Source: Acidilobus sp. 7A (GTDB taxonomy: Archaea > Thermoproteota > Thermoprotei_A > Sulfolobales > Acidilobaceae). Taken from it: a DNA stretch of 64,000 bases. Under the pieces are notes generated by a model. It was not told where the DNA came from. It saw only the letters and a list, made by a program, of their open reading frames with translations, and did not search any database. A program made the translations under genes and the position numbers. The first letter of the stretch is position 1; every line of letters begins with the position of its first letter. The stretch lies in assembly GCF_003431325.1 (NCBI RefSeq), contig NZ_CP010515.1, positions 930,001 through 994,000 of the forward strand, written 5' to 3'. Positions 1-64,000 of this stretch are shown here, one piece after another.

Positions 1-1184
1 TAGTGCCTGAGGGCTCCTACGGCTACATCTCGGCCTCAGGTGAGTTCTCCATCTTCAGCGCGGAGGGAAGCCCATTACAGCAGCTCACCTCCAAGAGGGT
101 TAAGTACGAGCCAGGATCCCTTGACAGGGCCGGCTACCCGCACTACATGCTTAAGGAGATCTATGAGATACCTGAGGCCCTCGAGAGGACCACGCACTCG
201 CTGATGGATAAGTACCTAAGGCTCTCAGGCATGATACTTTACGGCGCCAGGAGAACCTTCATAATAGGCAACGGCACCAGCCTTCACGCAGGCATGGTGT
301 CGGCCTACTACTTCTCGTCGCTCGGGGGCATGAGTATAGAGGTTGTCAGCGCCGCGGAGTTCCCCTACTACGCCCTTGACAACGTCGGCACGGGCACGGT
401 TGTGCTGGCCGTCAGCCAGAGCGGCGAGACCAGCGACGTCATAAGGAGCATTAAGATGGCTAAGCAGAGGGGGGCCGTAATAGTTGGAGTTACTAACGTT
501 TTGGGCTCAAGGCTTGCGCTAGAGTCCAACGTCTACCTTCCAATAGGCGCCGGACCGGAGCTCGCGGTGCCGGCCACCAAGACATTCACGTCAACACTAG
601 CAGCCCTTATGCTTCTGGCAGCACATGTCGGTCTCACCGCAGGCAAGCTTTCTCAGGCAGAGCTTAACGAGCTTTACGACGACATAAGGTCCTTCTCCAA
701 GTCCCTCGCCGAGAGCCTGCCAACGGTGGACGCGGCCGCATCAAAAATAGCAGGGGAGCTCAGGGACTCCAGGGACGCCTATGTTGTGAGCAGCGGCATA
801 ACTTACCCTGTGGCCCTGGAGGGGGCGCTTAAGCTCAAGGAGGCAGCCATGCTTCACGCCGAAGGGGTTCAGCTCGGTGAGCTCAGGCATGGCCCTATGG
901 TACTGACAAGGGACAACTACCCAATAATAGTAATTAAGCCCAGGGAGGAGGCGGCTGAGGAGCTCTACTCAAGGGTCATGTCAGAGCTGAGGGCTAGAGA
1001 GGCCAAGGTAATAGAAGTCTCGGACTCACCGCAGGCGTCACTGCAAGCTACCCGCGCAACTAGGCCAGAGCTTTACCCAATAGCCGCAGTCGTGCCGCTT
1101 CAGCTCCTCGCGTACAGGGTGGGCTTTGAGAGGGGACTGCCGATAGACTTGCCGCCCGGCTTAGCCAAGGCCATAACCACGTGA
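1..1184 (+). CDS. glmS: Glutamine--fructose-6-phosphate aminotransferase, C-terminal part (isomerase domains)
   Basis: The gene is cut by the window edge; the first in-frame start-like codon (GTG at 3) is internal to the family. What remains is the isomerase half, two SIS domains that use ammonia to turn fructose-6-phosphate into glucosamine-6-phosphate for N-glycan and surface sugar synthesis. Visible motifs are YPHYMLKEIYE at the start of the isomerase half, the sugar-binding GNGTSLHAG and SQSGETSDV of the first SIS domain, and ALEGALKLKEAAMLHAEG and GELRHGPM of the second. The tail LAKAITT fits the conserved GlmS C-terminus. The N-terminal glutaminase domain should lie just upstream of the window. 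Confidence 0.93.
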   Translation, partial: VPEGSYGYISASGEFSIFSAEGSPLQQLTSKRVKYEPGSLDRAGYPHYMLKEIYEIPEALERTTHSLMDKYLRLSGMILYGARRTFIIGNGTSLHAGMVSAYYFSSLGGMSIEVVSAAEFPYYALDNVGTGTVVLAVSQSGETSDVIRSIKMAKQRGAVIVGVTNVLGSRLALESNVYLPIGAGPELAVPATKTFTSTLAALMLLAAHVGLTAGKLSQAELNELYDDIRSFSKSLAESLPTVDAAASKIAGELRDSRDAYVVSSGITYPVALEGALKLKEAAMLHAEGVQLGELRHGPMVLTRDNYPIIVIKPREEAAEELYSRVMSELRAREAKVIEVSDSPQASLQATRATRPELYPIAAVVPLQLLAYRVGFERGLPIDLPPGLAKAITT

Positions 1185-1209
1185 ACAGCCAGCTGTACAC
1201 ATCTTATTG

Positions 1210-1395
1210 TCAATCTATGGCCGGGTGCAGGTTCCCGTCGCCTATGTGGCCGCCTAGCGACGACGTTATGCCGTACTTTGAGTCAAGCGACCTCAGGGCC
1301 CTTATTGCATCAGGCACCCTGGAGGGCGGCACCACTATGTCCTCGATGAAGAGCTGGAAGGCGCGTTCAATGGCTTTCCCGCGCGCCATGGTCAT
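1210..1395 (-). pseudogene. Fragment of a FAD-linked oxidase (GlcD/D-lactate dehydrogenase type) C-terminal domain
   Basis: About 60 codons on the minus strand read EDIVVPPSRVPDAI and end in GGHIGDGNLHP, the hallmark of the FAD-linked oxidase C-terminal domain of glycolate/D-lactate dehydrogenases. A complete enzyme would be about 450 residues; here the FAD-binding domain and the rest of the C-terminal domain are missing, with a stop shortly after the motif. It is therefore a decayed remnant between glmS and the next transcription unit. A plus-strand reading frame across the same bases has no recognisable content. Confidence 0.6.
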
Positions 1396-1436
1396 TAGGG
1401 CGTTTTAACTACGCCTTTGTCCTGCCAAAGCTACGG

Positions 1437-1455
1437 CATATATAATATAAATATA
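1437..1455 (+). promoter_or_regulatory. TATA-box region for the downstream binding protein
   Basis: An AT-only run (TATATAATATAAATATA) in an otherwise GC-rich stretch lies about 60-75 bp before the ATG at 1516. With a GAGGTG Shine-Dalgarno at 1502-1507 it implies a short-leader mRNA for the binding-protein gene. Confidence 0.55.
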
Positions 1456-1515
1456 CGTGCGTGTATACATGTCAGGCTTTTTAGCTCAAGTCTGTGGTTC
1501 AGAGGTGTGACTAAG

Positions 1516-3114
1516 ATGGGTTCAAGGTCTTTGAGCTCGGCGACCTTAGCGGCCATAGTTATAGTTATAGTGGTTGTCGCTGCTGTCGGGGGTTACTTGG
1601 CATTCGTGTCGACGAGACGCCACGTGACTACGACCACGCCTACCGTGACCACACCTATCACAACCACGTCATCTAACACAACGACAACCTCGATCACTAC
1701 CATAAACTTCTACACGTGGTGGGCCACAGCGGGGAAGATAGCGTTGAATCACGTCATCAACGCCTTCGAGGCGGCCTACCCGCAGTACGTGATAAGCCCC
1801 GAGATCATACCTGGTGCTTCAGGCACCAACGCTAAGTTCGTCGTGCTCGGCATGATGGCCGCTGGTAAGCCGCCTGCAGCCTTTCAGACTGACACGGGCC
1901 CCACGATAGTCTCCTACGTGCTAGCCGCCCCCAACGGGGTCAGGAGCTTCGTTAACTTCACGCCAATAATGATGAGCATGCACGGCCTCTGGGACAACGT
2001 GATACCTGCGCTCGTTGAGGCCAGCGCCTACAACGGGACCATGCCCTCCGCGCCCATAGACCTCGAGAGGGGGGCCCTGCTGTTCATTAACATAAAGGTG
2101 CTCAGGGAGTACAACCTGCCGCTGCCAACCAACATGAGCACGCTGGTCTACGACACGGTTCAGCTGGCGCAGCACGGAGTGACGCCCTGGATGGTCCCAG
2201 GCGCTGACGGCGGCTGGGACCAGCTGGAGCTGTGGAACTGCATATACCTCTCGCTGCTGGCCCAGAGCTTCGGGCCCGTGGGAGGGGCCAGGGTATACCT
2301 TGAGACAATGTACGGCGTGGTCAACCTTAACAACTCAACCATACAGAGCATAATAAATGAGACGGACAACATGTTCCTCAACTTCACCTCATATGACTAC
2401 ACAGGCTGGCAGAGCCTCACGTGGACCCAGGGCCTCAGCGACCTGATAGAGGGCAAGGCGGCCTTCCAGGCCAACGGTAACTGGGTGCCGCCCTACGCCT
2501 ACGACTATGACAACACTACCATATACCCTGCGGTTGAGCCATACATAAGCTGGCCAAACGTTACTGTGGTGGCTGAGCCCTTCCCAGGCACGCAGGAAGT
2601 CTACGCGATAGCCATAGGGTCCATAGGTGTGCCCGCGGGCTTCCCGACGACTCAGACGGGGATGACGTTCGCCGAGTTCTTCATGTCATACCAGGGGCAG
2701 GTGACCTGGGGCACCTGGAAGGCAGCGCCCATGTATAAGAATGCCACCTCACCAGAGTGGTGGTCTTTTGCACCCTCCAGGTACGTCGACTGGGAGCAGG
2801 CAATATCAACGCCGTCGGACCAGTTCGTCTGGTGGATGCCAGACGGGGGAACCTTCGCAGACGTCTTCGGCACCTGGATATCGCAGCTCCTGGCCCTCCA
2901 GGAGGTGGGGAAGTCCTACATACCAGTCTACAACAGCCAGTTCGCCTCAATGATGCACGAGGAGTGCAGCGAGTGGTACGCCGCAGCGAAGGTAGGCCTC
3001 GGCTACCTTGGCCTCTCGGGCAGGCCGCTCGACGGCTACTACCCACCCTGGGTCATAGCGTCCACAAACTCGGTAAACATGAGCTACGTGTGTCCAGCGT
3101 ACTCCTTGCCGTGA
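1516..3114 (+). CDS. ABC transporter extracellular solute-binding protein, carbohydrate type
   Basis: A roughly 530-residue lipid- or membrane-tethered binding protein. The start at ATG 1516 is preferred over upstream in-frame codons because GAGGTG lies 8 nt ahead of it and the N-terminus then begins with Arg/Ser residues followed by one hydrophobic segment (VIVIVVVAAVGGYLAFV) and a Thr-rich linker, the usual archaeal anchoring architecture. The body resembles family 1 sugar-binding proteins: FYTWWATAGK after the linker, then PSAPIDLERGALLFIN and a long series of aromatic residues suited to stacking on sugars; about ten NxS/T sequons mark an external protein. No permease or ATPase genes adjoin it, so its partners are elsewhere. 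Its first 40 residues closely match those of the LivK-like protein at 44.4 kb. Confidence 0.8.
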   Translation: MGSRSLSSATLAAIVIVIVVVAAVGGYLAFVSTRRHVTTTTPTVTTPITTTSSNTTTTSITTINFYTWWATAGKIALNHVINAFEAAYPQYVISPEIIPGASGTNAKFVVLGMMAAGKPPAAFQTDTGPTIVSYVLAAPNGVRSFVNFTPIMMSMHGLWDNVIPALVEASAYNGTMPSAPIDLERGALLFINIKVLREYNLPLPTNMSTLVYDTVQLAQHGVTPWMVPGADGGWDQLELWNCIYLSLLAQSFGPVGGARVYLETMYGVVNLNNSTIQSIINETDNMFLNFTSYDYTGWQSLTWTQGLSDLIEGKAAFQANGNWVPPYAYDYDNTTIYPAVEPYISWPNVTVVAEPFPGTQEVYAIAIGSIGVPAGFPTTQTGMTFAEFFMSYQGQVTWGTWKAAPMYKNATSPEWWSFAPSRYVDWEQAISTPSDQFVWWMPDGGTFADVFGTWISQLLALQEVGKSYIPVYNSQFASMMHEECSEWYAAAKVGLGYLGLSGRPLDGYYPPWVIASTNSVNMSYVCPAYSLP

Positions 3115-3129
3115 GGAAGCATAATTTCG

Positions 3130-3200
3130 AGACCCCTTCTCTTTTATTTTTTAATATTATCTTCTATTACCTTTCATCTTTTTTTCCTCCATTATTACTA
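3130..3200 (+). terminator. Pyrimidine/T-rich terminator after the binding protein
   Basis: Several runs of five to eight T residues (TTTTATTTTTTAAT, CATCTTTTTTTCC) start about 20 bp after the stop codon at 3114, matching the U-tract termination used by archaeal RNA polymerase. Confidence 0.6.
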
Positions 3201-3207
3201 CCTTCCC

Positions 3208-3345
3208 CTAGGGCTCCACGTCGCTGCCCCTGCCCATAAAATGATGGGCCTGGCCCTCGGCACGGCTGACCCTGAGGTCTATTATGAGCACGTCGACCTG
3301 GCCCAAGGCTTCCAGGGCCAGTGAGCCGGCTAAAAGGCCCAGGCC
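3208..3345 (-). pseudogene. Unidentified coding remnant (C-terminal piece)
   Basis: On the minus strand an open stretch reads LEALGQVDVLIIDLRVSRAE and ends in a stop after DVEP. The alternating hydrophobic pattern VDVLIIDL looks like a real beta strand followed by a turn, but no family could be assigned and there is no start codon of its own. It is most simply a decayed gene end lying between the terminator of the binding protein and the next gene. Confidence 0.25.
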
Positions 3346-3370
3346 CATAACCTAGCTGGAGCTGGGAGCC

Positions 3371-4099
3371 TTGCAGGAGGCCGACGAGAAGCAGATGCTC
3401 AGGCAGAGAATATGGGACCTCATGGAGAGGACCAACGTGGCCTCGTTTCCAAGACCTGTCCACGGCAGGATACCAAACTTCGTAGGCGCCAGGAGGGCCG
3501 CGGAGCGCCTTGCGTCCACAGAGGAGTTCGCGAGGGCCAGGGTCGTCAAGGTTAACCCAGACTCCCCTCAGAGGCCTGTCAGGGAGCTGGCCCTGAGGGC
3601 CGGCAAGCTAGTGCTCGTGCCCACGCCGAGGCTCAGGGGCCAGTTCTACCTTCTTGACCCATCCATAGTGGACCCAGAGTACGCTTCCTCAATAAGCGGC
3701 TTCACCAGGGTAGGCGAGAGGGTAGATGTGGAGTCCGCGCCTAACATAGACCTCGTGGTCGTCGGCTCTGTGGCCGTCTCGCCCAGCGGCTTCAGGGTGG
3801 GCAAGGGCGAGGGCTACAGCGAGCTCGAGTACGCAATGCTGAGGGAGATGGGGAAGATAGGTGACTCCACGCCCGTGGCCACGACAGTGCACGACGTCCA
3901 GGTGGTCAGCGAGGTCCCCCATATACCCTACGACGTGCCAGTAGATATAATTGCTACGCCCACGAGGCTGATAAGGGTCTCACCCAGGCAGCAAAAGCCT
4001 CAAGGGCTGCTCATGGAGTACCTCAGCGACAAAAAGGTGCAGGAGACCCCCTACCTCATGGCCTACCTCCAGAGGACAGGAAGGTGGCCAAGGACATAG
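3371..4099 (+). CDS. 5-formyltetrahydrofolate cyclo-ligase family protein
   Basis: A soluble protein of about 240 residues in the 5-FTHF cyclo-ligase/MTHFS superfamily, which makes 5,10-methenyl-THF from 5-formyl-THF with ATP. Supporting features are an N-terminal KQMLRQRIWDLMERTNVASFP-like helix and then the family-type segments VVKVNPDSPQRPVRELAL, LVLVPTPRLR and GSVAVSPSGFRVGKGEGYSELEY, the last being the nucleotide/folate loop with its GKGxGYxDxE-like pattern. Start choice is uncertain: TTG at 3371 has a GGAG-like sequence just upstream, while ATG at 3395 would shorten it by eight residues. Archaeal members may act on tetrahydromethanopterin-like or other pterin cofactors, so the substrate is inferred. 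Confidence 0.75.
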   Translation: MQEADEKQMLRQRIWDLMERTNVASFPRPVHGRIPNFVGARRAAERLASTEEFARARVVKVNPDSPQRPVRELALRAGKLVLVPTPRLRGQFYLLDPSIVDPEYASSISGFTRVGERVDVESAPNIDLVVVGSVAVSPSGFRVGKGEGYSELEYAMLREMGKIGDSTPVATTVHDVQVVSEVPHIPYDVPVDIIATPTRLIRVSPRQQKPQGLLMEYLSDKKVQETPYLMAYLQRTGRWPRT

Positions 4100-4336
4100 T
4101 TGGTAGGGAATAAGGAGCTGGCTGCCGCTGGTGGCGGCCGCGGACCTGGCGGCGGGTCAGCCCTCTTCGCCTTGGCCATAGGGGTGGCCGGCGTCTACAG
4201 GTCCATGGTAGTTGTAGGCTCTATGCCGCTCATGGCGCAGGGAATCGCCTGGGCCGCCGGCTCCGAGAGGCCATCAGCCCTCGAGGTGGCCGGGGCCGTG
4301 CTCGTGACCGCTGGCGTGGCGATGGCGTTCGCCTGA
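4100..4336 (+). pseudogene. C-terminal remnant of an EamA/DMT-family permease
   Basis: Seventy-eight codons immediately after the previous gene encode two hydrophobic helices. The pattern VVVGSMPLMAQGIAW followed by LEVAGAVLVTAGVAMAF is that of the last two helices of drug/metabolite transporters (EamA), where a proline-containing helix and a glycine-rich terminal helix close the protein. A full DMT permease has ten helices in about 300 residues, so the first eight are missing and this is a truncated relic. Confidence 0.45.
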
Positions 4337-4404
4337 GCCCACCCTAGGGCGAGGGGGTGCCAGGGGGCAGCGCCTAGGCCAAAGAGCTTAGGAGACTCGC
4401 GGGA

Positions 4405-4530
4405 TCAGTGCCTTCTCAGGGCCACTATGACGACGGCAACTATGGCGACTACAGCTACCACAGCGTCAACCCCAACAGCGAGGAGGAAGAGGGAGCCGAC
4501 CACAGCGCAGCCAACTCTATGCAAGCTCTC
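4405..4530 (-). pseudogene. Short membrane-anchor coding remnant
   Basis: A minus-strand stretch ends in a hydrophobic segment AVVAVVAIVAVVIVALRRH followed by a stop, which looks like the C-terminal membrane anchor of a secreted protein (hydrophobic helix then positive residues). There is no credible start codon upstream and the remaining sequence between 4337 and 4650 shows no other gene. It could also be a very small membrane protein starting at a TTG. Confidence 0.3.
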
Positions 4531-4650
4531 GCCACCGTTCAGCCCACTAAACAACTGTATACATTTAGCTAGACATTATTGACAGAAAAGGTTACTAGGC
4601 TGGCCACGCGCTTGTCTAAGGCACGGTCAACGGCGCCAGCCCCCGGGCGC

Positions 4651-5541
4651 TTAACCCCTGGGGCTGAGCAGCTGCTCGAGGGCTGCCTCAGCCGGCGGCT
4701 TCCTAGGGCTAACCCTTGGCAGCGGGAGCTCCAGCATCCTGTTGACGTAGTAGGCCGCAGTAAGCATGTCCCTGGCCCACACAGTGAAGGCGGCCCCAGG
4801 GCTGAGCCAGGAGAAGCCGTAGGGGTGGAGGACCCTCGAGAGGTTTGAGTAGAGCTCCATGGGCCCGGTCGGCTCGAGGCCAGCCAGGTGGCTTGCCAGG
4901 AAGACCAGGGCGCTGGCCTTTATCATTGGCAGCGTGAAGTACCTCGCCTCCCTGTTGCAGAGGGCGCACCTTATCGCTGACCCCCTCTTCCTCCTCCTGC
5001 TGTCAAGCGTGGCCCTCAGGTACTTCTTAGCCAGGGGCAGCTCCTCTATTGGCTTCGAGTACTGGGGCCACCTGAGGTGCTGCTCGCACACAGGCCTGCC
5101 GGCCAGAAAGATGGCGTCGCCCTCAAGGCTCTTCCTGCCGGTGTACTTCTTGACCCTGCCCAGGGCCTCCGGGCCGCTCCTAACAATGTAGCCCTCGTCC
5201 ACCATGACGTGCCAGGCCCTCTCCCTCACGGCCCTCAGGTAGAGGTCAGTGGTCCTGGACGCTATGACGCACAGGGACCCCCTCTCGAGGAAGAACCTGA
5301 CGGCGACCTCAGCCGGGTAGAGGGCCCCCTTCTCAGCGTTGGTTAGGCCCACGTCTATGGCGAACCTCATGTCGTCACCAAGCCTCAGGCCCGACGCCAG
5401 CTCCCCCTCCCTGCCCATGGCCTCCCTCACGGCCTGCCTGAAGGCGTCGTCTGCTGGCGGCGCCCTGTCGGCGACCTCGACCGTGCCCTCCTTGAGCCTG
5501 AGGAACTCCAGGAGCTCCTGGCTGAGCTGGAGCGCCGTCAT
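4651..5541 (-). CDS. Hypothetical protein with a CxxH...CxxC zinc-site pattern
   Basis: A 296-residue soluble protein not assigned to a family. It contains CEQH at residues 152-155 and CALC at 192-195, spaced 40 residues apart with many basic residues between (DSRRRKRGS), suggesting a structural zinc site in a nucleic-acid-binding context. The flanking N-terminal half is mixed alpha/beta and the C-terminal third is helical (KASALVFLASHLAGL). The ATG at 5541 is followed by a well-formed reading frame with strong local codon bias, and a TATA-like AT run lies at about 5577-5588 on the same strand. It stands alone, between decayed genes on both sides. A nuclease or RNA-binding role would be a guess. 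Confidence 0.6.
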   Translation of the reverse strand: MTALQLSQELLEFLRLKEGTVEVADRAPPADDAFRQAVREAMGREGELASGLRLGDDMRFAIDVGLTNAEKGALYPAEVAVRFFLERGSLCVIASRTTDLYLRAVRERAWHVMVDEGYIVRSGPEALGRVKKYTGRKSLEGDAIFLAGRPVCEQHLRWPQYSKPIEELPLAKKYLRATLDSRRRKRGSAIRCALCNREARYFTLPMIKASALVFLASHLAGLEPTGPMELYSNLSRVLHPYGFSWLSPGAAFTVWARDMLTAAYYVNRMLELPLPRVSPRKPPAEAALEQLLSPRG

Positions 5542-5589
5542 ACCTTGAGCACCCGTTTGTCCCTAGGCGCTCACCCTCATTAGTTTATG

Positions 5590-5765
5590 ATCACTCGTCG
5601 CGCCCAGGGACCTCCGCCTCGCCCGCAGGGCCCTTGGGCGTCGACGGCCCTCCTCTGGTAGTCCCTCAGGGGCAGTGATGTCCTAGCCGGCTGGGGGAAG
5701 GGGAGGGGCCTGAGGACCCTGTCCTCTACCCTGAGGCCCGATGACCTGAGGTACTCTAGAATCTC
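5590..5765 (-). pseudogene. Fragment of an XPB-like SF2 helicase
   Basis: The minus strand encodes LEYLRSSGLRVEDRV and then LPLRDYQRRAVDA, which matches the N-terminal region and the Q-like LRxYQxxAV motif just before helicase motif I of archaeal XPB/RAD25 helicases. The Walker A motif and everything after it are absent; the frame runs out into unrelated sequence. It is a short relic of about 55 codons. Confidence 0.4.
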
Positions 5766-5814
5766 CCTGTGTACTTGTAGGGGAGGCCCACGTAGAGGCC
5801 CAGCCTCTGGCTCA

Positions 5815-6175
5815 GAGGTAGGGGTCCTCGAGGGCGTCCTGGGCGACCCAGGCTCGCCCCTCTACGGCAGGGCCTACGCCGAGGTCAAAACCAGGAGGCT
5901 GAGCGACCGGGAGTCCCTGGAGTTCCTCAGGAGGGGGTTCAGGGAGGTTGGCGTGAGCGTCCCAGAGGCTGAGCTTGAGGAGGCAGTGAGGGAGCTAGAC
6001 GGGGTCGTGGGGTGGCTGACGTACTACGGCTACGAGAGGTCAATGGGGGGAAGGACCTTGAAGAAGTCGTCGGGGAGGCCGTGGCCCTCTCGCGGGGCGC
6101 AGCTAACAAAATTATCGTTGAGGCGAGGCCCAGCCGGGCCGGAAAAAGGTGTGAGGTGAGGGTCCCAGGCGAGAC
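5815..6175 (+). pseudogene. Remnant of an archaeal AAA ATPase (PF01637-like), frameshifted
   Basis: The segment PLYGRAYAEVKTRRLS, then SLEFLRRGFREVGVSVPE and DGVVGWLTYYG is a clear paralogue of the ATPase at 26.4-27.5 kb (PLFGRAFREVRTRRLS, ALDFLERGFSEAGVR, DGIIGWLTYFG). Near 6045 the frame changes by one base and continues as GGKDLEEVVGEAVALSRGAA, again matching the paralogue. The P-loop half is missing, so this is a decayed copy that retains only the lid and linker region before the winged-helix domain. Confidence 0.7.
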
Positions 6176-6199
6176 CCTTGAGCTCAGCCGCTTACTAGG

Positions 6200-6577
6200 T
6201 ACGCGCTGAAGTTGTTGGCCAGGGCGCCCAGCCGCTCGCCCCCAGCGTCGGCGTGGGCACCCCGTTGACCAGGGCGTCGTGGACTTTGTAGTCCTCTCAG
6301 AGGTGTCGGGGCCGAAGGCGTAGAGATGGCATCGGCGTCAGCTTGCCGGGGGATCTCACGTAGTAGAGGCGAAGTCAGTTATGCCAGTCGGGGCGGGCGG
6401 CGAGGTTTGGTGGCTATATGAATTGACGTAAGCGCCTTGGCCACGTGCTTTCCGTGAACCGGCGGGAAGGCAGCGTGGGCGGCGCCTGGCCCGCGGCCGT
6501 CACGGCGAAGGAAAGGACGACGAGGAGGCCAGGGCGATGACCGCCAGTCCCACTAGTGACCTTCCGACATTATTCAT
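6200..6577 (-). pseudogene. Decayed secreted-protein gene with signal peptide
   Basis: A minus-strand ATG at 6577 opens MNNVGRSLVGLAVIAL, and after a one-base slip continues LLVVLSFAVTAAGQAPP, together a good Sec signal peptide with an Ala-x-Ala-type cleavage site. A TATA-like TTAAATAC lies at about 6612-6620. Further along, short stretches in shifting frames (FGPDTSE, DALVNGVPTPTLGA) suggest the rest of an exported protein. The product family is not recognisable. Nothing else is seen between 6578 and 6790. Confidence 0.35.
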
Positions 6578-6794
6578 ACAAAGACCACTATGAGGAGAAG
6601 CAAAGAGAATGGTATTTAACTATAGTGGGCCGTGGGGACCAGGGAGCGACAACATCAACTAACAGGCCCGTTGGACCGCTAGACCCTTCAAGGCGTCTAA
6701 GCCTAGGTCGCTTGGCGATGGCCCTTTAGTTCTGGCTCTGCGAGCTGCCTAGGCCGTTTTTTGGCCGGCCCCCTACTGAGGGCCGGGAATCAGC

Positions 6795-7747
6795 TTGAGG
6801 CTCAGGACCGCCGAGACGCTGTCGCTCGCCGCCAGGTTCTACAGGAGGTACCTCTGGAACTGGGACGTCACGGCTGGCTTCCTGGCCGCCCTGGTGGCGT
6901 TCGCCCTCAGGGCATACGCCTCGGGCTCGCTGATACCGCTCTCAATAACTGACATAGTGAATTACCTCGAGCAGGGCAATGGCCACGGGCTGAGGAGGGC
7001 CATACTCATGCTAGCGGCCTCTGCTGTCATATTTAGCTCAACGGAGTGGCTCTTCAGGCCCTTCTGGGCCTCAATAGCGAGGGGCATAGCTAACATAAAG
7101 GCCAGGCTCATATCAGGCGCGCCCAGGGGCCAGGACCCCTCCGACCTCGTGGGCAGGCTGGCCAGTGACGTTGACTTCGTCATGTGGAACGTAGGGGGAA
7201 TGTACACCACCTTCGTGCCCAACCTGCTCACGGCCCTAGTGGCGACTGCCACGGTCTGGCAGTTCTCCGAGCCCATGGGCGTGGTCACCGTGGCAACCCT
7301 CCCGCTCTCCCTGCTCATACTTGAGCCCTACCTGGCTGGAGTTGAGAGGGCCAGGACTGTTGAGAGGAGGTACTACAGCGAGCTGGTGCACAGGCTAGAG
7401 GAGAGGCTGAGGGGCACGGCATCAGACGAGGACTTCGTCAGGTCAGTCAGGATGTGGGAGAAGGGCATGGTAGGGCAGGTCCACTACGACAGGTTCTACT
7501 GGTCCCTCTCCCTGCTCTACGGCTACGCCCTCCCCGCCGCCCTGGCGGTTATGGGCGTCAGCGAGGTGAGGGCTGGGAGGCTCTCAATAGGCGCCCTGGC
7601 GGCGCCCTCTACGCCCTCTTCAACGTCTTCCCGCCCCTGGTCAACGCCCTGTGGGGCCTGTGCGTGTTGGGCCAGAGCGTGGTGCCCATGAGGAGGATAA
7701 TGGAGATGTCCGAGGGGCGGCAGGAGGTAAAGGCGGCCGTCCTCTGA
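6795..7747 (+). pseudogene. ABC transporter membrane domain (type I exporter fold), frameshifted and lacking its ATPase domain
   Basis: The first 265 codons encode a six-helix exporter-type membrane domain with paired helices (VTAGFLAALVAFALRAYA, AILMLAASAVIFSSTEWLF), the long coupling region SDVDFVMWNVGGMYTTF and EEDLxR-like loops. Around 7600 the frame is lost in the repeat-like ggcgccctggcggcgccc; shifting by one base restores GALYALFNVFPPLVNALW and CVLGQSVVPMRRIMEM, the expected sixth helix. The gene then ends at 7747 with no nucleotide-binding domain. Either the ATPase is encoded elsewhere as a half-transporter partner or the 3' end is lost; given the frameshift a pseudogene is more likely. 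The TTG start at 6795 is tentative. Confidence 0.65.
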
Positions 7748-7885
7748 AGGCCTTTACGTTTAGGTGTATATCCACGGCGCAGTGGTGTTAGCATAAGTAT
7801 CTTATACCGCCCGAAAAGGTAAAAGCTGATACTAAAAGATAAATATCTCTATATCTCTATCAATGATATATCTGGGACATTAGCT

Positions 7886-10800
7886 ATGTACAGGGCCGTG
7901 AGGAGGACGCCATACGCGGTAATAGTGATAGTGCTCGTAATTGCCCTAGTTATGGTACCCTTCGCCGCCAGGATAAACAAGGCCGTGAACACGAGCGAGA
8001 CCAGCCTGCTGCCTAAGAACGTGGAGAGCATAGAGGTCATGAACATAGTCGACAGCTCCACGAACGCCAGCAGGCAGACGAACGTCATATATATAATATC
8101 GGGGGTCCCCGTGAACGCCACGACCTTCTACAGGCTCAACTCGACGCTTGTGAACGTCCTTGACAAGCACAACGCCTCTAACGCCATCTCCTGGATCGGC
8201 GTGCTGAACTCGGCCTACTACGTTATACTCAACAGGTCAGGGTACATGCTCAACTCAAGCCTGGAGCTGGCGAACGGCATAAAGGGGATGTGGGAGGGCG
8301 TCGAGAACCTCTCAGCTAAGCTTAGCGGCCTGCAGGGGGGCATATTCAGGCTCTCGCAGCTGCTGAGGAACGCCGACTACGTGTACTCTAATTACTACGC
8401 GATGGGCAGCAACCTTTCTGTTACCATGGCGGGGGCCAGGCAGCAGCTCACGGAGCTTGGCAACGCCACTGCCGGCCTCTCTAACTACTACGCCGCGCTC
8501 TACTTCAACGTCATGAGGACGGAGTTCCTCCTCCAGAACGCCACGAGCGCCTACGAGACCCATAACCTGACCCCAGCTGACATTGAGGTAGTGATAGAGG
8601 GCTCGCCGCAGATAGACAACATAAGCTCCCCGACCCCCCAACTTGTCGAGTTCGTGTACTACAGCGTCCTCAGGAGCGGCGGGCCGGGAAGCTTTGACAA
8701 CGTGCTGGCCTCTAACTTGACCTACGAGCTGCTCTCAAGGGAGCTCAACGGCACCAGCTCGATGACGGCCCTGCTTAACCTCTACCGCGCGGCCTTCAAC
8801 AACGTGAGCTCCAGGTACCCCGACCTGATCTATGTCCTCTACAGGAGCCCCGGCATACAGGGCCAGTACCAGCTGCTTGGCTACGTTGTCAACATCTCCA
8901 GGGGGGCGGCTGAGCTGACCTTTGTGGACGCAGTGAGGGGCCAGGTCACGAGCCAGAGGGAGCTTGAGCTGCTGCTGCCGGTGGCATACGCCTACGCGAG
9001 TAGCGGCTTCAACTCCTCAGCGCTGGTCGCCGCCATGTATAACGTCACGGCTGAGGCGCTGGCATCGTACAGGGTCCCGGAGCCTGTGGCAGAGAACCTG
9101 TCCTACTACATAGTGAGCGGCAGCCTCAGCAGGGAGGTCGCAGCGGTCGACGCTGTGAAGACCCTGCTCCTCTACGCGCCAGAGGGCGCGCTGGCCAACT
9201 ACTCGCAGGTCCTGAGGGGCCTGCCTGAAGTGCTGTTGGAGTACGACCCCAGCGCGGACGGCTCCCTCTACAGCAACTCCACCTACGCCAACGTTGTAGC
9301 GTCAGGCGTCCTCGGCTCTGCCCTGAACGTGACTGACAGGCAGGTGCTGCTGGAGCTCGCTGAGAACCGCAGCCCCACCTCCGTCGCAGTCCAGGTCATA
9401 AATGGGACCCTGAACTCAACCGTCGCGAGGGAGCTCCTTAATGAGGTGGCAATGCATGAGCCGATAGACAACTACAGCCAGCTGCTGTCCCTCATGCCTT
9501 CAATGCTCTCAGACCTGCTGGGCAGGTACGGGCTGCCCTCAAACCTGACGGGGCTGGTGGTCAACTCCACCATGAATGTGCTCACAGGTACCTCAAGCTA
9601 CTCGACTCAGCTTAGCTACGTCAGCGGGAGGCTGCTCAACGACTCCATCAATAACATAACTGACAAGGTCGTCGGGACGCTGGTTCAGAACAACAGGGAA
9701 GGCTTCCTCATCATGGTGCCAAACAACCTCTCGTACGCTGAGGTGAAAGGCCTCGAGGGGGACCTGTCCAGCGCCCTCGCCGCCCTGGGCTACAGCGACG
9801 CCAAGGTTATGGCTACGGGCGACCAGGTGCTTAACTACGAGCTCTCCAACTCCTCAATGAGAAGCATATCGGAGAGCGACACTATAAGCACCGTGCTGAT
9901 CCTGGTGATACTGGCCATAGTGCTTGAGAGCCTCGTAGCGGTGCTCCTGCCCTTCACAGGCATAGGCCTCGGCCTCGTCATAGCGCTCGGGACGGCCTAC
10001 CTGCTGGCCAGGGGGGACGTGATAACCCTGAACTCCATAAGCAGGACCATAATGTACGAGGCGGGCCTGGGCCTCGGCGTTGACTACTCAACGCTCATAT
10101 CAAGGAGGTTCAGGGAGGAGTTCCAGAGGCTCAGGGACTCAAGGGCTGCCGCCGAGGCCGCCCTCAGGAGGAGCTGGAGGGCAGTCCTGAGCGGCGGCCT
10201 GACGGCCGCTATAGGCTTCGGGGCCATGTCAATTGCCCACAACTTCCCGTTCCTGGCGAGCCTCGGCGAGGCCATACCCATAGCCATACTTATAACGATG
10301 ACAGTCAGCCTGACCGTGATCCCAGCCCTCCTTGCAATGGTGGGCGGCAGCAGGGTTGTCTGGTGGCCCTCAAGGCTGGTCAAGGCAAACGGGAACAGCA
10401 GCAGGCCGGCGGGCAGGCGCTATGAGGGCCTCGTGAGGCGCGGCGCCGTGGCCCTGGCGATAGTCGTAGTCCTCCTCGTGCCGGCGGCCTACGTCTATGC
10501 AACCTTCAGGGGCAGCTACGACTTCACCCTTATGATGCCGCAGAGCGCGCAGGGCGTCACAGCGCTTCACTACATCACGAACAACTACAAGGCCGGCCTC
10601 ATGTACCCTGACTACGTTGTAGCTCCAAACGTGACAACCCTTGAGCAGATAAATCAGTCAATATCAAGGTTGAGCTGCGTCGCCTCAACACAGCTGCTTA
10701 ACAGCTCAAAGCCTATACTCGAGGTGACACTCTCGGTCTACCCGCTGGGCAGGCAGGCCATAGCGTGCACGGAGGCCATAAGGGGCGCCGCCAAGAGCGT

Positions 10801-11395
10801 CTCGCCCCAGGCCATGGTGGGCGGCATGCCAGCCATCAACCTTGACCTGAAAAACCTGGTCTACCACGACTTCTACGACCTTGTCTACCCAATAGCCATA
10901 GTCCTCATGTTCGTCGTGCTGGCGGCCTTCTACGAGAGCATACCGATGGCCTTAACGGCGCTGGCGAGCGTCGTGTTCTCGGCAATATTTGGGACAGCGC
11001 TGACCGTTACAGCCTATGAGGCCATGGGCATAACCCTGCCCTGGTACCTGCCCATAGTGGTGTTCACGGCAATCCTTGGCGTTGGCATGGACTACAACAG
11101 CTTCATGGTAAACAGGATGAGGGAGGAGTGCGAGAGGAGCTGCAGCAGGGAGGCGGTGCTCAACGCCATGGGCAGCACGAGCGTGCTCGTGGTGGGCCTG
11201 TCTGTAATAATGACAGGCGCCTTCTCAGGCCTGCTGGCCTTCTCGGCCCCAGGCTTCAGGGGGATGGGGCTGGCGCTGATGTTCGGCGTCCTGCTGGCGG
11301 GCCTAATGGCCTCCCTGATATTCACGCCGCTTGTGGTTGCACTGATGGGCAGGTACGCCTGGTGGCCCAAGAGGATGAGGAGCAGCGGCCAGTGA
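7886..11395 (+). CDS. MMPL/RND-superfamily membrane exporter
   Basis: A 1169-residue membrane protein with the RND repeat plan: one N-terminal helix (residues about 10-30), a very long external domain of about 620 residues rich in NxS/T sequons, a block of five or six helices starting at TVLILVILAIVLESLVAVLLP, a second, shorter external domain after residue 860, and a second helix block. Each block carries the MMPL signature, GLGLGVDYSTLISRRFREE in the first and LGVGMDYNSFMVNRMREE in the second, where the Asp-Tyr pair lies in the proton-relay helix. Such proteins export lipids, glycolipids or small molecules using the proton gradient, which suits an acidophile. AT-rich promoter sequence precedes the ATG; no partner genes adjoin it. 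Confidence 0.88.
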   Translation: MYRAVRRTPYAVIVIVLVIALVMVPFAARINKAVNTSETSLLPKNVESIEVMNIVDSSTNASRQTNVIYIISGVPVNATTFYRLNSTLVNVLDKHNASNAISWIGVLNSAYYVILNRSGYMLNSSLELANGIKGMWEGVENLSAKLSGLQGGIFRLSQLLRNADYVYSNYYAMGSNLSVTMAGARQQLTELGNATAGLSNYYAALYFNVMRTEFLLQNATSAYETHNLTPADIEVVIEGSPQIDNISSPTPQLVEFVYYSVLRSGGPGSFDNVLASNLTYELLSRELNGTSSMTALLNLYRAAFNNVSSRYPDLIYVLYRSPGIQGQYQLLGYVVNISRGAAELTFVDAVRGQVTSQRELELLLPVAYAYASSGFNSSALVAAMYNVTAEALASYRVPEPVAENLSYYIVSGSLSREVAAVDAVKTLLLYAPEGALANYSQVLRGLPEVLLEYDPSADGSLYSNSTYANVVASGVLGSALNVTDRQVLLELAENRSPTSVAVQVINGTLNSTVARELLNEVAMHEPIDNYSQLLSLMPSMLSDLLGRYGLPSNLTGLVVNSTMNVLTGTSSYSTQLSYVSGRLLNDSINNITDKVVGTLVQNNREGFLIMVPNNLSYAEVKGLEGDLSSALAALGYSDAKVMATGDQVLNYELSNSSMRSISESDTISTVLILVILAIVLESLVAVLLPFTGIGLGLVIALGTAYLLARGDVITLNSISRTIMYEAGLGLGVDYSTLISRRFREEFQRLRDSRAAAEAALRRSWRAVLSGGLTAAIGFGAMSIAHNFPFLASLGEAIPIAILITMTVSLTVIPALLAMVGGSRVVWWPSRLVKANGNSSRPAGRRYEGLVRRGAVALAIVVVLLVPAAYVYATFRGSYDFTLMMPQSAQGVTALHYITNNYKAGLMYPDYVVAPNVTTLEQINQSISRLSCVASTQLLNSSKPILEVTLSVYPLGRQAIACTEAIRGAAKSVSPQAMVGGMPAINLDLKNLVYHDFYDLVYPIAIVLMFVVLAAFYESIPMALTALASVVFSAIFGTALTVTAYEAMGITLPWYLPIVVFTAILGVGMDYNSFMVNRMREECERSCSREAVLNAMGSTSVLVVGLSVIMTGAFSGLLAFSAPGFRGMGLALMFGVLLAGLMASLIFTPLVVALMGRYAWWPKRMRSSGQ

Positions 11396-12228
11396 CTCGT
11401 CCTTACCCTGCTTTACCTCATTTTACTTTATCTCACACGTTCTGTCCCTAGGTACTTTTTGACGCCTTTCGCGGCGGCTTTGCAGAGGGCTCTCGAGGTA
11501 ATAGTGGCGGGCTTCACCGTTCTTTCGAGGCCTGCTGGCCTGCGAGCTTTTAGACTCCAGCCTACGTTATGCTAAAGCGTGCAGAGGTACCAGGACGGCA
11601 GAGGCAGGCCGAGAGGAGCCGTGAACGCCGCCAATAACCTGTTCGGAGGAGGCTTCCACCAGCACGAGGGAAGGCCTACAAGCGTCTCCAGGAACATGCC
11701 TCCAGGAAGGCGGCTGACGTCACAAGGCTCCTCTACGAGGCGGGCCTCAGAATATCGGCTGACGTAATGACTGAGACGCCAATAATGGTCGGCTGTGGAC
11801 TGATGTGACGCCCCTGACCCCAGGCTCAGAGGGGCTGGCATCCGCTACTGCAGAGACGCTTAAGGCGAGCGGCCGCAGGCCGCCGTCCTAAGAAGGCACG
11901 GCGTCGTGACCTACCCCGCCCACGTGGTCGAGAGACTTGGCAGAGACTCCCGACAACCTCCCTTGCCGCTATGAACATGGTCAGCTATGTGACCCTGTGA
12001 GAGGCGGCGCTCAAAGCCTTGGGGGTCAGCCGATGGGCGCCTCGTCAAGGAGATCGCCGCAAGGAGGCTTGAGGTCTATGTAGTCGCGCCCAAGTATCAG
12101 GTCAGCGACGCTGGTAAGTCCAACTCCCGTACGGTCAGGGCTAAAAGGGTCGAAGTTGAGGGCGCGAGGCTTGTGCTAAGGGACTGAATGCGACGGCTGC
12201 CTCTCTGAGCTGGCCAGGGGTCCCCTGC
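11396..12228 (+). other. Gene-free stretch with decayed coding remnants
   Basis: A T-rich tract at 11400-11440 probably terminates the exporter transcript. Two plus-strand stretches look like former genes: 11674-11807 reads [20 protein letters not shown] and ends in a stop, and 12030-12187 reads GRLVKEIAARRLEVYVVAPK and ends in LVLRD and a stop. Neither has a usable start or a recognisable family, and stops interrupt the sequence between them, so both are scored as relics. Confidence 0.35.
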
Positions 12229-12684
12229 CTAAGGCCATGTTATAGTGCAGGTGGCAGTGACGCCGTCGGTAGTTGAGACGACAACAGCCACGGGGGTCCC
12301 GGGCGCTGGCGCCTGGGAGGGGCTGCAGCCGCTGAAGCTCAAGTCCTTTACGCCGCCTGGCGGTATCGATATGGGCGCCGGAGGCGAGTATGAGCATATG
12401 ACTGAGGCGTTTGAGGCGAACTCGACTGCTATGTAGTTAATTGAGGCCGAGACGTCGCCTATGTTCTCGACAGCGGCGCCGACCCTGTAAGGCCCGGCAC
12501 CGGTGACGTTGGCCTCCAGGACCTCAACCCTTGTGTGAAGGGCACCCGAAGTGGTGTGAAGCCTCCCTATGAGGCCCACGAGCCAGGCGTAGATGAGGGC
12601 GGCGATCGCTATGGCCACTATTATCAGTATGAGGACTGCCACCACCTCCGCCACTGACCTCCTTGAGCCCCTCAAGCGCCTCAT
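12229..12684 (-). CDS. Archaeal type IV pilin-like protein with class III signal peptide
   Basis: A 151-residue protein with the basic leader MRRLRGSRRSVAE followed by a hydrophobic helix VVAVLILIIVAIAIAALIYAWL, the arrangement processed by the archaeal prepilin peptidase PibD and used for filament assembly. The rest is a Ser/Thr/Pro-rich beta domain with sequons (NVTGAG, ASNASV) and paired cysteines (residues near 98 and 120). An AT-rich promoter lies directly upstream (12685-12720, minus strand). No secretion ATPase or platform gene is nearby, so it may be an orphan adhesion pilin subunit or an archaellin-like protein. Confidence 0.7.
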   Translation of the reverse strand: MRRLRGSRRSVAEVVAVLILIIVAIAIAALIYAWLVGLIGRLHTTSGALHTRVEVLEANVTGAGPYRVGAAVENIGDVSASINYIAVEFASNASVICSYSPPAPISIPPGGVKDLSFSGCSPSQAPAPGTPVAVVVSTTDGVTATCTITWP

Positions 12685-12926
12685 CTCACTTAATAAATTA
12701 AATACCTAAGTTAATAAGTTGATGCTTCCAGTGCTAAGGGTGCGAGGCCTCCTAGGTCGACAGTCATAGCGCCTCTGCACGGCTAACAGCGGTCTCTAGT
12801 CGCGTCTAGTCCTTTAACGTAGGAAGGCCTAGGCAAAAACATGAGCTTTTGAGCCGACTACCTCCTCAGTGAGCAGCCGCGAGGAGGGGGACGCCTGGCG
12901 AGGCCCCCGCGCCGTGGCTGGGAGGC

Positions 12927-13424
12927 ATGCTCCCTAACCTAGGCGCAGGGAGAAAGCAGGGGCGTGAGGCCCTCGCGAGGCCCTTAGGTCCTATCGTCTG
13001 GAGAGCGGAGCGCGTAAAGCTCTTCTGTAACCACACTAGCTTGGTGGAGCTGTTGGAGGCTGAGAGGAGGGAGAGGGAGCCTTTCTACTTTAAGTCCTAT
13101 GACAGGGTCATAGGGGTCGCCCACGACGTCAAGGAGCTGGCTAGCGAGATGGAGAGGCTCGCTAAGGAGGACCCAGCCGCGCTGGAGTACCACCTCAGGG
13201 AGGGCCACATAGTGGCGTGGCTAAACTACATAGGTGAGGCGAGGCTCGCCGAGGCCCTGAAGGGGGTCAGCGAGCCAAGGGAGGCGCTGAGCAGGGTCAA
13301 GGACTTCCTGACGCCGGGGGGCCAGGGGCCCTCGGGGGAGGGAGGGCAGGCGCAGGGGCCTCAGGCGTTCATGGGGCCTGGGCCCCGCGGCCGGAAAGGC
13401 CGCAGGGCGCGGAGGCAGGGCTAA
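12927..13424 (+). CDS. Small helical protein with DUF5752-like pattern
   Basis: A 165-residue protein whose core FYFKSYDRVIGVAHDVKELA, then DPAALEYHLREGHIVAWLNY and GEARLAEAL follows the pattern of the DUF5752 family (a strand pair, a helix, an H-x-W segment and a final helix) found near glycosyltransferases and in stress-related loci of archaea and bacteria. The last 40 residues are Gly/Pro/Arg-rich and unstructured. The real start may be later than ATG 12927, since the first 25 residues are of low complexity; a later start near EPFYFKSY is possible. Function unknown; the family assignment is from memory of the pattern. Confidence 0.45.
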   Translation: MLPNLGAGRKQGREALARPLGPIVWRAERVKLFCNHTSLVELLEAERREREPFYFKSYDRVIGVAHDVKELASEMERLAKEDPAALEYHLREGHIVAWLNYIGEARLAEALKGVSEPREALSRVKDFLTPGGQGPSGEGGQAQGPQAFMGPGPRGRKGRRARRQG

Positions 13425-13801
13425 GCTTAGCAGCCCTGAAGCGCTAAAGGGCCTCGAAGACGCACTATGGGAGGGCCCTTAGCGTAAATAATAGGGGAAC
13501 CCGGCCCTGCACAGGCGACGCCTGAAGCCAGCTCACAGCCCGTCGTAGCTAATTCCTTTAGCATGGTGTTAGCCACCTCGTAGATCCCCCTCTAACCACG
13601 GACTTCAGGGAGGCCTCCTCTAGTTCCTGCCCTCAGGGAGGTGCCTGAAAGTCCTCGGCCATTATCTTCCTGCCCTCCCTCCACAGTTAATGAGGTGGAG
13701 GACTCGAAGTTCATCCCCTCACAGAGCGGGGTTTCAGAAGAGGCTGGCCTGAAGGTCTATGACTTCCCAAGGCCTTGGAGTTGCCTCTTTTACGGATGCC
13801 A
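13425..13801 (-). other. Gene-free stretch with a possible minus-strand remnant
   Basis: On the minus strand an open stretch reads IYEVANTMLKELATTGCELA and continues for about 15 codons, preceded in another frame by EASLKSVVRG, suggesting a decayed gene. It has no start codon and no recognised family. No promoter, RNA gene or repeat was seen here. Confidence 0.25.
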
Positions 13802-14932
13802 TTACGTTATAGGGCCGAACGAGCAGAGCGCGTCCTTATTATACAGGGTGTTATTTCTATACGCCCTAGCTGGACAGCCTCCCTGACATAACGAGGAGAT
13901 CCTGCACGCGCTGCACTCCCTTATCTTTTCCCACCTCCTTTCCCTGAAAATCTTAAAGCCGTTTTCCCATATGTCCTTTAGGCTGTCCCTTCTCACGTTG
14001 CCTTCCCTAAAGCTTTCCAACATCAGTAGCTCACAGCCGTAGACGTCGCCATTTGAGTCTATAACCAGTCTTGACCTCCCCGCAGGACAAGAGTAATAGT
14101 TATCGCCGTTTACCCCCTTCCTTATAAGCGACCCGTAAACACCCTTTAAGTCATCTAGGTAAAACCTGAAGCCGTTAACTGTTATGGTTATGTCTTTCTC
14201 GTTCATACTTAATTTCTTTAATTCTTTATAAACAGCTACTGCTGAGCTCCTTGACAGCATTACGCTGTTTACCTTCGCCCTTCCAAACTCCTGCACGGGG
14301 CTGAAGTTTATAGTCTTCACGCCGAGGCTCTTGGCTAGCTTGACCATGTCACCTATGTAGTCCTTGTTGAGCTCCGTTATTACATAACTTATAGTGGTTT
14401 TAACCCCTTCCTCTAAGAGGCTTCTGACCCCGTTGATGGCCTTTTGAAATGACCCAGCGCCCCTTATCGCGCTGTTTATCCTCTCGTTCGGGCCGTCAAC
14501 GCTCACCTGGACCTCGTTGATCCCTGACTCCTTCAGCTTCCCTGCAACCTCCTGATTTACTAAGGTGCCATTGGTACTCATGGCGGTGTAGACGTTTAAT
14601 GACGCGGAGTGCGAGATGATGTCGAACACGTCACTTCTTAACAGGGGCTCACCGCCCAGGATGTAAATTACCTCAATGCCTAACGACTTTAGCTGGTCTA
14701 TGACGTTAAGCCACTCATGGGTCCTAAGCTCGTCCTTTAGGGGCTTGCCCGCGGAGATGTAGCAGTGGATGCAGCTGAGGTTACATGCCCTGGTGACGTA
14801 CAGCGTCGCCTGAATTAGCTTTTTACTAATGATCTTATTGCTGTCAGTAGATAAATGGGTTAAGGGCGTCGCTGGGCATTCCATTAGGAAGGCCAGCTCG
14901 TCAAACGTTAGTCTCAGCACAGTATACGCCAA
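13802..14932 (-). CDS. Radical SAM/SPASM-domain protein
   Basis: A 376-residue radical SAM enzyme. The cluster motif CNLSCIHC is at residues 50-57, GGEPLLRSD follows near 95, and SVDGPNE and FSPVQEFGRA mark later barrel strands. The C-terminal SPASM region has the expected extra cysteines: YSCPAG, YGCELL, then CSACRISSLCQGGCPARA and a final CSFGP, ligands for auxiliary Fe-S clusters. SPASM proteins modify ribosomal peptides or protein side chains or act in cofactor synthesis. Base composition is clearly more AT-rich than its neighbours, with AAA/TTA codons unusual for the window, which suggests recent acquisition. No small precursor-peptide gene is visible within 300 bp on either side, so the substrate is unknown. 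Confidence 0.85.
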   Translation of the reverse strand: MAYTVLRLTFDELAFLMECPATPLTHLSTDSNKIISKKLIQATLYVTRACNLSCIHCYISAGKPLKDELRTHEWLNVIDQLKSLGIEVIYILGGEPLLRSDVFDIISHSASLNVYTAMSTNGTLVNQEVAGKLKESGINEVQVSVDGPNERINSAIRGAGSFQKAINGVRSLLEEGVKTTISYVITELNKDYIGDMVKLAKSLGVKTINFSPVQEFGRAKVNSVMLSRSSAVAVYKELKKLSMNEKDITITVNGFRFYLDDLKGVYGSLIRKGVNGDNYYSCPAGRSRLVIDSNGDVYGCELLMLESFREGNVRRDSLKDIWENGFKIFRERRWEKIRECSACRISSLCQGGCPARAYRNNTLYNKDALCSFGPIT

Positions 14933-15159
14933 AGGAGAAAGCTGGTCTAATGGAGGGCTTTATCCATTTCTTTAGTACCTTCTTGCCGTGCCGTCCAAGT
15001 CCGCCCGTAACATCGATCTCCAAGCCGAGGTCCTTGGGGATGAGCTTGTGGCTCTACTAGCCTACGAAGAACCGCTGCTCTCTCATAGTTAATCTCGTTT
15101 AGAGGACTTGGCAGAGGCGTCTGCCAGCCCTCTGGGCTTCCTTTCGATGCCTAAAGGGG

Positions 15160-15230
15160 GCCTTCCTCAGCTAGGCGCTTCCGTGAATCGATTATCTCAT
15201 CGGCGTTGCCCACCATTTCAAGCCCCTTCA
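15160..15230 (-). repeat. Decayed copy of the segment at 20350-20425
   Basis: About 70 bp here (ctaggcgcttccgtgaat, then attatctcatcggcgttgcc and caccatttc) align with 20350-20425 with a few substitutions and a 2-bp deletion. In the 20.4 kb copy the minus strand encodes LEMVGNADEIIS before a stop; here the same residues LEMVGNADEII survive just downstream of the MFS gene. It is a partial duplicate of that short coding region. The rest of 14933-15227 holds no recognisable gene. Confidence 0.6.
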
Positions 15231-16451
15231 TGCTGGGCCCACAGGAGGCGATCTCGGGCCCACCGACCCGGGGGCTGGGCCTAGCTTCGCGCGCTCCCAG
15301 AGCGTGAGCAGTAGGAGGAAGAGCACCGCCGGTATCGTGTAGAGCATCAGGGCCCTGAACCCTGTGTACCTAAGGGCAAGGCCCCCGACGAGCGGCATGG
15401 CTATCTGCATGGCCATCATTGTTGACGTGAAGTAGCTGTTCGCCCTGTTCCTCTCCTCCTCAGGGAAGGAGCGGCTTATGGAGATCATGGCCAGCGGCAT
15501 GCCCAGCCCATGAGGTACGCCCAGCACGGAGAATGCGACCACGTAGAGCAGCAGGCTCCTGCTGATTGCTACGAGCGTCAGCCCGGCCAGCGAGATCGAC
15601 ATCATCGTGATCACGTAAGGGATCAGCCTGCCTATGGGCCTGGTCAGCAGGAGGACCCTCGTCAGGAACGACGCAGTGAAGAAGGCAGCGAATATCAGCG
15701 TTACGAGCCAGTAGGGCGCGTGGAACGCCTCCCTGACGAATATCCCGCCGAAGGTGAGCAGCACGGCCGTCGGCGCGCTGTACACGAGGAACGTGTAAAT
15801 TCCGATCCTGAAGCCCACCCTTGACCACACAGAGGGACCCTTTCCCCTGTCCTCCCTGCGTTTACCAGGCTCCCTCGGGAACCTCACAAGGGGGGACAGC
15901 GCCGCCACAATTATGCCGAGCGGCGTGAAGAAGAGGAAAGACAGCCTCAGGGGGAAGTGCGCCAGGACCAGGGACTCCAGGGCAGGGCCCGCTATCAGGC
16001 TGATGGCCAGTGCGAGCGTGTAGGCCGCTATGACCCTCTCCCTGAGCCTCTGGTCAGGGAAGAGCTGGGCAGCCGTCATTATGTTCGGGAAGATGAACCC
16101 ATAGCTGACCCCCGCAAGCGAGACGTAGGCCAGGACAGACACCCTGTTTGAGAAGGTGAAAGTGAAGAGGCTGAGCGCGTAAAGTGCGCTGAACAGGATG
16201 AAGAGGCGCCTGCGGGCTGTGACGCTCACCCTGCTGTTAACGAGCGCGGCCATGAGGGCGGAGGCGGACATGGTGGCCATGAGCAGGCCGACCTCGAGCT
16301 GTGTGTACGTCAGGTCGAACTTCGCGAGGAGCGGGACAGTGGTCTGCAGCACGTTGTTACTTGCCCTCACCGAAAACGTCAAAGTGACTATGATGGCCAC
16401 TGCCTGTGCCAGGCCCGCGGCGGAGCTGACCTTTTCCCTGTCCATCAACAA
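15228..16451 (-). CDS. MFS transporter (second gene of a divergent pair)
   Basis: A 407-residue major facilitator protein with twelve predicted helices in two halves. Helix 1 begins SSAAGLAQAVAIIVTLTFSV, the first-half cytoplasmic loop carries RRRLFILFS in place of the classic GxxxDRxGRR, and a basic central loop (FPREPGKRREDRGKG) separates the halves. It lies 32 bp downstream of a second MFS gene in the same direction, so the two are probably co-transcribed from the promoter at 17.76 kb and controlled by the TetR protein. The gene pair suggests drug or metabolite efflux. The last residues PGSVGPRSPPVGPA are of low complexity and may be an altered C-terminus adjoining the repeat at 15.2 kb. 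Confidence 0.8.
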   Translation of the reverse strand: MLMDREKVSSAAGLAQAVAIIVTLTFSVRASNNVLQTTVPLLAKFDLTYTQLEVGLLMATMSASALMAALVNSRVSVTARRRLFILFSALYALSLFTFTFSNRVSVLAYVSLAGVSYGFIFPNIMTAAQLFPDQRLRERVIAAYTLALAISLIAGPALESLVLAHFPLRLSFLFFTPLGIIVAALSPLVRFPREPGKRREDRGKGPSVWSRVGFRIGIYTFLVYSAPTAVLLTFGGIFVREAFHAPYWLVTLIFAAFFTASFLTRVLLLTRPIGRLIPYVITMMSISLAGLTLVAISRSLLLYVVAFSVLGVPHGLGMPLAMISISRSFPEEERNRANSYFTSTMMAMQIAMPLVGGLALRYTGFRALMLYTIPAVLFLLLLTLWERAKLGPAPGSVGPRSPPVGPA

Positions 16452-16483
16452 AAAAACACCTCAGGTCCTAGGGCGGAGGGCCC

Positions 16484-17734
16484 TCACGCTGACTTTACTG
16501 CTTTACTCAGCTCGCGCTGTGGCCTCAGCGGCAGCTCTGCCAGGAGGAAGGCGACGGTGACCACCTCGAGCATCAGGAACGCGCCAGCGAACCCAAACCC
16601 TCCGTCAGAGGCCAGCAGCCCAACGGCGGGCATCACGGCTGACATTATCATCATGGCTGAGCTGAAGAACGACGTGGCTGAGGCTATCTGGCCGGACTTG
16701 AAGGCGGTGTTGGCGACCTGGAGGCCGAGGGGCCACACTATCCCGTCAGGTATGCCAGCCAGCGCGAAAGCCAGGTAGTAGAGCGCGTGCACGTAGTAGC
16801 TGAGGTACAGGAACAGGCCAGCCGCCGCGGCGAAGGCAAGCGCAGCCACGAAGTACGGGTACTTGTTCTGTATAGGGGACCTCAGCCTTACGTAGAGCCT
16901 GGTCACCACGTCACCCACGAACATGGCTGCCAGCAGGTAGAAGACCGTGGTGGGAGAGAAGCCTATGCTCGACCCATACTTCACGGCGAACGACATCAGG
17001 GCGAAGAAGGGCATCGTGTAGCCCAGCGCCGCCACGAAGGCCCAGTTGAACTGCCTGTTCCTGAAGAGCGATGATATGGACCCCCTCTCCTCGCCCTTCC
17101 TCTCCATGTACTTGAGGGCATACCTGCCCCTGAGGGCCAGCACAAACGGCACAGCCGCGAAGGCCAGTATGGCGAACATCGTGAACAGCCTGATTATGCC
17201 AAGCCCGAGCAGCAGCCCCGTCGTGAAGGGTGCCACTATAAGGGCCAGCGCTACCCAGAAGGAGAACGCCGCCTGCTCTATCTGCCTCCTGCCGGGCTCA
17301 AGTGATGCCATCCCTGCCATTGTCATGAAGGAGTCCATCACAACCCCAGTGATGAAGCCGTCAACTGTCATGAGGGCGTACGCGGGCCCCACGCCCCTTA
17401 TTATCGCGTAGAGCGGCATGGTTGAGCCCAGGGCCACAAGGGCTATCACCTCGGCCGTCCTGAGCTGGCTGGGCCTGAGCCTGTGCATTAGGAACGCCGA
17501 CGCTGCAAAGGCCAAAGTGAACAGCGCGAACCCTACTCCCACCTCAAATGGGTCCATGCCAAAGGCAGCGCCTATCTCCTCTATGGTGGTCTGGTAGAAC
17601 TGCAGCAGGAACCTGCCCAGGAACGCCGCGACTATTATGAGCCACTCGGCCCCGCTTATCAGGCCGAAGTCCAGCCCCAGCTTCCTCAGCCCCTGGGGCT
17701 GGGCCGGTGACCCAACCTCACGACCCACTCTCAC
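16484..17734 (-). CDS. MFS transporter (first gene of a divergent pair)
   Basis: A 416-residue twelve-helix major facilitator protein. Helix 1 is EWLIIVAAFLGRFLLQFYQ, and the loop between helices 2 and 3 carries HRLRPSQLRTAE. The centre has a charged loop (KYMERKGEERGS) between the two six-helix halves. The ATG at 17734 lies about 30 bp from a TATA sequence at 17762-17770 (minus strand reads TGTATAAAC there in reverse complement), which fits a leaderless mRNA. The operator for the divergent TetR-family regulator lies just upstream of that TATA box. Substrate unknown; regulation by TetR favours an efflux or fatty-compound transport role. Confidence 0.82.
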   Translation of the reverse strand: MRVGREVGSPAQPQGLRKLGLDFGLISGAEWLIIVAAFLGRFLLQFYQTTIEEIGAAFGMDPFEVGVGFALFTLAFAASAFLMHRLRPSQLRTAEVIALVALGSTMPLYAIIRGVGPAYALMTVDGFITGVVMDSFMTMAGMASLEPGRRQIEQAAFSFWVALALIVAPFTTGLLLGLGIIRLFTMFAILAFAAVPFVLALRGRYALKYMERKGEERGSISSLFRNRQFNWAFVAALGYTMPFFALMSFAVKYGSSIGFSPTTVFYLLAAMFVGDVVTRLYVRLRSPIQNKYPYFVAALAFAAAAGLFLYLSYYVHALYYLAFALAGIPDGIVWPLGLQVANTAFKSGQIASATSFFSSAMMIMSAVMPAVGLLASDGGFGFAGAFLMLEVVTVAFLLAELPLRPQRELSKAVKSA

Positions 17735-17761
17735 TCACCGCCTGCGCTGGTGCGGCCAGAG

Positions 17762-17830
17762 TGTATAAACTTACCGACTGGTCAGTCAGTCCAACCAGTC
17801 GGTCAGTCTGACTGGTCAGTGTCTTTATAA
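17762..17830. promoter_or_regulatory. Divergent promoter region with TetR-type operator repeats
   Basis: Two TATA boxes face outward: GTTTATAC-type sequence at 17762-17770 for the MFS genes (minus) and TTTATAAG at 17823-17830 for the regulator (plus). Between them, 17776-17820 is filled by repeats of ACTGGTCAGT (17777-17786 and 17811-17820) and the inverted-type AACCAGTCGGTCAGTC (17793-17808). A repressor bound here would block both promoters. Confidence 0.8.
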
Positions 17831-17903
17831 GGCCCTGTGGTAACTTCAGGCTGGGTGGCCGAGGACGCCCAGGGACACGGAGAAGAAGATACTTGAAGCC
17901 GCC

Positions 17904-18416
17904 ATGAGGGTCTTCGCCGAGAAGGGCTACGACGCGGCCAGCGTCGACGAGATAGCGGCGGAGAGCGGGGTGAGCAAGGGGACCGTATTCATGTACTTCA
18001 GGAGGAAGGACGCCCTGGTGGAGCGAGTGGCCCTTGCCTCCCTGCCCTTCAGCGAGGTCGAGAGGGTCCTCAGGAAGGAATATAACAACCCTGAGGACCT
18101 GCTTTGCGAGGTGGGGATGGCCTTCCTCAACAAGTACAGGTCTAAGGAGCTCAGGTCCCTGCTTATCATGACCATGGCGAAGAAGGACCAGTATAGCGTG
18201 GTGGGCAGGCGGCTCAGGGAGCTCTGCCTCACCACTATGGACAGGCTCTTCGAGAGGGTCGAGGCCATGATAGGGAGGAAAATACCTCAGCCCCTGAGGA
18301 GGGCCTTCTTCGGCTCGCTCCTCTGCTACGTGATGTGGTGGAACTACAACGAGGTGTCCCCGGAGGCCTACTGCCGTGAGCTGGTGAAGGGCCTCCTGGC
18401 GGCCGCGAGGGCCTGA
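17904..18416 (+). CDS. TetR/AcrR-family transcriptional regulator
   Basis: A 170-residue TetR regulator: helix-turn-helix MRVFAEKGYDAASVDEIAAE then SGVSKGTVFMYFRRKDALVE, and a helical C-terminal ligand domain. It is divergent from two MFS transporters and surely represses them through the operator at 17776-17820. The start is odd: in the same frame, upstream codons before ATG 17904 read RTPRDTEKKILEAA, which is exactly the missing first helix of a TetR protein, but no ATG, GTG or TTG precedes them before an in-frame TAA at about 17841. A GTG at 17855 sits at the right distance from the TATA box yet is one base out of frame. A one-base error or deletion near the 5' end, or an unusual start codon, would explain this. 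Confidence 0.85.
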   Translation: MRVFAEKGYDAASVDEIAAESGVSKGTVFMYFRRKDALVERVALASLPFSEVERVLRKEYNNPEDLLCEVGMAFLNKYRSKELRSLLIMTMAKKDQYSVVGRRLRELCLTTMDRLFERVEAMIGRKIPQPLRRAFFGSLLCYVMWWNYNEVSPEAYCRELVKGLLAAARA

Positions 18417-18887
18417 AGGGTTTTTGACGCCTCCCCTCTTCGCAGAAGCCTAGCGTAGGAATGTTTAGGGCCAGGTCATTGTGCTGAGGCCCCTCCAGGG
18501 CCTTCTAAGGAGCAACCGCTTAGGCCTGACGACATAGCTGCAGGCGGCCTTGAAGGCCTGGGCTATTGACGCCCCTAGCGCTTGGCGCTGTAAAGGTCGA
18601 CAGTCAGCGCTGTAGTTGAGTTGCGATCCTGCTGCAGATGATGTGGACAGAGACCACCGCCTTAGCCTTATGACCTCCTCAAGCGGCCTCAGGGTCCTCG
18701 CTACCCTCCTCATCGTCTATGTCGCCTCAGACGCCTGCTCACGCCAGGCCCTCGCCTCAGGTCGTTGAGGGCCCTTAGGCAAGCGTAAAGCTAACCTACA
18801 CCTCCTCAGCCTCCTCCCCTGCTGCCTGCGAGGGCCTTCCCAGCCAGCGAAGTCGTGGAGTCCTTTAAGCCTCCCTAAGGGCCTTTA
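18417..18887. other. Gene-free stretch
   Basis: A short T-tract (GGGTTTTTGACG) just after the regulator may terminate it. Beyond that, both strands are broken by stops; a minus-strand frame at 18465-18713 has no recognisable pattern, and plus-strand pieces (RVLATLLIVYVASDAC) may be an old coding remnant. No promoter or RNA gene was seen. Confidence 0.4.
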
Positions 18888-18971
18888 GGGGGTTTAGGCT
18901 TCATTGGGCTTGATATAGCTTGATATCAAGCCCTCCTCCCTTGGCTTCACAGCCCTCAGGGCCCCTTTCAT
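18888..18971. repeat. Dispersed repeat half B, copy 1 (second copy at 50058-50141)
   Basis: About 83 bp are the same as 50058-50141 with a single mismatch seen (ccctcctccc against ccctcttccc). The repeat contains an 11-bp perfect inverted repeat, GGGCTTGATAT at 18906-18916 and ATATCAAGCCC at 18923-18933, around a 6-nt loop. In both copies the repeat spans the 3' end of a minus-strand reading frame. Confidence 0.85.
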
Positions 18972-19070
18972 CGGGGCCCATATCACAGGGCTCCGCCCCC
19001 TCAGGGCAACCCCGACCCACAGCTCCCCCTTCGTCTCATCAGGGTCATAGCTGTGGGGAAATCCCCGCAT
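18894..19070 (-). CDS. Small 58-residue ORF inside the composite repeat
   Basis: Minus-strand ATG at 19070 opens MRGFPHSYDPDETKGELWVG and runs to a TAA at 18894, with PMKGALRAVKPREEGLISSY near the end. A good Shine-Dalgarno (AGGAGGT, 8 nt spacing) precedes the ATG and a TATA-like sequence lies about 45 bp further up, in the conserved segment 19078-19150. The last 25 codons are identical in the repeat copy at 50.1 kb, where a different frame (a TPR-like protein) is also open, so the coding status of this frame is not certain. No homologue is recognised. It could equally be a relic of the TPR-like gene end fused to a foreign 5' region. Confidence 0.4.
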   Translation of the reverse strand: MRGFPHSYDPDETKGELWVGVALRGRSPVIWAPMKGALRAVKPREEGLISSYIKPNEA

Positions 19071-19077
19071 CCTGAGG

Positions 19078-19150
19078 TACCTCCTGTATATGCTGATTGC
19101 GGTGACAACTTATAAACTCATATGAAAGTTGAAACAGCTACGTAGGGCGC
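19078..19150. repeat. Dispersed repeat half A, copy 1 (second copy at 46038-46113)
   Basis: Roughly 73 bp are shared nearly base for base with 46038-46113, including tgctgattgcggtgacaac, then ttataaa and tatgaaagttgaaacag. It contains a TATA-like ACTTATAAA readable on either strand and, on the minus strand, an AGGAGGTAC ribosome-binding sequence at its left end. It therefore looks like a mobile promoter/leader segment. Confidence 0.85.
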
Positions 19151-19260
19151 CCTCCGTTAAGGAGCTGCCTCACGCGTCAGGCGCTGGCCTGACCTGAGCT
19201 AGTTTTGTAAAAGATCCTGATAAAGAGAATTTAATTTTAGACTCACCTAAAACTCGGGTG

Positions 19261-20301
19261 ATGGATGGCGTGAGGTACCTCAGGGGCCTTTGGCCCCTCC
19301 TCCTGGTGGCCGTCCTCCTGGCCCCAGCGGTTGCCCTGGCCCAGTACGGCTACGGCTCCTCCGGCACGTCCCAGGTGATAGTTAACGAGACAAACGTCAC
19401 GCTGCCTCCCGGCGGCTCCATAACCCTCTCGTTCGAGGTCAAGCTGGTGAGCGGCACCACGTGGGGGACGCAGGTGCAGGTATCAACGTCGTCAAGCTAC
19501 ATAAGCGCCTCGGCGTCGCCGTCCTCAGGGGACCCGACGTTCAGCGGCAAGCTGACGATAAAGGTCTCGCCGTCAGCCCCGCCCGGCACCTATGAGGTCA
19601 ACGTGAGTGCCACCGGCGACGACCCCTCAGAGGCCCCGGCCGTGATATACGTTGTCGTGGAGTCCACCACAACTACGACGACAACGAGCACGCCTACGAC
19701 CGCGACGACTACCGCTACTACAGCAACGCCCGTTAGCACCACTACCTCTCAGCCGCCCTCAACAGTTACAACGACAGTAACTAAGACAACAACGACTACC
19801 GTCAGCTCGGGCGTCGGCGCCGCGCCGCTGGCAGCCTTCATGGCTGTCGTCATAATATCAGTTGCCCTGGTGGTTGGCCTAGGGGCCCTGGGCGTCAGGA
19901 GGGCAGGCCCTGCCGTCGCCATAGCTACCGTGGTGCCCTCAGCCTACCTGCTCGCCTACGACGGGGCCCTCAGGACGATGGCCCCGCTGCACTACTACAT
20001 GCTGGCCGCCTACGCAGCCTTTAACGTCGTGGTGGGCGCGGCGGCCCTCCTGAGGCCCGTGAAGCCCATCCACATTGCCATAGCCGCTATCTCAGGGCTC
20101 ATGGTCCTGGCGATGATACTCGACGCCGTCCTCGGCCTGCCCCTGAGCTCCGTCCACCTCTCCGCCGTAGGCGCCATAGACTACTTCTTCGGGATGGGCG
20201 CCGCGCCCCTCTCCTCCCTTGGCATAACCCTGTCCTTCACCTCGCTGATGCTGCTCTCGGCGGGCGCCTCCGGGGCCTCAATTAAGGCGCTGAGGGGCTG
20301 A
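19261..20301 (+). CDS. Exported Ig-like/Thr-rich protein with C-terminal membrane domain
   Basis: A protein of about 346 residues. It starts with a Sec signal peptide (LWPLLLVAVLLAPAVALA), followed by a beta-rich external domain with sequons (NETNVTLPPGGSITLSF, ending NVSATGDDPSEAPAVIYVVV), the pattern of NEW3/CARDB-like Ig domains. A Thr-rich linker of about 50 residues leads to six hydrophobic helices (FMAVVIISVALVVGLGALG onward). ATG at 19261 is preferred over the adjacent GTG at 19258. An AT-rich promoter (GAGAATTTAATTTTAG) lies about 25 bp upstream. The fusion of an outward Ig-like domain to a multi-helix module suggests a surface sensor or anchoring protein; the function is unknown. Confidence 0.65.
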   Translation: MDGVRYLRGLWPLLLVAVLLAPAVALAQYGYGSSGTSQVIVNETNVTLPPGGSITLSFEVKLVSGTTWGTQVQVSTSSSYISASASPSSGDPTFSGKLTIKVSPSAPPGTYEVNVSATGDDPSEAPAVIYVVVESTTTTTTTSTPTTATTTATTATPVSTTTSQPPSTVTTTVTKTTTTTVSSGVGAAPLAAFMAVVIISVALVVGLGALGVRRAGPAVAIATVVPSAYLLAYDGALRTMAPLHYYMLAAYAAFNVVVGAAALLRPVKPIHIAIAAISGLMVLAMILDAVLGLPLSSVHLSAVGAIDYFFGMGAAPLSSLGITLSFTSLMLLSAGASGASIKALRG

Positions 20302-20361
20302 GGGAGACCTTCTAACATCAACTGCTTTTTTGTCCTGTGGCAGCCCTTAAGGGCCTTCCTG

Positions 20362-20520
20362 CTAGGCGCCTCCGTGAATTGAGATTATCTCGTCGGCGTT
20401 GCCCACCATCTCCAGCTCCCTCCCCTCAACGTACAGCCTGTGGTACTGCTTGGCGACGGTGTCGTAGAGCGCGTCCCCGGTCCTCGAGGCGAGGACCTCA
20501 AGCATTATTGCCGCGGTCAT
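20362..20520 (-). CDS. Short ORF or gene remnant downstream of the permease
   Basis: From ATG at 20520 the minus strand reads MTAAIMLEVLASRTGDALYD and ends LEMVGNADEIISIHGGA and a stop at 20362. The frame stays open upstream of the ATG (EAEFNSKEFLRLLGH) to a stop near 20613, overlapping the end of the permease gene one base out of frame, so the protein may originally have been longer or fused to it. Helical, with good codon bias. A decayed copy of its last 20 codons is at 15160-15230. No family recognised. Confidence 0.45.
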   Translation of the reverse strand: MTAAIMLEVLASRTGDALYDTVAKQYHRLYVEGRELEMVGNADEIISIHGGA

Positions 20521-20587
20521 GTGGCCGAGGAGCCTCAGGAACTCCTTGGAGTTGAACTCCGCCTCGCCCGGGGACAGCGCAGCGGGC

Positions 20588-22423
20588 CTAGGCCCTTCCC
20601 AGCGCCTGGTCTATTGCCTTAGTCCTGAAGGCGCTGAGGACTGCCCAGTAGTGGAAGGCAAGCGTCACGACTACTGCTATCACTGTGTCCCACGGGAACG
20701 GTATGAGGCCGCGCGGCCCGAACACCCCGTAGTAGGAGAGCGCCGTTATCACTATGACGTAGGCCGGCAGCCACAGGCCCGCCCTGAGCTCTGTCCTCAG
20801 GGGTTCCGCGCCCAGCCCGTAAGCAATGGCCACGCTGCCGTAGGCCGTGGCGGCGGTCACGGCGACGTAGGCCCAGAGGGCCGCGTCGTCAGGCCTGCCG
20901 AGGCCCCCCGTGGCGGCGTAGAGGTACGCGAAGGCCAGGGAGGCCGCTGCCGCCTCGCCCAGGCCTGCCAGGAACGAGGGCCCCAGGCCCGCCTTAAGCC
21001 TCCTGTGGGCGTAGTAGCCGAAGTAGATGGGCAGCCCGGCGAGGACGACGATGGAGAGCTCTGAGACCACGCGGAAGCCTGACCAGTAGACTATCAGTGA
21101 GGCGGCCGCCGTGGCCGCTGGGGCCAGCACCGACATGGCGCTTAGCCTGAAGGGCCTGTTGAGGTCAGGGGCCACCCGCCTCAGCGCGTGCGCCGTGACG
21201 CCCCCGACCACAACGTAGGAGAGCACCCTGGCGGCCGTCGAGAAGGCCACTATGGACTGCCACGTGGGGAAGGGCAGCAGGTAGAGGGCGCCAACTAAGA
21301 ACATCATGAGGAGCGACCACTTAGGCACCCTCGTATCGCTCAGCTCGAGGAACCGCCCCGGCAGGTAGCCGTTGGCAGCCATGCCGTAGAGGGCCCTCAC
21401 CGCGCCGCCCGTCGACACGAAGCCGGCGCCGGCCTGCGAGAGGACCGCGCCGACCATTATGACGGCAAGCCACGTAGTTATGAAGGCGACCATGCCCGGG
21501 ACTACGTACTTAAGGGACTCGAAGAGCTGGAGCAGGGGCGCCTTCGAGATGGACTTCCTAAGGGCAGACCAGGCGCCCTCGTTAACTCCTATGACGTTCC
21601 AGTGTATGGCCCCTATGAAGGCCACCTGGAGCAGGACGTACATGGACATGGCTATCAGTATGGCCATGATAACGGCGAAGGGCACGTCCCTGCTTGGGTC
21701 CTTGCCCTCACCCCCGTACTCTATGGCCTGCCTGAAGCCCAGGTAGGCGAACGCGACCCCAGCGGAGGGTATCGCGTAGAAGACGGCCGCCCAGCCTGTG
21801 TAGGGGGCGGTGCCGCCCGTGGGCACGAAGCCCCCTCCAGCCGTGAAGTTGGAGGGGACGAAGGCGAGGGCTATCATGGCCGCGGCCGTAAGCGTGAGTA
21901 CTGCGAGCTTCAGCCAGCCGATCCAGTAGACTGTCTCACCCACGACGGCAACGCCCACGTAGTTGATGTAGACGAAGAGCGCCAGGAACAGGTAGGCCAC
22001 GAGGTAGCCCAGGGGGGTTAGCTTGCCGGTAGTAGCGTTGTAAAGCTGCGGGAAGAAGAAGGAGAGGTACCGCGTGGCTGTAAGGGCCCCAGCTGAGGGC
22101 ACGGCGACCTTGGAGAGCAGGTAGGCCCACGCCGTGATGAAGCCGACGAACCCGCCGAAGGCGTAGTGTGGGTACCTAACGAGGCCCCCTGACTTAGGTA
22201 TTGCCGAGGCTACCTCAGCGTTGGTGAAGGCTATGAGTAGCACGAGGGCGCCCGCTATTAGCCACGCCAGCAGGGCAGCGCCCCCTGCGTATGAGGCGGC
22301 GTAGAGGGGGGCGAAGAGCCAGCTGGCCCCTATGGCCTCGCCCATTGAGATGAAGAGGAGGTGCCTCCTGTCCAGCGCCCTCCTCAGCTCCCCGTCAGCC
22401 TTAAGGCCCAGGTCCTCAGCCAT
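20588..22423 (-). CDS. APC-superfamily amino-acid permease
   Basis: A 611-residue permease with twelve or more helices. Helix 1 carries the APC signature MGEAIGASWLFAPLY, with the unwound glycine segment that binds the amino-acid backbone, and ALVLLIAFTNAEVASAIPKSGG is the conserved helix 2 and E-x-x-x-x-PKSGG motif; helix 6 reads PSAGVAFAYLGFRQAIEYGGEG. The long C-terminal part adds extra helices, as in crenarchaeal and thermoplasmatal relatives. The ATG at 22423 is about 30 bp from TTTTAGTTTA on the same strand, and two AT-rich palindromes lie further upstream (22475-22513), a likely activator or repressor site responding to amino acids. Confidence 0.88.
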   Translation of the reverse strand: MAEDLGLKADGELRRALDRRHLLFISMGEAIGASWLFAPLYAASYAGGAALLAWLIAGALVLLIAFTNAEVASAIPKSGGLVRYPHYAFGGFVGFITAWAYLLSKVAVPSAGALTATRYLSFFFPQLYNATTGKLTPLGYLVAYLFLALFVYINYVGVAVVGETVYWIGWLKLAVLTLTAAAMIALAFVPSNFTAGGGFVPTGGTAPYTGWAAVFYAIPSAGVAFAYLGFRQAIEYGGEGKDPSRDVPFAVIMAILIAMSMYVLLQVAFIGAIHWNVIGVNEGAWSALRKSISKAPLLQLFESLKYVVPGMVAFITTWLAVIMVGAVLSQAGAGFVSTGGAVRALYGMAANGYLPGRFLELSDTRVPKWSLLMMFLVGALYLLPFPTWQSIVAFSTAARVLSYVVVGGVTAHALRRVAPDLNRPFRLSAMSVLAPAATAAASLIVYWSGFRVVSELSIVVLAGLPIYFGYYAHRRLKAGLGPSFLAGLGEAAAASLAFAYLYAATGGLGRPDDAALWAYVAVTAATAYGSVAIAYGLGAEPLRTELRAGLWLPAYVIVITALSYYGVFGPRGLIPFPWDTVIAVVVTLAFHYWAVLSAFRTKAIDQALGRA

Positions 22424-22474
22424 GGGTTAGGCCCCGCTGACAGCCATAACAGTAAACTAAAATATCATGTTTAA

Positions 22475-22513
22475 TAATTATCTGATAATTACATAATTAT
22501 CGTGTAATTATGT
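22475..22513. promoter_or_regulatory. Two adjacent palindromes ahead of the permease promoter
   Basis: Palindrome 1 is TAATTATC (22475-22482), one base, GATAATTA (22484-22491). Palindrome 2 is ACATAATTA (22491-22499), five bases, TAATTATGT (22505-22513). Both are perfect. They lie 15-60 bp upstream of the permease TATA region, the position used by Lrp/AsnC-type archaeal activators; which protein binds is unknown. Confidence 0.6.
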
Positions 22514-22734
22514 ATTATTATAAGACGCGTCCCCCAAGGGGGCTGACGGTGTCCCAAACTATTAGTGGCGCTCGCGATGTAAACCCCCAGTTTACAGCGC
22601 GGGCATTGCCGTAGTTATCCGTCGCGGCCAGCGCTCACTGCCAAGGACCCTCTAACTAACTTAAAGCGAGGCAAGTAAATTTAAAAGTGGCAAGGATCAC
22701 CACCACTTAATGGTTGTGGAGAAAGGTGGACCCT

Positions 22735-23667
22735 ATGAGCGACGGTGCCCTTGAGAGGGTCCGCGCCTGGGCTAACGTTATAAGGGTCAAGTTCTTTGCG
22801 GCCGGCATACCGCCCGTGATCCTCGGCTTCGCCCTGGCCTACTACCTTGAAGGGTTGTTCAGCCCGCTCCTCTTCGCGCTCACAATGCTTGGCATAATAG
22901 CAGCCATGATAGGGTCCTACACCTTCAACGAGTACTTTGACTTCAGGAGCGGCGTCGACCTCGTAGTTGATGAGATGCACGTGACCCCCTTCAACTCCGG
23001 CAGCAGGGTCCTGCCATCAGGTCTGCTGAACCCGGAGAGGGTCTTCCAGGCGGGCCTGGCCGCCGCAGCGGCAACGGCCGCCGTGGGGCTCTACCTGGCC
23101 TTGGCCAGGGGGTCGCTGGTACTCCTCCTAACGGCCGTGGGGCTCGTGGCGGCCCTCGGCTATACGGCGCCTCCCCTCAAGTTCGCCTACCGGGGCCTCG
23201 GCGAGCTCATGATAGGGCTGAGCTTCGGCCCCCTGATAACGCTGGGCAGCTACCTCGTCCAGACGGGGCGCTTGGGGGTTACTGCAGTCCTGGCGTCGCT
23301 GGTCCCGGGCCTCCTGATCACGGCGGTCATCTGGATAAACGAGTTCCCTGACTACGAGGCCGACAGGGCCGTGGGCAAGAGGAACATGGTGGCGAGGCTC
23401 GGCAAGAGGAGGGCCTTGCTGGTCTATCCCTGGCTCTTCGCCCTGGGCTACGCTGTCGTCGTGGCAGGGGTCGCCCTGAGGCTCTTCCCCGTCTACGCCC
23501 TGCTCGCCCTGCTCACGACCCCCATGGCTGTGAGGGCGGTCGCGAACGCCAGGAGGAACATGGACAGCCCTAAGGGGCTGGTCCCGTCAATGAGCGGAAC
23601 TATAGCGGTCTTCGTGCTGTCAACGCTCCTCCTGTCTCTCGGCCTCGCGATGGCGAGGTGGATCTAA
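22735..23667 (+). CDS. UbiA-family prenyltransferase
   Basis: A roughly 310-residue membrane prenyltransferase with eight or nine helices. The two Asp-rich Mg2+/diphosphate motifs are plain: NEYFDFRSGVD (first, NxxxDxxxD) and NEFPDYEAD (second). These enzymes join an isoprenoid to an aromatic or quinone precursor, a lipid or heme. ATG 22735 is chosen over the TTG at 22714 because GGTGG precedes it at good spacing; a TATA sequence lies at 22676-22687. The stop overlaps the start of the following radical SAM gene (TAATG), so the two are translationally coupled and presumably act in one pathway, for example a quinone or modified isoprenoid. MenA/UbiA-like and digeranylgeranylglyceryl-phosphate synthase-like roles are both possible. 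Confidence 0.85.
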   Translation: MSDGALERVRAWANVIRVKFFAAGIPPVILGFALAYYLEGLFSPLLFALTMLGIIAAMIGSYTFNEYFDFRSGVDLVVDEMHVTPFNSGSRVLPSGLLNPERVFQAGLAAAAATAAVGLYLALARGSLVLLLTAVGLVAALGYTAPPLKFAYRGLGELMIGLSFGPLITLGSYLVQTGRLGVTAVLASLVPGLLITAVIWINEFPDYEADRAVGKRNMVARLGKRRALLVYPWLFALGYAVVVAGVALRLFPVYALLALLTTPMAVRAVANARRNMDSPKGLVPSMSGTIAVFVLSTLLLSLGLAMARWI

Positions 23668-24905
23668 TGGGGGTTAAGGAGCCCCACGTGAGGCCCTTCT
23701 ACGATCCCCCCTCGCTTGTGCTGAGGCAGGTAGCGAGCCTCATGGCCTTTAAGAGGCTGACCGGCTGGCCTGGCCTTGACAGGTGGCTCCCTAAGGCAGG
23801 GCTCATGCTGAGGACCGCTGCTGGGGCCCTCGGCTTCGGCTGCTTCGGCATGCCAATTCACCCGGTCTACGAGGTGACCGCCGCCTGCAACCTGAGGTGC
23901 ATACACTGTCACGCCAGGGGAGGAAGGCCCCTCCCTGACGAGCTCGACACGGAGGGGGCGAAGGACGTCATAAGGAAGCTCGCTGAGGTGCCGGAGTTCC
24001 GCACCCTCGTCTTCAGTGGAGGGGAGCCCCTGGTGAGGCCTGACATATATGAGCTCATAGCCTACGCCAAGAGGCTCGGCTTCAGCGTCCTAATAGCCAC
24101 CAACGCCACGCTCATAACTAAGGCCGTCGCGAGGAGGCTGAGGGACCTCGGGGTAGAGGGGATAGCGGCGAGCATTGACTTTGTGGACCCCAGGCAGCAC
24201 GACCAGTACCGCGGCGTCCCGGGGGCCTTCAAAAGGGCCCTGGAGGGGATAGAGAACGCGGCCGACGAGGGGCTCTACATTCACATAAACATAACGCTCT
24301 CGAAGCTTAACCTCAACCAGCTGGAGGACCTGATAAGGCTCGCCGACAGGCTCGGCGCCTACGTGGTCTTCCTCTACCAGCTGCTGCCAGCGGGGAGGGG
24401 CGAGGCCCTGAGGAAGCTGCTGCTCAGCCGCGAGGAGCTCCTCCAGGTGATGGAGAGGGTTAAGAGGATACAGAGGGAGGTAAAGCCGGTCATCATACCG
24501 GTGGGGCTGCCGGAGTACTTTGCCTACCTGGTGAAGGACTCCCCAGCGCTGAGGGTGTACTCCAACTTCCTCAGGGGGTGCAGCGCGGGCGGCGGGATGT
24601 TCTACGTAAAGCCGAACGGCGACGTCTGGCCGTGCGCTTTCGTGCCCATAAAGGCGGGGAACCTGCGCAGCCAGTCAGCACTGGAGATATGGAGGAATAG
24701 CCCCGTCTTCAGGGCGCTCAGGGACAGGGACAACCTGAAGGGGCCCTGCTCCACCTGCAGGTTCAGGGACGTCTGCGGCGGCTGCAGGGCGAGGGCGTTT
24801 GCGCTGACCGGCGACCTGTTCGCCTCAGACCCCATGTGCCCCCTCGTGAACGTCAGGGCTGAGGAGGCCGCGCAGGGCAGAGCGGCTGCCGCCATCGGCC
24901 CATAG
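23667..24905 (+). CDS. Radical SAM/SPASM-domain protein coupled to the UbiA gene
   Basis: A 412-residue radical SAM enzyme. CNLRCIHC at residues 74-81 binds the SAM cluster, FSGGEPLVRPD follows, and the C-terminal region has SPASM-type cysteines: FLRGCSAGGG, DVWPCAF and CSTCRFRDVCGGCRARA with a final PMCPL. This pattern is shared by AhbC/AhbD-type heme enzymes and by peptide-modifying enzymes. ATG 23667 overlaps the UbiA stop codon, so it is read as the second gene of a two-gene operon. An alternative heme function fits the presence of a cytochrome b gene in the window, but the coupling to a prenyltransferase makes a role in making a prenylated quinone or cofactor equally reasonable. Assignment beyond SPASM is inference. 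Confidence 0.85.
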   Translation: MGVKEPHVRPFYDPPSLVLRQVASLMAFKRLTGWPGLDRWLPKAGLMLRTAAGALGFGCFGMPIHPVYEVTAACNLRCIHCHARGGRPLPDELDTEGAKDVIRKLAEVPEFRTLVFSGGEPLVRPDIYELIAYAKRLGFSVLIATNATLITKAVARRLRDLGVEGIAASIDFVDPRQHDQYRGVPGAFKRALEGIENAADEGLYIHINITLSKLNLNQLEDLIRLADRLGAYVVFLYQLLPAGRGEALRKLLLSREELLQVMERVKRIQREVKPVIIPVGLPEYFAYLVKDSPALRVYSNFLRGCSAGGGMFYVKPNGDVWPCAFVPIKAGNLRSQSALEIWRNSPVFRALRDRDNLKGPCSTCRFRDVCGGCRARAFALTGDLFASDPMCPLVNVRAEEAAQGRAAAAIGP

Positions 24906-25256
24906 CAAGGCGAGTCCATGGCCGTGTCAGGTGCGCCAGCTGAGGGGTGGGCTCTGGGCCGACGTCCTCCGTCGCTCGCCCATGAAGAGGCCTACCAGCT
25001 GCCTAAGGGGGCCGCGCCTGCGAAGCCCTGGGCGAGGCTCAGCGCCCTGTCCATAACTTTAAGGGGCCCCCAATACCTTCCCCTAATACCTTTGCCCTGG
25101 TGCAGACCTCCATTTGAATACCGTGGATATATGGTTATGTATGGATAAGGGAACAAAGGCACTTTAGGTACTCAGGGGTTTAGGCACTTAGGGGGATTCG
25201 GGGGAAATAGGAGTCCGAGGGGAAAAGCCCTGGCATAGATGTGGAAGTGAGCGCAC
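24906..25256. other. Intergenic stretch
   Basis: No gene is evident. The sequence is GC-rich at first, then contains purine-rich repeats (ggggaaataggag) close to the start of the next operon. No clear TATA box was found; the segment ATATATGGTTATGTATGG at about 25127-25144 is the best candidate for a promoter. Confidence 0.4.
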
Positions 25257-25889
25257 ATGGTAGTCCTTTCTCAACAGCTGCTGGCCGCGCCGCTCTCACA
25301 GCCGAAGTCAGCTACTGCCAGCTTGGGCCAGCTGCCTGACCCTCTCAGGCGGTATGTAGATGAGGTCCTTGGGGCACCTGACCGCGCCAGGGACGTTGCC
25401 GCGAAGATGCTGGCCGACGAGGAGACCATGCTGTACTTGTCAGTGGTCTCTATGGCGGCCGTGGCCCTGACCCCCGAAGAGCTGTCAGAACAGCTTAGGC
25501 TTTACCAGGAGAGGTTCAGGGACTTGGGGGTTGACGTAACCGAGTCCCTGGAGGTCATAGAGGAGCACGATATGTGGAAGCTCAAGCAGTTCAGGGAGAA
25601 CCTAGCGAGGTACGCCTCCGCCATGGCTTACTTTGTGCGGGAGTACCCTGAGGACGCTCATGAGTACCTGGTGACCTACCTATCCACTTTCCTCCTCCTC
25701 ATGGCTGCCCTTGAGGCCAGGTCGCCCGAGGAGCTAGTGAGCGTCGGCAGGGCCCTTAACAAGGTGGCCGAGGACCTGGAGGCCTTCACGCTGACCTTCA
25801 GGCTCATTGTTGAGGGCTCTGAGAGCGAGCGGCAGGGCGTTGTAGGCGTCATAAGGGGCCCCGATGACCTGAAGAGGGTCCTGAGTTGA
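25257..25889 (+). CDS. Helical protein of unknown family, partner of the downstream RelE-like toxin
   Basis: A 210-residue, almost wholly helical acidic protein (LADEETMLYLSVVSMAAVAL, SEQLRLYQERFRDLGVDV, LVTYLSTFLLLMAALEARS). Its TGA at 25887-25889 overlaps the TTG start of the RelE-like gene by four bases, so the two are translationally coupled in the antitoxin-first order. It is three times longer than usual RelB-type antitoxins and shows no AbrB, MetJ/RHH or helix-turn-helix motif. It is probably the neutraliser or a regulatory partner, on context alone. It could also be an unrelated conserved protein with the toxin as a passenger. Confidence 0.6.
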   Translation: MVVLSQQLLAAPLSQPKSATASLGQLPDPLRRYVDEVLGAPDRARDVAAKMLADEETMLYLSVVSMAAVALTPEELSEQLRLYQERFRDLGVDVTESLEVIEEHDMWKLKQFRENLARYASAMAYFVREYPEDAHEYLVTYLSTFLLLMAALEARSPEELVSVGRALNKVAEDLEAFTLTFRLIVEGSESERQGVVGVIRGPDDLKRVLS

Positions 25890-26152
25890 GCGCATATAAG
25901 CACGAGGCGGTAGTGCGTGAAAGCTTCGAGAAGACCTTCAGGAAGCTTGAGGACGAGGTCAAGGAGAGGGTAAGGAAGAGGGTCGAGGAGCTCCTGCAGG
26001 GGCAGGCCTTCTGGAAGCCCCTCAGGGGACCATTGAGGGGGCTTAAGGCGACGAGGGTAGGGAAGTGGAGGATCATATTCTCTGACAAGAAGCCCTGCGT
26101 GATAGACCTACTTTACCTAAGTCCCAGGGAGACGGCCTATGAGCGACTGTGA
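25886..26152 (+). CDS. RelE/ParE-superfamily toxin-like protein
   Basis: An 88-residue protein with the RelE layout: an N-terminal helix pair (SFEKTFRKLEDEVKERVRKR), a loop WKPLRGPLRGLKATRVGKWR that matches the archaeal RelE sequence pattern of the central beta sheet, and a last strand with IIFSDKKPCVIDLLYLSPRE. Basic residues in VGKWRIIFSDKK and the final Arg/Tyr (RETAYERL) are placed like the mRNA-cleavage residues of RelE. The start is TTG 25886, overlapping the upstream gene's stop; the same context makes an independent promoter unlikely. Toxin activity is inferred from the fold. Confidence 0.75.
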   Translation: MSAYKHEAVVRESFEKTFRKLEDEVKERVRKRVEELLQGQAFWKPLRGPLRGLKATRVGKWRIIFSDKKPCVIDLLYLSPRETAYERL

Positions 26153-26155
26153 CCA

Positions 26156-26389
26156 GTGAGGGGGCCAGCCAATGAGGGGAGCCCTCCGCTCAAGTTTAAG
26201 TGGGAACCTGTTGACAGGGCTGACTATGACAGGTACGCAGGAGGGCTAACGCTGACCGCTATGGTAGGCGCCCTCTCACGGCAGCTGGCCAGGGCGAAGG
26301 GCATAAACCGGACCTCTAGGGGTTCAAGGACTCCCTGCGGAGGACGCCTCGGCGCTCCTCAGAGGGCCCTGTCAACCTCACAGCCTTGA
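26156..26389 (+). CDS. Doubtful small ORF downstream of the toxin
   Basis: A GTG-started frame begins 3 bp after the toxin and has a coding-like first half (FKWEPVDRADYDRYAGGLTL, then ALSRQLARAKGI) but a low-complexity, probably non-coding second half that runs into the convergent ATPase gene. It may be the 5' piece of a decayed third gene of the operon. No family is recognised. Confidence 0.3.
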   Translation: MRGPANEGSPPLKFKWEPVDRADYDRYAGGLTLTAMVGALSRQLARAKGINRTSRGSRTPCGGRLGAPQRALSTSQP

Positions 26390-27461
26390 GGCCGCCAGCC
26401 TGTAGACGGGGTCAGCTATTGTGTACTCGCCGTTCACCTCCTCAACAACTCCAAGCTTTACAAGGGTCCCTATGAGCTGGGACACCGTGGCTGGGTTCAG
26501 GCCCCTGCCCTCGTGGTCCTCAAGCCTCCTCCTTATGGCCGCCCAGGGGCCCTGCCCTCCGCGAGGGCCCTCAGTATCACCGCGTACCTCGGGCTCCTGA
26601 GCGATGAGATGAGGTTCCTGAGCTCCTCCAGGGCGAGCGATGAGGCCGCCCTAATAACGTCATCGAGGTCCCTCAGGCCGCCGGTTACGTAGAGGTGCCC
26701 GAAGTAGGTGAGCCAGCCTATTATGCCGTCGAAGGCGTCAACCGCTTTCTCCATGAGGTCCCCTGGGCACCTCACGCCTGCCTCGCTGAACCCCCTCTCA
26801 AGGAAGTCGAGGGCCTCGTCAGGGCTCAGCCTCCTGGTTCTCACCTCCCGGAACGCCCTGCCGAAGAGGGGGGCCCGCGGGTCCTCGAGGCCAAGGAAGT
26901 CGTAGAGGAGGCCGAACTGGGAGCCTGTGAGGACAAGCCTTACGTTGGGCAGGCCGTCGTAGGCGTAGGCGAACAGCCTGTCGAACCTCAGCCAGTTAGC
27001 CTTCCTGAGCTCCTGGGCCTCGTCAACTGCTACCACTATGGGCTCGCCCAGGTCGTTAAGCCTGGTGAAGAGGTCCGGGAGGCTCAGCCTCCCCCTCCCC
27101 CTGAAGGTCACCCTGACGCTTGGTGGGCCCAGGGAGACCTCGAGGCCGCCCAGGCCCCTGAGGGCCTCCCTCAGCCTGTCGGCAAGGGAGGGCTCCCTCC
27201 TGAGTAGGTCCTCGAGGGACCTGGCGAAGACCTCAGCTATGTCCCTGTAGCCCGCGTAGAGGCTTAGCCTAACGTCAACGTAGAGGTGGGTAATGCCGGC
27301 CTCGCCCAGGGCCACCCTTAGGAGGGACGTCTTGCCGGTCCTCCTGAGGCCGGTGACCAGGGTGAGCCTCTCGGCCCTCAGGGCGCTTACCAGCACTGAG
27401 AGCTCGCAGTCAAGTCGTAGAGGTCCTCCCTCCTCGTCTTTGGCTCAGGACTGAATAACAT
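26378..27461 (-). pseudogene. Archaeal AAA ATPase (PF01637 type) with winged-helix tail, two frameshifts
   Basis: The central 287 codons form an archaeal NTPase: Walker A VTGLRRTGKTSLLR, Walker B IVVAVDEAQELRK and a sensor-like LVLTGSQFG. Upstream, in the next frame, ATG 27461 gives MLFSPEPKTRREDLYD, the typical N-terminus of this family; a lost base at about 27410 separates it from ELSVLVSALR. Downstream, the annotated frame stops at 26533, but shifting one base at about 26545 continues GPWAAIRRRLEDHEG, LNPATVSQLIGTLVKLGVVE and IADPVYRLAASRL, the winged-helix DUF234-like domain. So the gene needs two corrections to be whole. A perfect inverted repeat lies 2 bp before the ATG. A decayed paralogue is at 5.8-6.2 kb. 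Confidence 0.8.
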
Positions 27462-27463
27462 TA

Positions 27464-27490
27464 GGGTACCCCAAACATTTTGGGGTACCC
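27464..27490. promoter_or_regulatory. Perfect 12-bp inverted repeat in front of the AAA ATPase
   Basis: GGGTACCCCAAA (27464-27475), spacer CAT, TTTGGGGTACCC (27479-27490), with no mismatch. It ends 2 bp from the true ATG (27461) of the ATPase and would cover the transcription start or ribosome landing site, so it is most likely an autoregulatory operator. Confidence 0.65.
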
Positions 27491-27655
27491 CAAGCGTGAC
27501 AGGCTTTCGCCTCCTCTGCCGCGTGTAAGGCCAGCTAATGTTGACGTGTAGATCACAGGCTTTAGGAAGGACCTAACTTAGGGCTCAGGCGCTAGGGGAA
27601 GTGATGAAGGCCCTCACCTTAAAGTCCTTTGGGCTCCAGGCCGACGCCTCAGGTC

Positions 27656-27677
27656 TTCCACGCAAATTTGCGTAGAA
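27656..27677. repeat. 22-bp palindrome, copy 1 (copy 2 at 37179-37200)
   Basis: TTCCACGCAAA directly followed by TTTGCGTAGAA: two 11-bp arms with one mismatch and no spacer. Copy 2 has the same left arm and TTTGTGTGGAA as right arm. The two lie 9.5 kb apart in the accessory island, in gene-free DNA. Nothing else is seen in 27491-27733. Confidence 0.7.
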
Positions 27678-27733
27678 AAGCTGATATCGCTGAGGTCATA
27701 GTTCTCAGGGCCACATAGTCTCACTCCATAAGC

Positions 27734-28150
27734 TTACTCGTCAAGGTTCACGGCCTCACGCCCGCAGCCCCTGCTGCGGAAAACGTGTCTGCCCTCCCTC
27801 TCCGCGTTAACGTCATGGACCCTTTTCCACCTCTTCTCGAACTCGTCGGGCGTCACGCAGTTCACCTCGCGCTGGCCCTCGTCGCCTATGTATACTATGC
27901 AGATAATGTGCCGGTACCGTCTGCTATCAAGGTACTGCACCTCATTCTCAGTGAACGATATGCTCATGCACAGCCTCTCGTCCCACCTGCCCTTTGGCAC
28001 CCTCCTGCCCTTCACCTCCACCGTATATCGCTCGCAGTCCTTGGAGACGACCATGTCGTAGGGCCCGGGCCCCCTCCTGTACTTCATAACTACAGAATAG
28101 CCCATCTTCACTAGGTATTCCGTTGCGAGCCGCGCAGCCGTCATCTCCAC
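27734..28150 (-). CDS. PD-(D/E)XK nuclease-like protein (Mrr/DUF3883-like)
   Basis: A 138-residue protein with a recognisable restriction-endonuclease-like core: helix AARLATEYLVKMGYSVV with a Glu at residue 11, then GPGPYDMVVSK with Asp32, and YTVEVKGRRV with Glu45 and Lys47, giving E...D-x12-ExK. This fold cleaves DNA in restriction and repair systems. Start GTG 28150 or ATG 28144; GAGGTGGAG precedes them. It follows the 110-residue gene by 8 bp and is probably co-transcribed with it. The C-terminus is basic and lacks a clear further domain. A solitary nuclease domain next to other defence genes suggests a role in restriction, by context. Confidence 0.65.
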   Translation of the reverse strand: MEMTAARLATEYLVKMGYSVVMKYRRGPGPYDMVVSKDCERYTVEVKGRRVPKGRWDERLCMSISFTENEVQYLDSRRYRHIICIVYIGDEGQREVNCVTPDEFEKRWKRVHDVNAEREGRHVFRSRGCGREAVNLDE

Positions 28151-28158
28151 CTCTTCAC

Positions 28159-28491
28159 TTAAGGGTGAACGCTCGCCGCGGCCCAGCTGGGGCTCGCTGC
28201 GCAGGGCTTCAGCTCGGGCGACTGCCCCTGCCCGCAGACCTTGTAGACGGCCTCCGCCAGCTCCTTGGCGTAGGGCGCCGCCTCCTTGAACTCTGGGGAA
28301 CCCCTTATCACGGCCTCAAGGGCCACCTTGTCAGCGATGTCAAACCTGCCATGATCACGCAGGTACCTGCAGGCGTACCTCATGACAGCCACTAACTGAG
28401 GCCAGGGGACCTTTGAGTCCTTGAGCAGGCACTCAACCTGCGTGGCGACCTCGTAGGCCTCTTCTGAGGGAGAACGCTCATAGTCTGCCAC
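28159..28491 (-). CDS. Small helical hypothetical protein, operon partner of the nuclease-like gene
   Basis: A 110-residue, mainly helical protein (SEEAYEVATQVECLLKDS, LVAVMRYACRYLRDHGRF, AAPYAKELAEAVYKVCGQ) with three cysteines in the body and a low-complexity tail. The helix-loop pattern resembles short TPR- or HEPN-like bundles but no diagnostic motif (such as RxxxxH) is visible. Its stop is 8 bp before the PD-(D/E)XK gene, implying joint expression. Function unknown. Confidence 0.5.
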   Translation of the reverse strand: MADYERSPSEEAYEVATQVECLLKDSKVPWPQLVAVMRYACRYLRDHGRFDIADKVALEAVIRGSPEFKEAAPYAKELAEAVYKVCGQGQSPELKPCAASPSWAAASVHP

Positions 28492-28662
28492 AGGCGGTCA
28501 TACTTTACAGGGGCTGAGCGCGTCTAAAACGTTAAAGTAAGGCAAGATAATTCCTTAGAGCGTCCCTATCACATTATGAGGCAGGGGCTGAAGGCCGCGG
28601 ACGTCAATCTCTAGAGTTTTGAGAGCGGAAGAAATAATAGGGCCCTTGGCCGCCAATTTAAC

Positions 28663-29286
28663 GTGGAGACGTTGACTAGCAGAAGGAAGCGCTCCCCCTT
28701 TGATAACTACAGGCTTAAGATCTCTACGAGAATCTATGAGCCTGAGCTCCTCAGGGACTTCAAGGAGATAGTGGACAGCACTGTGAGCAGTCCTGATGAG
28801 TATAAGAAGCTTCTGGAGTTCTACACCGAGTACAGGCTAGAGGGGCGCCCGGAAGACCAGGCTATTTCAGAGGCGCTCCGCAGACTTGAAAGGTACAGGG
28901 AGCGGACCTCAAGCCTCAGGGGCTCCTGGAGGTCCCCGCTCTACGAGCGCGTTGAGGAGCGCCTCAGGTCCTACCTTGAGTGGGTGGGCTTTCTAGGGCT
29001 GATAGCGAGCCCAACTGCAAAGCTGGCCAGACATATAGCTAAGTACGGGCTAGGGGGCGACTGCGACGCCATAGCCAAGCTGGCCATAGCCAAGGGGCTT
29101 GAAGGCTTCGCAATCACTATAAGGACCCAGGACGGCAGGGAGGTCAAGGTCCCCCTGTCGGCCGCCTTCGTTAAGTTCTTCTGCCGCGACAAGGCCCGTG
29201 AGGCCTATGAGAAGGCGCTGAAGGACGTCTACGGCAAGGAGGTCGACGCCTCTGAAATCTTCGCTGCCCTGCCTAACCCCTGGTGA
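28663..29286 (+). CDS. Hypothetical protein
   Basis: A 207-residue protein starting at GTG 28663. The N-terminal half is charged and helical (EPELLRDFKEIVDSTVSS, YTEYRLEGRPEDQAISEALR), followed by PTAKLARHIAKYGLGGDCDA, then IAKLAIAKGLEGFAITIRTQ and a C-terminal helix with AREAYEKALKDVYGKEVD. No catalytic motif is evident. It is transcribed opposite to the nuclease-like pair from an intergenic region of about 170 bp. Composition matches the host, unlike the AT-rich genes that follow. Confidence 0.5.
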   Translation: METLTSRRKRSPFDNYRLKISTRIYEPELLRDFKEIVDSTVSSPDEYKKLLEFYTEYRLEGRPEDQAISEALRRLERYRERTSSLRGSWRSPLYERVEERLRSYLEWVGFLGLIASPTAKLARHIAKYGLGGDCDAIAKLAIAKGLEGFAITIRTQDGREVKVPLSAAFVKFFCRDKAREAYEKALKDVYGKEVDASEIFAALPNPW

Positions 29287-29361
29287 GCCCAGCATAATCG
29301 ACGAGGTCGCCAGGGCTAAGGGCTGGGCAAAGGCCTCAGGGGTTGAGAGCGCGGCCCTAGG

Positions 29362-29694
29362 TCACCAGGCCTCGTCCTCATAGCCACTACAGGCCTTTGA
29401 CAGGTCCTTTAACACGACATCCAGGCACTGCTCAAGCTGCTGCTTGAGAATATCATTCAGACGCGTCTCTGCCAGCTTAACTGCTTGTGACAGGCACTTC
29501 TGCACCTCACCTGGATCAGCTTTGGATCTCTGCCCTAAGCAACTCTCGCACGCCTTCACCACGTACTCCTTCAAATCATCGGGGAGGTCTACGCAGGCCT
29601 TAGACTCCGTCAGGATCTTCATTGCCTTCTCTTTGATCTTCTTCATCATTTCCTCCTCCCAATTCTCAAACTCTACAGCCATCCTCTTTCCCAC
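29362..29694 (-). CDS. Small helical Cys-containing hypothetical protein
   Basis: A 110-residue protein with a strongly charged N-terminal helix (EFENWEEEMMKKIKEKAMK) and six cysteines spread along the chain (SKACVD, ACESCLGQ, QKCLSQ, EQCLDV, KACSGY). The helical heptads QAVKLAETRLNDILKQQLEQ suggest a coiled coil or helical hairpin possibly cross-linked by disulfides, which thermophilic archaea use intracellularly. The start could be ATG 29694 or 29682. Its 3' end is convergent with the previous gene. No family recognised. Confidence 0.5.
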   Translation of the reverse strand: MGKRMAVEFENWEEEMMKKIKEKAMKILTESKACVDLPDDLKEYVVKACESCLGQRSKADPGEVQKCLSQAVKLAETRLNDILKQQLEQCLDVVLKDLSKACSGYEDEAW

Positions 29695-30199
29695 AGGCCT
29701 TTTAACGTCCAGAGTTTTTAAGACGTAACGCTACCACCAGGTCATTTTTAGGTAGCGCAGATGGACGCTCTCTCCATCACCTCATCCCCTTATCCTTGTC
29801 CTAAGTCCGTCATAGGAGACCCCTCTATGCCGCTGAACTTCACCGTGCGCCATAGGTTCAAATGCTAGGACCTCCGTCAGCTTCGTACTCTTTATGGTAA
29901 AGGAGCGTCATCTCGTCATTTACATTAGGCTACCTGCCCCTTTTAAAGAAAGGGCCTCTCAACGCGAGTTCGCGTTAGCGCATGCTCTCGGGATTTTGCC
30001 TATGAGCGTCATGAAGCCATCCTAAAGCTTAAGTTAAAATGTATGGGGCTAGGTATTAACTACGCCAAGAGGGTTACAAGTGCAGAGTTTTCAGAGTATT
30101 ACCCCCTGTAGGAGAGGAGCGCAAGAGCGTAGCACTTGATAAGGTCTAAATAAGATATATTAAACGTTTTAAAGAGCATAAAGAGGAGGTACAAATTTT
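29695..30199. other. AT-rich intergenic DNA at the left edge of the foreign segment
   Basis: No gene found. A 16-bp inverted repeat AACGCGA-GT-TCGCGTT is at 29961-29976. From about 30000 on, base composition falls sharply in GC, marking the start of an AT-rich block that continues to about 32.8 kb. TATA-like AT runs at 30150-30180 probably drive the next gene. Confidence 0.5.
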
Positions 30200-30529
30200 G
30201 TGAAAGTGACCAGCCAAAGCCTTAAAAAGCTTGGCCAAAGAATTTATAGATACATTGTAAATCAAAAGAAAGCGTTTATCGCTCTTGTTATTGCTCTTGC
30301 TTTTATTATATGTTTTATTATATGTTCTTCTTACTTATTCTATGCAGCGTGGTACCTTTACTTAATATTTAAGTACTTAATATTCAAGGTCTTTCCCTTA
30401 TTATGGCATCAGCAGCTTGGCTTGGCTTTGGTTATTTTAGTAACTTTTGTAGCATTAATATCATATCCGCTTGTACCGCCATCACAAGAGTCACAGCCAT
30501 CTAAGCGTAAAGAAGGATCAAATTATTGA
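30200..30529 (+). CDS. Small membrane protein, AT-rich island gene 1
   Basis: A 109-residue protein starting at GTG 30200 with three predicted helices: AFIALVIALAFIICFIICSS, FYAAWYLYLIFKYLIFKVFP and LGLALVILVTFVALISYPLV, and a polar tail (SQESQPSKRKEGSNY). Codon use (AAA, TTA, ATT) is foreign to the window. It overlaps the following frame by 59 bp, so either the two form an operon with an overlapping start or one frameshifted gene. No family recognised. Confidence 0.5.
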   Translation: MKVTSQSLKKLGQRIYRYIVNQKKAFIALVIALAFIICFIICSSYLFYAAWYLYLIFKYLIFKVFPLLWHQQLGLALVILVTFVALISYPLVPPSQESQPSKRKEGSNY

Positions 30530-31415
30530 AAATATCTTAAAAATTGCACTTATTTCGATTTTAATACTTCTTTTATTATTTTTAATAGATTTTTACATTA
30601 TTCCTCTGATAGAAGGGGGATCAATATCAGCAGTCCCTAAGCCTCCGTATTGCCAAGGCCTAATTTATAAAAATGCCTCTAATGGCAGCGCTTCGGTCAG
30701 TTTACATGCGGCTGCAAAATCTGGTGAAAATGCGTCGCTAGGAACCGCGATACTAGCATTCTACGCATCATCTGCCGTCTTTGCAGCAGGAATCGGTACA
30801 ACTATAGTTCTGTTCCTCTTATATTTCTGGTCTTCAGCATTAGCTTCATTAAATAATTCCATAGATTTCGCCTGTCATAGAGAAGCAATACTAGGAATTA
30901 AAGACTTTCTAAAAACCTCCTTATACATTATCGGTTCCTTTGGTGTCAACTTTATGCTGTCGTACCCTGTTGTATTGTTTGCTCTCGCAACATCAATTAT
31001 AAGTTCTAACCTGCAGTTCGTGACCCTTTATCTAACAATAGTCGCTGCGCTTCTTACCTTCATAACAGAAATGCCGCTGCGAAGATATAGCTATGAAGAT
31101 GATAAGAACTTATGGAATGCAGTATATAGTGGCCTCTTTTATATAAGCATATTTTCATTATTAGTGTTCGTAGCTATGGCCTCTAGCACGCAATACCTTT
31201 TATGTCTTCCTGGATTTAGTTCAAGGAGCTTCGAGATTTTATTGACCCTTGCTTCAATAGTTGGCGCGATACCGTTTGCTTATGCATTATCGACAGCATA
31301 CCACTACTATCTGTGTCAGCTGGCTAAGCATAAAGAAGAGTTCTTCAGGCTACAATTAATTGTGGCGATTCTAACGATGATACCATTCTTCCTCCTCTTG
31401 TCATTCTTCCGATAA
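30471..31415 (+). CDS. Multi-pass membrane protein, AT-rich island gene 2
   Basis: About 300 residues with seven or eight hydrophobic helices (ALISILILLLLFLIDFYIIP, TTIVLFLLYFWSSALASL, LSYPVVLFALATSIISSN, ILTMIPFFLLLSF) and an external loop with sequons (KNASNGSAS). The first in-frame start is TTG at 30471, inside the previous gene; the region where the protein seems to begin (QIIENILKIALISI) has no ATG/GTG/TTG, so the two ORFs may be one gene with a frameshift near 30525. A polar cytosolic loop contains SIDFACHREAILGIKDF. Function unknown; the AT-rich composition indicates horizontal acquisition. Confidence 0.5.
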   Translation: MYRHHKSHSHLSVKKDQIIENILKIALISILILLLLFLIDFYIIPLIEGGSISAVPKPPYCQGLIYKNASNGSASVSLHAAAKSGENASLGTAILAFYASSAVFAAGIGTTIVLFLLYFWSSALASLNNSIDFACHREAILGIKDFLKTSLYIIGSFGVNFMLSYPVVLFALATSIISSNLQFVTLYLTIVAALLTFITEMPLRRYSYEDDKNLWNAVYSGLFYISIFSLLVFVAMASSTQYLLCLPGFSSRSFEILLTLASIVGAIPFAYALSTAYHYYLCQLAKHKEEFFRLQLIVAILTMIPFFLLLSFFR

Positions 31416-31936
31416 TATGATTCCTCCCCCTGCCATAAGTGATATGTCTTCACAACAGTTGTCTCAATAGCCTTTCAGCTCTATTGATCATGACAATATG
31501 AGCAGACTCAAGATAGCGTAGACTTTCTATGATCAATGGCCTTAAAGACCCCTTACAAAACGCTCTTTTCCATAGGCCAGTTTATTGTGAGATCACCACA
31601 TACAAAGGCGTCATTAACGTCATCAGGTAAAAGCTTACTTGTTGCACTCGTTTTGAGATCCAACTATTGATAATGAGAACAGGCTAGCCAGGATCTCATG
31701 GTGACCTTTGCGCTTTCCCTCAACCAATGCTGACCTCAGGTGATGTCATTATTAACTCTTCCAATCAAATCAAGGCTGCAATCGCGTAAGACCTTAACAC
31801 CAAACTGACGACTGACCTCATTAACCGTCTTCTCAGGTCTTCAATTTGGGCTCTATCTTACTTAGGTGCTTTCGATAGCCAGCGGTACACACTTTCCATA
31901 ACGTTAATAGCCTGAAGCTTAGCTCTAGCTGTAAAT
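31416..31936. other. Intergenic stretch with possible decayed ORF pieces
   Basis: The minus strand has broken open stretches such as KTVNEVSRQFGVKVLRDCSL and VYRWLSKA, separated by stops, which could derive from a lost transposase or plasmid gene; none can be assigned. No RNA gene or direct repeat was seen. It lies within the AT-rich block. Confidence 0.3.
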
Positions 31937-32827
31937 GTGACGGACGTTAACGGTAATACAGAGAAGGGCGTGGAAAATGAGCTAAAGAAGCTATCAGATA
32001 ATTTCTACAAGGCTGGAAGACAGCGCCTTCACACGCTGATACTAGCGATCGTTAGCTTAACAGTATCAGCTCTGTCCAGTTCTTCTCCATCCCGTGCGCT
32101 TAATGCGCTTACACAATTTACGTCGTTCGTCTTACTTTTCTATGCCTTTCTACATGGGCTCAATGTTGACACTAGTTTGATCTCTATTCTTCACGACGCA
32201 GTGCTCCTTAACTTGAAGAGGGGCGTTACTGTAAAAGCCCTAGGGAGCTCCAATGAGCAAACGTCAACCCCTTCACGCCAGCCCGGTAGCACTTTATCAA
32301 ACAGGCTTGCGAGGCTGACCAGGGACCCGGATTTAATCTTACGATTATTTTTGGCCTCTTACATAATAGAGTTTATCGGACTCTTTAACATAATATTCAA
32401 CTTAATAACTAGAGTTTCAGGTCTCTCCATACAATTACAGCCTCTCTTGAGCGCCTTCTCTATGATCGTACCGATCTCTGCATCAATACTTCTGGGCCTG
32501 AGCCAGTGGAGCGTGAGCACGGCGGTCAGAGGCTCGCTGGAATCCAGCTGCACATCTGCATGGCTTGAGATGCTTAAGGAAGTTAGAGTGCTCCTATTCG
32601 CGACCTTTATGAGCATTCTATTTATATATGTATATTCATTTTACCTGATACCTATGTCGCTAACCCCCAGCACGAGAGCTAGCTATATATTAGGAGACTC
32701 GTTTTACTTTGGTTCAGGACTAGGCTTACTGGCGTCTCTCGCGTTTCTGCTGATGTTACTAACGTTAATTAGAGACTTTATACACCTCGTATGCTCACGG
32801 GAACAAACACAGGAAAATAAAGGGTAA
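31937..32827 (+). CDS. Membrane protein of unknown family, AT-rich island gene 3
   Basis: A 296-residue protein: a charged cytosolic N-terminus (NTEKGVENELKKLSDNFYKA), two helices (TLILAIVSLTVSALSS and FTSFVLLFYAFLHGLN), a polar loop of about 60 residues rich in Ser/Thr, and three or four further helices (LASYIIEFIGLFNIIFNLIT, LSAFSMIVPISASILLGL, VLLFATFMSILFIYVYSFYL, GLLASLAFLLMLLTLIRDFI). The layout of paired helices around a cytosolic domain recalls effector-type membrane proteins of defence systems, but nothing in the sequence proves this. AT-rich codon use. Confidence 0.5.
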   Translation: MTDVNGNTEKGVENELKKLSDNFYKAGRQRLHTLILAIVSLTVSALSSSSPSRALNALTQFTSFVLLFYAFLHGLNVDTSLISILHDAVLLNLKRGVTVKALGSSNEQTSTPSRQPGSTLSNRLARLTRDPDLILRLFLASYIIEFIGLFNIIFNLITRVSGLSIQLQPLLSAFSMIVPISASILLGLSQWSVSTAVRGSLESSCTSAWLEMLKEVRVLLFATFMSILFIYVYSFYLIPMSLTPSTRASYILGDSFYFGSGLGLLASLAFLLMLLTLIRDFIHLVCSREQTQENKG

Positions 32828-32858
32828 ATTAGGGGAACGGCGACATTTATAACACACG

Positions 32859-33556
32859 GTGAGGGATCATACGCCGCATAAGGCAGAGGGGAGGCGTGAG
32901 CCCAAGCCGTGGGCCGCAGGCCTGCTTAAGCTCAGCATAATCCTCTTCGCAATGATACCCTTCTACTTCTTCATGAGCGGCTTCTTCACAACCTATATGG
33001 CTACGGGCGCCGCGCGGGAGATAGGCGTCTGCATGCCCGATGTGCTCCTAGTCCTGCTAGTGCTCACTGTCGTGGCCCTTGGAAGCCTAGGCGGCGGCCT
33101 CAGGGGCTTTCATGAGAGGGGCTGGCTTGGTCTGGCTGGCGGAGGGCTCATAGCTACTGCCATGTCGCTTATCCTCCTTGACGCCTCGGAGGGCAGGGCT
33201 GCGACGTAACGCTCTTCAAGGTCGCCCTCCTGGTGGCCGCCCTGGGCTTCACGCTCCTGGGCCTGAGCCTCTTCAGGCTCGGCGTCCTCCTCCTAAGCCC
33301 TCTCCTCATAGCCGGGGGCCTCATGATGACCGTGCCCTTCCTGGTGACCTTCATACCCGCCGTCTACGATGGCTTCGCTAAGGCGCCGGGGCACCCCCTG
33401 GCGGCAATAGCTGGGCTCCTGCTCAGCTCCACGAATATAGCTGCAACGGGCTTTCTGATGTTCCTGTGGGACTCGCTAGGCCTCGTCTTCAGCTACACGG
33501 GCCTCACGAGGCTTAGGAGGAGAAGGGTCCTGGTCAAGGTTGTGGTCAAGAAGTGA
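32859..33556 (+). pseudogene. Small membrane protein split by a frameshift
   Basis: The first frame (GTG 32859) gives 116 residues with helices LSIILFAMIPFYFFMSGFF and VLLVLLVLTVVALGSLGG and stops at 33209. Reading on in the next frame from about 33195 gives CDVTLFKVALLVAALGFTLL, LLLSPLLIAGGLMMTVPFLV and GLLLSSTNIAATGFLMFLW with a basic tail (RLRRRRVLVKVVVKK). The two parts fit one six-helix protein of about 230 residues broken near 33200, although two separate small genes cannot be excluded. GC content is back to the host's. A TATA-like ATTTATAAC at 32845-32853 is unusually close to the GTG, so the start is uncertain. Confidence 0.5.
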
Positions 33557-33767
33557 TAGCTGTCATAAGGCACTTCTCCTAAGCGAATCCTTAAGCGCTG
33601 GCTTAGGACGTAAGCAGGGCCCTTCGCACGGGACAGGTCATCTTAGCTCTGATCTTTGACAACTGATGAGCGCTCCTTCCTCGGCCTGAGGGGTCACTAG
33701 ATAGGACTAAGCCCTTAATGGCGAAAGGGCTAAAAATCGCGGGAAGCTCATAAAGTTCGGTAAGACC

Positions 33768-35566
<1,799 letters not shown>

Positions 35567-35570
<4 letters not shown>

Positions 35571-36946
35571 AGTCCAGGGATCTGAAGAAGAGGATAAGGT
35601 ACATGGCCAGGATGGTGGCCAGGAGCTACCTTAGAGGCCTGCCGAGCTCTGAGGCCGTCCTTGACAGGCTACTTAAAAAGGCCGGCAAGACATATGAGGT
35701 GGAAGAGCTTACAAGGGCCTACCTCACGGCGTGGCTTGCCAGGGTCGCGGCCAGCGACCTGAAGAGTGTTGTTGAGGACGCCAGGAGGGACAGGCTGCTC
35801 TACAGACAGTTCCAGGTGGTCTATGACAGCACCTCCTGGGGACCCATTGATGTGGCCAGGACCATAGCAGTTTACCCAGGGGGCCTCCAGGCCTCCATGA
35901 CTTACGTGCCGGCCTTCAGTTCCCCTGAGCTGATACTGCTCGGGGAGATAGTCAGCAGGTCCCTGAGGGTCCTTGACGAAGTGATGCAGGGGCTGAGGGT
36001 GCTGGCTCAGGCTGAAGGAGAGGACCCCCTCCTGAAGGAGCTAAACGGCGCCGTGAGGAGGCTTGAAGGAGCGGTTGACAGGCTGAGGGCGGAGGCTGAG
36101 GGCCTCCAGGGGTATCCGGTGCCGCTGAGCGATGAAGAGCTCAGGGCAGAGTGGGAGAGGCTGAGCCCCTACGCCCCCCGCTGGCTCTCAAGGGCCTGGG
36201 ACGCCTACAGGCTGCTTAAGTACTTGAGGGAGGGCATACGGGTGGCCCAGCCGCCGCTCAGGGGCGGCAGGTACCTCCTGGTGATGCTTGCCTGGAGGCT
36301 CTACGAGCTCTACGTGGCCGGGATAGTGCTTGAGGCCCTTGGAGAGCTGGGCTACAGCGTGAAGAAGGTTGAAGTCAACAGGTTCGTACTTACGAGGGAC
36401 AATGAAGCGGTTGAGCTCCTGCTCAACAGCGACATGGAGGGGTCAAGGCTGTTAAGCGTTGACAGCGATAAGGAGACGGCCAAGAAGGCGAGGGGGAGGC
36501 CTGACATAAGCCTGTGGAAGATTAAGGACAGGGAGCGCGAGAGGCTGCTTGTCATCGAGTGCAAGTTCTCGGACAGCCCCCCTTACCTCACGGCGGGCAG
36601 GTTCAAGGCCATGGCCTACCTATACGAGTACGGCGCCCAGGCGGGCGCCCTCGTCTTCCCTGAGCTTAACGAGAACAGAGCCTATGACAATGAGGACGAG
36701 GGGACCAGGGGCCTCTGGAGGAGCTTAACGAAGGAGGGCGGGCTTCTCTGTATGAGCCTCAGGGATGGCACGGGCCAGGCCCTTTACCTCCTTAGGGTTG
36801 ACCCGGCCGAGGGAAATGATGCCGAGGAGGCCTGGGAGGAGGCGAAGAGGAGGGTCATGACGGTCCTTGGGGGGTTCCTCAGGCCAGCGTCTAAGCCTTG
36901 TACGGGCCAAACCGCCTTTGAGGAGGCTCTGGGCCTCACTGGCTAG
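35567..36946 (+). CDS. McrC-like PD-(D/E)XK nuclease subunit
   Basis: A 459-residue partner of the McrB-like motor. ATG 35567 overlaps the McrB TGA (ATGA), so the larger upstream extension of the frame is not the real start. The N-terminal half is helical (RLLKKAGKTYEVEELTRAYL, AVRRLEGAVDRLRAEAEG), a typical McrC arm that docks on the motor ring. The nuclease core is ARGRPDISLWKI with Asp, then RLLVIECKFS with the E-x-K pair, preceded by the helix AWRLYELYVAGIVLEALG carrying the usual Glu; together these are the catalytic residues. Type IV systems of this kind cut DNA bearing modified bases, so the system would guard against modified viral or plasmid DNA. Modification specificity is unknown. 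Confidence 0.8.
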
Positions 36947-37493
36947 ACCCTACCAACCTGGACCTCGTTAACTCCCCAGTTAACAACAACTTAGGCCTCT
37001 GGCAGCACGAGGCCACAGGACCTTGAGGCCGAGAGCAAGGGAAAGAGGTCGGAGTTCGTGATAAGGGTCAGGCCGAGGCCGAAGGCCAAGGCCCCTCAGA
37101 CCTGATGCCCTACCTAAACCTTTGACGTAGGTTGCCCTATTGCTCTCAGCGGGCCGGTTGAGCCCTACAGCTTCATATTTCCACGCAAATTTGTGTGGAA
37201 GCAACTGGCACGTAGCTTTGCAATAGGGTCTATAAGGCAAAGGTCGTCGTGAATCAGCTGTACGAGCTGGATTAATTAAAATGTGTGAGCAGCCAAGGAT
37301 ACGAAGGGTGTCCTTGGGTAAATCTCTCATCGCAACAACGCTAGGTCTAACTGCTGTGACGTCACGAGCTTTTTAGTTTCAGCCTTCAGAACTTAAGGAC
37401 CGTCCTCGATTGCTTAGTAATTTTAATTTACTAAAACTTTAACATTTCTTAGGCTTACATCGAGAACATCGTGACCGAGAACAGCACATATAG
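36947..37493. other. Intergenic region holding palindrome copy 2
   Basis: No gene is seen in this 547-bp stretch; the left half looks like degraded coding sequence without a recognisable frame. The AT-rich right part (37410-37490) is the 3' flank of the convergent gene at 37494. It contains the 22-bp palindrome described separately. Confidence 0.45.
37179..37200. repeat. 22-bp palindrome, copy 2
   Basis: TTCCACGCAAA followed by TTTGTGTGGAA; one mismatch between arms, and only two differences from copy 1 at 27656-27677. Both copies flank the block carrying the PD-(D/E)XK, AT-rich membrane and McrBC-like genes. Confidence 0.7.
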
Positions 37494-38579
37494 TTACTTT
37501 GAGTAGGCCTTTTCAAAAGGCTTGGCCAATCGCGCCAGGTAGTCAATCACCGCCGCGGTCTGTCTGCATAAATATATGGCGTCTGCCATGGTTGGGTTAA
37601 ATGCAGCGGATGGTTCTTCTCCAGTGTGCGGCTGTTCATGAATGAACTTACTCATAATACAGTACAGTTTTTCAACGATATTATAAACTTTTTCTAGGAT
37701 CTCAGCATAGACTTTCTTTGTATCTTCATCATACTTGTTGAGTATGTAGTCCCTTATATGTTCCTCATGCTCCTTACTCTTGTTAGCGTCTTCGGGATTG
37801 CTGGTCTCCTTCCATCTCTTCTTGATGACATCCAATGCCTTTCTGCAATTCATCACAGCGCCATCAGGATTTAATCGTTCAAGCTCCTCAAAAGCGTTCT
37901 TGAGGTCTTTAACCGCGGTCTCTAGCGGCCCTGCGCTCTCCAAGGCGTTAATCTCGAGCGCTATTCTAATTTCCTCAAAATATTTGGCTTCTTTAAGTAT
38001 TTTTGCAACATCATCAGGTTTCAAAACTATGTATGGAGAGCCTTTTTCTGCTTTGATAACAATGGGTTGAGTTTCTAGCAATAAAGGTGTTATCATTTGT
38101 GAATGAAACGCTATGGCGTGAGGCATCGGTTGTGGGATCCTATCAGAGGTCATAAGTTCTACATGCAGAGCCGGCTGGGCCTGCTCCTTCCTGTTTGTAG
38201 CTATTTCCATAAGTGCGTCAAGGATCCTCTTATTAATGGGTATCTGAAGTTCGACTCCTTTGTAGTCACAATGGGCCCTAGAAATATCGGGAGAATATTC
38301 AGGACAACAATCTTTTGGCACCATTAGCCAGTAAAGCTCACCTTTATAGACATTACTCAAGAAAGGATCGCACCTCCTATCTTCGAGATACTTACAGAGC
38401 GACACGTTATAGACGAGCTTAGGTATTACTATAAACTGTAGCTGTTGATAGTCAGATGGTGATAGCCTAACGTCGATGCTCAGATCGAAGGTCAAAACAA
38501 GGGTATCATCCATAACATGGTGGCTCTTGTACGTAGCTACGATCATTGCTTGCTCTGAGCCCGGCATAAAGCCAACCAA
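37494..38579 (-). CDS. AT-rich hypothetical protein with helical (HEPN-like?) C-terminal region
   Basis: A 361-residue protein. The first 200 residues are mixed alpha/beta (VLTFDLSIDVRLSPSDYQQL, VLKPDDVAKILKEAKYFEEI) with several cysteines (NVSLCKYLEDRRCDPF, KDCCPEYS). The rest is helical: AVKDLKNAFEELERLNPDGA, VMNCRKALDVIKKRWKET, then VYNIVEKLYCIMSKFIHEQP and DAIYLCRQTAAVIDYLARL. The segment NCRKALDVIKKRW with later SKFIHEQ recalls helical HEPN/DUF4145-like domains of abortive-infection proteins, but the RNase motif RxxxxH is not clearly present. AT-rich codons mark it as foreign, and it sits beside the McrBC-like pair. Function unknown. Confidence 0.5.
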   Translation of the reverse strand: MVGFMPGSEQAMIVATYKSHHVMDDTLVLTFDLSIDVRLSPSDYQQLQFIVIPKLVYNVSLCKYLEDRRCDPFLSNVYKGELYWLMVPKDCCPEYSPDISRAHCDYKGVELQIPINKRILDALMEIATNRKEQAQPALHVELMTSDRIPQPMPHAIAFHSQMITPLLLETQPIVIKAEKGSPYIVLKPDDVAKILKEAKYFEEIRIALEINALESAGPLETAVKDLKNAFEELERLNPDGAVMNCRKALDVIKKRWKETSNPEDANKSKEHEEHIRDYILNKYDEDTKKVYAEILEKVYNIVEKLYCIMSKFIHEQPHTGEEPSAAFNPTMADAIYLCRQTAAVIDYLARLAKPFEKAYSK

Positions 38580-38862
38580 TTATTATAGATTTTAGCCTTT
38601 TAATAAAGTTTTCGCTTTAACGGAATTGAGAGCGTGCTTGGTGAGGATATCCTATAAGGCCTTTACATACATCCTTTACACGACTTTATCTCAGGTCCTT
38701 AAGTGAAGCGTATCGGTTACATAGCAAAGGTCCTCTAAACTATGGTTAAAGGTGTGAATAGAGGTGGCTAGGCTTCTTAAAGACGCAGCAAGCCCTCCTT
38801 TGCTGATAGAATTCCATCAAGTTTCCAGGATCCCATAGCTATTAAATTTCCAGAGCCGTTGT

Positions 38863-38990
38863 TTATTCCTTAGCCCTCAATACGTCTCTCGCGACTTTGT
38901 CCACCAGCGAGGCTACAGCATCTACGTCCTTTTCCTCTATGGTGTTGTCCCACAGCCTTATGAACATGCCTTTGCCAAGGCACCTTATCC
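38863..38990 (-). pseudogene. C-terminal coding remnant of an unidentified enzyme
   Basis: The minus strand reads RCLGKGMFIRLWDNTIEEKD and then VDAVASLVDKVARDVLRAKE and a stop at 38863. The strand-then-amphipathic-helix ending is typical of the C-terminus of a folded enzyme. No start and no further homologous sequence is present upstream. The rest of 38580-38862 holds nothing recognisable. Confidence 0.4.
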
Positions 38991-39100
38991 ATGATAATAT
39001 ACGGTAGGGATAGGCACGGCGTCTGCTCAAGGGGAGGCGAGACGTGGCACAGGGATTTAGCTGCCTGCTACAACCTCCTCCTGAGGGCCCTAGGGCGCCT
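38991..39100 (+). pseudogene. Remnant of a TnpB/OrfB (IS200/IS605-type) C-terminus
   Basis: A frame from ATG 38991 reads DRHGVCSRGGETWHRDLAAC and continues YNLLLRALGRLG. This matches the end of TnpB proteins, where a zinc-finger C-x-x-C-G is followed by the RuvC-III segment hRDxxAaxNLLLRA; here the cysteines of the finger are degraded (CSRGG). Only about 35 codons remain and no end of the element was identified. It is evidence of a past IS605-family insertion at the right edge of the accessory island. Confidence 0.45.
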
Positions 39101-39107
39101 GGGGGCG

Positions 39108-39554
39108 TCAGCCCTGGCCTGGGCCCTCCTCCCTCGCCTTCCTCTCCGCGTACTCCCTGAGCTTGGGGTAGAGGGCGCAGAGCTTTGAGATGGCCTCAGC
39201 CAGGGCGTAGGCCTTCCTTGAGGGCAGGCTGCCGCCCCCCATCTGCTCCTCTATGGCCCTGGCTATTTCCACTATGTAATTAGCTGCCCTCGCCCCCTCA
39301 AGCTCACTTATAAGGCCCTTGAGCTGCAGGCCCAGGTCAGCGTGCTGGCCCACAACATAGGTGTACTCCTTGGCGCCTAAGTAGCACTGCTTTGTCCTTT
39401 TCCTGCCGTTCTCCTCAATTTCGTGGACGGCGTAGTAGTAGACGTGGCCCCTTATCACGCGCTGCCCAACCCAGTCTATGGGCCTCCCGCACCTTGGGCA
39501 CCTGTCCCCAGGCCTGAGGCCCTCCACACCCACGGCCCGCCCACCCCACGCCAC
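39108..39554 (-). CDS. Zinc-ribbon hypothetical protein
   Basis: A 148-residue protein with one clear CPRCG knuckle near the N-terminus (GDRCPRCGRPIDWVGQRVIR), a beta-rich core typical of small crenarchaeal zinc proteins (GHVYYYAVHEIEENGRKR, KQCYLGAKEYTYVVGQHADL) and a helical C-terminus (NYIVEIARAIEEQMGGGSLP). Proteins with the YYYAVH...KRCYLG pattern occur in crenarchaeal genomes and in plasmids and viruses, where they are assumed to bind DNA. The ATG may lie later than 39554. A TATA-like TTTTATGACTTC... and palindrome lie upstream (39582-39597), possibly its operator. Confidence 0.55.
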   Translation of the reverse strand: MAWGGRAVGVEGLRPGDRCPRCGRPIDWVGQRVIRGHVYYYAVHEIEENGRKRTKQCYLGAKEYTYVVGQHADLGLQLKGLISELEGARAANYIVEIARAIEEQMGGGSLPSRKAYALAEAISKLCALYPKLREYAERKAREEGPGQG

Positions 39555-39581
39555 GGGGGCCAGCCCTGCCTTTTATGACTT

Positions 39582-39799
39582 CTTGAAAATTTACAAGATG
39601 GCTTGGGACAGCCGTGGCGTGGTCGTAGGGGTAGCGCGAGGGCGTGGCAATCGGCTGGGCTCGGGGCTGGCTGACGTGGCAGGTAAGATTACAGCGCTTG
39701 GGGGGCACCTTGAGGGGGCGCCGCGCACAATACTAGTAATAGGATACACAGGGGCGGGCAACCCACGGCATCAGCTTGACCATCTTGTAAATTTACGAG
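39582..39799. repeat. Pair of related 16-bp palindromes bounding a 218-bp segment
   Basis: Left: CTTGAAAATTTACAAG at 39582-39597, continuing ATGG. Right: CTTGTAAATTTACGAG at 39784-39799, preceded by CCAT. Each is a near-perfect palindrome, and together they form a 20-bp terminal inverted repeat with two mismatches. The enclosed 180 bp is GC-rich and has no convincing gene. It is either a MITE-like insertion or two operator sites. The rest of 39800-39919 has no gene. Confidence 0.65.
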
Positions 39800-39919
39800 A
39801 CTGACGTTAGGGCGCACGGCCGCGGGGGGTGCGAGGAGGGAGCCTGCCTGCAGGGCGTGGGTGGACTAGGTAGATGAAAAAGACATGGAAAAGGACCGGC
39901 CCAGAGGCCCCTAGGGGCC

Positions 39920-40561
39920 TCACTGGCCTGACTGCTGGCCCGTGAGCTTCTGGAGCATGAGGTAGATCTTGTTGCCTATCACCGACGAGCTCGGTATCAG
40001 CACCACCGTGCCGTCCTGCTTCCTCACCTTGGTGAACAGGGAAGTTACGTCCTCAACTATGCCGTCCTCTCCCAGTATGTTGACGTGGTCGCCTACCTTG
40101 AAGGGCCTTGCGCCCATCAGGAATATGCCGGCCACCGCCTGCCCCGCGACCTGCTGCATGGCGAAGCCCACCACTATGCCCAGGAAGCCGCCTATGGTCA
40201 GGCCGCCAATGCCTCCGACCGCCGCTCCGACCACTGCCGCTATTATTGCAATTATGCCTATGATCCTCATCATGTTCTTGAAGGCAACAGCCGTCGGATG
40301 GTCGTACTTGCCCCTCATGGTCCAGTATATGAAGTCGGCGAATGAGTTAACTATGTACCAGCCGAAGGCCAGGACCAGTATGGCGTTGACGTACTTTAAG
40401 TAGGCAATGACGTGAAACCGCGACATGAGGAACTGCAGGGCTGCAGCGACGATGACGTAGACGACTATGTAGACGATCATCTTAGTTAGGGCCCCTCCTG
40501 CCCTCTTGCCCGCCTCAAGAGGGGTCACTGCCCCCTCCTGCTGCTGTTGCTGCGCCGCCAT
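39920..40561 (-). CDS. MscS-family mechanosensitive channel
   Basis: A 213-residue small-conductance mechanosensitive channel of the short type. After a Gln-rich N-terminus come three helices (IVYIVVYVIVAAALQFLMS, ILVLAFGWYIVNSFADFIYW, IIGIIAIIAAVVGAAVGG), then the pore-lining helix with the expected small-residue pattern GGFLGIVVGFAMQQVAGQAV followed by the family signature GIFLMGARPFKVGDHV and the beta domain (GIVEDVTSLFTKVRKQDGTV, LIPSSSVIGNKI). It releases solutes on hypo-osmotic shock. The ATG 40561 is 30 bp from a TATA sequence, TTTAAATTTA at 40591-40601. The gene ends soon after the beta domain, without the alpha/beta cap of E. coli MscS. Confidence 0.9.
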   Translation of the reverse strand: MAAQQQQQEGAVTPLEAGKRAGGALTKMIVYIVVYVIVAAALQFLMSRFHVIAYLKYVNAILVLAFGWYIVNSFADFIYWTMRGKYDHPTAVAFKNMMRIIGIIAIIAAVVGAAVGGIGGLTIGGFLGIVVGFAMQQVAGQAVAGIFLMGARPFKVGDHVNILGEDGIVEDVTSLFTKVRKQDGTVVLIPSSSVIGNKIYLMLQKLTGQQSGQ

Positions 40562-40924
40562 AGCTCATCATATAATGTAAATGCTGGGGCTAAATTTAAA
40601 TGTTGCTATTTTATTACAAAAATAATTATTAGAAGGCGCGATCACTTAACATTTTTAATAATTAAAAGTTTCTAAACACTAAGGCGAAGGGGGACGCGGT
40701 GCCCTTATACGCCCTGCCGTGGAACTCTATTGGGAGCACTGTAAGGCCTGAGGCAAGCGCGAGCCAGCTGAGGCCAGAGGAGGGTCAGCCCCCACGGGCC
40801 CCTGGGCTTGGACCTCTGTGGAGGGCGGCGTGGCCTCAGCCGCTCCCTCGCCAACGCAGGTCACGTCGCAGCACGGACGTGGACGTAAGTTCCCTGACCT
40901 AGCAAAGACTTATTAGTGTAGAAT
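40562..40924. other. Intergenic region
   Basis: It holds the MscS promoter (40591-40601) and very AT-rich sequence to about 40680, then GC-rich DNA without a gene. The promoter of the ABC ATPase pair should lie near 40900-40920, where CTTATTAGTG is the only AT run. Confidence 0.4.
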
Positions 40925-41671
40925 GTGGAAAGCGATGTATACAGGGACGACGCCTTGCTGGAGGCCATAGACCTCGTTAAGTCCTTCGGCAGGATGAGGG
41001 CCGTCGACGGCTTCTCCATGAACATAGAGCCTGGGACAGTTAAGGCCCTTATAGGCCCCAACGGGGCCGGGAAGACCACTTTCATTAACCTGGTAACCGG
41101 CGTGCTGAGCCCTGACTCGGGCAGGATCAGGGTGGACAGGAGGTGCCTGCTCAGGCTGGCCCCCTACGAGAGGGCCAGGGCCGGGGTGGCCAGGACCTAC
41201 CAGATACCGAAGCCCTACCCCAACCTGACGGTGCTGGAGAACGTGCTGGTCTCAGCCTACTTCGCAGGGGGCCTGAGGGGCGAGGAGGCCGTCAGCGCGG
41301 CCGAGGAGGCGCTGAGGTTCGTCGGGATATCATCATTGGCTGACAAGCTGGCGTCCGAGCTCAACGCGGAGCAGCAGAAGCTCGTGGACTTCGCGAGGGC
41401 CCTGGCCTCAAGGCCCAAGTACGTGCTAATTGACGAGATAGGCGCCGGCCTCGGCCCCGAGGAGCTTGAGGGCCTGGCCTCCAGGATCAGGAACCTGGCC
41501 AAGCAGGGGATGGGGGTCCTCTACGTTGGACACATAATGAAGATGGTCAGTTCCGTGGCGGACTGGGTTGTCGTCATGAACGAGGGCAGGAAGGTCGCCG
41601 AGGGGACCTATGATGATATAGCCTCAAATGAGGAGGTCATAAAGATCTACCTCGGTGAGAGGCATGCCTGA
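40925..41671 (+). CDS. livG: Branched-chain-amino-acid-type ABC transporter ATPase (LivG-like)
   Basis: A 248-residue ATPase of the HAAT family, GTG start. Walker A GPNGAGKTTF, Q-loop ARTYQIPKPYPNLTVLENVL, Walker B YVLIDEIGAGL and the H-loop YVGHIMKMV are present. The ABC signature is unusual: LNAEQQKLVDFARAL replaces LSYGQQRxLEIARAL-like sequence, so the LSGGQ serine-glycine pair is lost although the Gln-Gln remain. The next gene's ATG lies before this gene's stop, so LivG and LivF are translated together. They face the permease genes tail-to-tail. Transport of branched-chain amino acids is the usual substrate, but amide or urea is possible. Confidence 0.85.
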   Translation: MESDVYRDDALLEAIDLVKSFGRMRAVDGFSMNIEPGTVKALIGPNGAGKTTFINLVTGVLSPDSGRIRVDRRCLLRLAPYERARAGVARTYQIPKPYPNLTVLENVLVSAYFAGGLRGEEAVSAAEEALRFVGISSLADKLASELNAEQQKLVDFARALASRPKYVLIDEIGAGLGPEELEGLASRIRNLAKQGMGVLYVGHIMKMVSSVADWVVVMNEGRKVAEGTYDDIASNEEVIKIYLGERHA

Positions 41672-42374
41672 CCCGCTCCTCGAGGTTAAGGGCCTCTACG
41701 CGGGCTACGGCAGCCTAATAGTAGTCAGGGACGTCAGCTTCAGCGTCAATGAGGGCTCCACGACGCTGATACTGGGACTTAACGGCGCCGGCAAGACCAC
41801 TACGCTTAAGGCCATAGCTGGCATAGTGAGGCCCGCGAGGGGCTCGGTGCTCTTCAGCGGAAAGAACATAACTAGCTGGCCGCCTCACGCGAGGGCGAGG
41901 GAGGGCATAGTCATGATCACTGACAGCCCCGTCTTCTTCAACATGAGCGTGGCCGATAACATAAAGCTGGCCGCCTCGCCTAGGCACTACAGGGACCCGG
42001 GGGAGGCGGTGAAGGAGGCCCTTAGCTACTTCCCCGACCTGGCTAGGCTGGTCAACCTGAAGGCCTCGGCCCTCTCAGGGGGGCAGAGGAAGATGCTGGC
42101 GATGGCTATGGCCATGGTGGCGAGGCCGAGGCTCCTGCTGCTGGACGAGCCCTCCACGGGCCTCTCGCCGGTCATGGTCATGAAGGTGATATCATATGTG
42201 AGGAAGCTCAAGGAGATGGGCATAACCATCCTCCTGGCGGAGCAGAACCCGTCATTTATAGAGCTGGCGGACCACGTGATGGTTATGGAGATGGGGAGGG
42301 TCAAGCTCTACGGCGCCGCCGAGGAGGTAGGAAAGCTGGAGGAGGTCAGGAGGACCTTCTTCCAGGTGACCTAG
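41664..42374 (+). CDS. livF: Branched-chain-amino-acid-type ABC transporter ATPase (LivF-like)
   Basis: A 236-residue ATPase. Walker A LGLNGAGKTTTL, Q-loop IVMITDSPVFFNMSVADNIK, signature LSGGQRKMLAMAMAM, Walker B LLLLDEPSTGLSP and H-loop LAEQNP are all intact, typical of LivF. ATG 41664 overlaps the end of livG by 8 bp. The gene is convergent with the permease livM, whose 3' end overlaps by four bases. Confidence 0.88.
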   Translation: MPDPLLEVKGLYAGYGSLIVVRDVSFSVNEGSTTLILGLNGAGKTTTLKAIAGIVRPARGSVLFSGKNITSWPPHARAREGIVMITDSPVFFNMSVADNIKLAASPRHYRDPGEAVKEALSYFPDLARLVNLKASALSGGQRKMLAMAMAMVARPRLLLLDEPSTGLSPVMVMKVISYVRKLKEMGITILLAEQNPSFIELADHVMVMEMGRVKLYGAAEEVGKLEEVRRTFFQVT

Positions 42375-43321
42375 GGCAGCCTGGCCTTGGCCCTCCTGTT
42401 CAAAAGGTCCACCAGGCCGTTGGGCATCAACAGTATGAGCGCTATCAGTATCGCCCCGAAGACCAAGGGGAGGTAGTTAGAGTAGACCGACACGTTTATG
42501 AAGTTATATATCACGTTGAGGACGAGGGTCCCGATGAGGGGGCCCGTGAGGGTCCCCGCCCCGCCAAATATGGCGTAAGCTATGACATATACGTTGAAGG
42601 AGACGGAGAACACGGTGTCGGGGTAGAAGAAGGTCACGTACCAGCCGTTCATGGCCCCCGCCAGGGCCGCCATGAGCGCGCTCAGGACCCACGCGATGCC
42701 CCTCAGCCGCGGCACGTTAACCCCGTCGAGGGCGGCCGTTATCACGCTGCCCCTTATGGCCCTGAGGCCCAGCCCATACCTGCTGAACTTTATCGCCGCC
42801 GTGACAGCGACAAAGGCCAGGAGAAGGGCGAGCGTGATGTAGTACGTCAGAGTCGGGTCGTAGATGGGGGCCAGCGACGCCCCCTCGCCCGCGCCCGTCC
42901 AGTGGGCCAGGAGCGAGGAGTCCACAAGGTAGTAGACCCCCATGAGGGCCGCCAGGGTCGCTATGGCGAAGTAGTGCGACCTCAGCCTGAAGAGGGGCAG
43001 GAGGACCACGGCGAGGCCAAGGGTTATCGCTACTGCGAAGAGGAAGCTCAGGGCCTCCCCCATCCCCAGCCTCAGGCCTATGTAGACGCCGTAGGCCCCG
43101 AGGCCGTAGAAGACGCTGTAGCCGAAGGGCAGGTAGCCAGTCATCCCATATATGAGGTTAATGCCGTAGGCTAACAGCATGAAGATCATGGTCGTGAAGA
43201 AGAAGGGCCTGTTCGGGTAAGCCAGGGGGCCCAGGAGGAAGATCGCCGCCGTGACCGCCAGCAGCACGGCCAGCTGTATGAGCCTCCTCGTGCTGAGGCC
43301 CACAGGGGGCTCCCTCGACAT
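42371..43321 (-). CDS. livM: Branched-chain-amino-acid-type ABC transporter permease (LivM-like)
   Basis: A 316-residue permease with about ten helices. The LivM hallmarks are LIYGMTGYLPFGYSVFYGLG (the GxxSxGh segment), RSHYFAIATLAAL in the middle and the coupling-helix region FSRYGLGLRAIRGSVITAALDGVN that contacts the ATPase (EAA-like). It follows livH by four bases on the minus strand and is certainly co-transcribed with it; its end overlaps livF tail-to-tail. Confidence 0.9.
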   Translation of the reverse strand: MSREPPVGLSTRRLIQLAVLLAVTAAIFLLGPLAYPNRPFFFTTMIFMLLAYGINLIYGMTGYLPFGYSVFYGLGAYGVYIGLRLGMGEALSFLFAVAITLGLAVVLLPLFRLRSHYFAIATLAALMGVYYLVDSSLLAHWTGAGEGASLAPIYDPTLTYYITLALLLAFVAVTAAIKFSRYGLGLRAIRGSVITAALDGVNVPRLRGIAWVLSALMAALAGAMNGWYVTFFYPDTVFSVSFNVYVIAYAIFGGAGTLTGPLIGTLVLNVIYNFINVSVYSNYLPLVFGAILIALILLMPNGLVDLLNRRAKARLP

Positions 43322-43325
43322 GACT

Positions 43326-44249
43326 TTACACCTCCCTCTCCGGCTTGCCCAGGATGCCGCCAGGCTTGGCGACTATTATAGCGAGGAGGGCGAAGAACAC
43401 TATGGGGTAGGCCAGGTAGGGAAGGAAGACCTGCAGCAGCTGGTAGGCGACGCCGAAGACCAGCCCGCCCACCACTGAGCTGAGGGGGTCGCCGAGGGCG
43501 CCTATTATGACTATAACGAAGGCCAGGACTGTGATGAACGTGCCCTCTGCAGGGTAGATGTAGCCGATCACGTAGGGAGCGAGCACGCCGGCCATGCCGG
43601 CCAGGGCGAAGCCGAAGGCGAAGGCCATGAGGGTCACGAGCCTTGAGTTGATGCCGAGGGCCAGGGCCTGCTCCTTGTTCTGCATTATCGCCCTGGTGGC
43701 CCTGCCCATCCTAGTCATCTGCAGGTAATAGTAAGTTACGCCGAGCATGGCCGCTGACAGGGCCGTCATAACCAAGAAGGCCTTCGGCACTCCGTGGCCA
43801 AGCACGTAGAAGGTCCCTGAGACGAGGGCGGAGAAGGGCAGCGACGTCGGGTAGTAGCCAAAGGCCAGCGTGGCGGCGGACTCTATTATCATGGAGAGCC
43901 CAAAGAAGGCGATGAAGGAGAACATCTCTGGGTCGGAGCTGACCTCCAGCTTAGGCACGAACAGGTAGTAGACGCCTACCCCGAGCACGAAGAAGAGGGG
44001 AAAGGCCACGACGAAGGCCGCCAGGGCGCTCAGGTGGGCTGAGGAGAACATGGTGAGGGCGAGGTAGCCGCCGAGGACTATCAGGTCGCCGTGCGCTATG
44101 TTAATCATCCTGACCACGCCGAAGACCATGTTGAGCCCCAGCGCCATGAAGGCGTAGAAGACCCCCTCCAGGAGGCCCACGACGAGGGCGTAAACTGTAA
44201 GTGAAAGGGCAGCGCTCAGCCCCTCACACCTCCACTTTTCGGCCACCAA
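43326..44249 (-). CDS. livH: Branched-chain-amino-acid-type ABC transporter permease (LivH-like)
   Basis: A 307-residue permease. The N-terminal region GVFYAFMALGLNMVFGVVRM then INIAHGDLIVLGGYLAL is the diagnostic LivH segment, and TRMGRATRAIMQNKEQALAL is the coupling loop. The gene is the first of the livHM operon, divergent from the binding-protein gene across 138 bp that must hold both promoters. Confidence 0.9.
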   Translation of the reverse strand: MVAEKWRCEGLSAALSLTVYALVVGLLEGVFYAFMALGLNMVFGVVRMINIAHGDLIVLGGYLALTMFSSAHLSALAAFVVAFPLFFVLGVGVYYLFVPKLEVSSDPEMFSFIAFFGLSMIIESAATLAFGYYPTSLPFSALVSGTFYVLGHGVPKAFLVMTALSAAMLGVTYYYLQMTRMGRATRAIMQNKEQALALGINSRLVTLMAFAFGFALAGMAGVLAPYVIGYIYPAEGTFITVLAFVIVIIGALGDPLSSVVGGLVFGVAYQLLQVFLPYLAYPIVFFALLAIIVAKPGGILGKPEREV

Positions 44250-44387
44250 GCCTCCGCGCTAGTATTTTAACCCTTAATAACTTTGCCTACATTATGTTGC
44301 TCTATTATGGCTGCAGCATTATATACAGTTTTGCATTCCACATTTTTAGACTCCACTTATAGTAGGACTATCCGCGAGGTCTAAGGC

Positions 44388-45779
44388 TTGAGGGCTAGGA
44401 GGTCTATCTCAACTGTTGCCCTGGCGACCATCATAATTGTGGTGGTAGTGGTAGCGGCGGTCGGAGGCTACATGGCTTACGTCTCGACAAGGCATCACGT
44501 TACTACCACGACTACAACCACGCCCACGACGACTACTACAACAACGTCTACAACTACGTCTACATCAACAATCACTCCCACGACAACGACGTCTGCACCT
44601 ACGTATATAACGATCGGCGTGGTCTACGACTCCACAGGCTCCTACGCTACATCCTCTATGCCTGAGTACGAAGGGTTAGAGCTCTGGGCCAACTGGGTCA
44701 ACAGCCACGGAGGGATCTACGTTAAGGAGTACGGCAAGAACCTAACAGTTAAGATCATAGCCCTCGACGCCGGGAGCAACTCGCAGACGGCCCTCAGCGA
44801 CTACGAGCAGCTGGTAGATGTTGACCACGTCGATATACTTGTGGCCGACTTCGGCTCGGTCATGACGGCGCCGGGCGTGAGCTTCACCAACTCCAGCCAC
44901 GTGCTGTTCTGGGACGTGACGGGCAGCTCCTTCGCCTTCTTCGTTAACAACAACTACATAGTGCTCACGAGCCTGCCCGTCTCGCCCTACTTCATCCTCT
45001 ACGTGCCTGGCTTCCTGCACACGCTCGGCATACACAACGTGGCCGTCATATATGACGAAAACGACTTCAACGCCTACCAGTCATACTTCCTGGCGCCTGG
45101 CCTTAAGTCGTATGGGATCAACGTGATCTACAACACCAGCGTACCGACCTCGACGTCTGACTACTCGAGCATAATCGCGACCCTTGAGACCCTTCACCCG
45201 CAGGCAGTCTTAGAGCTCGGCTACCCGACCAACGACATAGCCTTCCTGAACCAGCTGGCCAGCGCGCACGCCTGCTTCCCGCTGGTCCTGACGAACTTCC
45301 CAGGCCAGCTGCTGCCGACCTTCCTCAGCCAGGTGGGAGCTAACATGAACGGCACGTTCACCCTGGCCTACCCGCCCATAGTTAGCTACACGCCGCAGCT
45401 CGCGGCGAAGCTCGGGCTCAAGTGGTGGGGGCCGACCTATGAGGAGTTCGCCTCCCTTTGGGAGAGCACCTACCACACCCCGCCGAACTTCCTGGCCATA
45501 GCGGGCTTCAACGCAGGGCTCATAATAGAGGGCGCCATAATTAACGCCGGCTCGCTCAGCCCGTCAGCGCTGAAGGCCGCGGTCCTTAGCAACTTAAGCG
45601 GGAAGGTCATGACCATTGACGGCATATTCAACGTGACCTCCAACGGGATGCAGGTCGGCGAGAACCCGATACCGGCGCAGGTCTGGGTCTGGCCCAACGG
45701 CACCACCACCGTCAACCTGCTCTACCCGTCATCGTATAAGAATGGGACAGCTGTATACCCCGCCCCATGTCCGCCTTAA
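44388..45779 (+). CDS. livK: Branched-chain-amino-acid-type periplasmic-binding protein (LivK-like)
   Basis: A 463-residue extracellular binding protein with TTG start (SD-like GAGGT at 44376-44380). It has a short basic N-terminus, one anchoring helix (LATIIIVVVVVAAVGGYMAY), a Thr-rich linker of about 45 residues and a type I periplasmic-binding fold: ITIGVVYDSTGSYATSSMPE, NLTVKIIALDAGSNSQTALS, HTLGIHNVAVIYDENDFN and IAGFNAGLIIEGAI. Sequons (NSSHVLF, NGTFTLA, NVTSNG) show surface exposure. It completes the HAAT transporter. The first 40 residues are nearly the same as those of the unrelated sugar-binding protein at 1.5 kb. Confidence 0.85.
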   Translation: MRARRSISTVALATIIIVVVVVAAVGGYMAYVSTRHHVTTTTTTTPTTTTTTTSTTTSTSTITPTTTTSAPTYITIGVVYDSTGSYATSSMPEYEGLELWANWVNSHGGIYVKEYGKNLTVKIIALDAGSNSQTALSDYEQLVDVDHVDILVADFGSVMTAPGVSFTNSSHVLFWDVTGSSFAFFVNNNYIVLTSLPVSPYFILYVPGFLHTLGIHNVAVIYDENDFNAYQSYFLAPGLKSYGINVIYNTSVPTSTSDYSSIIATLETLHPQAVLELGYPTNDIAFLNQLASAHACFPLVLTNFPGQLLPTFLSQVGANMNGTFTLAYPPIVSYTPQLAAKLGLKWWGPTYEEFASLWESTYHTPPNFLAIAGFNAGLIIEGAIINAGSLSPSALKAAVLSNLSGKVMTIDGIFNVTSNGMQVGENPIPAQVWVWPNGTTTVNLLYPSSYKNGTAVYPAPCPP

Positions 45780-45786
45780 TATAACT

Positions 45787-45835
45787 TAAGATCTTAATTT
45801 CTTTTTAATTTTTTATTTTATTTCTTTATAATACA
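45787..45835 (+). terminator. T-rich terminator after livK
   Basis: Starting 8 bp after the stop, the sequence runs AAGATCTTAATTTCTTTTTA then ATTTTTTATTTTATTTC, several U-tracts in a row. The rest of the gap to 46037 is GC-rich and gene-free. Confidence 0.65.
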
Positions 45836-46037
45836 TACTCGACTACCTTCTCAACGACCTCTATTAGTTCCCAGCAATCCCAGCAGTGCGTCTAAGGGGT
45901 TCAGCTCTCATACAGGTTCACGTTGCCTTACGGTCATAGCCTCATCCCTGTTCCCCCGCGCCCCGCTCGGGATTTCATCGGGCTTGGGGGCGCTCAGGGC
46001 CACCCCAGGGGCCCCACATCTTGAGTGCTCGGTTACG

Positions 46038-46113
46038 TACCTCCTGTTGTATATGCTGATTGCGGTGACAACTTATAAAACTATATGAAAGTTGAAACAG
46101 TTACGTAGGGCGC
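46038..46113. repeat. Dispersed repeat half A, copy 2
   Basis: Almost identical to 19078-19150 (tatatgctgattgcggtgac, aacttataaa, tatatgaaagttgaaacag), including the TATA-like sequence and the minus-strand AGGAGGTAC. Sequence beyond it at 45950-46037 is only loosely like that at 18.97-19.07 kb, and the short minus-strand ORF is broken here (stop after about 14 codons). So this copy keeps the promoter/leader half of the element and has lost the rest. Confidence 0.85.
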
Positions 46114-46292
46114 TGAGCGCAGGTTCTCAGGAGGGTGAGAGCCGAAGTCAGGAGGCCCCTGAGGGGTTGACGTCATAAGCGATGCCCACGACGCCCGTAG
46201 AGGCTCCCAGGGTAAGGTCGACTTTGAACTGCCAACAACCAGCTTTCACCGATGGCTGTGCTCCCGGCCATAGAGGTCGTCAGGCCGGGCTT

Positions 46293-46319
46293 CAGAGAGG
46301 GCGTTAGTTGCCCTCTCTG
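46293..46319. other. Strong hairpin (10-bp perfect arms)
   Basis: CAGAGAGGGC (46293-46302), loop GTTAGTT, GCCCTCTCTG (46310-46319). It lies about 120 bp before cytochrome b, upstream of its AT-rich promoter (46330-46400). It could end a transcript entering from the left or be part of a small RNA. Confidence 0.5.
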
Positions 46320-46439
46320 GTAGTAACACTTTACAATTAGTATTTAGATGCTATTAAAGTCTATTTTATTTAAGAATATATTAAATTAATATCGACCCTT
46401 AAAAGCGACTTCACAATACTGTTCATTAGACCCTTTTAG

Positions 46440-47987
46440 ATGGGTGGGACGTCTATGGGAAGTGATCAGGGACCTGAGGAGAGGGGTTCTAGGTTCAGGG
46501 ACGCCTTCAAGGACCTGGGCGAAGTATTCCGCATGTTCTACATAGAGACGGTGCCCTCCTACGGCAACAGCTTCTGGTTCCAGATAGGCTTCTACGTAAT
46601 GGTGCTGGCCATAGTGCTCGCCGTCACGGGGGCAATAATGATGTTCTTCGGCCCCTACTGGTGGAACTACAGCGTGGCCGGCATGTACGTGAGCCAGATA
46701 CACTTCTGGGCAGCTGAGATACTGGTCACGCTGCTCTTCGTTCACGCGTTTGTCAACTTCTCGACCAAGGCATACGCTAAGAGGAAGGACATGTGGGTCC
46801 TCGGCGTTATAATGCTCTTCTTAGTTTTGCTGGAGTACGCCTTCGGCATAGGCCTCAACAACAACATAGTGTCCCAGTACAACGACAAGAGCGGGGCCGG
46901 CCTCTGGAACGCCCTCGGCGTGGGCTGGTTCGTCAACCCTGAGAACTTCGGGGCCGTCCTGGGCTGGCACACCATAATCGTGCCCGGCGTGCTGATGCTC
47001 CTGGCAGGGGCCCACTTCATGCTCACCTGGAGGAGGGGCCTTGCGAGGCCCCACAGGCCTGAGATAAGGTACTCCATGGTTAAGGCTAACCACAGGAAGA
47101 TGTTCATAGGGGCCGGCGTCCTGGTGGTAGTAGTGGTCGCCATGGGCCTCGTCCTTGGGCCCCTGTGGGCCTACCCCTTCATACCGGCGCTCAACGCCCA
47201 GTGGGCAGCCCAGCACTACCCTGACCTCTTCGCGGCCACGCTGTTGCAGGAGTACAACTACACCTCCGGCACCGCGACCTACGCTAAGTACACGGTGTTC
47301 GGCTACGTAAACCCCTACAGCTACAAATGGGACAACATAACCTACGTCAACACGAGGGAGGTCTACGTCGTGAAGCCTTACGAGATGCTGATCAACATGA
47401 CCAACGGCACCAACTACCTGGCCGAGTTCCAGGCCGAGCCAAGCTCCGTGCAGTTGGCTCAGCTGAATGCCGCCTACAAATACTTCAGTAACAACGGCTC
47501 CATAACGGCCGCGCTCCACAACGCCTCAAACCCAATAGAGGTCGTGGCCGCCCAGCTGACCCTCATGGCCCAGTCAGGGCTCTACGACGGGGCCCTCACC
47601 CAGGAGACCTGGGACCACAGCAGCCTTAACCAGCTCTACGAGATAAGGCTCATCACCGACACTGGGCTACTGCACACTATAGAGGGCTTCAAGTACCACC
47701 TGCACGAGTACTTCATGGGCATGATAAAGTTCAACGTGGAGCCGTGGCAGATAGGCAGCTACTGGCTGGCCCCCTACGACGCCCTGGAGGCCTGGGGAGA
47801 TCACATACCGTGGTGGCACACGCTCTACAACGCGTCCGTGGCCCTAGCGTTCTTCATAATAGTTCTGTTGCTGCCATGGATACCTGGCCTGAGGAACCTG
47901 CCTGACTACCTGAGGCTCTACAAGATATTCTGGAACAGGTACACCATACCTGAGATGAGGAAGCAGGAGGCCAGGAAGGGCAGGTAA
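46440..47987 (+). CDS. Cytochrome b (b6-like) with a long external insertion
   Basis: A 515-residue protein. The first 200 residues form a four-helix cytochrome b bundle with the two histidine pairs: H88 and H102 (QIHFWAAEILVTLLFVHAF) and H177 and H192 (GWHTIIVPGVLMLLAGAHF), spaced 14 and 15 residues as in cytochrome b6. A fifth helix (VLVVVVVAMGLVLGPLWAYP) leads to a roughly 200-residue external region with sequons (NYTSG, NITY, NMTNGTN, NASN), and one more helix (ASVALAFFIIVLLLPWIPG) and a basic tail close the protein. The PEWY quinol-site motif was not seen. No Rieske protein adjoins it. A heme-b electron carrier in quinol oxidation is likely. AT-rich promoter directly upstream. Confidence 0.82.
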   Translation: MGGTSMGSDQGPEERGSRFRDAFKDLGEVFRMFYIETVPSYGNSFWFQIGFYVMVLAIVLAVTGAIMMFFGPYWWNYSVAGMYVSQIHFWAAEILVTLLFVHAFVNFSTKAYAKRKDMWVLGVIMLFLVLLEYAFGIGLNNNIVSQYNDKSGAGLWNALGVGWFVNPENFGAVLGWHTIIVPGVLMLLAGAHFMLTWRRGLARPHRPEIRYSMVKANHRKMFIGAGVLVVVVVAMGLVLGPLWAYPFIPALNAQWAAQHYPDLFAATLLQEYNYTSGTATYAKYTVFGYVNPYSYKWDNITYVNTREVYVVKPYEMLINMTNGTNYLAEFQAEPSSVQLAQLNAAYKYFSNNGSITAALHNASNPIEVVAAQLTLMAQSGLYDGALTQETWDHSSLNQLYEIRLITDTGLLHTIEGFKYHLHEYFMGMIKFNVEPWQIGSYWLAPYDALEAWGDHIPWWHTLYNASVALAFFIIVLLLPWIPGLRNLPDYLRLYKIFWNRYTIPEMRKQEARKGR

Positions 47988-48129
47988 CTCCTTAGCGGTG
48001 TGAGCTTTTTTCTTTCCCATGTTATCACTATTATGGGCTCCTCCTAGGCTGCAGGAGGGCCCTAGGGAGGCCCTGCCGCTGCTCGTGACGGGAAATTCAA
48101 ATAAGGCCTCATCACAACACGCGGCGTAG

Positions 48130-48990
48130 GTGCGGTCCTGTGAAGGTACACCGCGAGTGAGGACGTACGTGCCTGGCCTTGACGAGATACTCTACGGCGG
48201 CATACCGGAGAGGAGCGCGGTGCTGATCTCAGGCGGCCCCGGCACGGGGAAGTCGATACTGGGCAAGCAGTTCCTCTACAACGGGCTCACCAGGGGCGAG
48301 CCCTGCGTCTTCGTGGCCCTGGAGGAGCACCCCGCTGCTACAAGGAGGAGCTTCAGGCACTTCGGCTGGGACGTAGACAGGTACGAGAGGGAGGGCAGGT
48401 GCGCCATAGTTGACGCCTTCACCGCCGGCGTGGGGGGCGGCGGCCCAGAGGGAGAGGTACCTGGTGAAGGACGCCGACAACGTCCACGAGCTGATAGACG
48501 TCCTGAGGCAGGCCATAAAAGACACGGGGGCGCAGAGGATAACATTGACTCGATGAGCACCCTCTACCTGACCAAGCCGGCGGTGGCCAGGTCAATAGTC
48601 ATGATGCTCAAGAGGGTCATAGCGGGCCTCGGGGCCACGGCCATGTTCGTCAGCCAGGTCTCTGTGGGCGAGAGGGGCTTCGGGGGGCCAGGGGTTGAGC
48701 ACGCCGTTGACGGCATAATAAGGCTCGACCTGGACGAGGTTGAGGGGAAGCTCTACAGGTCCATAGTCGTCTGGAAGATGAGGGACGCCAAGATAAGCAT
48801 GGTGAGGCACCCCATGGACGTAACGGACGAGGGGGTCGTGGTCCAGTGGGACAAGTACCTCAGGGTCACGGGCGTCTCGGTTAGCGTGCAGCCGCTGCCG
48901 AAGGAGGAGGTCGAGGAGATGAGGAGGGCCGTGGAGGAGGCAGAGAAAGAGGTCAGGAAGGCCGCGGCGGCCGAGGAGGAAGAGGGGTGA
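48130..48990 (+). pseudogene. KaiC/RadA-like ATPase with two compensating frameshifts
   Basis: The ends are a normal KaiC domain: [20 protein letters not shown], Walker [37 protein letters not shown], and later [20 protein letters not shown] and [15 protein letters not shown]. The middle of the open frame, [20 protein letters not shown] onward, is meaningless, but one base away the same DNA reads [20 protein letters not shown] and [16 protein letters not shown], exactly the missing helix and Walker B strand. One extra G in the GGGGGG tract near 48430 and one lost base near 48540 explain it. It is either a sequencing error pair or a damaged gene. Start GTG 48130 or, better, GTG 48157. Signal-transduction ATPase role inferred. 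Confidence 0.8.
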
Positions 48991-49095
48991 GGCCTTCAAG
49001 GGCCCTTTCGCTGGGCGCTGAGGGCCTGAGCGCGGGACCCCTCGCATATAGTGAAGTTATTTAAGGTCCAAGGCCCCGTCATCGGCGGGCTCGGC

Positions 49096-49872
49096 TTGAG
49101 GCTGCTGCTAATAAGTGACGCCCACGGCAACCCTTACGCCCTTAAGGCTGTACTTGAGGCGGAGAGGTACGACGAGGTCCTGTTCCTGGGCGACGCGGTA
49201 GACTACGGACCCAGGCCGGCCGAGGTCATAGATCTACTGAGGTCAGCCGGCGCTAGGATGGTGATGGGGAACCACGACAACGCCGTCGCCTTCGGCGTGG
49301 ACTGCATGTGCGGCGAGGAGACCCACTGGGTGAGCGTCTTCTTCAGGGCCAACTACACCGTTAAGCTCGTCAGCCCTGAGCAGGTTGCCCACCTGAGGTC
49401 GCTGCAGGAGAGGGTAACCCTTGACCTCGGCCCCATGGGCAAGGCGCTGGCGGTCCACGGCTCCCCCTCCAGCCCCCTCTACGGCTACCTGTACCCATGG
49501 CTTGACGACGAGTCGCTGAGGAAGGCGCTGACGAGGAGCGTGAGGCTCTCAGGGGGCCAGGGCGGCGGCGACCTTGCCTATGATGTCTACCTCGTGGGGC
49601 ACACCCACTACCAGTTCGCCAGGAGGGTATACGGCAGGCTGCTCGTGAACCCTGGGAGCGTAGGGCAGCCGAGGGACGGCGACCCCAGGGCCGCCTACGC
49701 GGTGATAGACACTGACAGGGAGGGCGTGGAGCTCAGGAGGCTTAAGTATGACGCCGAGAGGGTCGTTAAGGAGCTTGAGGCCCTCGGCGTGCCCGAGCCC
49801 TACCTGGGCGCCCTCAAGGTCATGTTCCTCGAGGGCGTCACGCCGAGGAGGCCTCCAGGAGTCCAGGGCTGA
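49096..49872 (+). CDS. Metallophosphoesterase, YfcE/MJ0936-like
   Basis: A calcineurin-like phosphodiesterase of about 258 residues. Metal ligands are all visible: LLLISDAHGN, LFLGDAVDYG, MVMGNHDNAV, LAVHGSPSSP and LVGHTHYQF followed by VNPGSVGQPRDGDPRAAY, the family ending. It hydrolyses phosphodiesters, possibly cyclic nucleotides. A TTG start at 49096 places the first strand at the N-terminus and lies 30 bp from a TATA-like TTATTTAAGG at 49057-49066, so the longer GTG 49051 version is unlikely because it would start upstream of the transcript. Confidence 0.82.
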   Translation: MRLLLISDAHGNPYALKAVLEAERYDEVLFLGDAVDYGPRPAEVIDLLRSAGARMVMGNHDNAVAFGVDCMCGEETHWVSVFFRANYTVKLVSPEQVAHLRSLQERVTLDLGPMGKALAVHGSPSSPLYGYLYPWLDDESLRKALTRSVRLSGGQGGGDLAYDVYLVGHTHYQFARRVYGRLLVNPGSVGQPRDGDPRAAYAVIDTDREGVELRRLKYDAERVVKELEALGVPEPYLGALKVMFLEGVTPRRPPGVQG

Positions 49873-50057
49873 GGGCCTGGTCGCTCGGGGGCTCTGTAAC
49901 TGTTACCACCGATATGGGCAAAGGCTGTAATAATTAATGCTTGCCGATGTGTTAGCCCTTAGTTACGTCTTAAGACTGATCGCAGGTCTACTCCTAGCTG
50001 GGCCTCGTGAGTGACGGCGGTCTTAGCCCCTTCTTTATAGTAGGGCCGCTCGCTTCC

Positions 50058-50141
50058 AGGGGTTTAGGCTTCATTGGGCTTGATATAGCTTGATATCAAG
50101 CCCTCTTCCCTTGGCTTCACAGCCCTCAGGGCCCCTTTCAT
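50058..50141. repeat. Dispersed repeat half B, copy 2
   Basis: Matches 18888-18971 at all but one of about 83 positions, including the 11-bp inverted repeat GGGCTTGATAT (50076-50086) and ATATCAAGCCC (50093-50103). The flanking sequence on both sides differs from the 18.9 kb locus. Confidence 0.85.
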
Positions 50142-50394
50142 AGGCCCTCCTGGCCTCCTCATGACGCCCAGCGCTCTCCAGGCATATCGCCAGTCCATGC
50201 CACGCGCCAGGGTTCTCGCCATCGCATGAATTAATGTACGCCTCGTAAAGGACCTTGCCGACGTCATACCTCATTAGGCAGATGGAGGCCTCAGCGATCT
50301 TGTAGAGGCTCCTGCACGCCGCGTCAGAGCTCGTCATGCCGAAGCCCACAGGGTACAGGCTTAACGCGTGACCTAATTTAAAGGTTAGCCGCAA
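50071..50394 (-). CDS. Short TPR-like protein ending inside the dispersed repeat
   Basis: A 107-residue helical protein with tetratricopeptide-like helices: LYKIAEASICLMRYDVGKVL, AYINSCDGENPGAWHGLAIC and LESAGRHEEARRAYERG. The last 25 residues (GPEGCEAKGRGLDIKLYQAQ) come from the repeat and also occur in the 18.9 kb copy. It may therefore be a TPR gene whose 3' end was replaced by the repeat. The shorter frame on the same strand (50064-50267) overlaps it and is less protein-like upstream. Nothing else is seen between 49873 and 50057 or 50395 and 50583, the latter AT-rich at its right end. Confidence 0.5.
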   Translation of the reverse strand: MRLTFKLGHALSLYPVGFGMTSSDAACRSLYKIAEASICLMRYDVGKVLYEAYINSCDGENPGAWHGLAICLESAGRHEEARRAYERGPEGCEAKGRGLDIKLYQAQ

Positions 50395-50583
50395 GGGGCG
50401 CAGCGCGAGAAAGTACGCAGGTTAAGGCGCGTTAGCCCCCTCGGCTTGTTGAATACTACTTCTTCTACTACGCAGGCACTAGAGCCCAGAGGGCCAGCTG
50501 ATATCGCTTGCGAGCGACCTAAAGCCCTAGATATTAATTAAAATAATAATTAAGAAAAATATTAATTTAATAAAGCATGTGGG

Positions 50584-51918
50584 CTACGGGGCCCTGGCCG
50601 TAGCTGGCCTTGGGACCCTCACGCTCGCAGACAGGCTCTCAAGGCCCCTCATCCTTACGTCGTAGCCCCTCAGCCTCCACCAGACGGCCCCGGCCAGCCC
50701 GAGGCCCTGGAAAGCCATGCCGTAGACAACGAAGGCCCACTCGGGGAACGAGGCTGTCAGGTAGGTCGAGGCCGTGTAGGCGCTCATGGCTATGGCCCTG
50801 ACGGACCCTATCAGGAAGGCCCTCCTCTGCGTTGGGAAGAGGAGGGGCTCGTGTATCGTCCTAACCCACCAGGTGAAGGTAACGAAGAAGAGGTTGGCGA
50901 ACGTGAGGCCGTAGAAGAGGGGCGCCGAGCGGAGGCCCAGCAGGACGTAGGCCAGCACGGGGGCGAAGCTGAGGAGGGCCAGGGAGAAGGAGAGGATCGT
51001 GAAGTCCCTTAAGTCGAGCCTGTCAACGAAGAGGGCGGCCGCGGCCGCGGCCGAGGCGCCCAGGTTCGCGAAGAACATGACCAGGTAGAGGGCGCCTCCC
51101 GTGAAGTAGTAGTCAGCCAGCACGAAGGCCATGAGGCCCCAGGTCAGGTAGTTCGCGAGGGACCAGAGGGTCAGGACGGTGAACCTCCCCCCGAGGCCCA
51201 CCCTTGGGCTCTCACTGACGACCTGCACCTGCTCCAGCTCCCTCCCGACCCTCTCGGCCTCGCCCTCGGCCTCCCTCGTCCTCCCGTGGGCCATGAGCCA
51301 CCTGACGGACTCGGGCATGAGGAGCCTCAGGACTATGGCGGCGGCAAGGCCTACAATAGCCATGGCTGCGACGGCCAGGGCGTCAAGGACGTAGGAGTTC
51401 CTATATGAGTAGACCGCGTAAGCTAGGGCGGCGGCAGCGGCAGCACCTATGTTCTCAAAGTTGGGCGAGAGTATGAGGGTCTTCTCCCTGTGCTTCACAG
51501 GCGAGAGCTCGGCCAGGAGGGCCAGGCCTATCGGGACCTCTCCCTCGACCCCGAACAGGGAGAGGCCATAGGCAAAGAGGAACGTGACCATCTGGGCCAG
51601 CCCCTTGGGGACCAGGAGCAGGTCAAGTACAATTATCAGGCTGCCGACTCCGTAGAGGCTCATGGTTATTAAGTAGGTCCTCTTCCTGCCCAAGATCCTG
51701 TCGGAGAGCCAGGAGAGCAGCAGGTCGCCTATGAGCGGCGTCGCCGCGACGACAACTATGTACGCCACGCTCTCGTACTCGGGTAGAAGGCGTAGCCCAG
51801 GGCGTTTATGATGCCCCACAGGAAGAAGCCTATGGACGTTGAGGCGAATATCAGCCAGTGGGCCCCGCCCCACTTGGCCCTGTCAACCCTCGATATGAGG
51901 TCGGCCTGCGCGGCGCAT
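50584..51918 (-). pseudogene. MFS transporter with a 5' frameshift
   Basis: The main frame gives an eleven-helix sugar-porter-like protein (LIGDLLLSWLSDRILGRKRT carries the DRxGRK motif; ELSPVKHREKTLILSPNFEN and MPESVRWLMAHGRTREAE the PESPRWL-type motif). Its first 35 residues as read are nonsense, whereas one base away the sequence is DLISRVDRAKWGGAHWLIFA then STSIGFFLWGIINALGYAFY, the true first helix. A base is missing near 51783. The only ATG at a sensible distance from the TATA (TTAAATATC, about 51949-51961) is at 51918, again one base out, so two indels are needed. Confidence 0.8.
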
Positions 51919-52111
51919 CCCTTAAAGAACAGTTGTTATCCAAGATATTTAAGGGCTTTAGAATGCTCACCTGTGGGACAACGAAGGACGCCTCATAGAC
52001 TGGTACGCGCGTTGCCTTAAAGACGCCAGCTTCTCTCAGCAGCTTCATTAATAGCCTTGAAATGTTAAAAGGCTGTCGATGGAATGGTTCACTTAGGCGC
52101 GCCGCGTGGCG

Positions 52112-52720
52112 ATGCTCTGTCTGCTCAGGCACGGGGAGTCGCTGTGGAACGAGGAGGACAGGTTCACGGGCTGGGTCGACGTGCCCTTAACCGAGAGGGG
52201 GAGGCAGGAGGCCCTCAGGGCGGGGCTGCTGCTAAGGGGCTACAGGTTTGACGTCGCTTACACGAGCATCCTTCAGAGGGCCGTTGAGACCCTGGAGCTA
52301 GTGCTGCTCGCCATGGGCTACAGGGTGCCGGTGATAAGGGACTGGCACCTGAACGAGAGGAGCTACGGGGACCTGCAGGGGCTGAACAAGGAGGAGGCGG
52401 CCAAGGTCTACGGGGAGGAGCAGGTGAGGACGTGGAGGAGGAGCTATAAGGCCGTGCCCCCTAACGGCGAGAGCCTTGAGATGACGCAGAAGAGAGTCGT
52501 CCCCTTCTTCAGGAACACGGTAATGCTTGACCTGAGGGACGGCAAGAACGTGCTCGTGGTAGCCCACGGGAACAGCCTGAGGGCCCTCGTGATGTACCTG
52601 GAGGACATACCTGAGGACGCCATTCCGACCGTGGAGATACCGACGGGGCAGCCAATTATTTATGAAGTTGAACTTGAAAAGGACAAATTAGTTATAAAGT
52701 CTAGGAAAGTCTTATCATGA
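52112..52720 (+). CDS. gpmA: 2,3-bisphosphoglycerate-dependent phosphoglycerate mutase
   Basis: A 202-residue histidine-phosphatase-type mutase that interconverts 2- and 3-phosphoglycerate in glycolysis and gluconeogenesis. LLRHGESLWNEEDRFTGWVD contains the phospho-accepting His and the GpmA-specific NxxxRFxGWxD sequence; TSILQRAVETLELVL, WHLNERSYGDLQGLNKEEAA, KAVPPNGESLEMT and VVAHGNSLRALVMYLE are the remaining active-site signatures that separate true dPGM from other histidine phosphatases. ATG 52112 or GTG 52106 both fit; a TATA-like AAATGTTAAAAGG lies at about 52059-52071. The enzyme is slightly shorter than the bacterial form (about 230-250). Confidence 0.93.
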   Translation: MLCLLRHGESLWNEEDRFTGWVDVPLTERGRQEALRAGLLLRGYRFDVAYTSILQRAVETLELVLLAMGYRVPVIRDWHLNERSYGDLQGLNKEEAAKVYGEEQVRTWRRSYKAVPPNGESLEMTQKRVVPFFRNTVMLDLRDGKNVLVVAHGNSLRALVMYLEDIPEDAIPTVEIPTGQPIIYEVELEKDKLVIKSRKVLS

Positions 52721-52785
52721 TTAGCTTGGTAAGGCGTATTGGCTCTAAGCTCCATGTACCTTGTACGAAGACTTGGCTCAAGAGG

Positions 52786-53225
52786 TCAGCTCTGGAGGCT
52801 TGGGAGGTCCTCTATCCTCCCGTAGTCTATGAAGAGCAGCACGCCAGGTATAACGCCAGAAAATATCAGGGCCACTATGGCCCAGCCAAGCGAGTTGAGC
52901 GACTTCAGGGCGGCGATGTCGCCCTCCTTTGCCGCCGAGCACATCTTCGAGGTGCGGCCTATCACCGGAAGGTCTATTATCATGGATATTATCATAAAGG
53001 CGACTGTGAGGCCCAGCGTCAGGCCTGCGGCGCTGTGCTTGGGGATCACCGCGGCTAAGGGGCCCCAAACGTTTATGGCCACGATATCGCCCAACAGCTC
53101 AGGACGGCGAAGATCAGGGCGACCAGGACCATGGTCCTTATCGAGCCCAGGGACCTTTCGGCATAGCCCTCCGGGTCGGGTGCGATATGGCCTCGTAGAC
53201 GTCCTCGGGCAACCGCCCACCCGCT
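52786..53225 (-). pseudogene. Frameshifted membrane protein of unknown family
   Basis: On the minus strand the reading LPEDVYEAISHPTR, then in the next frame YAERSLGSIRTMVLVALIFA, and in a third frame GDIVAINVWGPLAAVIPKHS with helices LGLTVAFMIISMIIDLPVIG and GWAIVALIFSGVIPGVLLFI, forms a plausible four-helix protein of about 150 residues. Two one-base indels (near 53165 and 53105) break it. The long annotated-looking upstream extension to 53439 is not protein-like. No family is recognised. Confidence 0.5.
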
Positions 53226-53401
53226 CAGTCTCTTTAAGGGGCTCGTCAAAGATAAGCCCTTCTGACGAGGCCCCTAAGCACGCTGAGGCCCCACGTGACG
53301 AGGCGCCTTGCCAGTTGAAGGCCAGGGCGCGCCTTGACTTAGAGGCCGCAAAACTATAATTAACCCTTTTCGCACAGAAACTAGCTCGAGGTGCGGCATT
53401 C

Positions 53402-55095
53402 TTGAGGGCGGCCAGGGCCCTGGCCCTCGTCCTCATCATCGTTGTATCGGCCTCCCTGCTCGCTGGGCTGTCCTACCTGGTGCCTGGCCTGTTCCACAGG
53501 GGGAGAATCATAATAAGGGCATACGCTATGGGGAGCGACGGGGACCTGACCCAGCTGACCAACGCCTCCTTCTCGGTCTGGGCCTGGGCGCCGACGCCCA
53601 ACGGGACAGAGTTCATCCCAGTCTTCAACGGCACTGGGCCCAGGCCGTGATAGACCTGACCGAGCTGGTCGGCTGGGCCGAGGACTGGGTGCACGCTTAT
53701 GGCAAAGCAGCCATAAGGTCCTTTAAGCCATCGATAACCATCTGGGTCTCTTACCCCATACCACTGCCCAACGGCAGCGTAGAGCTTGTGACCCAGCCCT
53801 CCTTCCAGCCCCTTAACCTGAGCCTCCCGCTGAGCGGCAGCGGGAGCATAACAGTGAACGTTATGGTGAGTCACCCCTTCAGGACGCTGCTGAACCCTGG
53901 CGAGGGAGCTGGGGTAGCTGTGAGGGGCCTCGCTAAGGCGTCGCCAGAGCAGACCACAACGACGACGGTCACCACCACCACAATAACTAATAGAACAGAG
54001 ACCATCATATGCGGGATCGGGTGCGCCGTTTGGTACCTGGTACCTCACGTAATTGCTTGGTACCCCAACAACGAGAGCACGGCCCCCATAAGCCTCGCCA
54101 TTGCCTTGGCGCAGCCCAGTTCTGTTAGTAGTGGAGTCTCCGTAGACTTGGGCATACTTATATCGGTGGCCTCTGATCAGGTCAAACAGTTCACTATAAA
54201 CGGTCTCATGATAGCTGGCGCCGCATTCGAGGCAGCTATGAAGGACGCTGAGGCTGGGGACCTGTTCCAGGCTATCAGCCAGCTTTCCCCAGTGCTGGGG
54301 ACCACGTTCACATTCACGACTAAGGGAGAGGTCATAGAATCTAACACCACAGAGGCCACCACCTCACCACCAGATTATGACGACATAGGCCAGCTCTACA
54401 TGGTTGGCCAGGTTGCGCTGGTCAACTGGACAGAGTATGTCACTGTCTGGGGCTTCGGTGAAACCAAGCCGACGGGGAACTGGTACCTCGGCCTCCAGCT
54501 GACGGAGTTTAAGGCAGTGGAGAACAACGGCGCAGTGGCCCCCGTGATCTATTCTTGGTCGGCCTACGACCCGTGCGTTAACCTGAACGAGTGGGCCAAC
54601 GAGCAGCAGGTCCTCATGCAGGACCCAGGCGACTTCTTTGGGCTTGGCATGAACTCCACGTGCCCGCTCCCCAACACGCCAGCGCCCGTCATATGGCAGG
54701 ACTACGCCGCGAAGCTGACGTATTACACTAATGTGAGCCCTTACAACACGCATTTCGAGATATACTACGTGGACCTCTCCGTTAACGGGGGCGAGTCGCC
54801 CCTGGGCATAGGCCTTGACGCGGGCTCGGCCATAGCGTCGATTATAGGAACGGCCCTTATGACGCAGCCAGAGACAGCGGCAGCAGGCGCTGTTTTAGAG
54901 GTGATAGGGGCGCTCCTCGGCGCCTTCCAGTACCAGAGCAACTCGGTGGCAGAGACCGCAAACTATATTGTGATATATAACCACCTCCCATATTACGTTA
55001 GCGTATACTACAGCAACCTGACACCCGCGTATACCGTCAGCGGCCAGAGCTTCACCCTGCCCAAGGAGCTGATACTTATAAACGTGACCTCATAG
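53402..55095 (+). pseudogene. Large secreted, glycosylation-prone protein, read in two frames
   Basis: A first frame (TTG 53402) gives a signal peptide ALALVLIIVVSASLLAGLSY and a beta-rich start with sequons, stopping at 53650. A second frame from GTG 53647 continues VIDLTELVGWAEDWVHAYGK for 480 residues to NVTS. Joining at the GGGCCC near 53640 gives one protein of about 565 residues (FNGTG then QAVIDLTEL). It has around twelve sequons, a Thr-rich segment in the middle and a hydrophobic stretch AIASIIGTALMTQPETAAAG. The overlap GTGA could also couple two real genes, but the second then lacks a signal peptide. Family unknown; surface or S-layer-associated protein likely. Confidence 0.55.
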
Positions 55096-55129
55096 CCTGA
55101 AGGCTAAAGGGGCGCCTAAGCGCCTTAGT

Positions 55130-55156
55130 AAAGGCCTTTTTACTTCTCCTTTTTAG
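55130..55156 (+). terminator. T-rich terminator
   Basis: GGCCTTTTTACTTCTCCTTTTTAGC lies about 40 bp after the secreted-protein gene and has two five-T tracts. Confidence 0.5.
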
Positions 55157-55277
55157 CATGAGCTTCTAAACCTCGTGACAAAACGAAAGGAAGCCCTCAC
55201 CCTTTAGGGCGGGGAGGAGGTCAGGATCTTATGAGAAGGGCGGCTGAGCTGGCGGGCGTCAGGAGGGGAGGGGCAGC

Positions 55278-56422
55278 CTAGGAGCTGAGCCTCCTGGCCA
55301 AGTACAGCTCCACTATCAGGAAGGCCACGAAAGAGCTGGCGGCCGCGTAGTAGTAGGCGTAGGAGTAGCCCAGCTGGTAGAGGAGGCCCATGACGGCGTT
55401 GGCTATGAATATGCCGAGGCTCCTGCCGAGGGTCAGGAGGCCCATGCTCGTCCCCATAGCCTCCTCGGGGGCGAGCCTTGAGACTATGGTGGGCTCAAAG
55501 GTCTCAGTGGCCCCCACCGCTATGCCAAGGAGGAAGGCGGCCGGGTAGATGCCGATGATGCCAAGGGGCGAGAGGAGGGCGAAGCCCAGGGCCGCGAGGG
55601 CGCCCAGGAGGTAGCCGTAGTAGGCGAGGCCCTTGACCTCCCTGAGCCCTGACCTTCCGAAGACGTAGCCGAAGGCCGAGGAGGCGGCGAGGAAGACGCC
55701 GTAGCTGAGCACCGCCAGGTAGTCCTTGTGTGTGAACTCAGCAGTCGTCAGGACTGGGAAGCCGAAGCTGTACTGGGTGAAGCCAAAGAAGAGCGTGGAG
55801 ACAACTACAGCCATAAGGCCCCTCCCCAGCCCCGCCCTCAGCCCCCAGCCTTGCCCGGCCCGACTGCCCTCCCGGCCTTAACGGAGGCCAGCACGAGCGT
55901 CGACACCACGAGCGGTATGGCCGTTATCAGGAGGAGGTACTCGACGGGGAACCTGAAGTATAGGAGCAAAGCGGTGTAGGCTATAGCTAAGGTGGCCCCA
56001 CCTATGTCAAGGGCGTGGAGGGTGCCGAAGGCCTCAGACCTCTCCGAGGGGTCCGTGACCTCTGCCACCATTGCCCTCCTCGGGGGGCTCCTCAGGTTCC
56101 TGAAGAACCAGCCGACCGTGAAGGTCAGCATGGCCTGCCACCAGTACCTTGAGAAGCCCAGGAACGAGACGAACACTATCAGGGCGTTGCCTATGACAGC
56201 AACCCTCCACCTGCCGTACCTGTCGCTGAGCACGCCCCCGAGGAAGGCCATGAGGCTGCCGACGCCGTAGTTTATGGCCTCAGCGACCCCGTAGAGCCAG
56301 TAGGGGGCGCCGAGCATGATCTTGAAGATCAGGGGGAACATGACCACTGCCGCCTGGTAGCCCAGGTCCGCGAAGAAGGCTGAGAACGATATCTTGAGCA
56401 CCTCGCCTCGGTTCCTCAACAT
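55278..56422 (-). pseudogene. MFS transporter split by a frameshift
   Basis: The N-terminal half (from ATG 56422, MLRNRGEVLKISFSAFFADL) has six helices with the MFS motif GGVLSDRYGRWRVAVIGN. It stops at 55838 after AGRAVGPGKAGG. The C-terminal half resumes one base over, GWGLRAGLGRGLMAVVVSTL, with six more helices and LAPEEAMGTSMGLLTLGRSL, ending at 55278. A single indel in the G/C-rich DNA near 55850 explains the break. ATG 56422 is preferred to an upstream in-frame start at 56491 because a TATA-like CTTAAAG lies at 56452-56458. Confidence 0.8.
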
Positions 56423-56491
56423 AGATCCCTGGCCCTCATGTAAGGACCCTACTTTAAGGCTTTCGACTTGAGGGGCAGCGCAGGCCGTCAA

Positions 56492-56905
56492 TGAAGGCAG
56501 GATCCCAGCGCTTACAGTTGCATGACCTTGCCTGCAGTTGTCCCCAGCTACTCATTGACTGCGCCTGCTCGCGCGCCCATAGGTCTTTCCGTTTGTCCCT
56601 AAGCCCTCGCCTCAATCATTTTACCTTCGTTCATGATCGAGCGCAGGGACCTCTACCTCTTACCGTGGGGGCCCGCTGCCCCCGCGGCGTCATGGGCGGC
56701 CGTCAAGCCCAACGGCATGGGGCCCCCATCTAAGGCCCTCATCACTCTATCGCCCTCACCCTTGGGGCATCGCACCCATGGGTGAGGGGTCCTTCGTGGT
56801 ATCTGCTACAGACAGACGAATATAGAAGGGTTTCCATTAATATGAAAAAGAACTCAGCCCTGCCCAGAGGGAGACACGCATAAGCTCGTTGAAAACAAGG
56901 GCTTC
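56492..56905. other. Intergenic stretch
   Basis: No gene seen. A hairpin with 9-bp arms, CCCTCACCC (56753-56761) and GGGTGAGGG (56780-56788), lies in the middle. AT-rich sequence at 56820-56850 (TTTCCATTAATATGAAAAAG) is a probable promoter for the TenA gene. Confidence 0.45.
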
Positions 56906-57601
56906 GTGAAAGCCTGGCACAGGGGCTTTTTGCTGCACGCGCTGATTAACAGGGGGCCCCACTTGCTCACCGACGACCTGAGGAGGATGGCCGACCCCAT
57001 ATGGGAGGAGATATTCAGGCACCCGTTCCTAGTTGAGCTCTACGCGGGGAGGCTGCCGCCCGAGAAGTTCAGGTACTACCTCCTGCAGGACTACAGCTAC
57101 ATTATAAACCTGACCAGGGCCCTGGCCCTTGCAGCTGCCAAGGCCCCAAGCCCTCAGCTAATGAAGGAGGCCCTAGCCCTGGCCCACAGCGAGATAACAG
57201 AGGAGATGGCCTCCTATGAGTCCCTCCTCATGGAGCTCGGCCTAAGCGTTGAGGAGGCCGCCAGGGGCGAGCCGAACAGCGTCAACGCTGGCTACTCCTC
57301 CTTCATGCTCTCAACCTGCTCCCTTGAGGGCTTTTACCACTGCATGGCGGCGCTCCTGCCCTGCTTCTGGAGCTACGCCGAGATAGCCGAGAGGCACAGG
57401 GCTGAGCTGGAGTCGAACCCCGTGCCTCTGTACAGGAGGTGGGCCTCCGAGTACCTCACCGAGGGCTATAGGTCCCTTGTGAGCAGGCTGAGGGAGGTAA
57501 TCGACTCGTCCGGGCTCAGGGCCGATGAGCTCTGGCCGTACTTCAGGAGGGCTTCCCTCTACGAGCTCGAGTTCTGGGAGGCAGCATATAAGGGCCGTTA
57601 A
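56906..57601 (+). CDS. tenA: TenA-family thiaminase II-like protein
   Basis: A heme-oxygenase-fold helical protein of about 210-230 residues that salvages thiamin breakdown pyrimidines. The family core is clear: ADPIWEEIFRHPFLVELYAG, RYYLLQDYSYIINLTRALAL, SEITEEMASYESLLMELG and SLEGFYHCMAALLPCFWSYA, the last with the Cys of the TenA_C type (LLPCxWxY), then EFWEAAYKG. The real start is uncertain: GTG 56906 adds about 18 weak residues, while TTG 56963 (LLTDDLRRMADPIW) begins at the usual place. The gene stands alone. Confidence 0.85.
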   Translation: MKAWHRGFLLHALINRGPHLLTDDLRRMADPIWEEIFRHPFLVELYAGRLPPEKFRYYLLQDYSYIINLTRALALAAAKAPSPQLMKEALALAHSEITEEMASYESLLMELGLSVEEAARGEPNSVNAGYSSFMLSTCSLEGFYHCMAALLPCFWSYAEIAERHRAELESNPVPLYRRWASEYLTEGYRSLVSRLREVIDSSGLRADELWPYFRRASLYELEFWEAAYKGR

Positions 57602-57660
57602 GTCCCAAGGCCTGAGCTGAGGCCGTGATGGATGATATATTGCTATTTAGAGGCAACTCT

Positions 57661-57894
57661 TCATCGCCGCGGCTTAGTCTCTATGCCCAGGGCGAATATC
57701 AGGGCGCCAGCAGCTAGCAGGGCCGCGGCATACGTTGACAGGGCAGCGCCGAAGGAGACGAAGACGGGTAGCAGAGGGCCCACTATCATGCCAACCCTTG
57801 ACATCGAGCCGCTGCTCCCCATGCCCGTGCCCCTCAGGTCAGAGGGGAAGGACTCGGGCGTGTAGGCGTATATGAGGCCCCAGCGCCACCCCAA
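57661..57894 (-). pseudogene. C-terminal fragment of an MFS transporter
   Basis: The last 70 codons read AYTPESFPSDLRGTGMGSSG then SMSRVGMIVGPLLPVFVSFG and YAAALLAAGALIFALGIETK, the closing two helices of a sugar/metabolite MFS porter with the YTPExFPxxxRGxG motif. Everything before is gone: upstream the DNA turns directly into a TauE/SafE fragment, so a deletion has fused the two remnants. Confidence 0.75.
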
Positions 57895-58165
57895 GGTCCA
57901 TGGAAATGCCGTTTTTCACCGACACATTTCTGTGTTTCAGGTAGACGTATAAGACCACTGGCGTGGTTATAACGTCAACCAGCAGGCCCGTCCCGATGGA
58001 ATCTTGAAAGGAGAGCCCCATCATGCTCAGCACGGGCACGACCATGGCCACTCCGCTGCTACCGCTGATCCCCGTGAGGGCGCCTACTGTAACCCCCGTC
58101 ACTAGGAGGACCATGATTGTGCGGAGGGAGAGCATAGGCGGTCGCTGGAAAGCGGTTCTCTGCAC
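57895..58165 (-). pseudogene. N-terminal fragment of a TauE/SafE (DUF81) sulfite/anion exporter
   Basis: The minus strand reads MVLLVTGVTVGALTGISGSS, then VAMVVPVLSMMGLSFQDSIG and LLVDVITTPVVLYVYLKHRN, the first half-repeat of TauE/SafE permeases (GxxxGhxGxGGG-like loop, here degenerate). After about 90 codons the frame runs into the MFS fragment at 57894. A complete protein would have two such repeats and about 250 residues. The stretch 58166-58309 holds no gene. Confidence 0.6.
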
Positions 58166-58309
58166 TTTTAAAATAACCTAACACTTCAAAAGGCCCCCTA
58201 AGCGCTTTGAGGAGATAGGCGGGCTCCCTGAATGGGAAGACCTACGATTCTGACCTCCTTCTCGCCCTTTAGGATTTACGAGCAACCCGATGGAGAACCA
58301 TTGATGAGA

Positions 58310-59089
58310 TTAACCAGGGGCGATGAGGTGCTCTATCTCGTTAGCGTCCAGGTACGCCAGGTATTTACGCCATAGGTAATCAAGGGCCTCATCACCGCCT
58401 CGTAAAACCCTGCCCTCATCAATCACAGTCTTGACTATGGCCAGCGGCGCACTATCGAGATCGACTAGGTCTATTAAATCCTCGTGAACGCCCAACGCCT
58501 CGGCCAGATCGACGATCAATAGACCTAACTCAAGGGCGTTATTGGGTCTCCTCTCAAAGACAACAGCTATGTCATAATCCCTACCAGCACCAGCCCTGGC
58601 CCTTGAACCAAAGAGGAACGCGTACTTGACACCGTGCTTAACGAAGACGCTGCCTAAGGCATCACTGCCTGTGCCAGGGCTTGGGTCATTATCAACCACG
58701 TCCCTCAGCTTATTGAGTGCGGCAGGTAACTTATCGATCATTTCTCTAAACGTCTCCATCTCTATCGAAACGTCGATTTCCACATAGCCGTGAACCAGTA
58801 GGTTCCTAAAGCCTGCTAAACCCACAAGAAACCTACCAAACTCCTCACCTAGGTTAAGCTTCCTAGAGAGCCAAAGGGCCAATTCGCGGTAGGTCTCAGG
58901 CTTCCTACCAATCTCATTGACGGCAAGCATCGCCGCTAAGTCCAGCAGCGACTGAATAACCAGTTGCCCTAACCTTTCGAGTGAAAACCTGTCGCCACCG
59001 CTCAAGACCCTGTTTTGAAACTCCCTAAAGTAGTACTCGACGAACTCATGCTGTCTTCTCAACCTCACAATTAAACGCCTATTGATCAA
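58310..59089 (-). CDS. Fused HEPN (HepT-like) - MNT nucleotidyltransferase protein
   Basis: A 259-residue single chain combining the two halves of a HepT/MntA toxin-antitoxin pair. Residues 1-135 are a helical HEPN domain resembling HepT, with the RNase motif RNLLVHGY at 95-102 (R-x4-H-x-Y). Residues 150-230 are a minimal nucleotidyltransferase: AFLFGSRARAGAGRDYDIAV at 158-176 with the two Asp of DxD (171, 173), followed by a further acidic strand DLIDLVDL. Normally the two are separate overlapping genes, where the MNT AMPylates the HepT tyrosine to neutralise it; here that would occur within one chain. The tail (ALDYLWRKYLAYLDANEIEH) is an extra helix. Composition is somewhat AT-richer than neighbours. 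Confidence 0.82.
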   Translation of the reverse strand: MINRRLIVRLRRQHEFVEYYFREFQNRVLSGGDRFSLERLGQLVIQSLLDLAAMLAVNEIGRKPETYRELALWLSRKLNLGEEFGRFLVGLAGFRNLLVHGYVEIDVSIEMETFREMIDKLPAALNKLRDVVDNDPSPGTGSDALGSVFVKHGVKYAFLFGSRARAGAGRDYDIAVVFERRPNNALELGLLIVDLAEALGVHEDLIDLVDLDSAPLAIVKTVIDEGRVLRGGDEALDYLWRKYLAYLDANEIEHLIAPG

Positions 59090-59228
59090 AAATAATAAGC
59101 AGCACTAAATAATTTCACCTACGCACCTCTAACTTGCTCCTCACAAACCGCGTTGTAATAGGCTTCCGGCGCCAGTATTATCCATGAGTAACAGCTCTGC
59201 CCTGCACACGGAATGGGAAAGCCGGATG

Positions 59229-59304
59229 TGGTGGGATCGGAGGGGCTTGAACCTGCCTACGGGTCTGAGCCCGCCGCTCTAAAACCTGGCTGAGCTACGG
59301 GCCC
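59229..59304 (-). pseudogene. Decayed elongator tRNA-Met-like gene
   Basis: The minus strand reads GGGCCCGTAGCTCAGCCAGG at 59304-59285, then a GAGC, GCGGG-CTCAGA-CCCGT anticodon-arm relic and ends GATCCCA with an encoded CCA at 59229-59231. It follows the archaeal elongator tRNA-Met sequence, but the anticodon loop has 6 instead of 7 nt (CTCATAA reduced to CTCAGA), the D-loop has two extra T, the T-stem lost bases and two acceptor pairs are mismatched. It is therefore a pseudo-tRNA, perhaps left by an integration event. Confidence 0.65.
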
Positions 59305-59509
59305 ACCGCATGTTGTGAATGCCTTCCGGGCTTTTAAATGCTTGAGGCCTCCAACAACATTATAGGCCTCCTGGGGACCATATATGCAGGCTGATGAGGA
59401 GACAACATTCCCGCTGCGAGCCCGACCGCGAAGCCGTGAAGAGGCTTCACGGCCTGAGGCCCTAGGGCAGAACTTTGGCGCAGAGGCCGGCGGCCGGTTA
59501 GCATAGGCC

Positions 59510-60157
59510 GAGGTTGCAGTACATTATTCCTCATAAACGAGGCCGCCGTGAAGATGGGGAAGCCCTGGGTCTACGCAGGGGTCAACGGGTAGTACGGCAC
59601 GGTCATGTTCATAAGCCCAAGGAAGGACCATGCCTTAGGTGCTTCATGAGCCCAGAGATGGCCCATGACACGTCCTGTGGCACAATCCCAACTATCGGGA
59701 CCATGACTATCATGACTGGTTCGTGGCTGCAGGGCTCGCGCTCAGGTACCTGGCCGGCGACGAGCCGGAGCCAGGGGAGCTGATACTGATCGACGGGCGG
59801 CTCATGAACATAGAGAAGATATCCGTTAGGAGAGACCCTCAATGCCCCCGTCTGCGGGTCGGCAGGTTCGAGATGCTCCCAAGGAGGCCCTCCTACGGTG
59901 TTGTCAGGCTTTGTGGCTCCAATGCGTTCAAGGTAAGGCTTGACAGGCCGATCAACCTAGAGGAGACCGTGAGGGCGCTTGAGAGGACTAATGAGCTGGT
60001 TATGGCAAGGCCTGGCTGGGCGAGGGTTCTGACCAAGGAGGGGGCCTCCGTGACCATAGTAGGCAGGCTGGTCATTATAGAGAACGCTAAGGACGAGACG
60101 GCCGCTGCACAGGTCTACAACAAGCTTATGAGGGCGGTAGGCCTGTCCAGCATGTGA
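59510..60157 (+). pseudogene. Remnant of a ThiF/MoeB/HesA-type E1-like enzyme
   Basis: Pieces in three frames follow the E1 plan: FLINEAAVKMGKPWVYAGVN, then EGPCLRCFMSPEMA with DTSCGTIPTIGTMTIMTG, then AGLALRYLAGDEPEPGELIL, MNIEKISVRRDPQCPRLRVG. The PCLRC and QCP segments are the zinc-binding pairs of these adenylyltransferases (one C-x-x-C degraded). The ATP-binding Rossmann half is missing and the frames are broken near 59590 and 59715. The last 144 codons (from GTG 59723) are open and run to 60157, so a fragment may still be translated, ending 7 bp before threonine synthase. Nothing else was found in 59305-59509. Confidence 0.65.
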
Positions 60158-60163
60158 AGGCCC

Positions 60164-61150
60164 ATGTGGAGGCTTACATGCCCGAGGTGTGGGTTTAAGG
60201 GGGAGGAGGGCAGGTATTACCCCTTCTGCCCTAGGTGCGGGGGAGCCCTGGAGCTGGAGGGTGAGCTGCCTAAGTATGGGAGGCTGCTGGGCGAGGGGAA
60301 CACACCTCTCGTCTACAGGAGGACCAGGCTTGGCGTCCTCGGCTTCAAGCTCGAGTACCTGAACCCCTCGGGGAGCTTTAAGGACAGGGGGACCTCGGTC
60401 AGCCTCCAGCTGGCAAGGGACCTGGGGTACAGGTGCGTTGTTGAGGACTCGAGCGGCAACTCAGGCATCTCGACCGCCACATACGCAGCCTACCTAGGCC
60501 TTGAGGCCACTATAGCGGTGCCCGCCTCCGCCCCCCAGGGCAAGAAGGAGGTACTGAGGTCGCTTGGAGCCAACGTCGTTGAGTTGCCCACAAGGGAGGA
60601 GGCCGCCAGGTTCGCCGAGGGCCTCTCATCAAGGTGCTTCTATGTGTCCCACTCAAGAAGCGCCGTCTTCCTTGAGGGCGTGAAGTCCGCCGGCCAGGAG
60701 CTGCCCGAGGACGTGAGGTCAGTTATAGTGCCCTCGGCCAGCTTCTCCCTGCTGCTTGGAATACGGAGAGGCGCAAGGGGCAGGGTGAGGCTTTACGCTG
60801 TTCAGGGCTCCTCTAATCCCTCCCTAGCCAAGTACCTGAAGCCATTAGCCGTAGGCAGGTCCTTAGAGTCAAGGCTAGCTGACGGCCTAGCCCTTAGGGA
60901 CGCCCCCAGGGCCCCCGAGGCCGCTAAGGCTGTAAGCGAGAGCGGGGGCGGCCTCGTTGTTGTCTCCGACCCTGAGATAGCTGAGGCTACAAAGGAGCTC
61001 TGGAGGATGGGCTTCATGGCAGAGCCCACCTCGGCGACTGCCTACGCTGCAGCAAGGCTGCTCAGAGAAGCAGGGGTTGACGTTGAGGGGGCTGTGCTGA
61101 TGCTGACGGGCAATGGCCTGAAGCTTTACGACCTTGTCTCCAAGCTGTGA
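60164..61150 (+). CDS. thrC: Threonine synthase
   Basis: A 328-residue PLP enzyme that makes threonine from O-phosphohomoserine. An N-terminal zinc ribbon (LTCPRCGFKG, YPFCPRCGGA) is followed by GEGNTPLVYR, the PLP lysine motif NPSGSFKDRGTSVS, the phosphate-binding SSGNSGISTATYAAYLGLEA and the end GAVLMLTGNGLKLYD. This set separates threonine synthase from cysteine synthase and threonine dehydratase. It is a short archaeal form. It begins 7 bp after the E1-like remnant and may have been co-transcribed with it. Confidence 0.9.
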   Translation: MWRLTCPRCGFKGEEGRYYPFCPRCGGALELEGELPKYGRLLGEGNTPLVYRRTRLGVLGFKLEYLNPSGSFKDRGTSVSLQLARDLGYRCVVEDSSGNSGISTATYAAYLGLEATIAVPASAPQGKKEVLRSLGANVVELPTREEAARFAEGLSSRCFYVSHSRSAVFLEGVKSAGQELPEDVRSVIVPSASFSLLLGIRRGARGRVRLYAVQGSSNPSLAKYLKPLAVGRSLESRLADGLALRDAPRAPEAAKAVSESGGGLVVVSDPEIAEATKELWRMGFMAEPTSATAYAAARLLREAGVDVEGAVLMLTGNGLKLYDLVSKL

Positions 61151-61283
61151 CGCACCTCCTCCTGAGCTCCTCAACGCAGGCCCTGAAGGCATCAGGTCCC
61201 ACAGACCTCTCAGCGCAGGAGTCTCTGCAGACCTCGACAACGTGCTCCCTGACGAAGGGGTCACACCCTATCTGCGAGCCCAA
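61062..61283 (-). CDS. Possible small Cys-rich protein, convergent with threonine synthase
   Basis: A TTG frame (61283) with a GAGGT sequence just upstream reads CDPFVREHVVEVCRDSCAER and VGPDAFRACVEELRRRCVTA, a helical hairpin with four regularly placed cysteines (C-x-x-x-C and C-x-x-x-x-x-x-x-C), then a low-complexity tail that overlaps the end of thrC. It lies directly behind the broken AOR gene on the same strand. The hairpin looks real; the tail may be an artefact of the overlap. Confidence 0.35.
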   Translation of the reverse strand: MGSQIGCDPFVREHVVEVCRDSCAERSVGPDAFRACVEELRRRCVTAWRQGRKASGHCPSASAQPPQRQPLLL

Positions 61284-61290
61284 AGACCTC

Positions 61291-61876
61291 TCACCCGACT
61301 ATCTTGTCCATGGAATCTAGCTGCCTAGCAACGCCATCGAGTTTGAGCCTAAGGAGCGTCGACCTCCTTATGTAGCCCGTCCTCTTGTCCCACCCGAAGG
61401 TGTCGTATGCCTCGTCGATCAGCCCCTTGGGGTTCTCGACATTCAGGCCCTTGGCCGGCCCTGAGAGTATGGGCCTCACCATACACTTCGGGAGCCTGTC
61501 GTGCTCCCTGGTAAACCCTTCCTTAATGTTGAAGGCCTTCTTCAGCTGCCACTCCTCTCACCGGCCTCCAGTATCTCCTGGGGGCTCGTCTGGATCCCGT
61601 GAGCGTGGTGTAGAGCTTTGCCAGCCTCCTGGGGCTCAGGACGCCGCTCTCCGGGGCCGCTGAGTAGAAGATGCGGTAGCCCAGGCTGTTGAAGGCCTCA
61701 CCGTAGGAAGCTAACACCTTGAGGCTACACCCTTGCCGAGACAGGGTTAGCAAGGGCGTTAGGGAGGGGCCACGGGAGGCCGAAGCCCTATAGGTCAGTA
61801 TCGAAGCTATCACAAGCTGAGGCCCTGACGCTATCCTGGTAAGTTCCGTAACAGGGCACTCGCCTTCACAGCCCAC
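61291..61876 (-). pseudogene. Decayed aldehyde:ferredoxin oxidoreductase (AOR) family gene, C-terminal part
   Basis: Three frames carry the end of an AOR-type tungsten enzyme: ASYGEAFNSLGYRIFYSAAP, LSPRRLAKLYTTLTG, then EEILEAG-like and LKKAFNIKEGFTREHDRLPK, and finally MVRPILSGPAKGLNVENPKG, LIDEAYDTFGWDKRTGYIRR with LKLDGVARQLD, which is the family's C-terminus (GWDxxTGxP...LGLxxVA). At least two indels separate them and the pterin-cofactor and Fe-S half is absent. Such enzymes oxidise aldehydes with ferredoxin in peptide and sugar catabolism. Confidence 0.65.
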
Positions 61877-61905
61877 TCTTAAAGAGGCGCCCGAGACGTT
61901 AACCT

Positions 61906-63299
61906 CTACTTCCTTCCAGTCATGTTGACCCTGACGCCGTTGACCTCAGTTATGTAATGCTTCAGCTTGGAGTTCAGCAGGGGCCAGGGAGACGTCCTTT
62001 GACGCCTTGCCCCAGGCAAGCGCTAAGGAGGCCATGTCTGACGCGATCCTTGCATCAAACGTGAGCCCTCTGGCCTTAGCGCTGGCCTCCTCAACCATCA
62101 CGGCCGAGACGTTGGCCTCTGAGGCAAGCGACGTCAGGAGGGCCGCGGCGACCCTCCCTATCGAGTCCCCCTTCATGACGCCGCTGCCGCTCGTGCCCGC
62201 CGCTATCACCAGGTCGCTCTCATAGGGCTCGTACACTATTGGCAGTCCGTCAAAGCTCATGTCGTAATGTTCGGCCCACGCGGCGTCAGGGTACCTGAGC
62301 TGGAACTGGGGCAGGTAAGTGCCCAGGACCGGGATTATGCCGTATGTATAGAACCTCTCCTCAGGCTGCGAGCTCTCCTCCAGCGCGAACGGCCTGCCCA
62401 GCTCGTCAGACATGCCGACCCAGAAGGTGTTCTCAAGGGGGTTAGGCCTCACGTAGACCCCTTCGGGAGGATTGTAAAGGGCATGACGCCAAGGTCGTTG
62501 AGGCCGCTAGCCCTCAGCAGGGAGCCCAGCTGTCCCTCGGCCTTAATTACGAACAGCTGCCTCTTCTTGGGCCTGCTGAAGGAGTCGAGCCCCACGGGGT
62601 TCAGCAGCCCGGGGCTCCAGGCCCCGAGGGCTGACACAACCTTCTTACGGGCCTCCACCTCCCTGCCGTCCGCAAGCCTGATGCCCCTGACCCTTAGGTC
62701 CTCCCATGGGAACGGCTCCCCCTCTATCCCCAGGGGGCTCCTCGGCCAGACCACGAACTCCCTGACCCTGGCCCCTAACGCGAACTCGACGCCCATCGAC
62801 TTAAGCTTAAGGTAATAATAGTCAACGAGCTTCTCTACATCTAAAACGCCGGCCTCCCTGAAGAGGTAACCGCCCTCAACGTCGCTTACGCCCAGCATCT
62901 CGGCCTCCTCTGACCCGCTGAGAGAAACCCTCATGTCGAGCGACTTCTCAAGCCTGTCCTGGCTTACCTCCTCAACCTCGACCCCCTCGCTCGCCGCGAC
63001 CTTCACCTCCTCTTGATCGTCGACTTAGTCCTGCCGTCAACTACGAAGAGGTAGCCCACCTTCAGGGCCGCCAAGTTAAGGCCCTCCGACTGAACCTCGA
63101 GGTAGAAACTTATGGCGCCCTTCGCCAGCCTGAGGTTAGTCCTGTTCGTGAAGGCCGCGGCGCTCTTGGCCGTGTCGCCAGCGCCCACGCTGTCCTCCTT
63201 GTCTATCACAAGCACCGTGGAGCCAGGGTCCATCTGCTTTATGTGATAGGCTGTGGCCAGGCCAACTATGCCAGCGCCAACCACCATGTAGTCGTACAT
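61906..63299 (-). pseudogene. FAD-dependent oxidoreductase (DAO family) broken in three frames
   Basis: The N-terminal frame (ATG 63299) has the FAD fold MYDYMVVGAGIVGLATAYHI with the GxGxxG motif and DSVGAGDTAKSAAAF. It stops at 63003 after KSTIKRR; one base over, VDDQEEVKVAASEGVEVEEV continues through DVEGGYLFREAGVLDVEKLV and VSALGAWSPGLLNPVGLDSF to 62449. A second slip there leads to VRPNPLENTFWVGMSDELGR and YESDLVIAAGTSGSGVMKGD with SIGRVAAAL, the final FAD contact. Together they make one enzyme of about 440 residues like sarcosine/proline-type dehydrogenases. The exact 3' end (61946 or 61906) depends on a further possible slip. Two indels make it non-functional unless they are sequencing errors. 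Confidence 0.8.
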
Positions 63300-63473
63300 G
63301 GCGCCTCTCAGACATACGAGGCCAGGGAGCTCATTATAGGTTCTATAAAGCGTCTCTAATACTGCAATAACTAATAATCGTTGTTTAAAGTCTTCCTGGC
63401 ATTACTGAATTTACAAAGGTAGACCGGAAAAAATAAAACTCTTAGAAGATGTTATGTAGGCCGGCGCTACTAC

Positions 63474-63896
63474 ATGAGCGCAGTCGAGTTTCCTAGCAAA
63501 GAGTGGGCAGAAATTTTCTGCAAGAAAATAAACGAAAATTCTAATTATAAAAACGCCGCCAGGGGTTGGGAATGGCCCTTAGTGTTTAAAGTGACCCAGC
63601 TGCCAGACGATTTACTAAGGAAATACCCGAGCGGGAACATAGGGATAAAGGCAAACTTATCTGAAGGCCAGTGCTATGGCGTCGAATTTTACGAAGACGC
63701 TAGCAAAGCCACGGCGGATTTTATATTATCGGCCTCCTTTGAGAGCTGGATGAAAATATTAAGAGGTGAACTAAACCCTGTCACCGCTATCCTGCAAGGG
63801 AAATTAAAGTTGGAGAAAGGGTCTATGACGACCCTTATGAGATTCACTACGGCTGCCGTTGAGCTGGTGAAGTCGGCACAGGAGGCGTCAAAATAA
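63474..63896 (+). CDS. SCP2 sterol-carrier-domain protein
   Basis: A 140-residue stand-alone SCP2 domain. The C-terminal half has the family pattern: VEFYEDASKATADFILSASF with ESWMKILRGELNPVTAILQG and KLKLEKGSMTTLMRFTTAA. Such domains bind hydrophobic molecules (lipids, acyl chains, alkyl compounds) and in archaea stand near acyl-CoA or alcohol-metabolising genes. ATG 63474 follows a TATA-like AAAAATAAAACT at about 63428-63439. Its codon use is more AT-rich than most of the window. It is convergent with an iron alcohol dehydrogenase gene. Confidence 0.8.
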   Translation: MSAVEFPSKEWAEIFCKKINENSNYKNAARGWEWPLVFKVTQLPDDLLRKYPSGNIGIKANLSEGQCYGVEFYEDASKATADFILSASFESWMKILRGELNPVTAILQGKLKLEKGSMTTLMRFTTAAVELVKSAQEASK

Positions 63897-63898
63897 TT

Positions 63899-64000
63899 TT
63901 AATAAATTTTATTTAATATGTTTTTTATATCCTCGTAGCTTGCTGGCCTTGGGTTAAACGGCAGGTCTGCGTCCTTTAACGCCAGTTCCACTATATCATC
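63899..64000 (-). CDS. C-terminus of an iron-containing alcohol dehydrogenase family protein (partial)
   Basis: The minus strand, cut by the window edge, reads DDIVELALKDADLPFNPRPA and then SYEDIKNILNKIY with a stop at 63899. The D-x-x-x-x-NPR segment followed by a short helix is the typical end of Fe-ADH/maleylacetate-reductase family enzymes (NPRxxTxEDIxxL). Only about 33 codons lie in the window, so the assignment rests on this motif. The AT-rich sequence between it and the SCP2 gene would end both transcripts. Confidence 0.55.
   Translation of the reverse strand, partial: DDIVELALKDADLPFNPRPASYEDIKNILNKIY

Follow-up and report, generated by a model that had tools for sequence, protein, structure and literature searches.

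Transposons of the IS607 family (ISC1904, ISC1926, IS607, IS1535) carry the genes for TnpA and for TnpB, an ancestor of Cas12. IS607 is published to have GG termini, to be inserted at GG targets and to generate no target-site duplication, and it is described as having no inverted repeat at its ends (PMC6188088). Archaeal MITEs and PATEs, such as the Sulfolobus SM elements and the Haloquadratum PATEs, are short, multi-copy and transposase-free, and arise by deletion of the core of TnpB-type transposons (PMC3119063, PMC10969869). PATEs originate from Y1 (IS605) elements, and some of them consist of only ~52 bp of fused ends. In ISDra2, TnpB binds an RNA of ~150 nt (reRNA), which is composed of the 3' end of tnpB, the right end and ~16 nt of the host flank (PMC8612924). 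RAGATH-18 is an omegaRNA of bacterial IS607 elements. Among RAGATH-18 RNAs in bacteria, 64% adjoin an IS607 TnpB (PMC11061315), and the rest set a precedent for omegaRNAs that have no TnpB next to them.

The element compared with these systems here is at 18.9 kb of the window, the whole stretch of 64,000 nucleotides that was analysed (C1:930001-994000 of the single-contig genome of Acidilobus sp. 7A, 1,539,049 bp). Judging from sequence comparison, it is almost certainly a chimeric non-autonomous derivative of TnpB transposons, with parts from two families, here called A and B. With its IS607 TnpA, its TnpB, the GG/CC termini and the lack of a target-site duplication, the master of family A resembles the IS607 family. 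Unlike the members of that family, the window element encodes neither protein, and only the C-terminus of TnpB remains; it is a derivative of the IS607 family, not a full member. A further difference is seen at the ends of family B, which form an imperfect inverted repeat. The window element is similar to archaeal MITEs and PATEs in its small size, its copy number and the deletion of the core. Unlike PATEs, window-type elements keep ~150-200 bp of the tnpB 3' end, and related solo copies also keep an internal hairpin. The retained part has the same location as ISDra2 reRNA and RAGATH-18, and the host flank would be the guide. Unlike RAGATH-18, the present elements are archaeal and have no Rfam match: none was seen in the window, RAGATH-18 included, and neither RAGATH-18 nor any other relevant family matched in six loci at E <= 0.1. 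In addition, unlike in ISDra2 reRNA and RAGATH-18, a hairpin inside the zinc-finger codons appears to be part of the present RNA. The features of the window are as follows.

18889-19149, minus strand: chimeric non-autonomous element of 261 bp, with a B-type left end, a tnpB 3' end and an A-type right end
19077-19149, minus strand: B-type segment, the left end (GCCCTACGTAGCTGTTTCAACTTTCAT...) and the start of the tnpB remnant
19110-19116, minus strand: TATA-like motif, TTTATAA, in the left end and facing inward; a putative promoter
19077-19102, minus strand: stretch common to B-type and A-type tnpB, the site of the family join
18894-19070, minus strand: ORF of 58 codons, the remnant of an A-type TnpB C-terminus
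18889-19102, minus strand: A-type segment with the 3' end of tnpB and the right end; predicted omegaRNA scaffold
18906-18933, minus strand: right-end hairpin GGGCTTGATATCAAGCTATATCAAGCCC, helix 9 in the covariation analysis
18873-18888, minus strand: host flank; should an omegaRNA be produced, these ~16 nt would be its guide (analogy with ISDra2 reRNA, PMC8612924)
45896-46112, minus strand: complete B-type non-autonomous element of 217 bp
50059-50144, minus strand: A-type right end alone, without a left end, 86 bp

Both halves of the 18.9-kb element recur in the window, as an earlier sequence-only reading had noticed. Positions 19080-19150 match 46043-46113 with 92% identity over 71 nt (E = 1.7e-24 against the whole genome), and positions 18889-18974 match 50059-50144 with 98% identity over 86 nt (E = 9.1e-37). 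The DNA around them differs between the copies, as had been stated. The recurrence at 46.0 kb had been taken for a half of 73 bp and is really the complete 217-bp element. The search of both halves against the whole genome, proposed by that reading as a check, revealed many more copies outside the window. For the right-hand half there are eight more near-complete matches (89-95%), and for the left-hand half one of 98% at 693 kb and several of 75-87%. A 40-nt direct repeat at 15190-15229 and 20383-20422 (88% identity) is unrelated to the element.

Since the coding remnant lies on the minus strand, the promoter and ribosome-binding sequence once read on the plus strand have to be given up. The sequence GGAGGT is a part of tnpB codons (R-R-Y). 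The TATA box is not a plus-strand promoter, but the left end of the transposon does contain a TATA-like motif, which can point into the element when read on the minus strand. The inverted repeat is present and corresponds to the right-end hairpin. The ORF of 58 residues is the C-terminus of TnpB, a minus-strand tnpB 3' remnant; it is not a gene, and the proposal of a gene family falls with it. The view of a small mobile element was right in that the element is a deletion derivative of TnpB transposons; the missing transposase is explained by the deletion of tnpA and most of tnpB; and the suspected recombination agrees with a copy that is recombinant between two families.

On the minus strand of the 18.9-kb element, positions 1-73 match family B and positions 48-261 match family A. 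The A-type segment is 97% identical to C1:693161-693374 of an IS607 element. The switch of families is located within the tnpB stretch CATATACmGGAGGTAC. Because this stretch is common to both tnpB genes, homologous recombination or template switching between A and B would be the simplest cause of the chimera. Related elements have a TTTATA-like motif in their left ends as well.

The left-hand half is the right end of the master of family A, an intact element with tnpA and tnpB at C1:693161-~695110. Its 208-codon tnpA frame is followed downstream by a 434-codon tnpB frame. The TnpA scores 219.5 bits against the NCBI IS607 transposase model NF033518 (cut-off 110), contains PF00239 and PF12728, as a serine recombinase with an N-terminal HTH, and matches the solved IS607-family TnpA chains of ISC1904, ISC1926 and IS1535. 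The TnpB contains PF07282 and matches solved TnpB chains. A second A copy, 96.6% identical, is found in the sister species G001. As its flanks are different, the ends of A can be placed near (G)AGAAACTG... and ...AAACCCC. The right end at 50.1 kb supplies the last ~20 codons of a 107-codon TPR-like ORF (50071-50394), the TPR-like motif of which stops exactly where the transposon sequence begins; apparently, a gene at 50059-50394 was truncated and re-ended by a transposon end. Elsewhere in the genome, locus L064 (C1:188067-189984) contains a second IS607-type TnpA frame followed by an open frame of 482 codons, which appears TnpB-like with a degenerate zinc-finger region.

In a minus-strand alignment, the copies of the right-hand half extend well beyond it into one element of ~217 bp. 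A search with this 217-bp sequence retrieved ten essentially end-to-end copies from this genome and seven from G001; two other congeners, of which G003 has a single-contig genome, yielded none. Each B copy consists of a left end of ~45 bp, tnpB from codon ~366 to the stop, and a right end terminating in ...GAGCTGAACCCC. All copies begin at the same tnpB codon. The full-length B relative in this genome is L063 (C1:1498913-1500420), which combines a left end of this kind with a small divergent ORF and a TnpB frame that has lost one zinc-finger knuckle. In this genome, the TnpB of the B type is damaged; in G001 it appears frameshifted. B relatives with complete zinc fingers and similar ends are present in other archaea. 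TnpB relatives are found chiefly in metagenome genomes of Ignisphaera and Desulfurococcaceae. L062 (C1:665835-667452) and L063 share the B-type left end and then continue into different TnpB genes and right ends, and so form another chimera of the same kind as the 18.9-kb copy. Both contain the small divergent ORF (MAKFIYVESTVIKYRGG...), which in these B-type masters has no Pfam or NCBIfam match.

The left ends start with (CG)CCC and the right ends finish with CCCC, while the flanks are unrelated. Target-site duplications, another check that the sequence-only reading had proposed, were not found at the copies, and their left flanks share no tetranucleotide. The GG/CC termini and the absence of duplications agree with the published behaviour of IS607. 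The ends of the B consensus form a clear, imperfect inverted repeat (0/2000 shuffles as good). The ends of the composite do not (407/2000 shuffles as good as the real ends), and for the A master 96/2000 shuffles matched its own ends. The orthologous flanks of six insertions were found without the element in a sister species, G003. These flanks are ~72-85% identical and align poorly at the junction, so none is a base-exact empty site. In G001, locus L161 (C2:13450-13889), compared with 45376-46272 of the window, shows the two flanks of the 46.0-kb element in opposite relative orientation; an inversion breakpoint coincides with the insertion site. The 217-bp B copies and the 261-bp composite are, like MITEs, short, multi-copy and without a transposase gene, and their ends are related to those of the masters L061 and L063. 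The copy number and the element-free orthologous sites bear on mobilisation in trans indirectly. IS607 tnpA reportedly works in vivo only when it lies near the ends (PMC6188088), an argument against easy mobilisation in trans.

The part retained by solo elements is the region that matches the location of ISDra2 reRNA. For the A-type RNA of the 18.9-kb copy, folding gives z = -4.1, far better than chance. Across 29 aligned A-type copies from five genomes, with a structure derived from the 18.9-kb sequence itself, 49 doubly compensated cells were counted versus 21.7 +/- 4.2 in shuffled controls, which ignore the relatedness of the copies; slid controls gave no more than 14. Support is strongest for helix 112-118/127-133 and for the right-end hairpin 160-170/177-187, and covariation is also seen in internal helices of the 3' part. 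The A-type RNA has a conserved structure that spans the tnpB 3' end and the right end, as a TnpB omegaRNA would. The tnpB reading frame is still partly readable in many solo copies, so some of the conservation may be inherited. The B-type RNA folds no better than shuffles (z = +0.9, one sequence); some covariation is seen on 41 copies, weaker than that of the A type.

A covariance model of the A-type region has matches in 65/229 genomes of the class. By the criterion used, 46/58 sampled A-type copies have no upstream TnpB; the sample comes mostly from many-copy genomes and is hence biased. Most of the sampled solo copies consist of a left end with a TTTATA-like motif, a spacer, a hairpin, a short linker and the tnpB 3' part. 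The spacer between left end and hairpin is about 30-40 bp, and about 75 bp in genome G037. The hairpin corresponds to the zinc-finger codons of tnpB (CCTGCCCACGATGCGGGT...GACCCGAGTGGGCAGG in full copies), and the intervening coding sequence of ~70 nt, up to the 3' part, is mostly lost. Retention of the hairpin with loss of the coding sequence is the pattern that would be expected from selection on RNA, not on protein. The outer stem differs by lineage, GACGCCTC/GAGGCGTC, GCCCGCCC/GGGCGGG or GCTCGCTCAC/GTGAGCGGG, and all of these still pair. The mean energy of the hairpin arms is -13.6 kcal/mol for their own combination, -14.2 for swaps within a genome and -10.7 for swaps between genomes. Three examples (two solo, one full) fold with z = -5.2, -2.4 and -4.7. 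In G037, where the left-end TATA is ~75 nt from the hairpin, many solo copies with an insertion after the left end (L121, L137, L141, L190, L192, L197, L199 and others) contain a further TATA-like sequence, TTATATAA, which precedes the hairpin by ~30 nt. The zinc-finger hairpin is absent from the window composite and from the B copies, so an RNA function is better supported in the relatives than in the window copy.

The main rival to an RNA function is an ordinary MITE: the same deletion derivative, in which the DNA ends alone matter, no guide RNA is made, and the tnpB 3' part is kept for the transposase-binding site and the hairpin. This is a serious alternative, if somewhat short of an even chance. 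The B-type and composite copies retain little beyond the ends and ~150-200 bp, IS607-family TnpA binds ~70 bp of an end (PMC6188088), the B RNA is not unusually stable, and the strong inverted repeat of the B ends is typical of MITEs. DNA ends alone do not readily account for the solo A copies of several lineages, which keep the zinc-finger hairpin ~70 nt inside tnpB and far from the right terminus. The lineage-specific, re-paired stems and the covarying internal helices also speak against this explanation.

Derivation from IS200/IS605 elements with a Y1 transposase, i.e., a PATE in the strict sense, is very improbable. A palindrome at the right end and a TnpB common to both families would fit, and PATEs are known in an archaeon (PMC3119063), but no Y1 transposase (Y1_Tnp) was found in this genome, the A master has an IS607 serine recombinase, and neither the GG/CC-type ends nor the diverse left flanks fit such an origin. 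An old duplication of one small gene, since diverged, could be imagined from the two pairs inside the window, and the sequence-only reading had named it, with only these copies in the genome, as what would overturn its proposal. It is refuted by the many dispersed copies with sharp ends and unrelated flanks, the identified masters and the orthologous G003 sites without insert.

The origin and function of the elements can be proposed as follows. The deletion of tnpA and most of tnpB would have left the left end, the last ~55-60 tnpB codons and the right end, and recombination in the common tnpB stretch would have joined a B left end to an IS607-family A right end. Movement of the copies would be the work of a TnpA of the IS607 type, a serine recombinase produced from elsewhere in the genome. 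What is retained may be transcribed as an omegaRNA, probably from the TATA-like motif of the left end, with the flanking host DNA as the guide. TnpB acting in trans could then cut copies of the site that are free of the element, and so help the element to persist. This whole mechanism, with TnpB using in trans the guide RNAs that solo copies make, is given a probability of about 0.55 on the sequence evidence. The broader proposal approaches but does not reach an even chance: an abundant class of omegaRNA-only transposons in Thermoprotei, composed of ends, an inward promoter and a guide-RNA scaffold including the zinc-finger hairpin, might parasitise in trans the TnpA and TnpB of full-length IS607 elements, each solo copy programming TnpB to protect its own site. 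No description of solo omegaRNA elements in archaea was found in the literature covered, with few subscription papers among it, which does not prove novelty; nor did it describe the zinc-finger hairpin that is kept or how widely solo copies are spread in Thermoprotei.

The solo copies can be considered as a natural deletion experiment, in which the parts kept show what an archaeal IS607 omegaRNA needs. With full-length elements alone, it would be difficult to define the limits of a 5' hairpin inside a protein-coding zinc finger. Should the solo copies be genes for guide RNAs, a non-autonomous transposon can make use not only of a transposase but also of a nuclease, and these genomes would contain natural libraries of TnpB guides.
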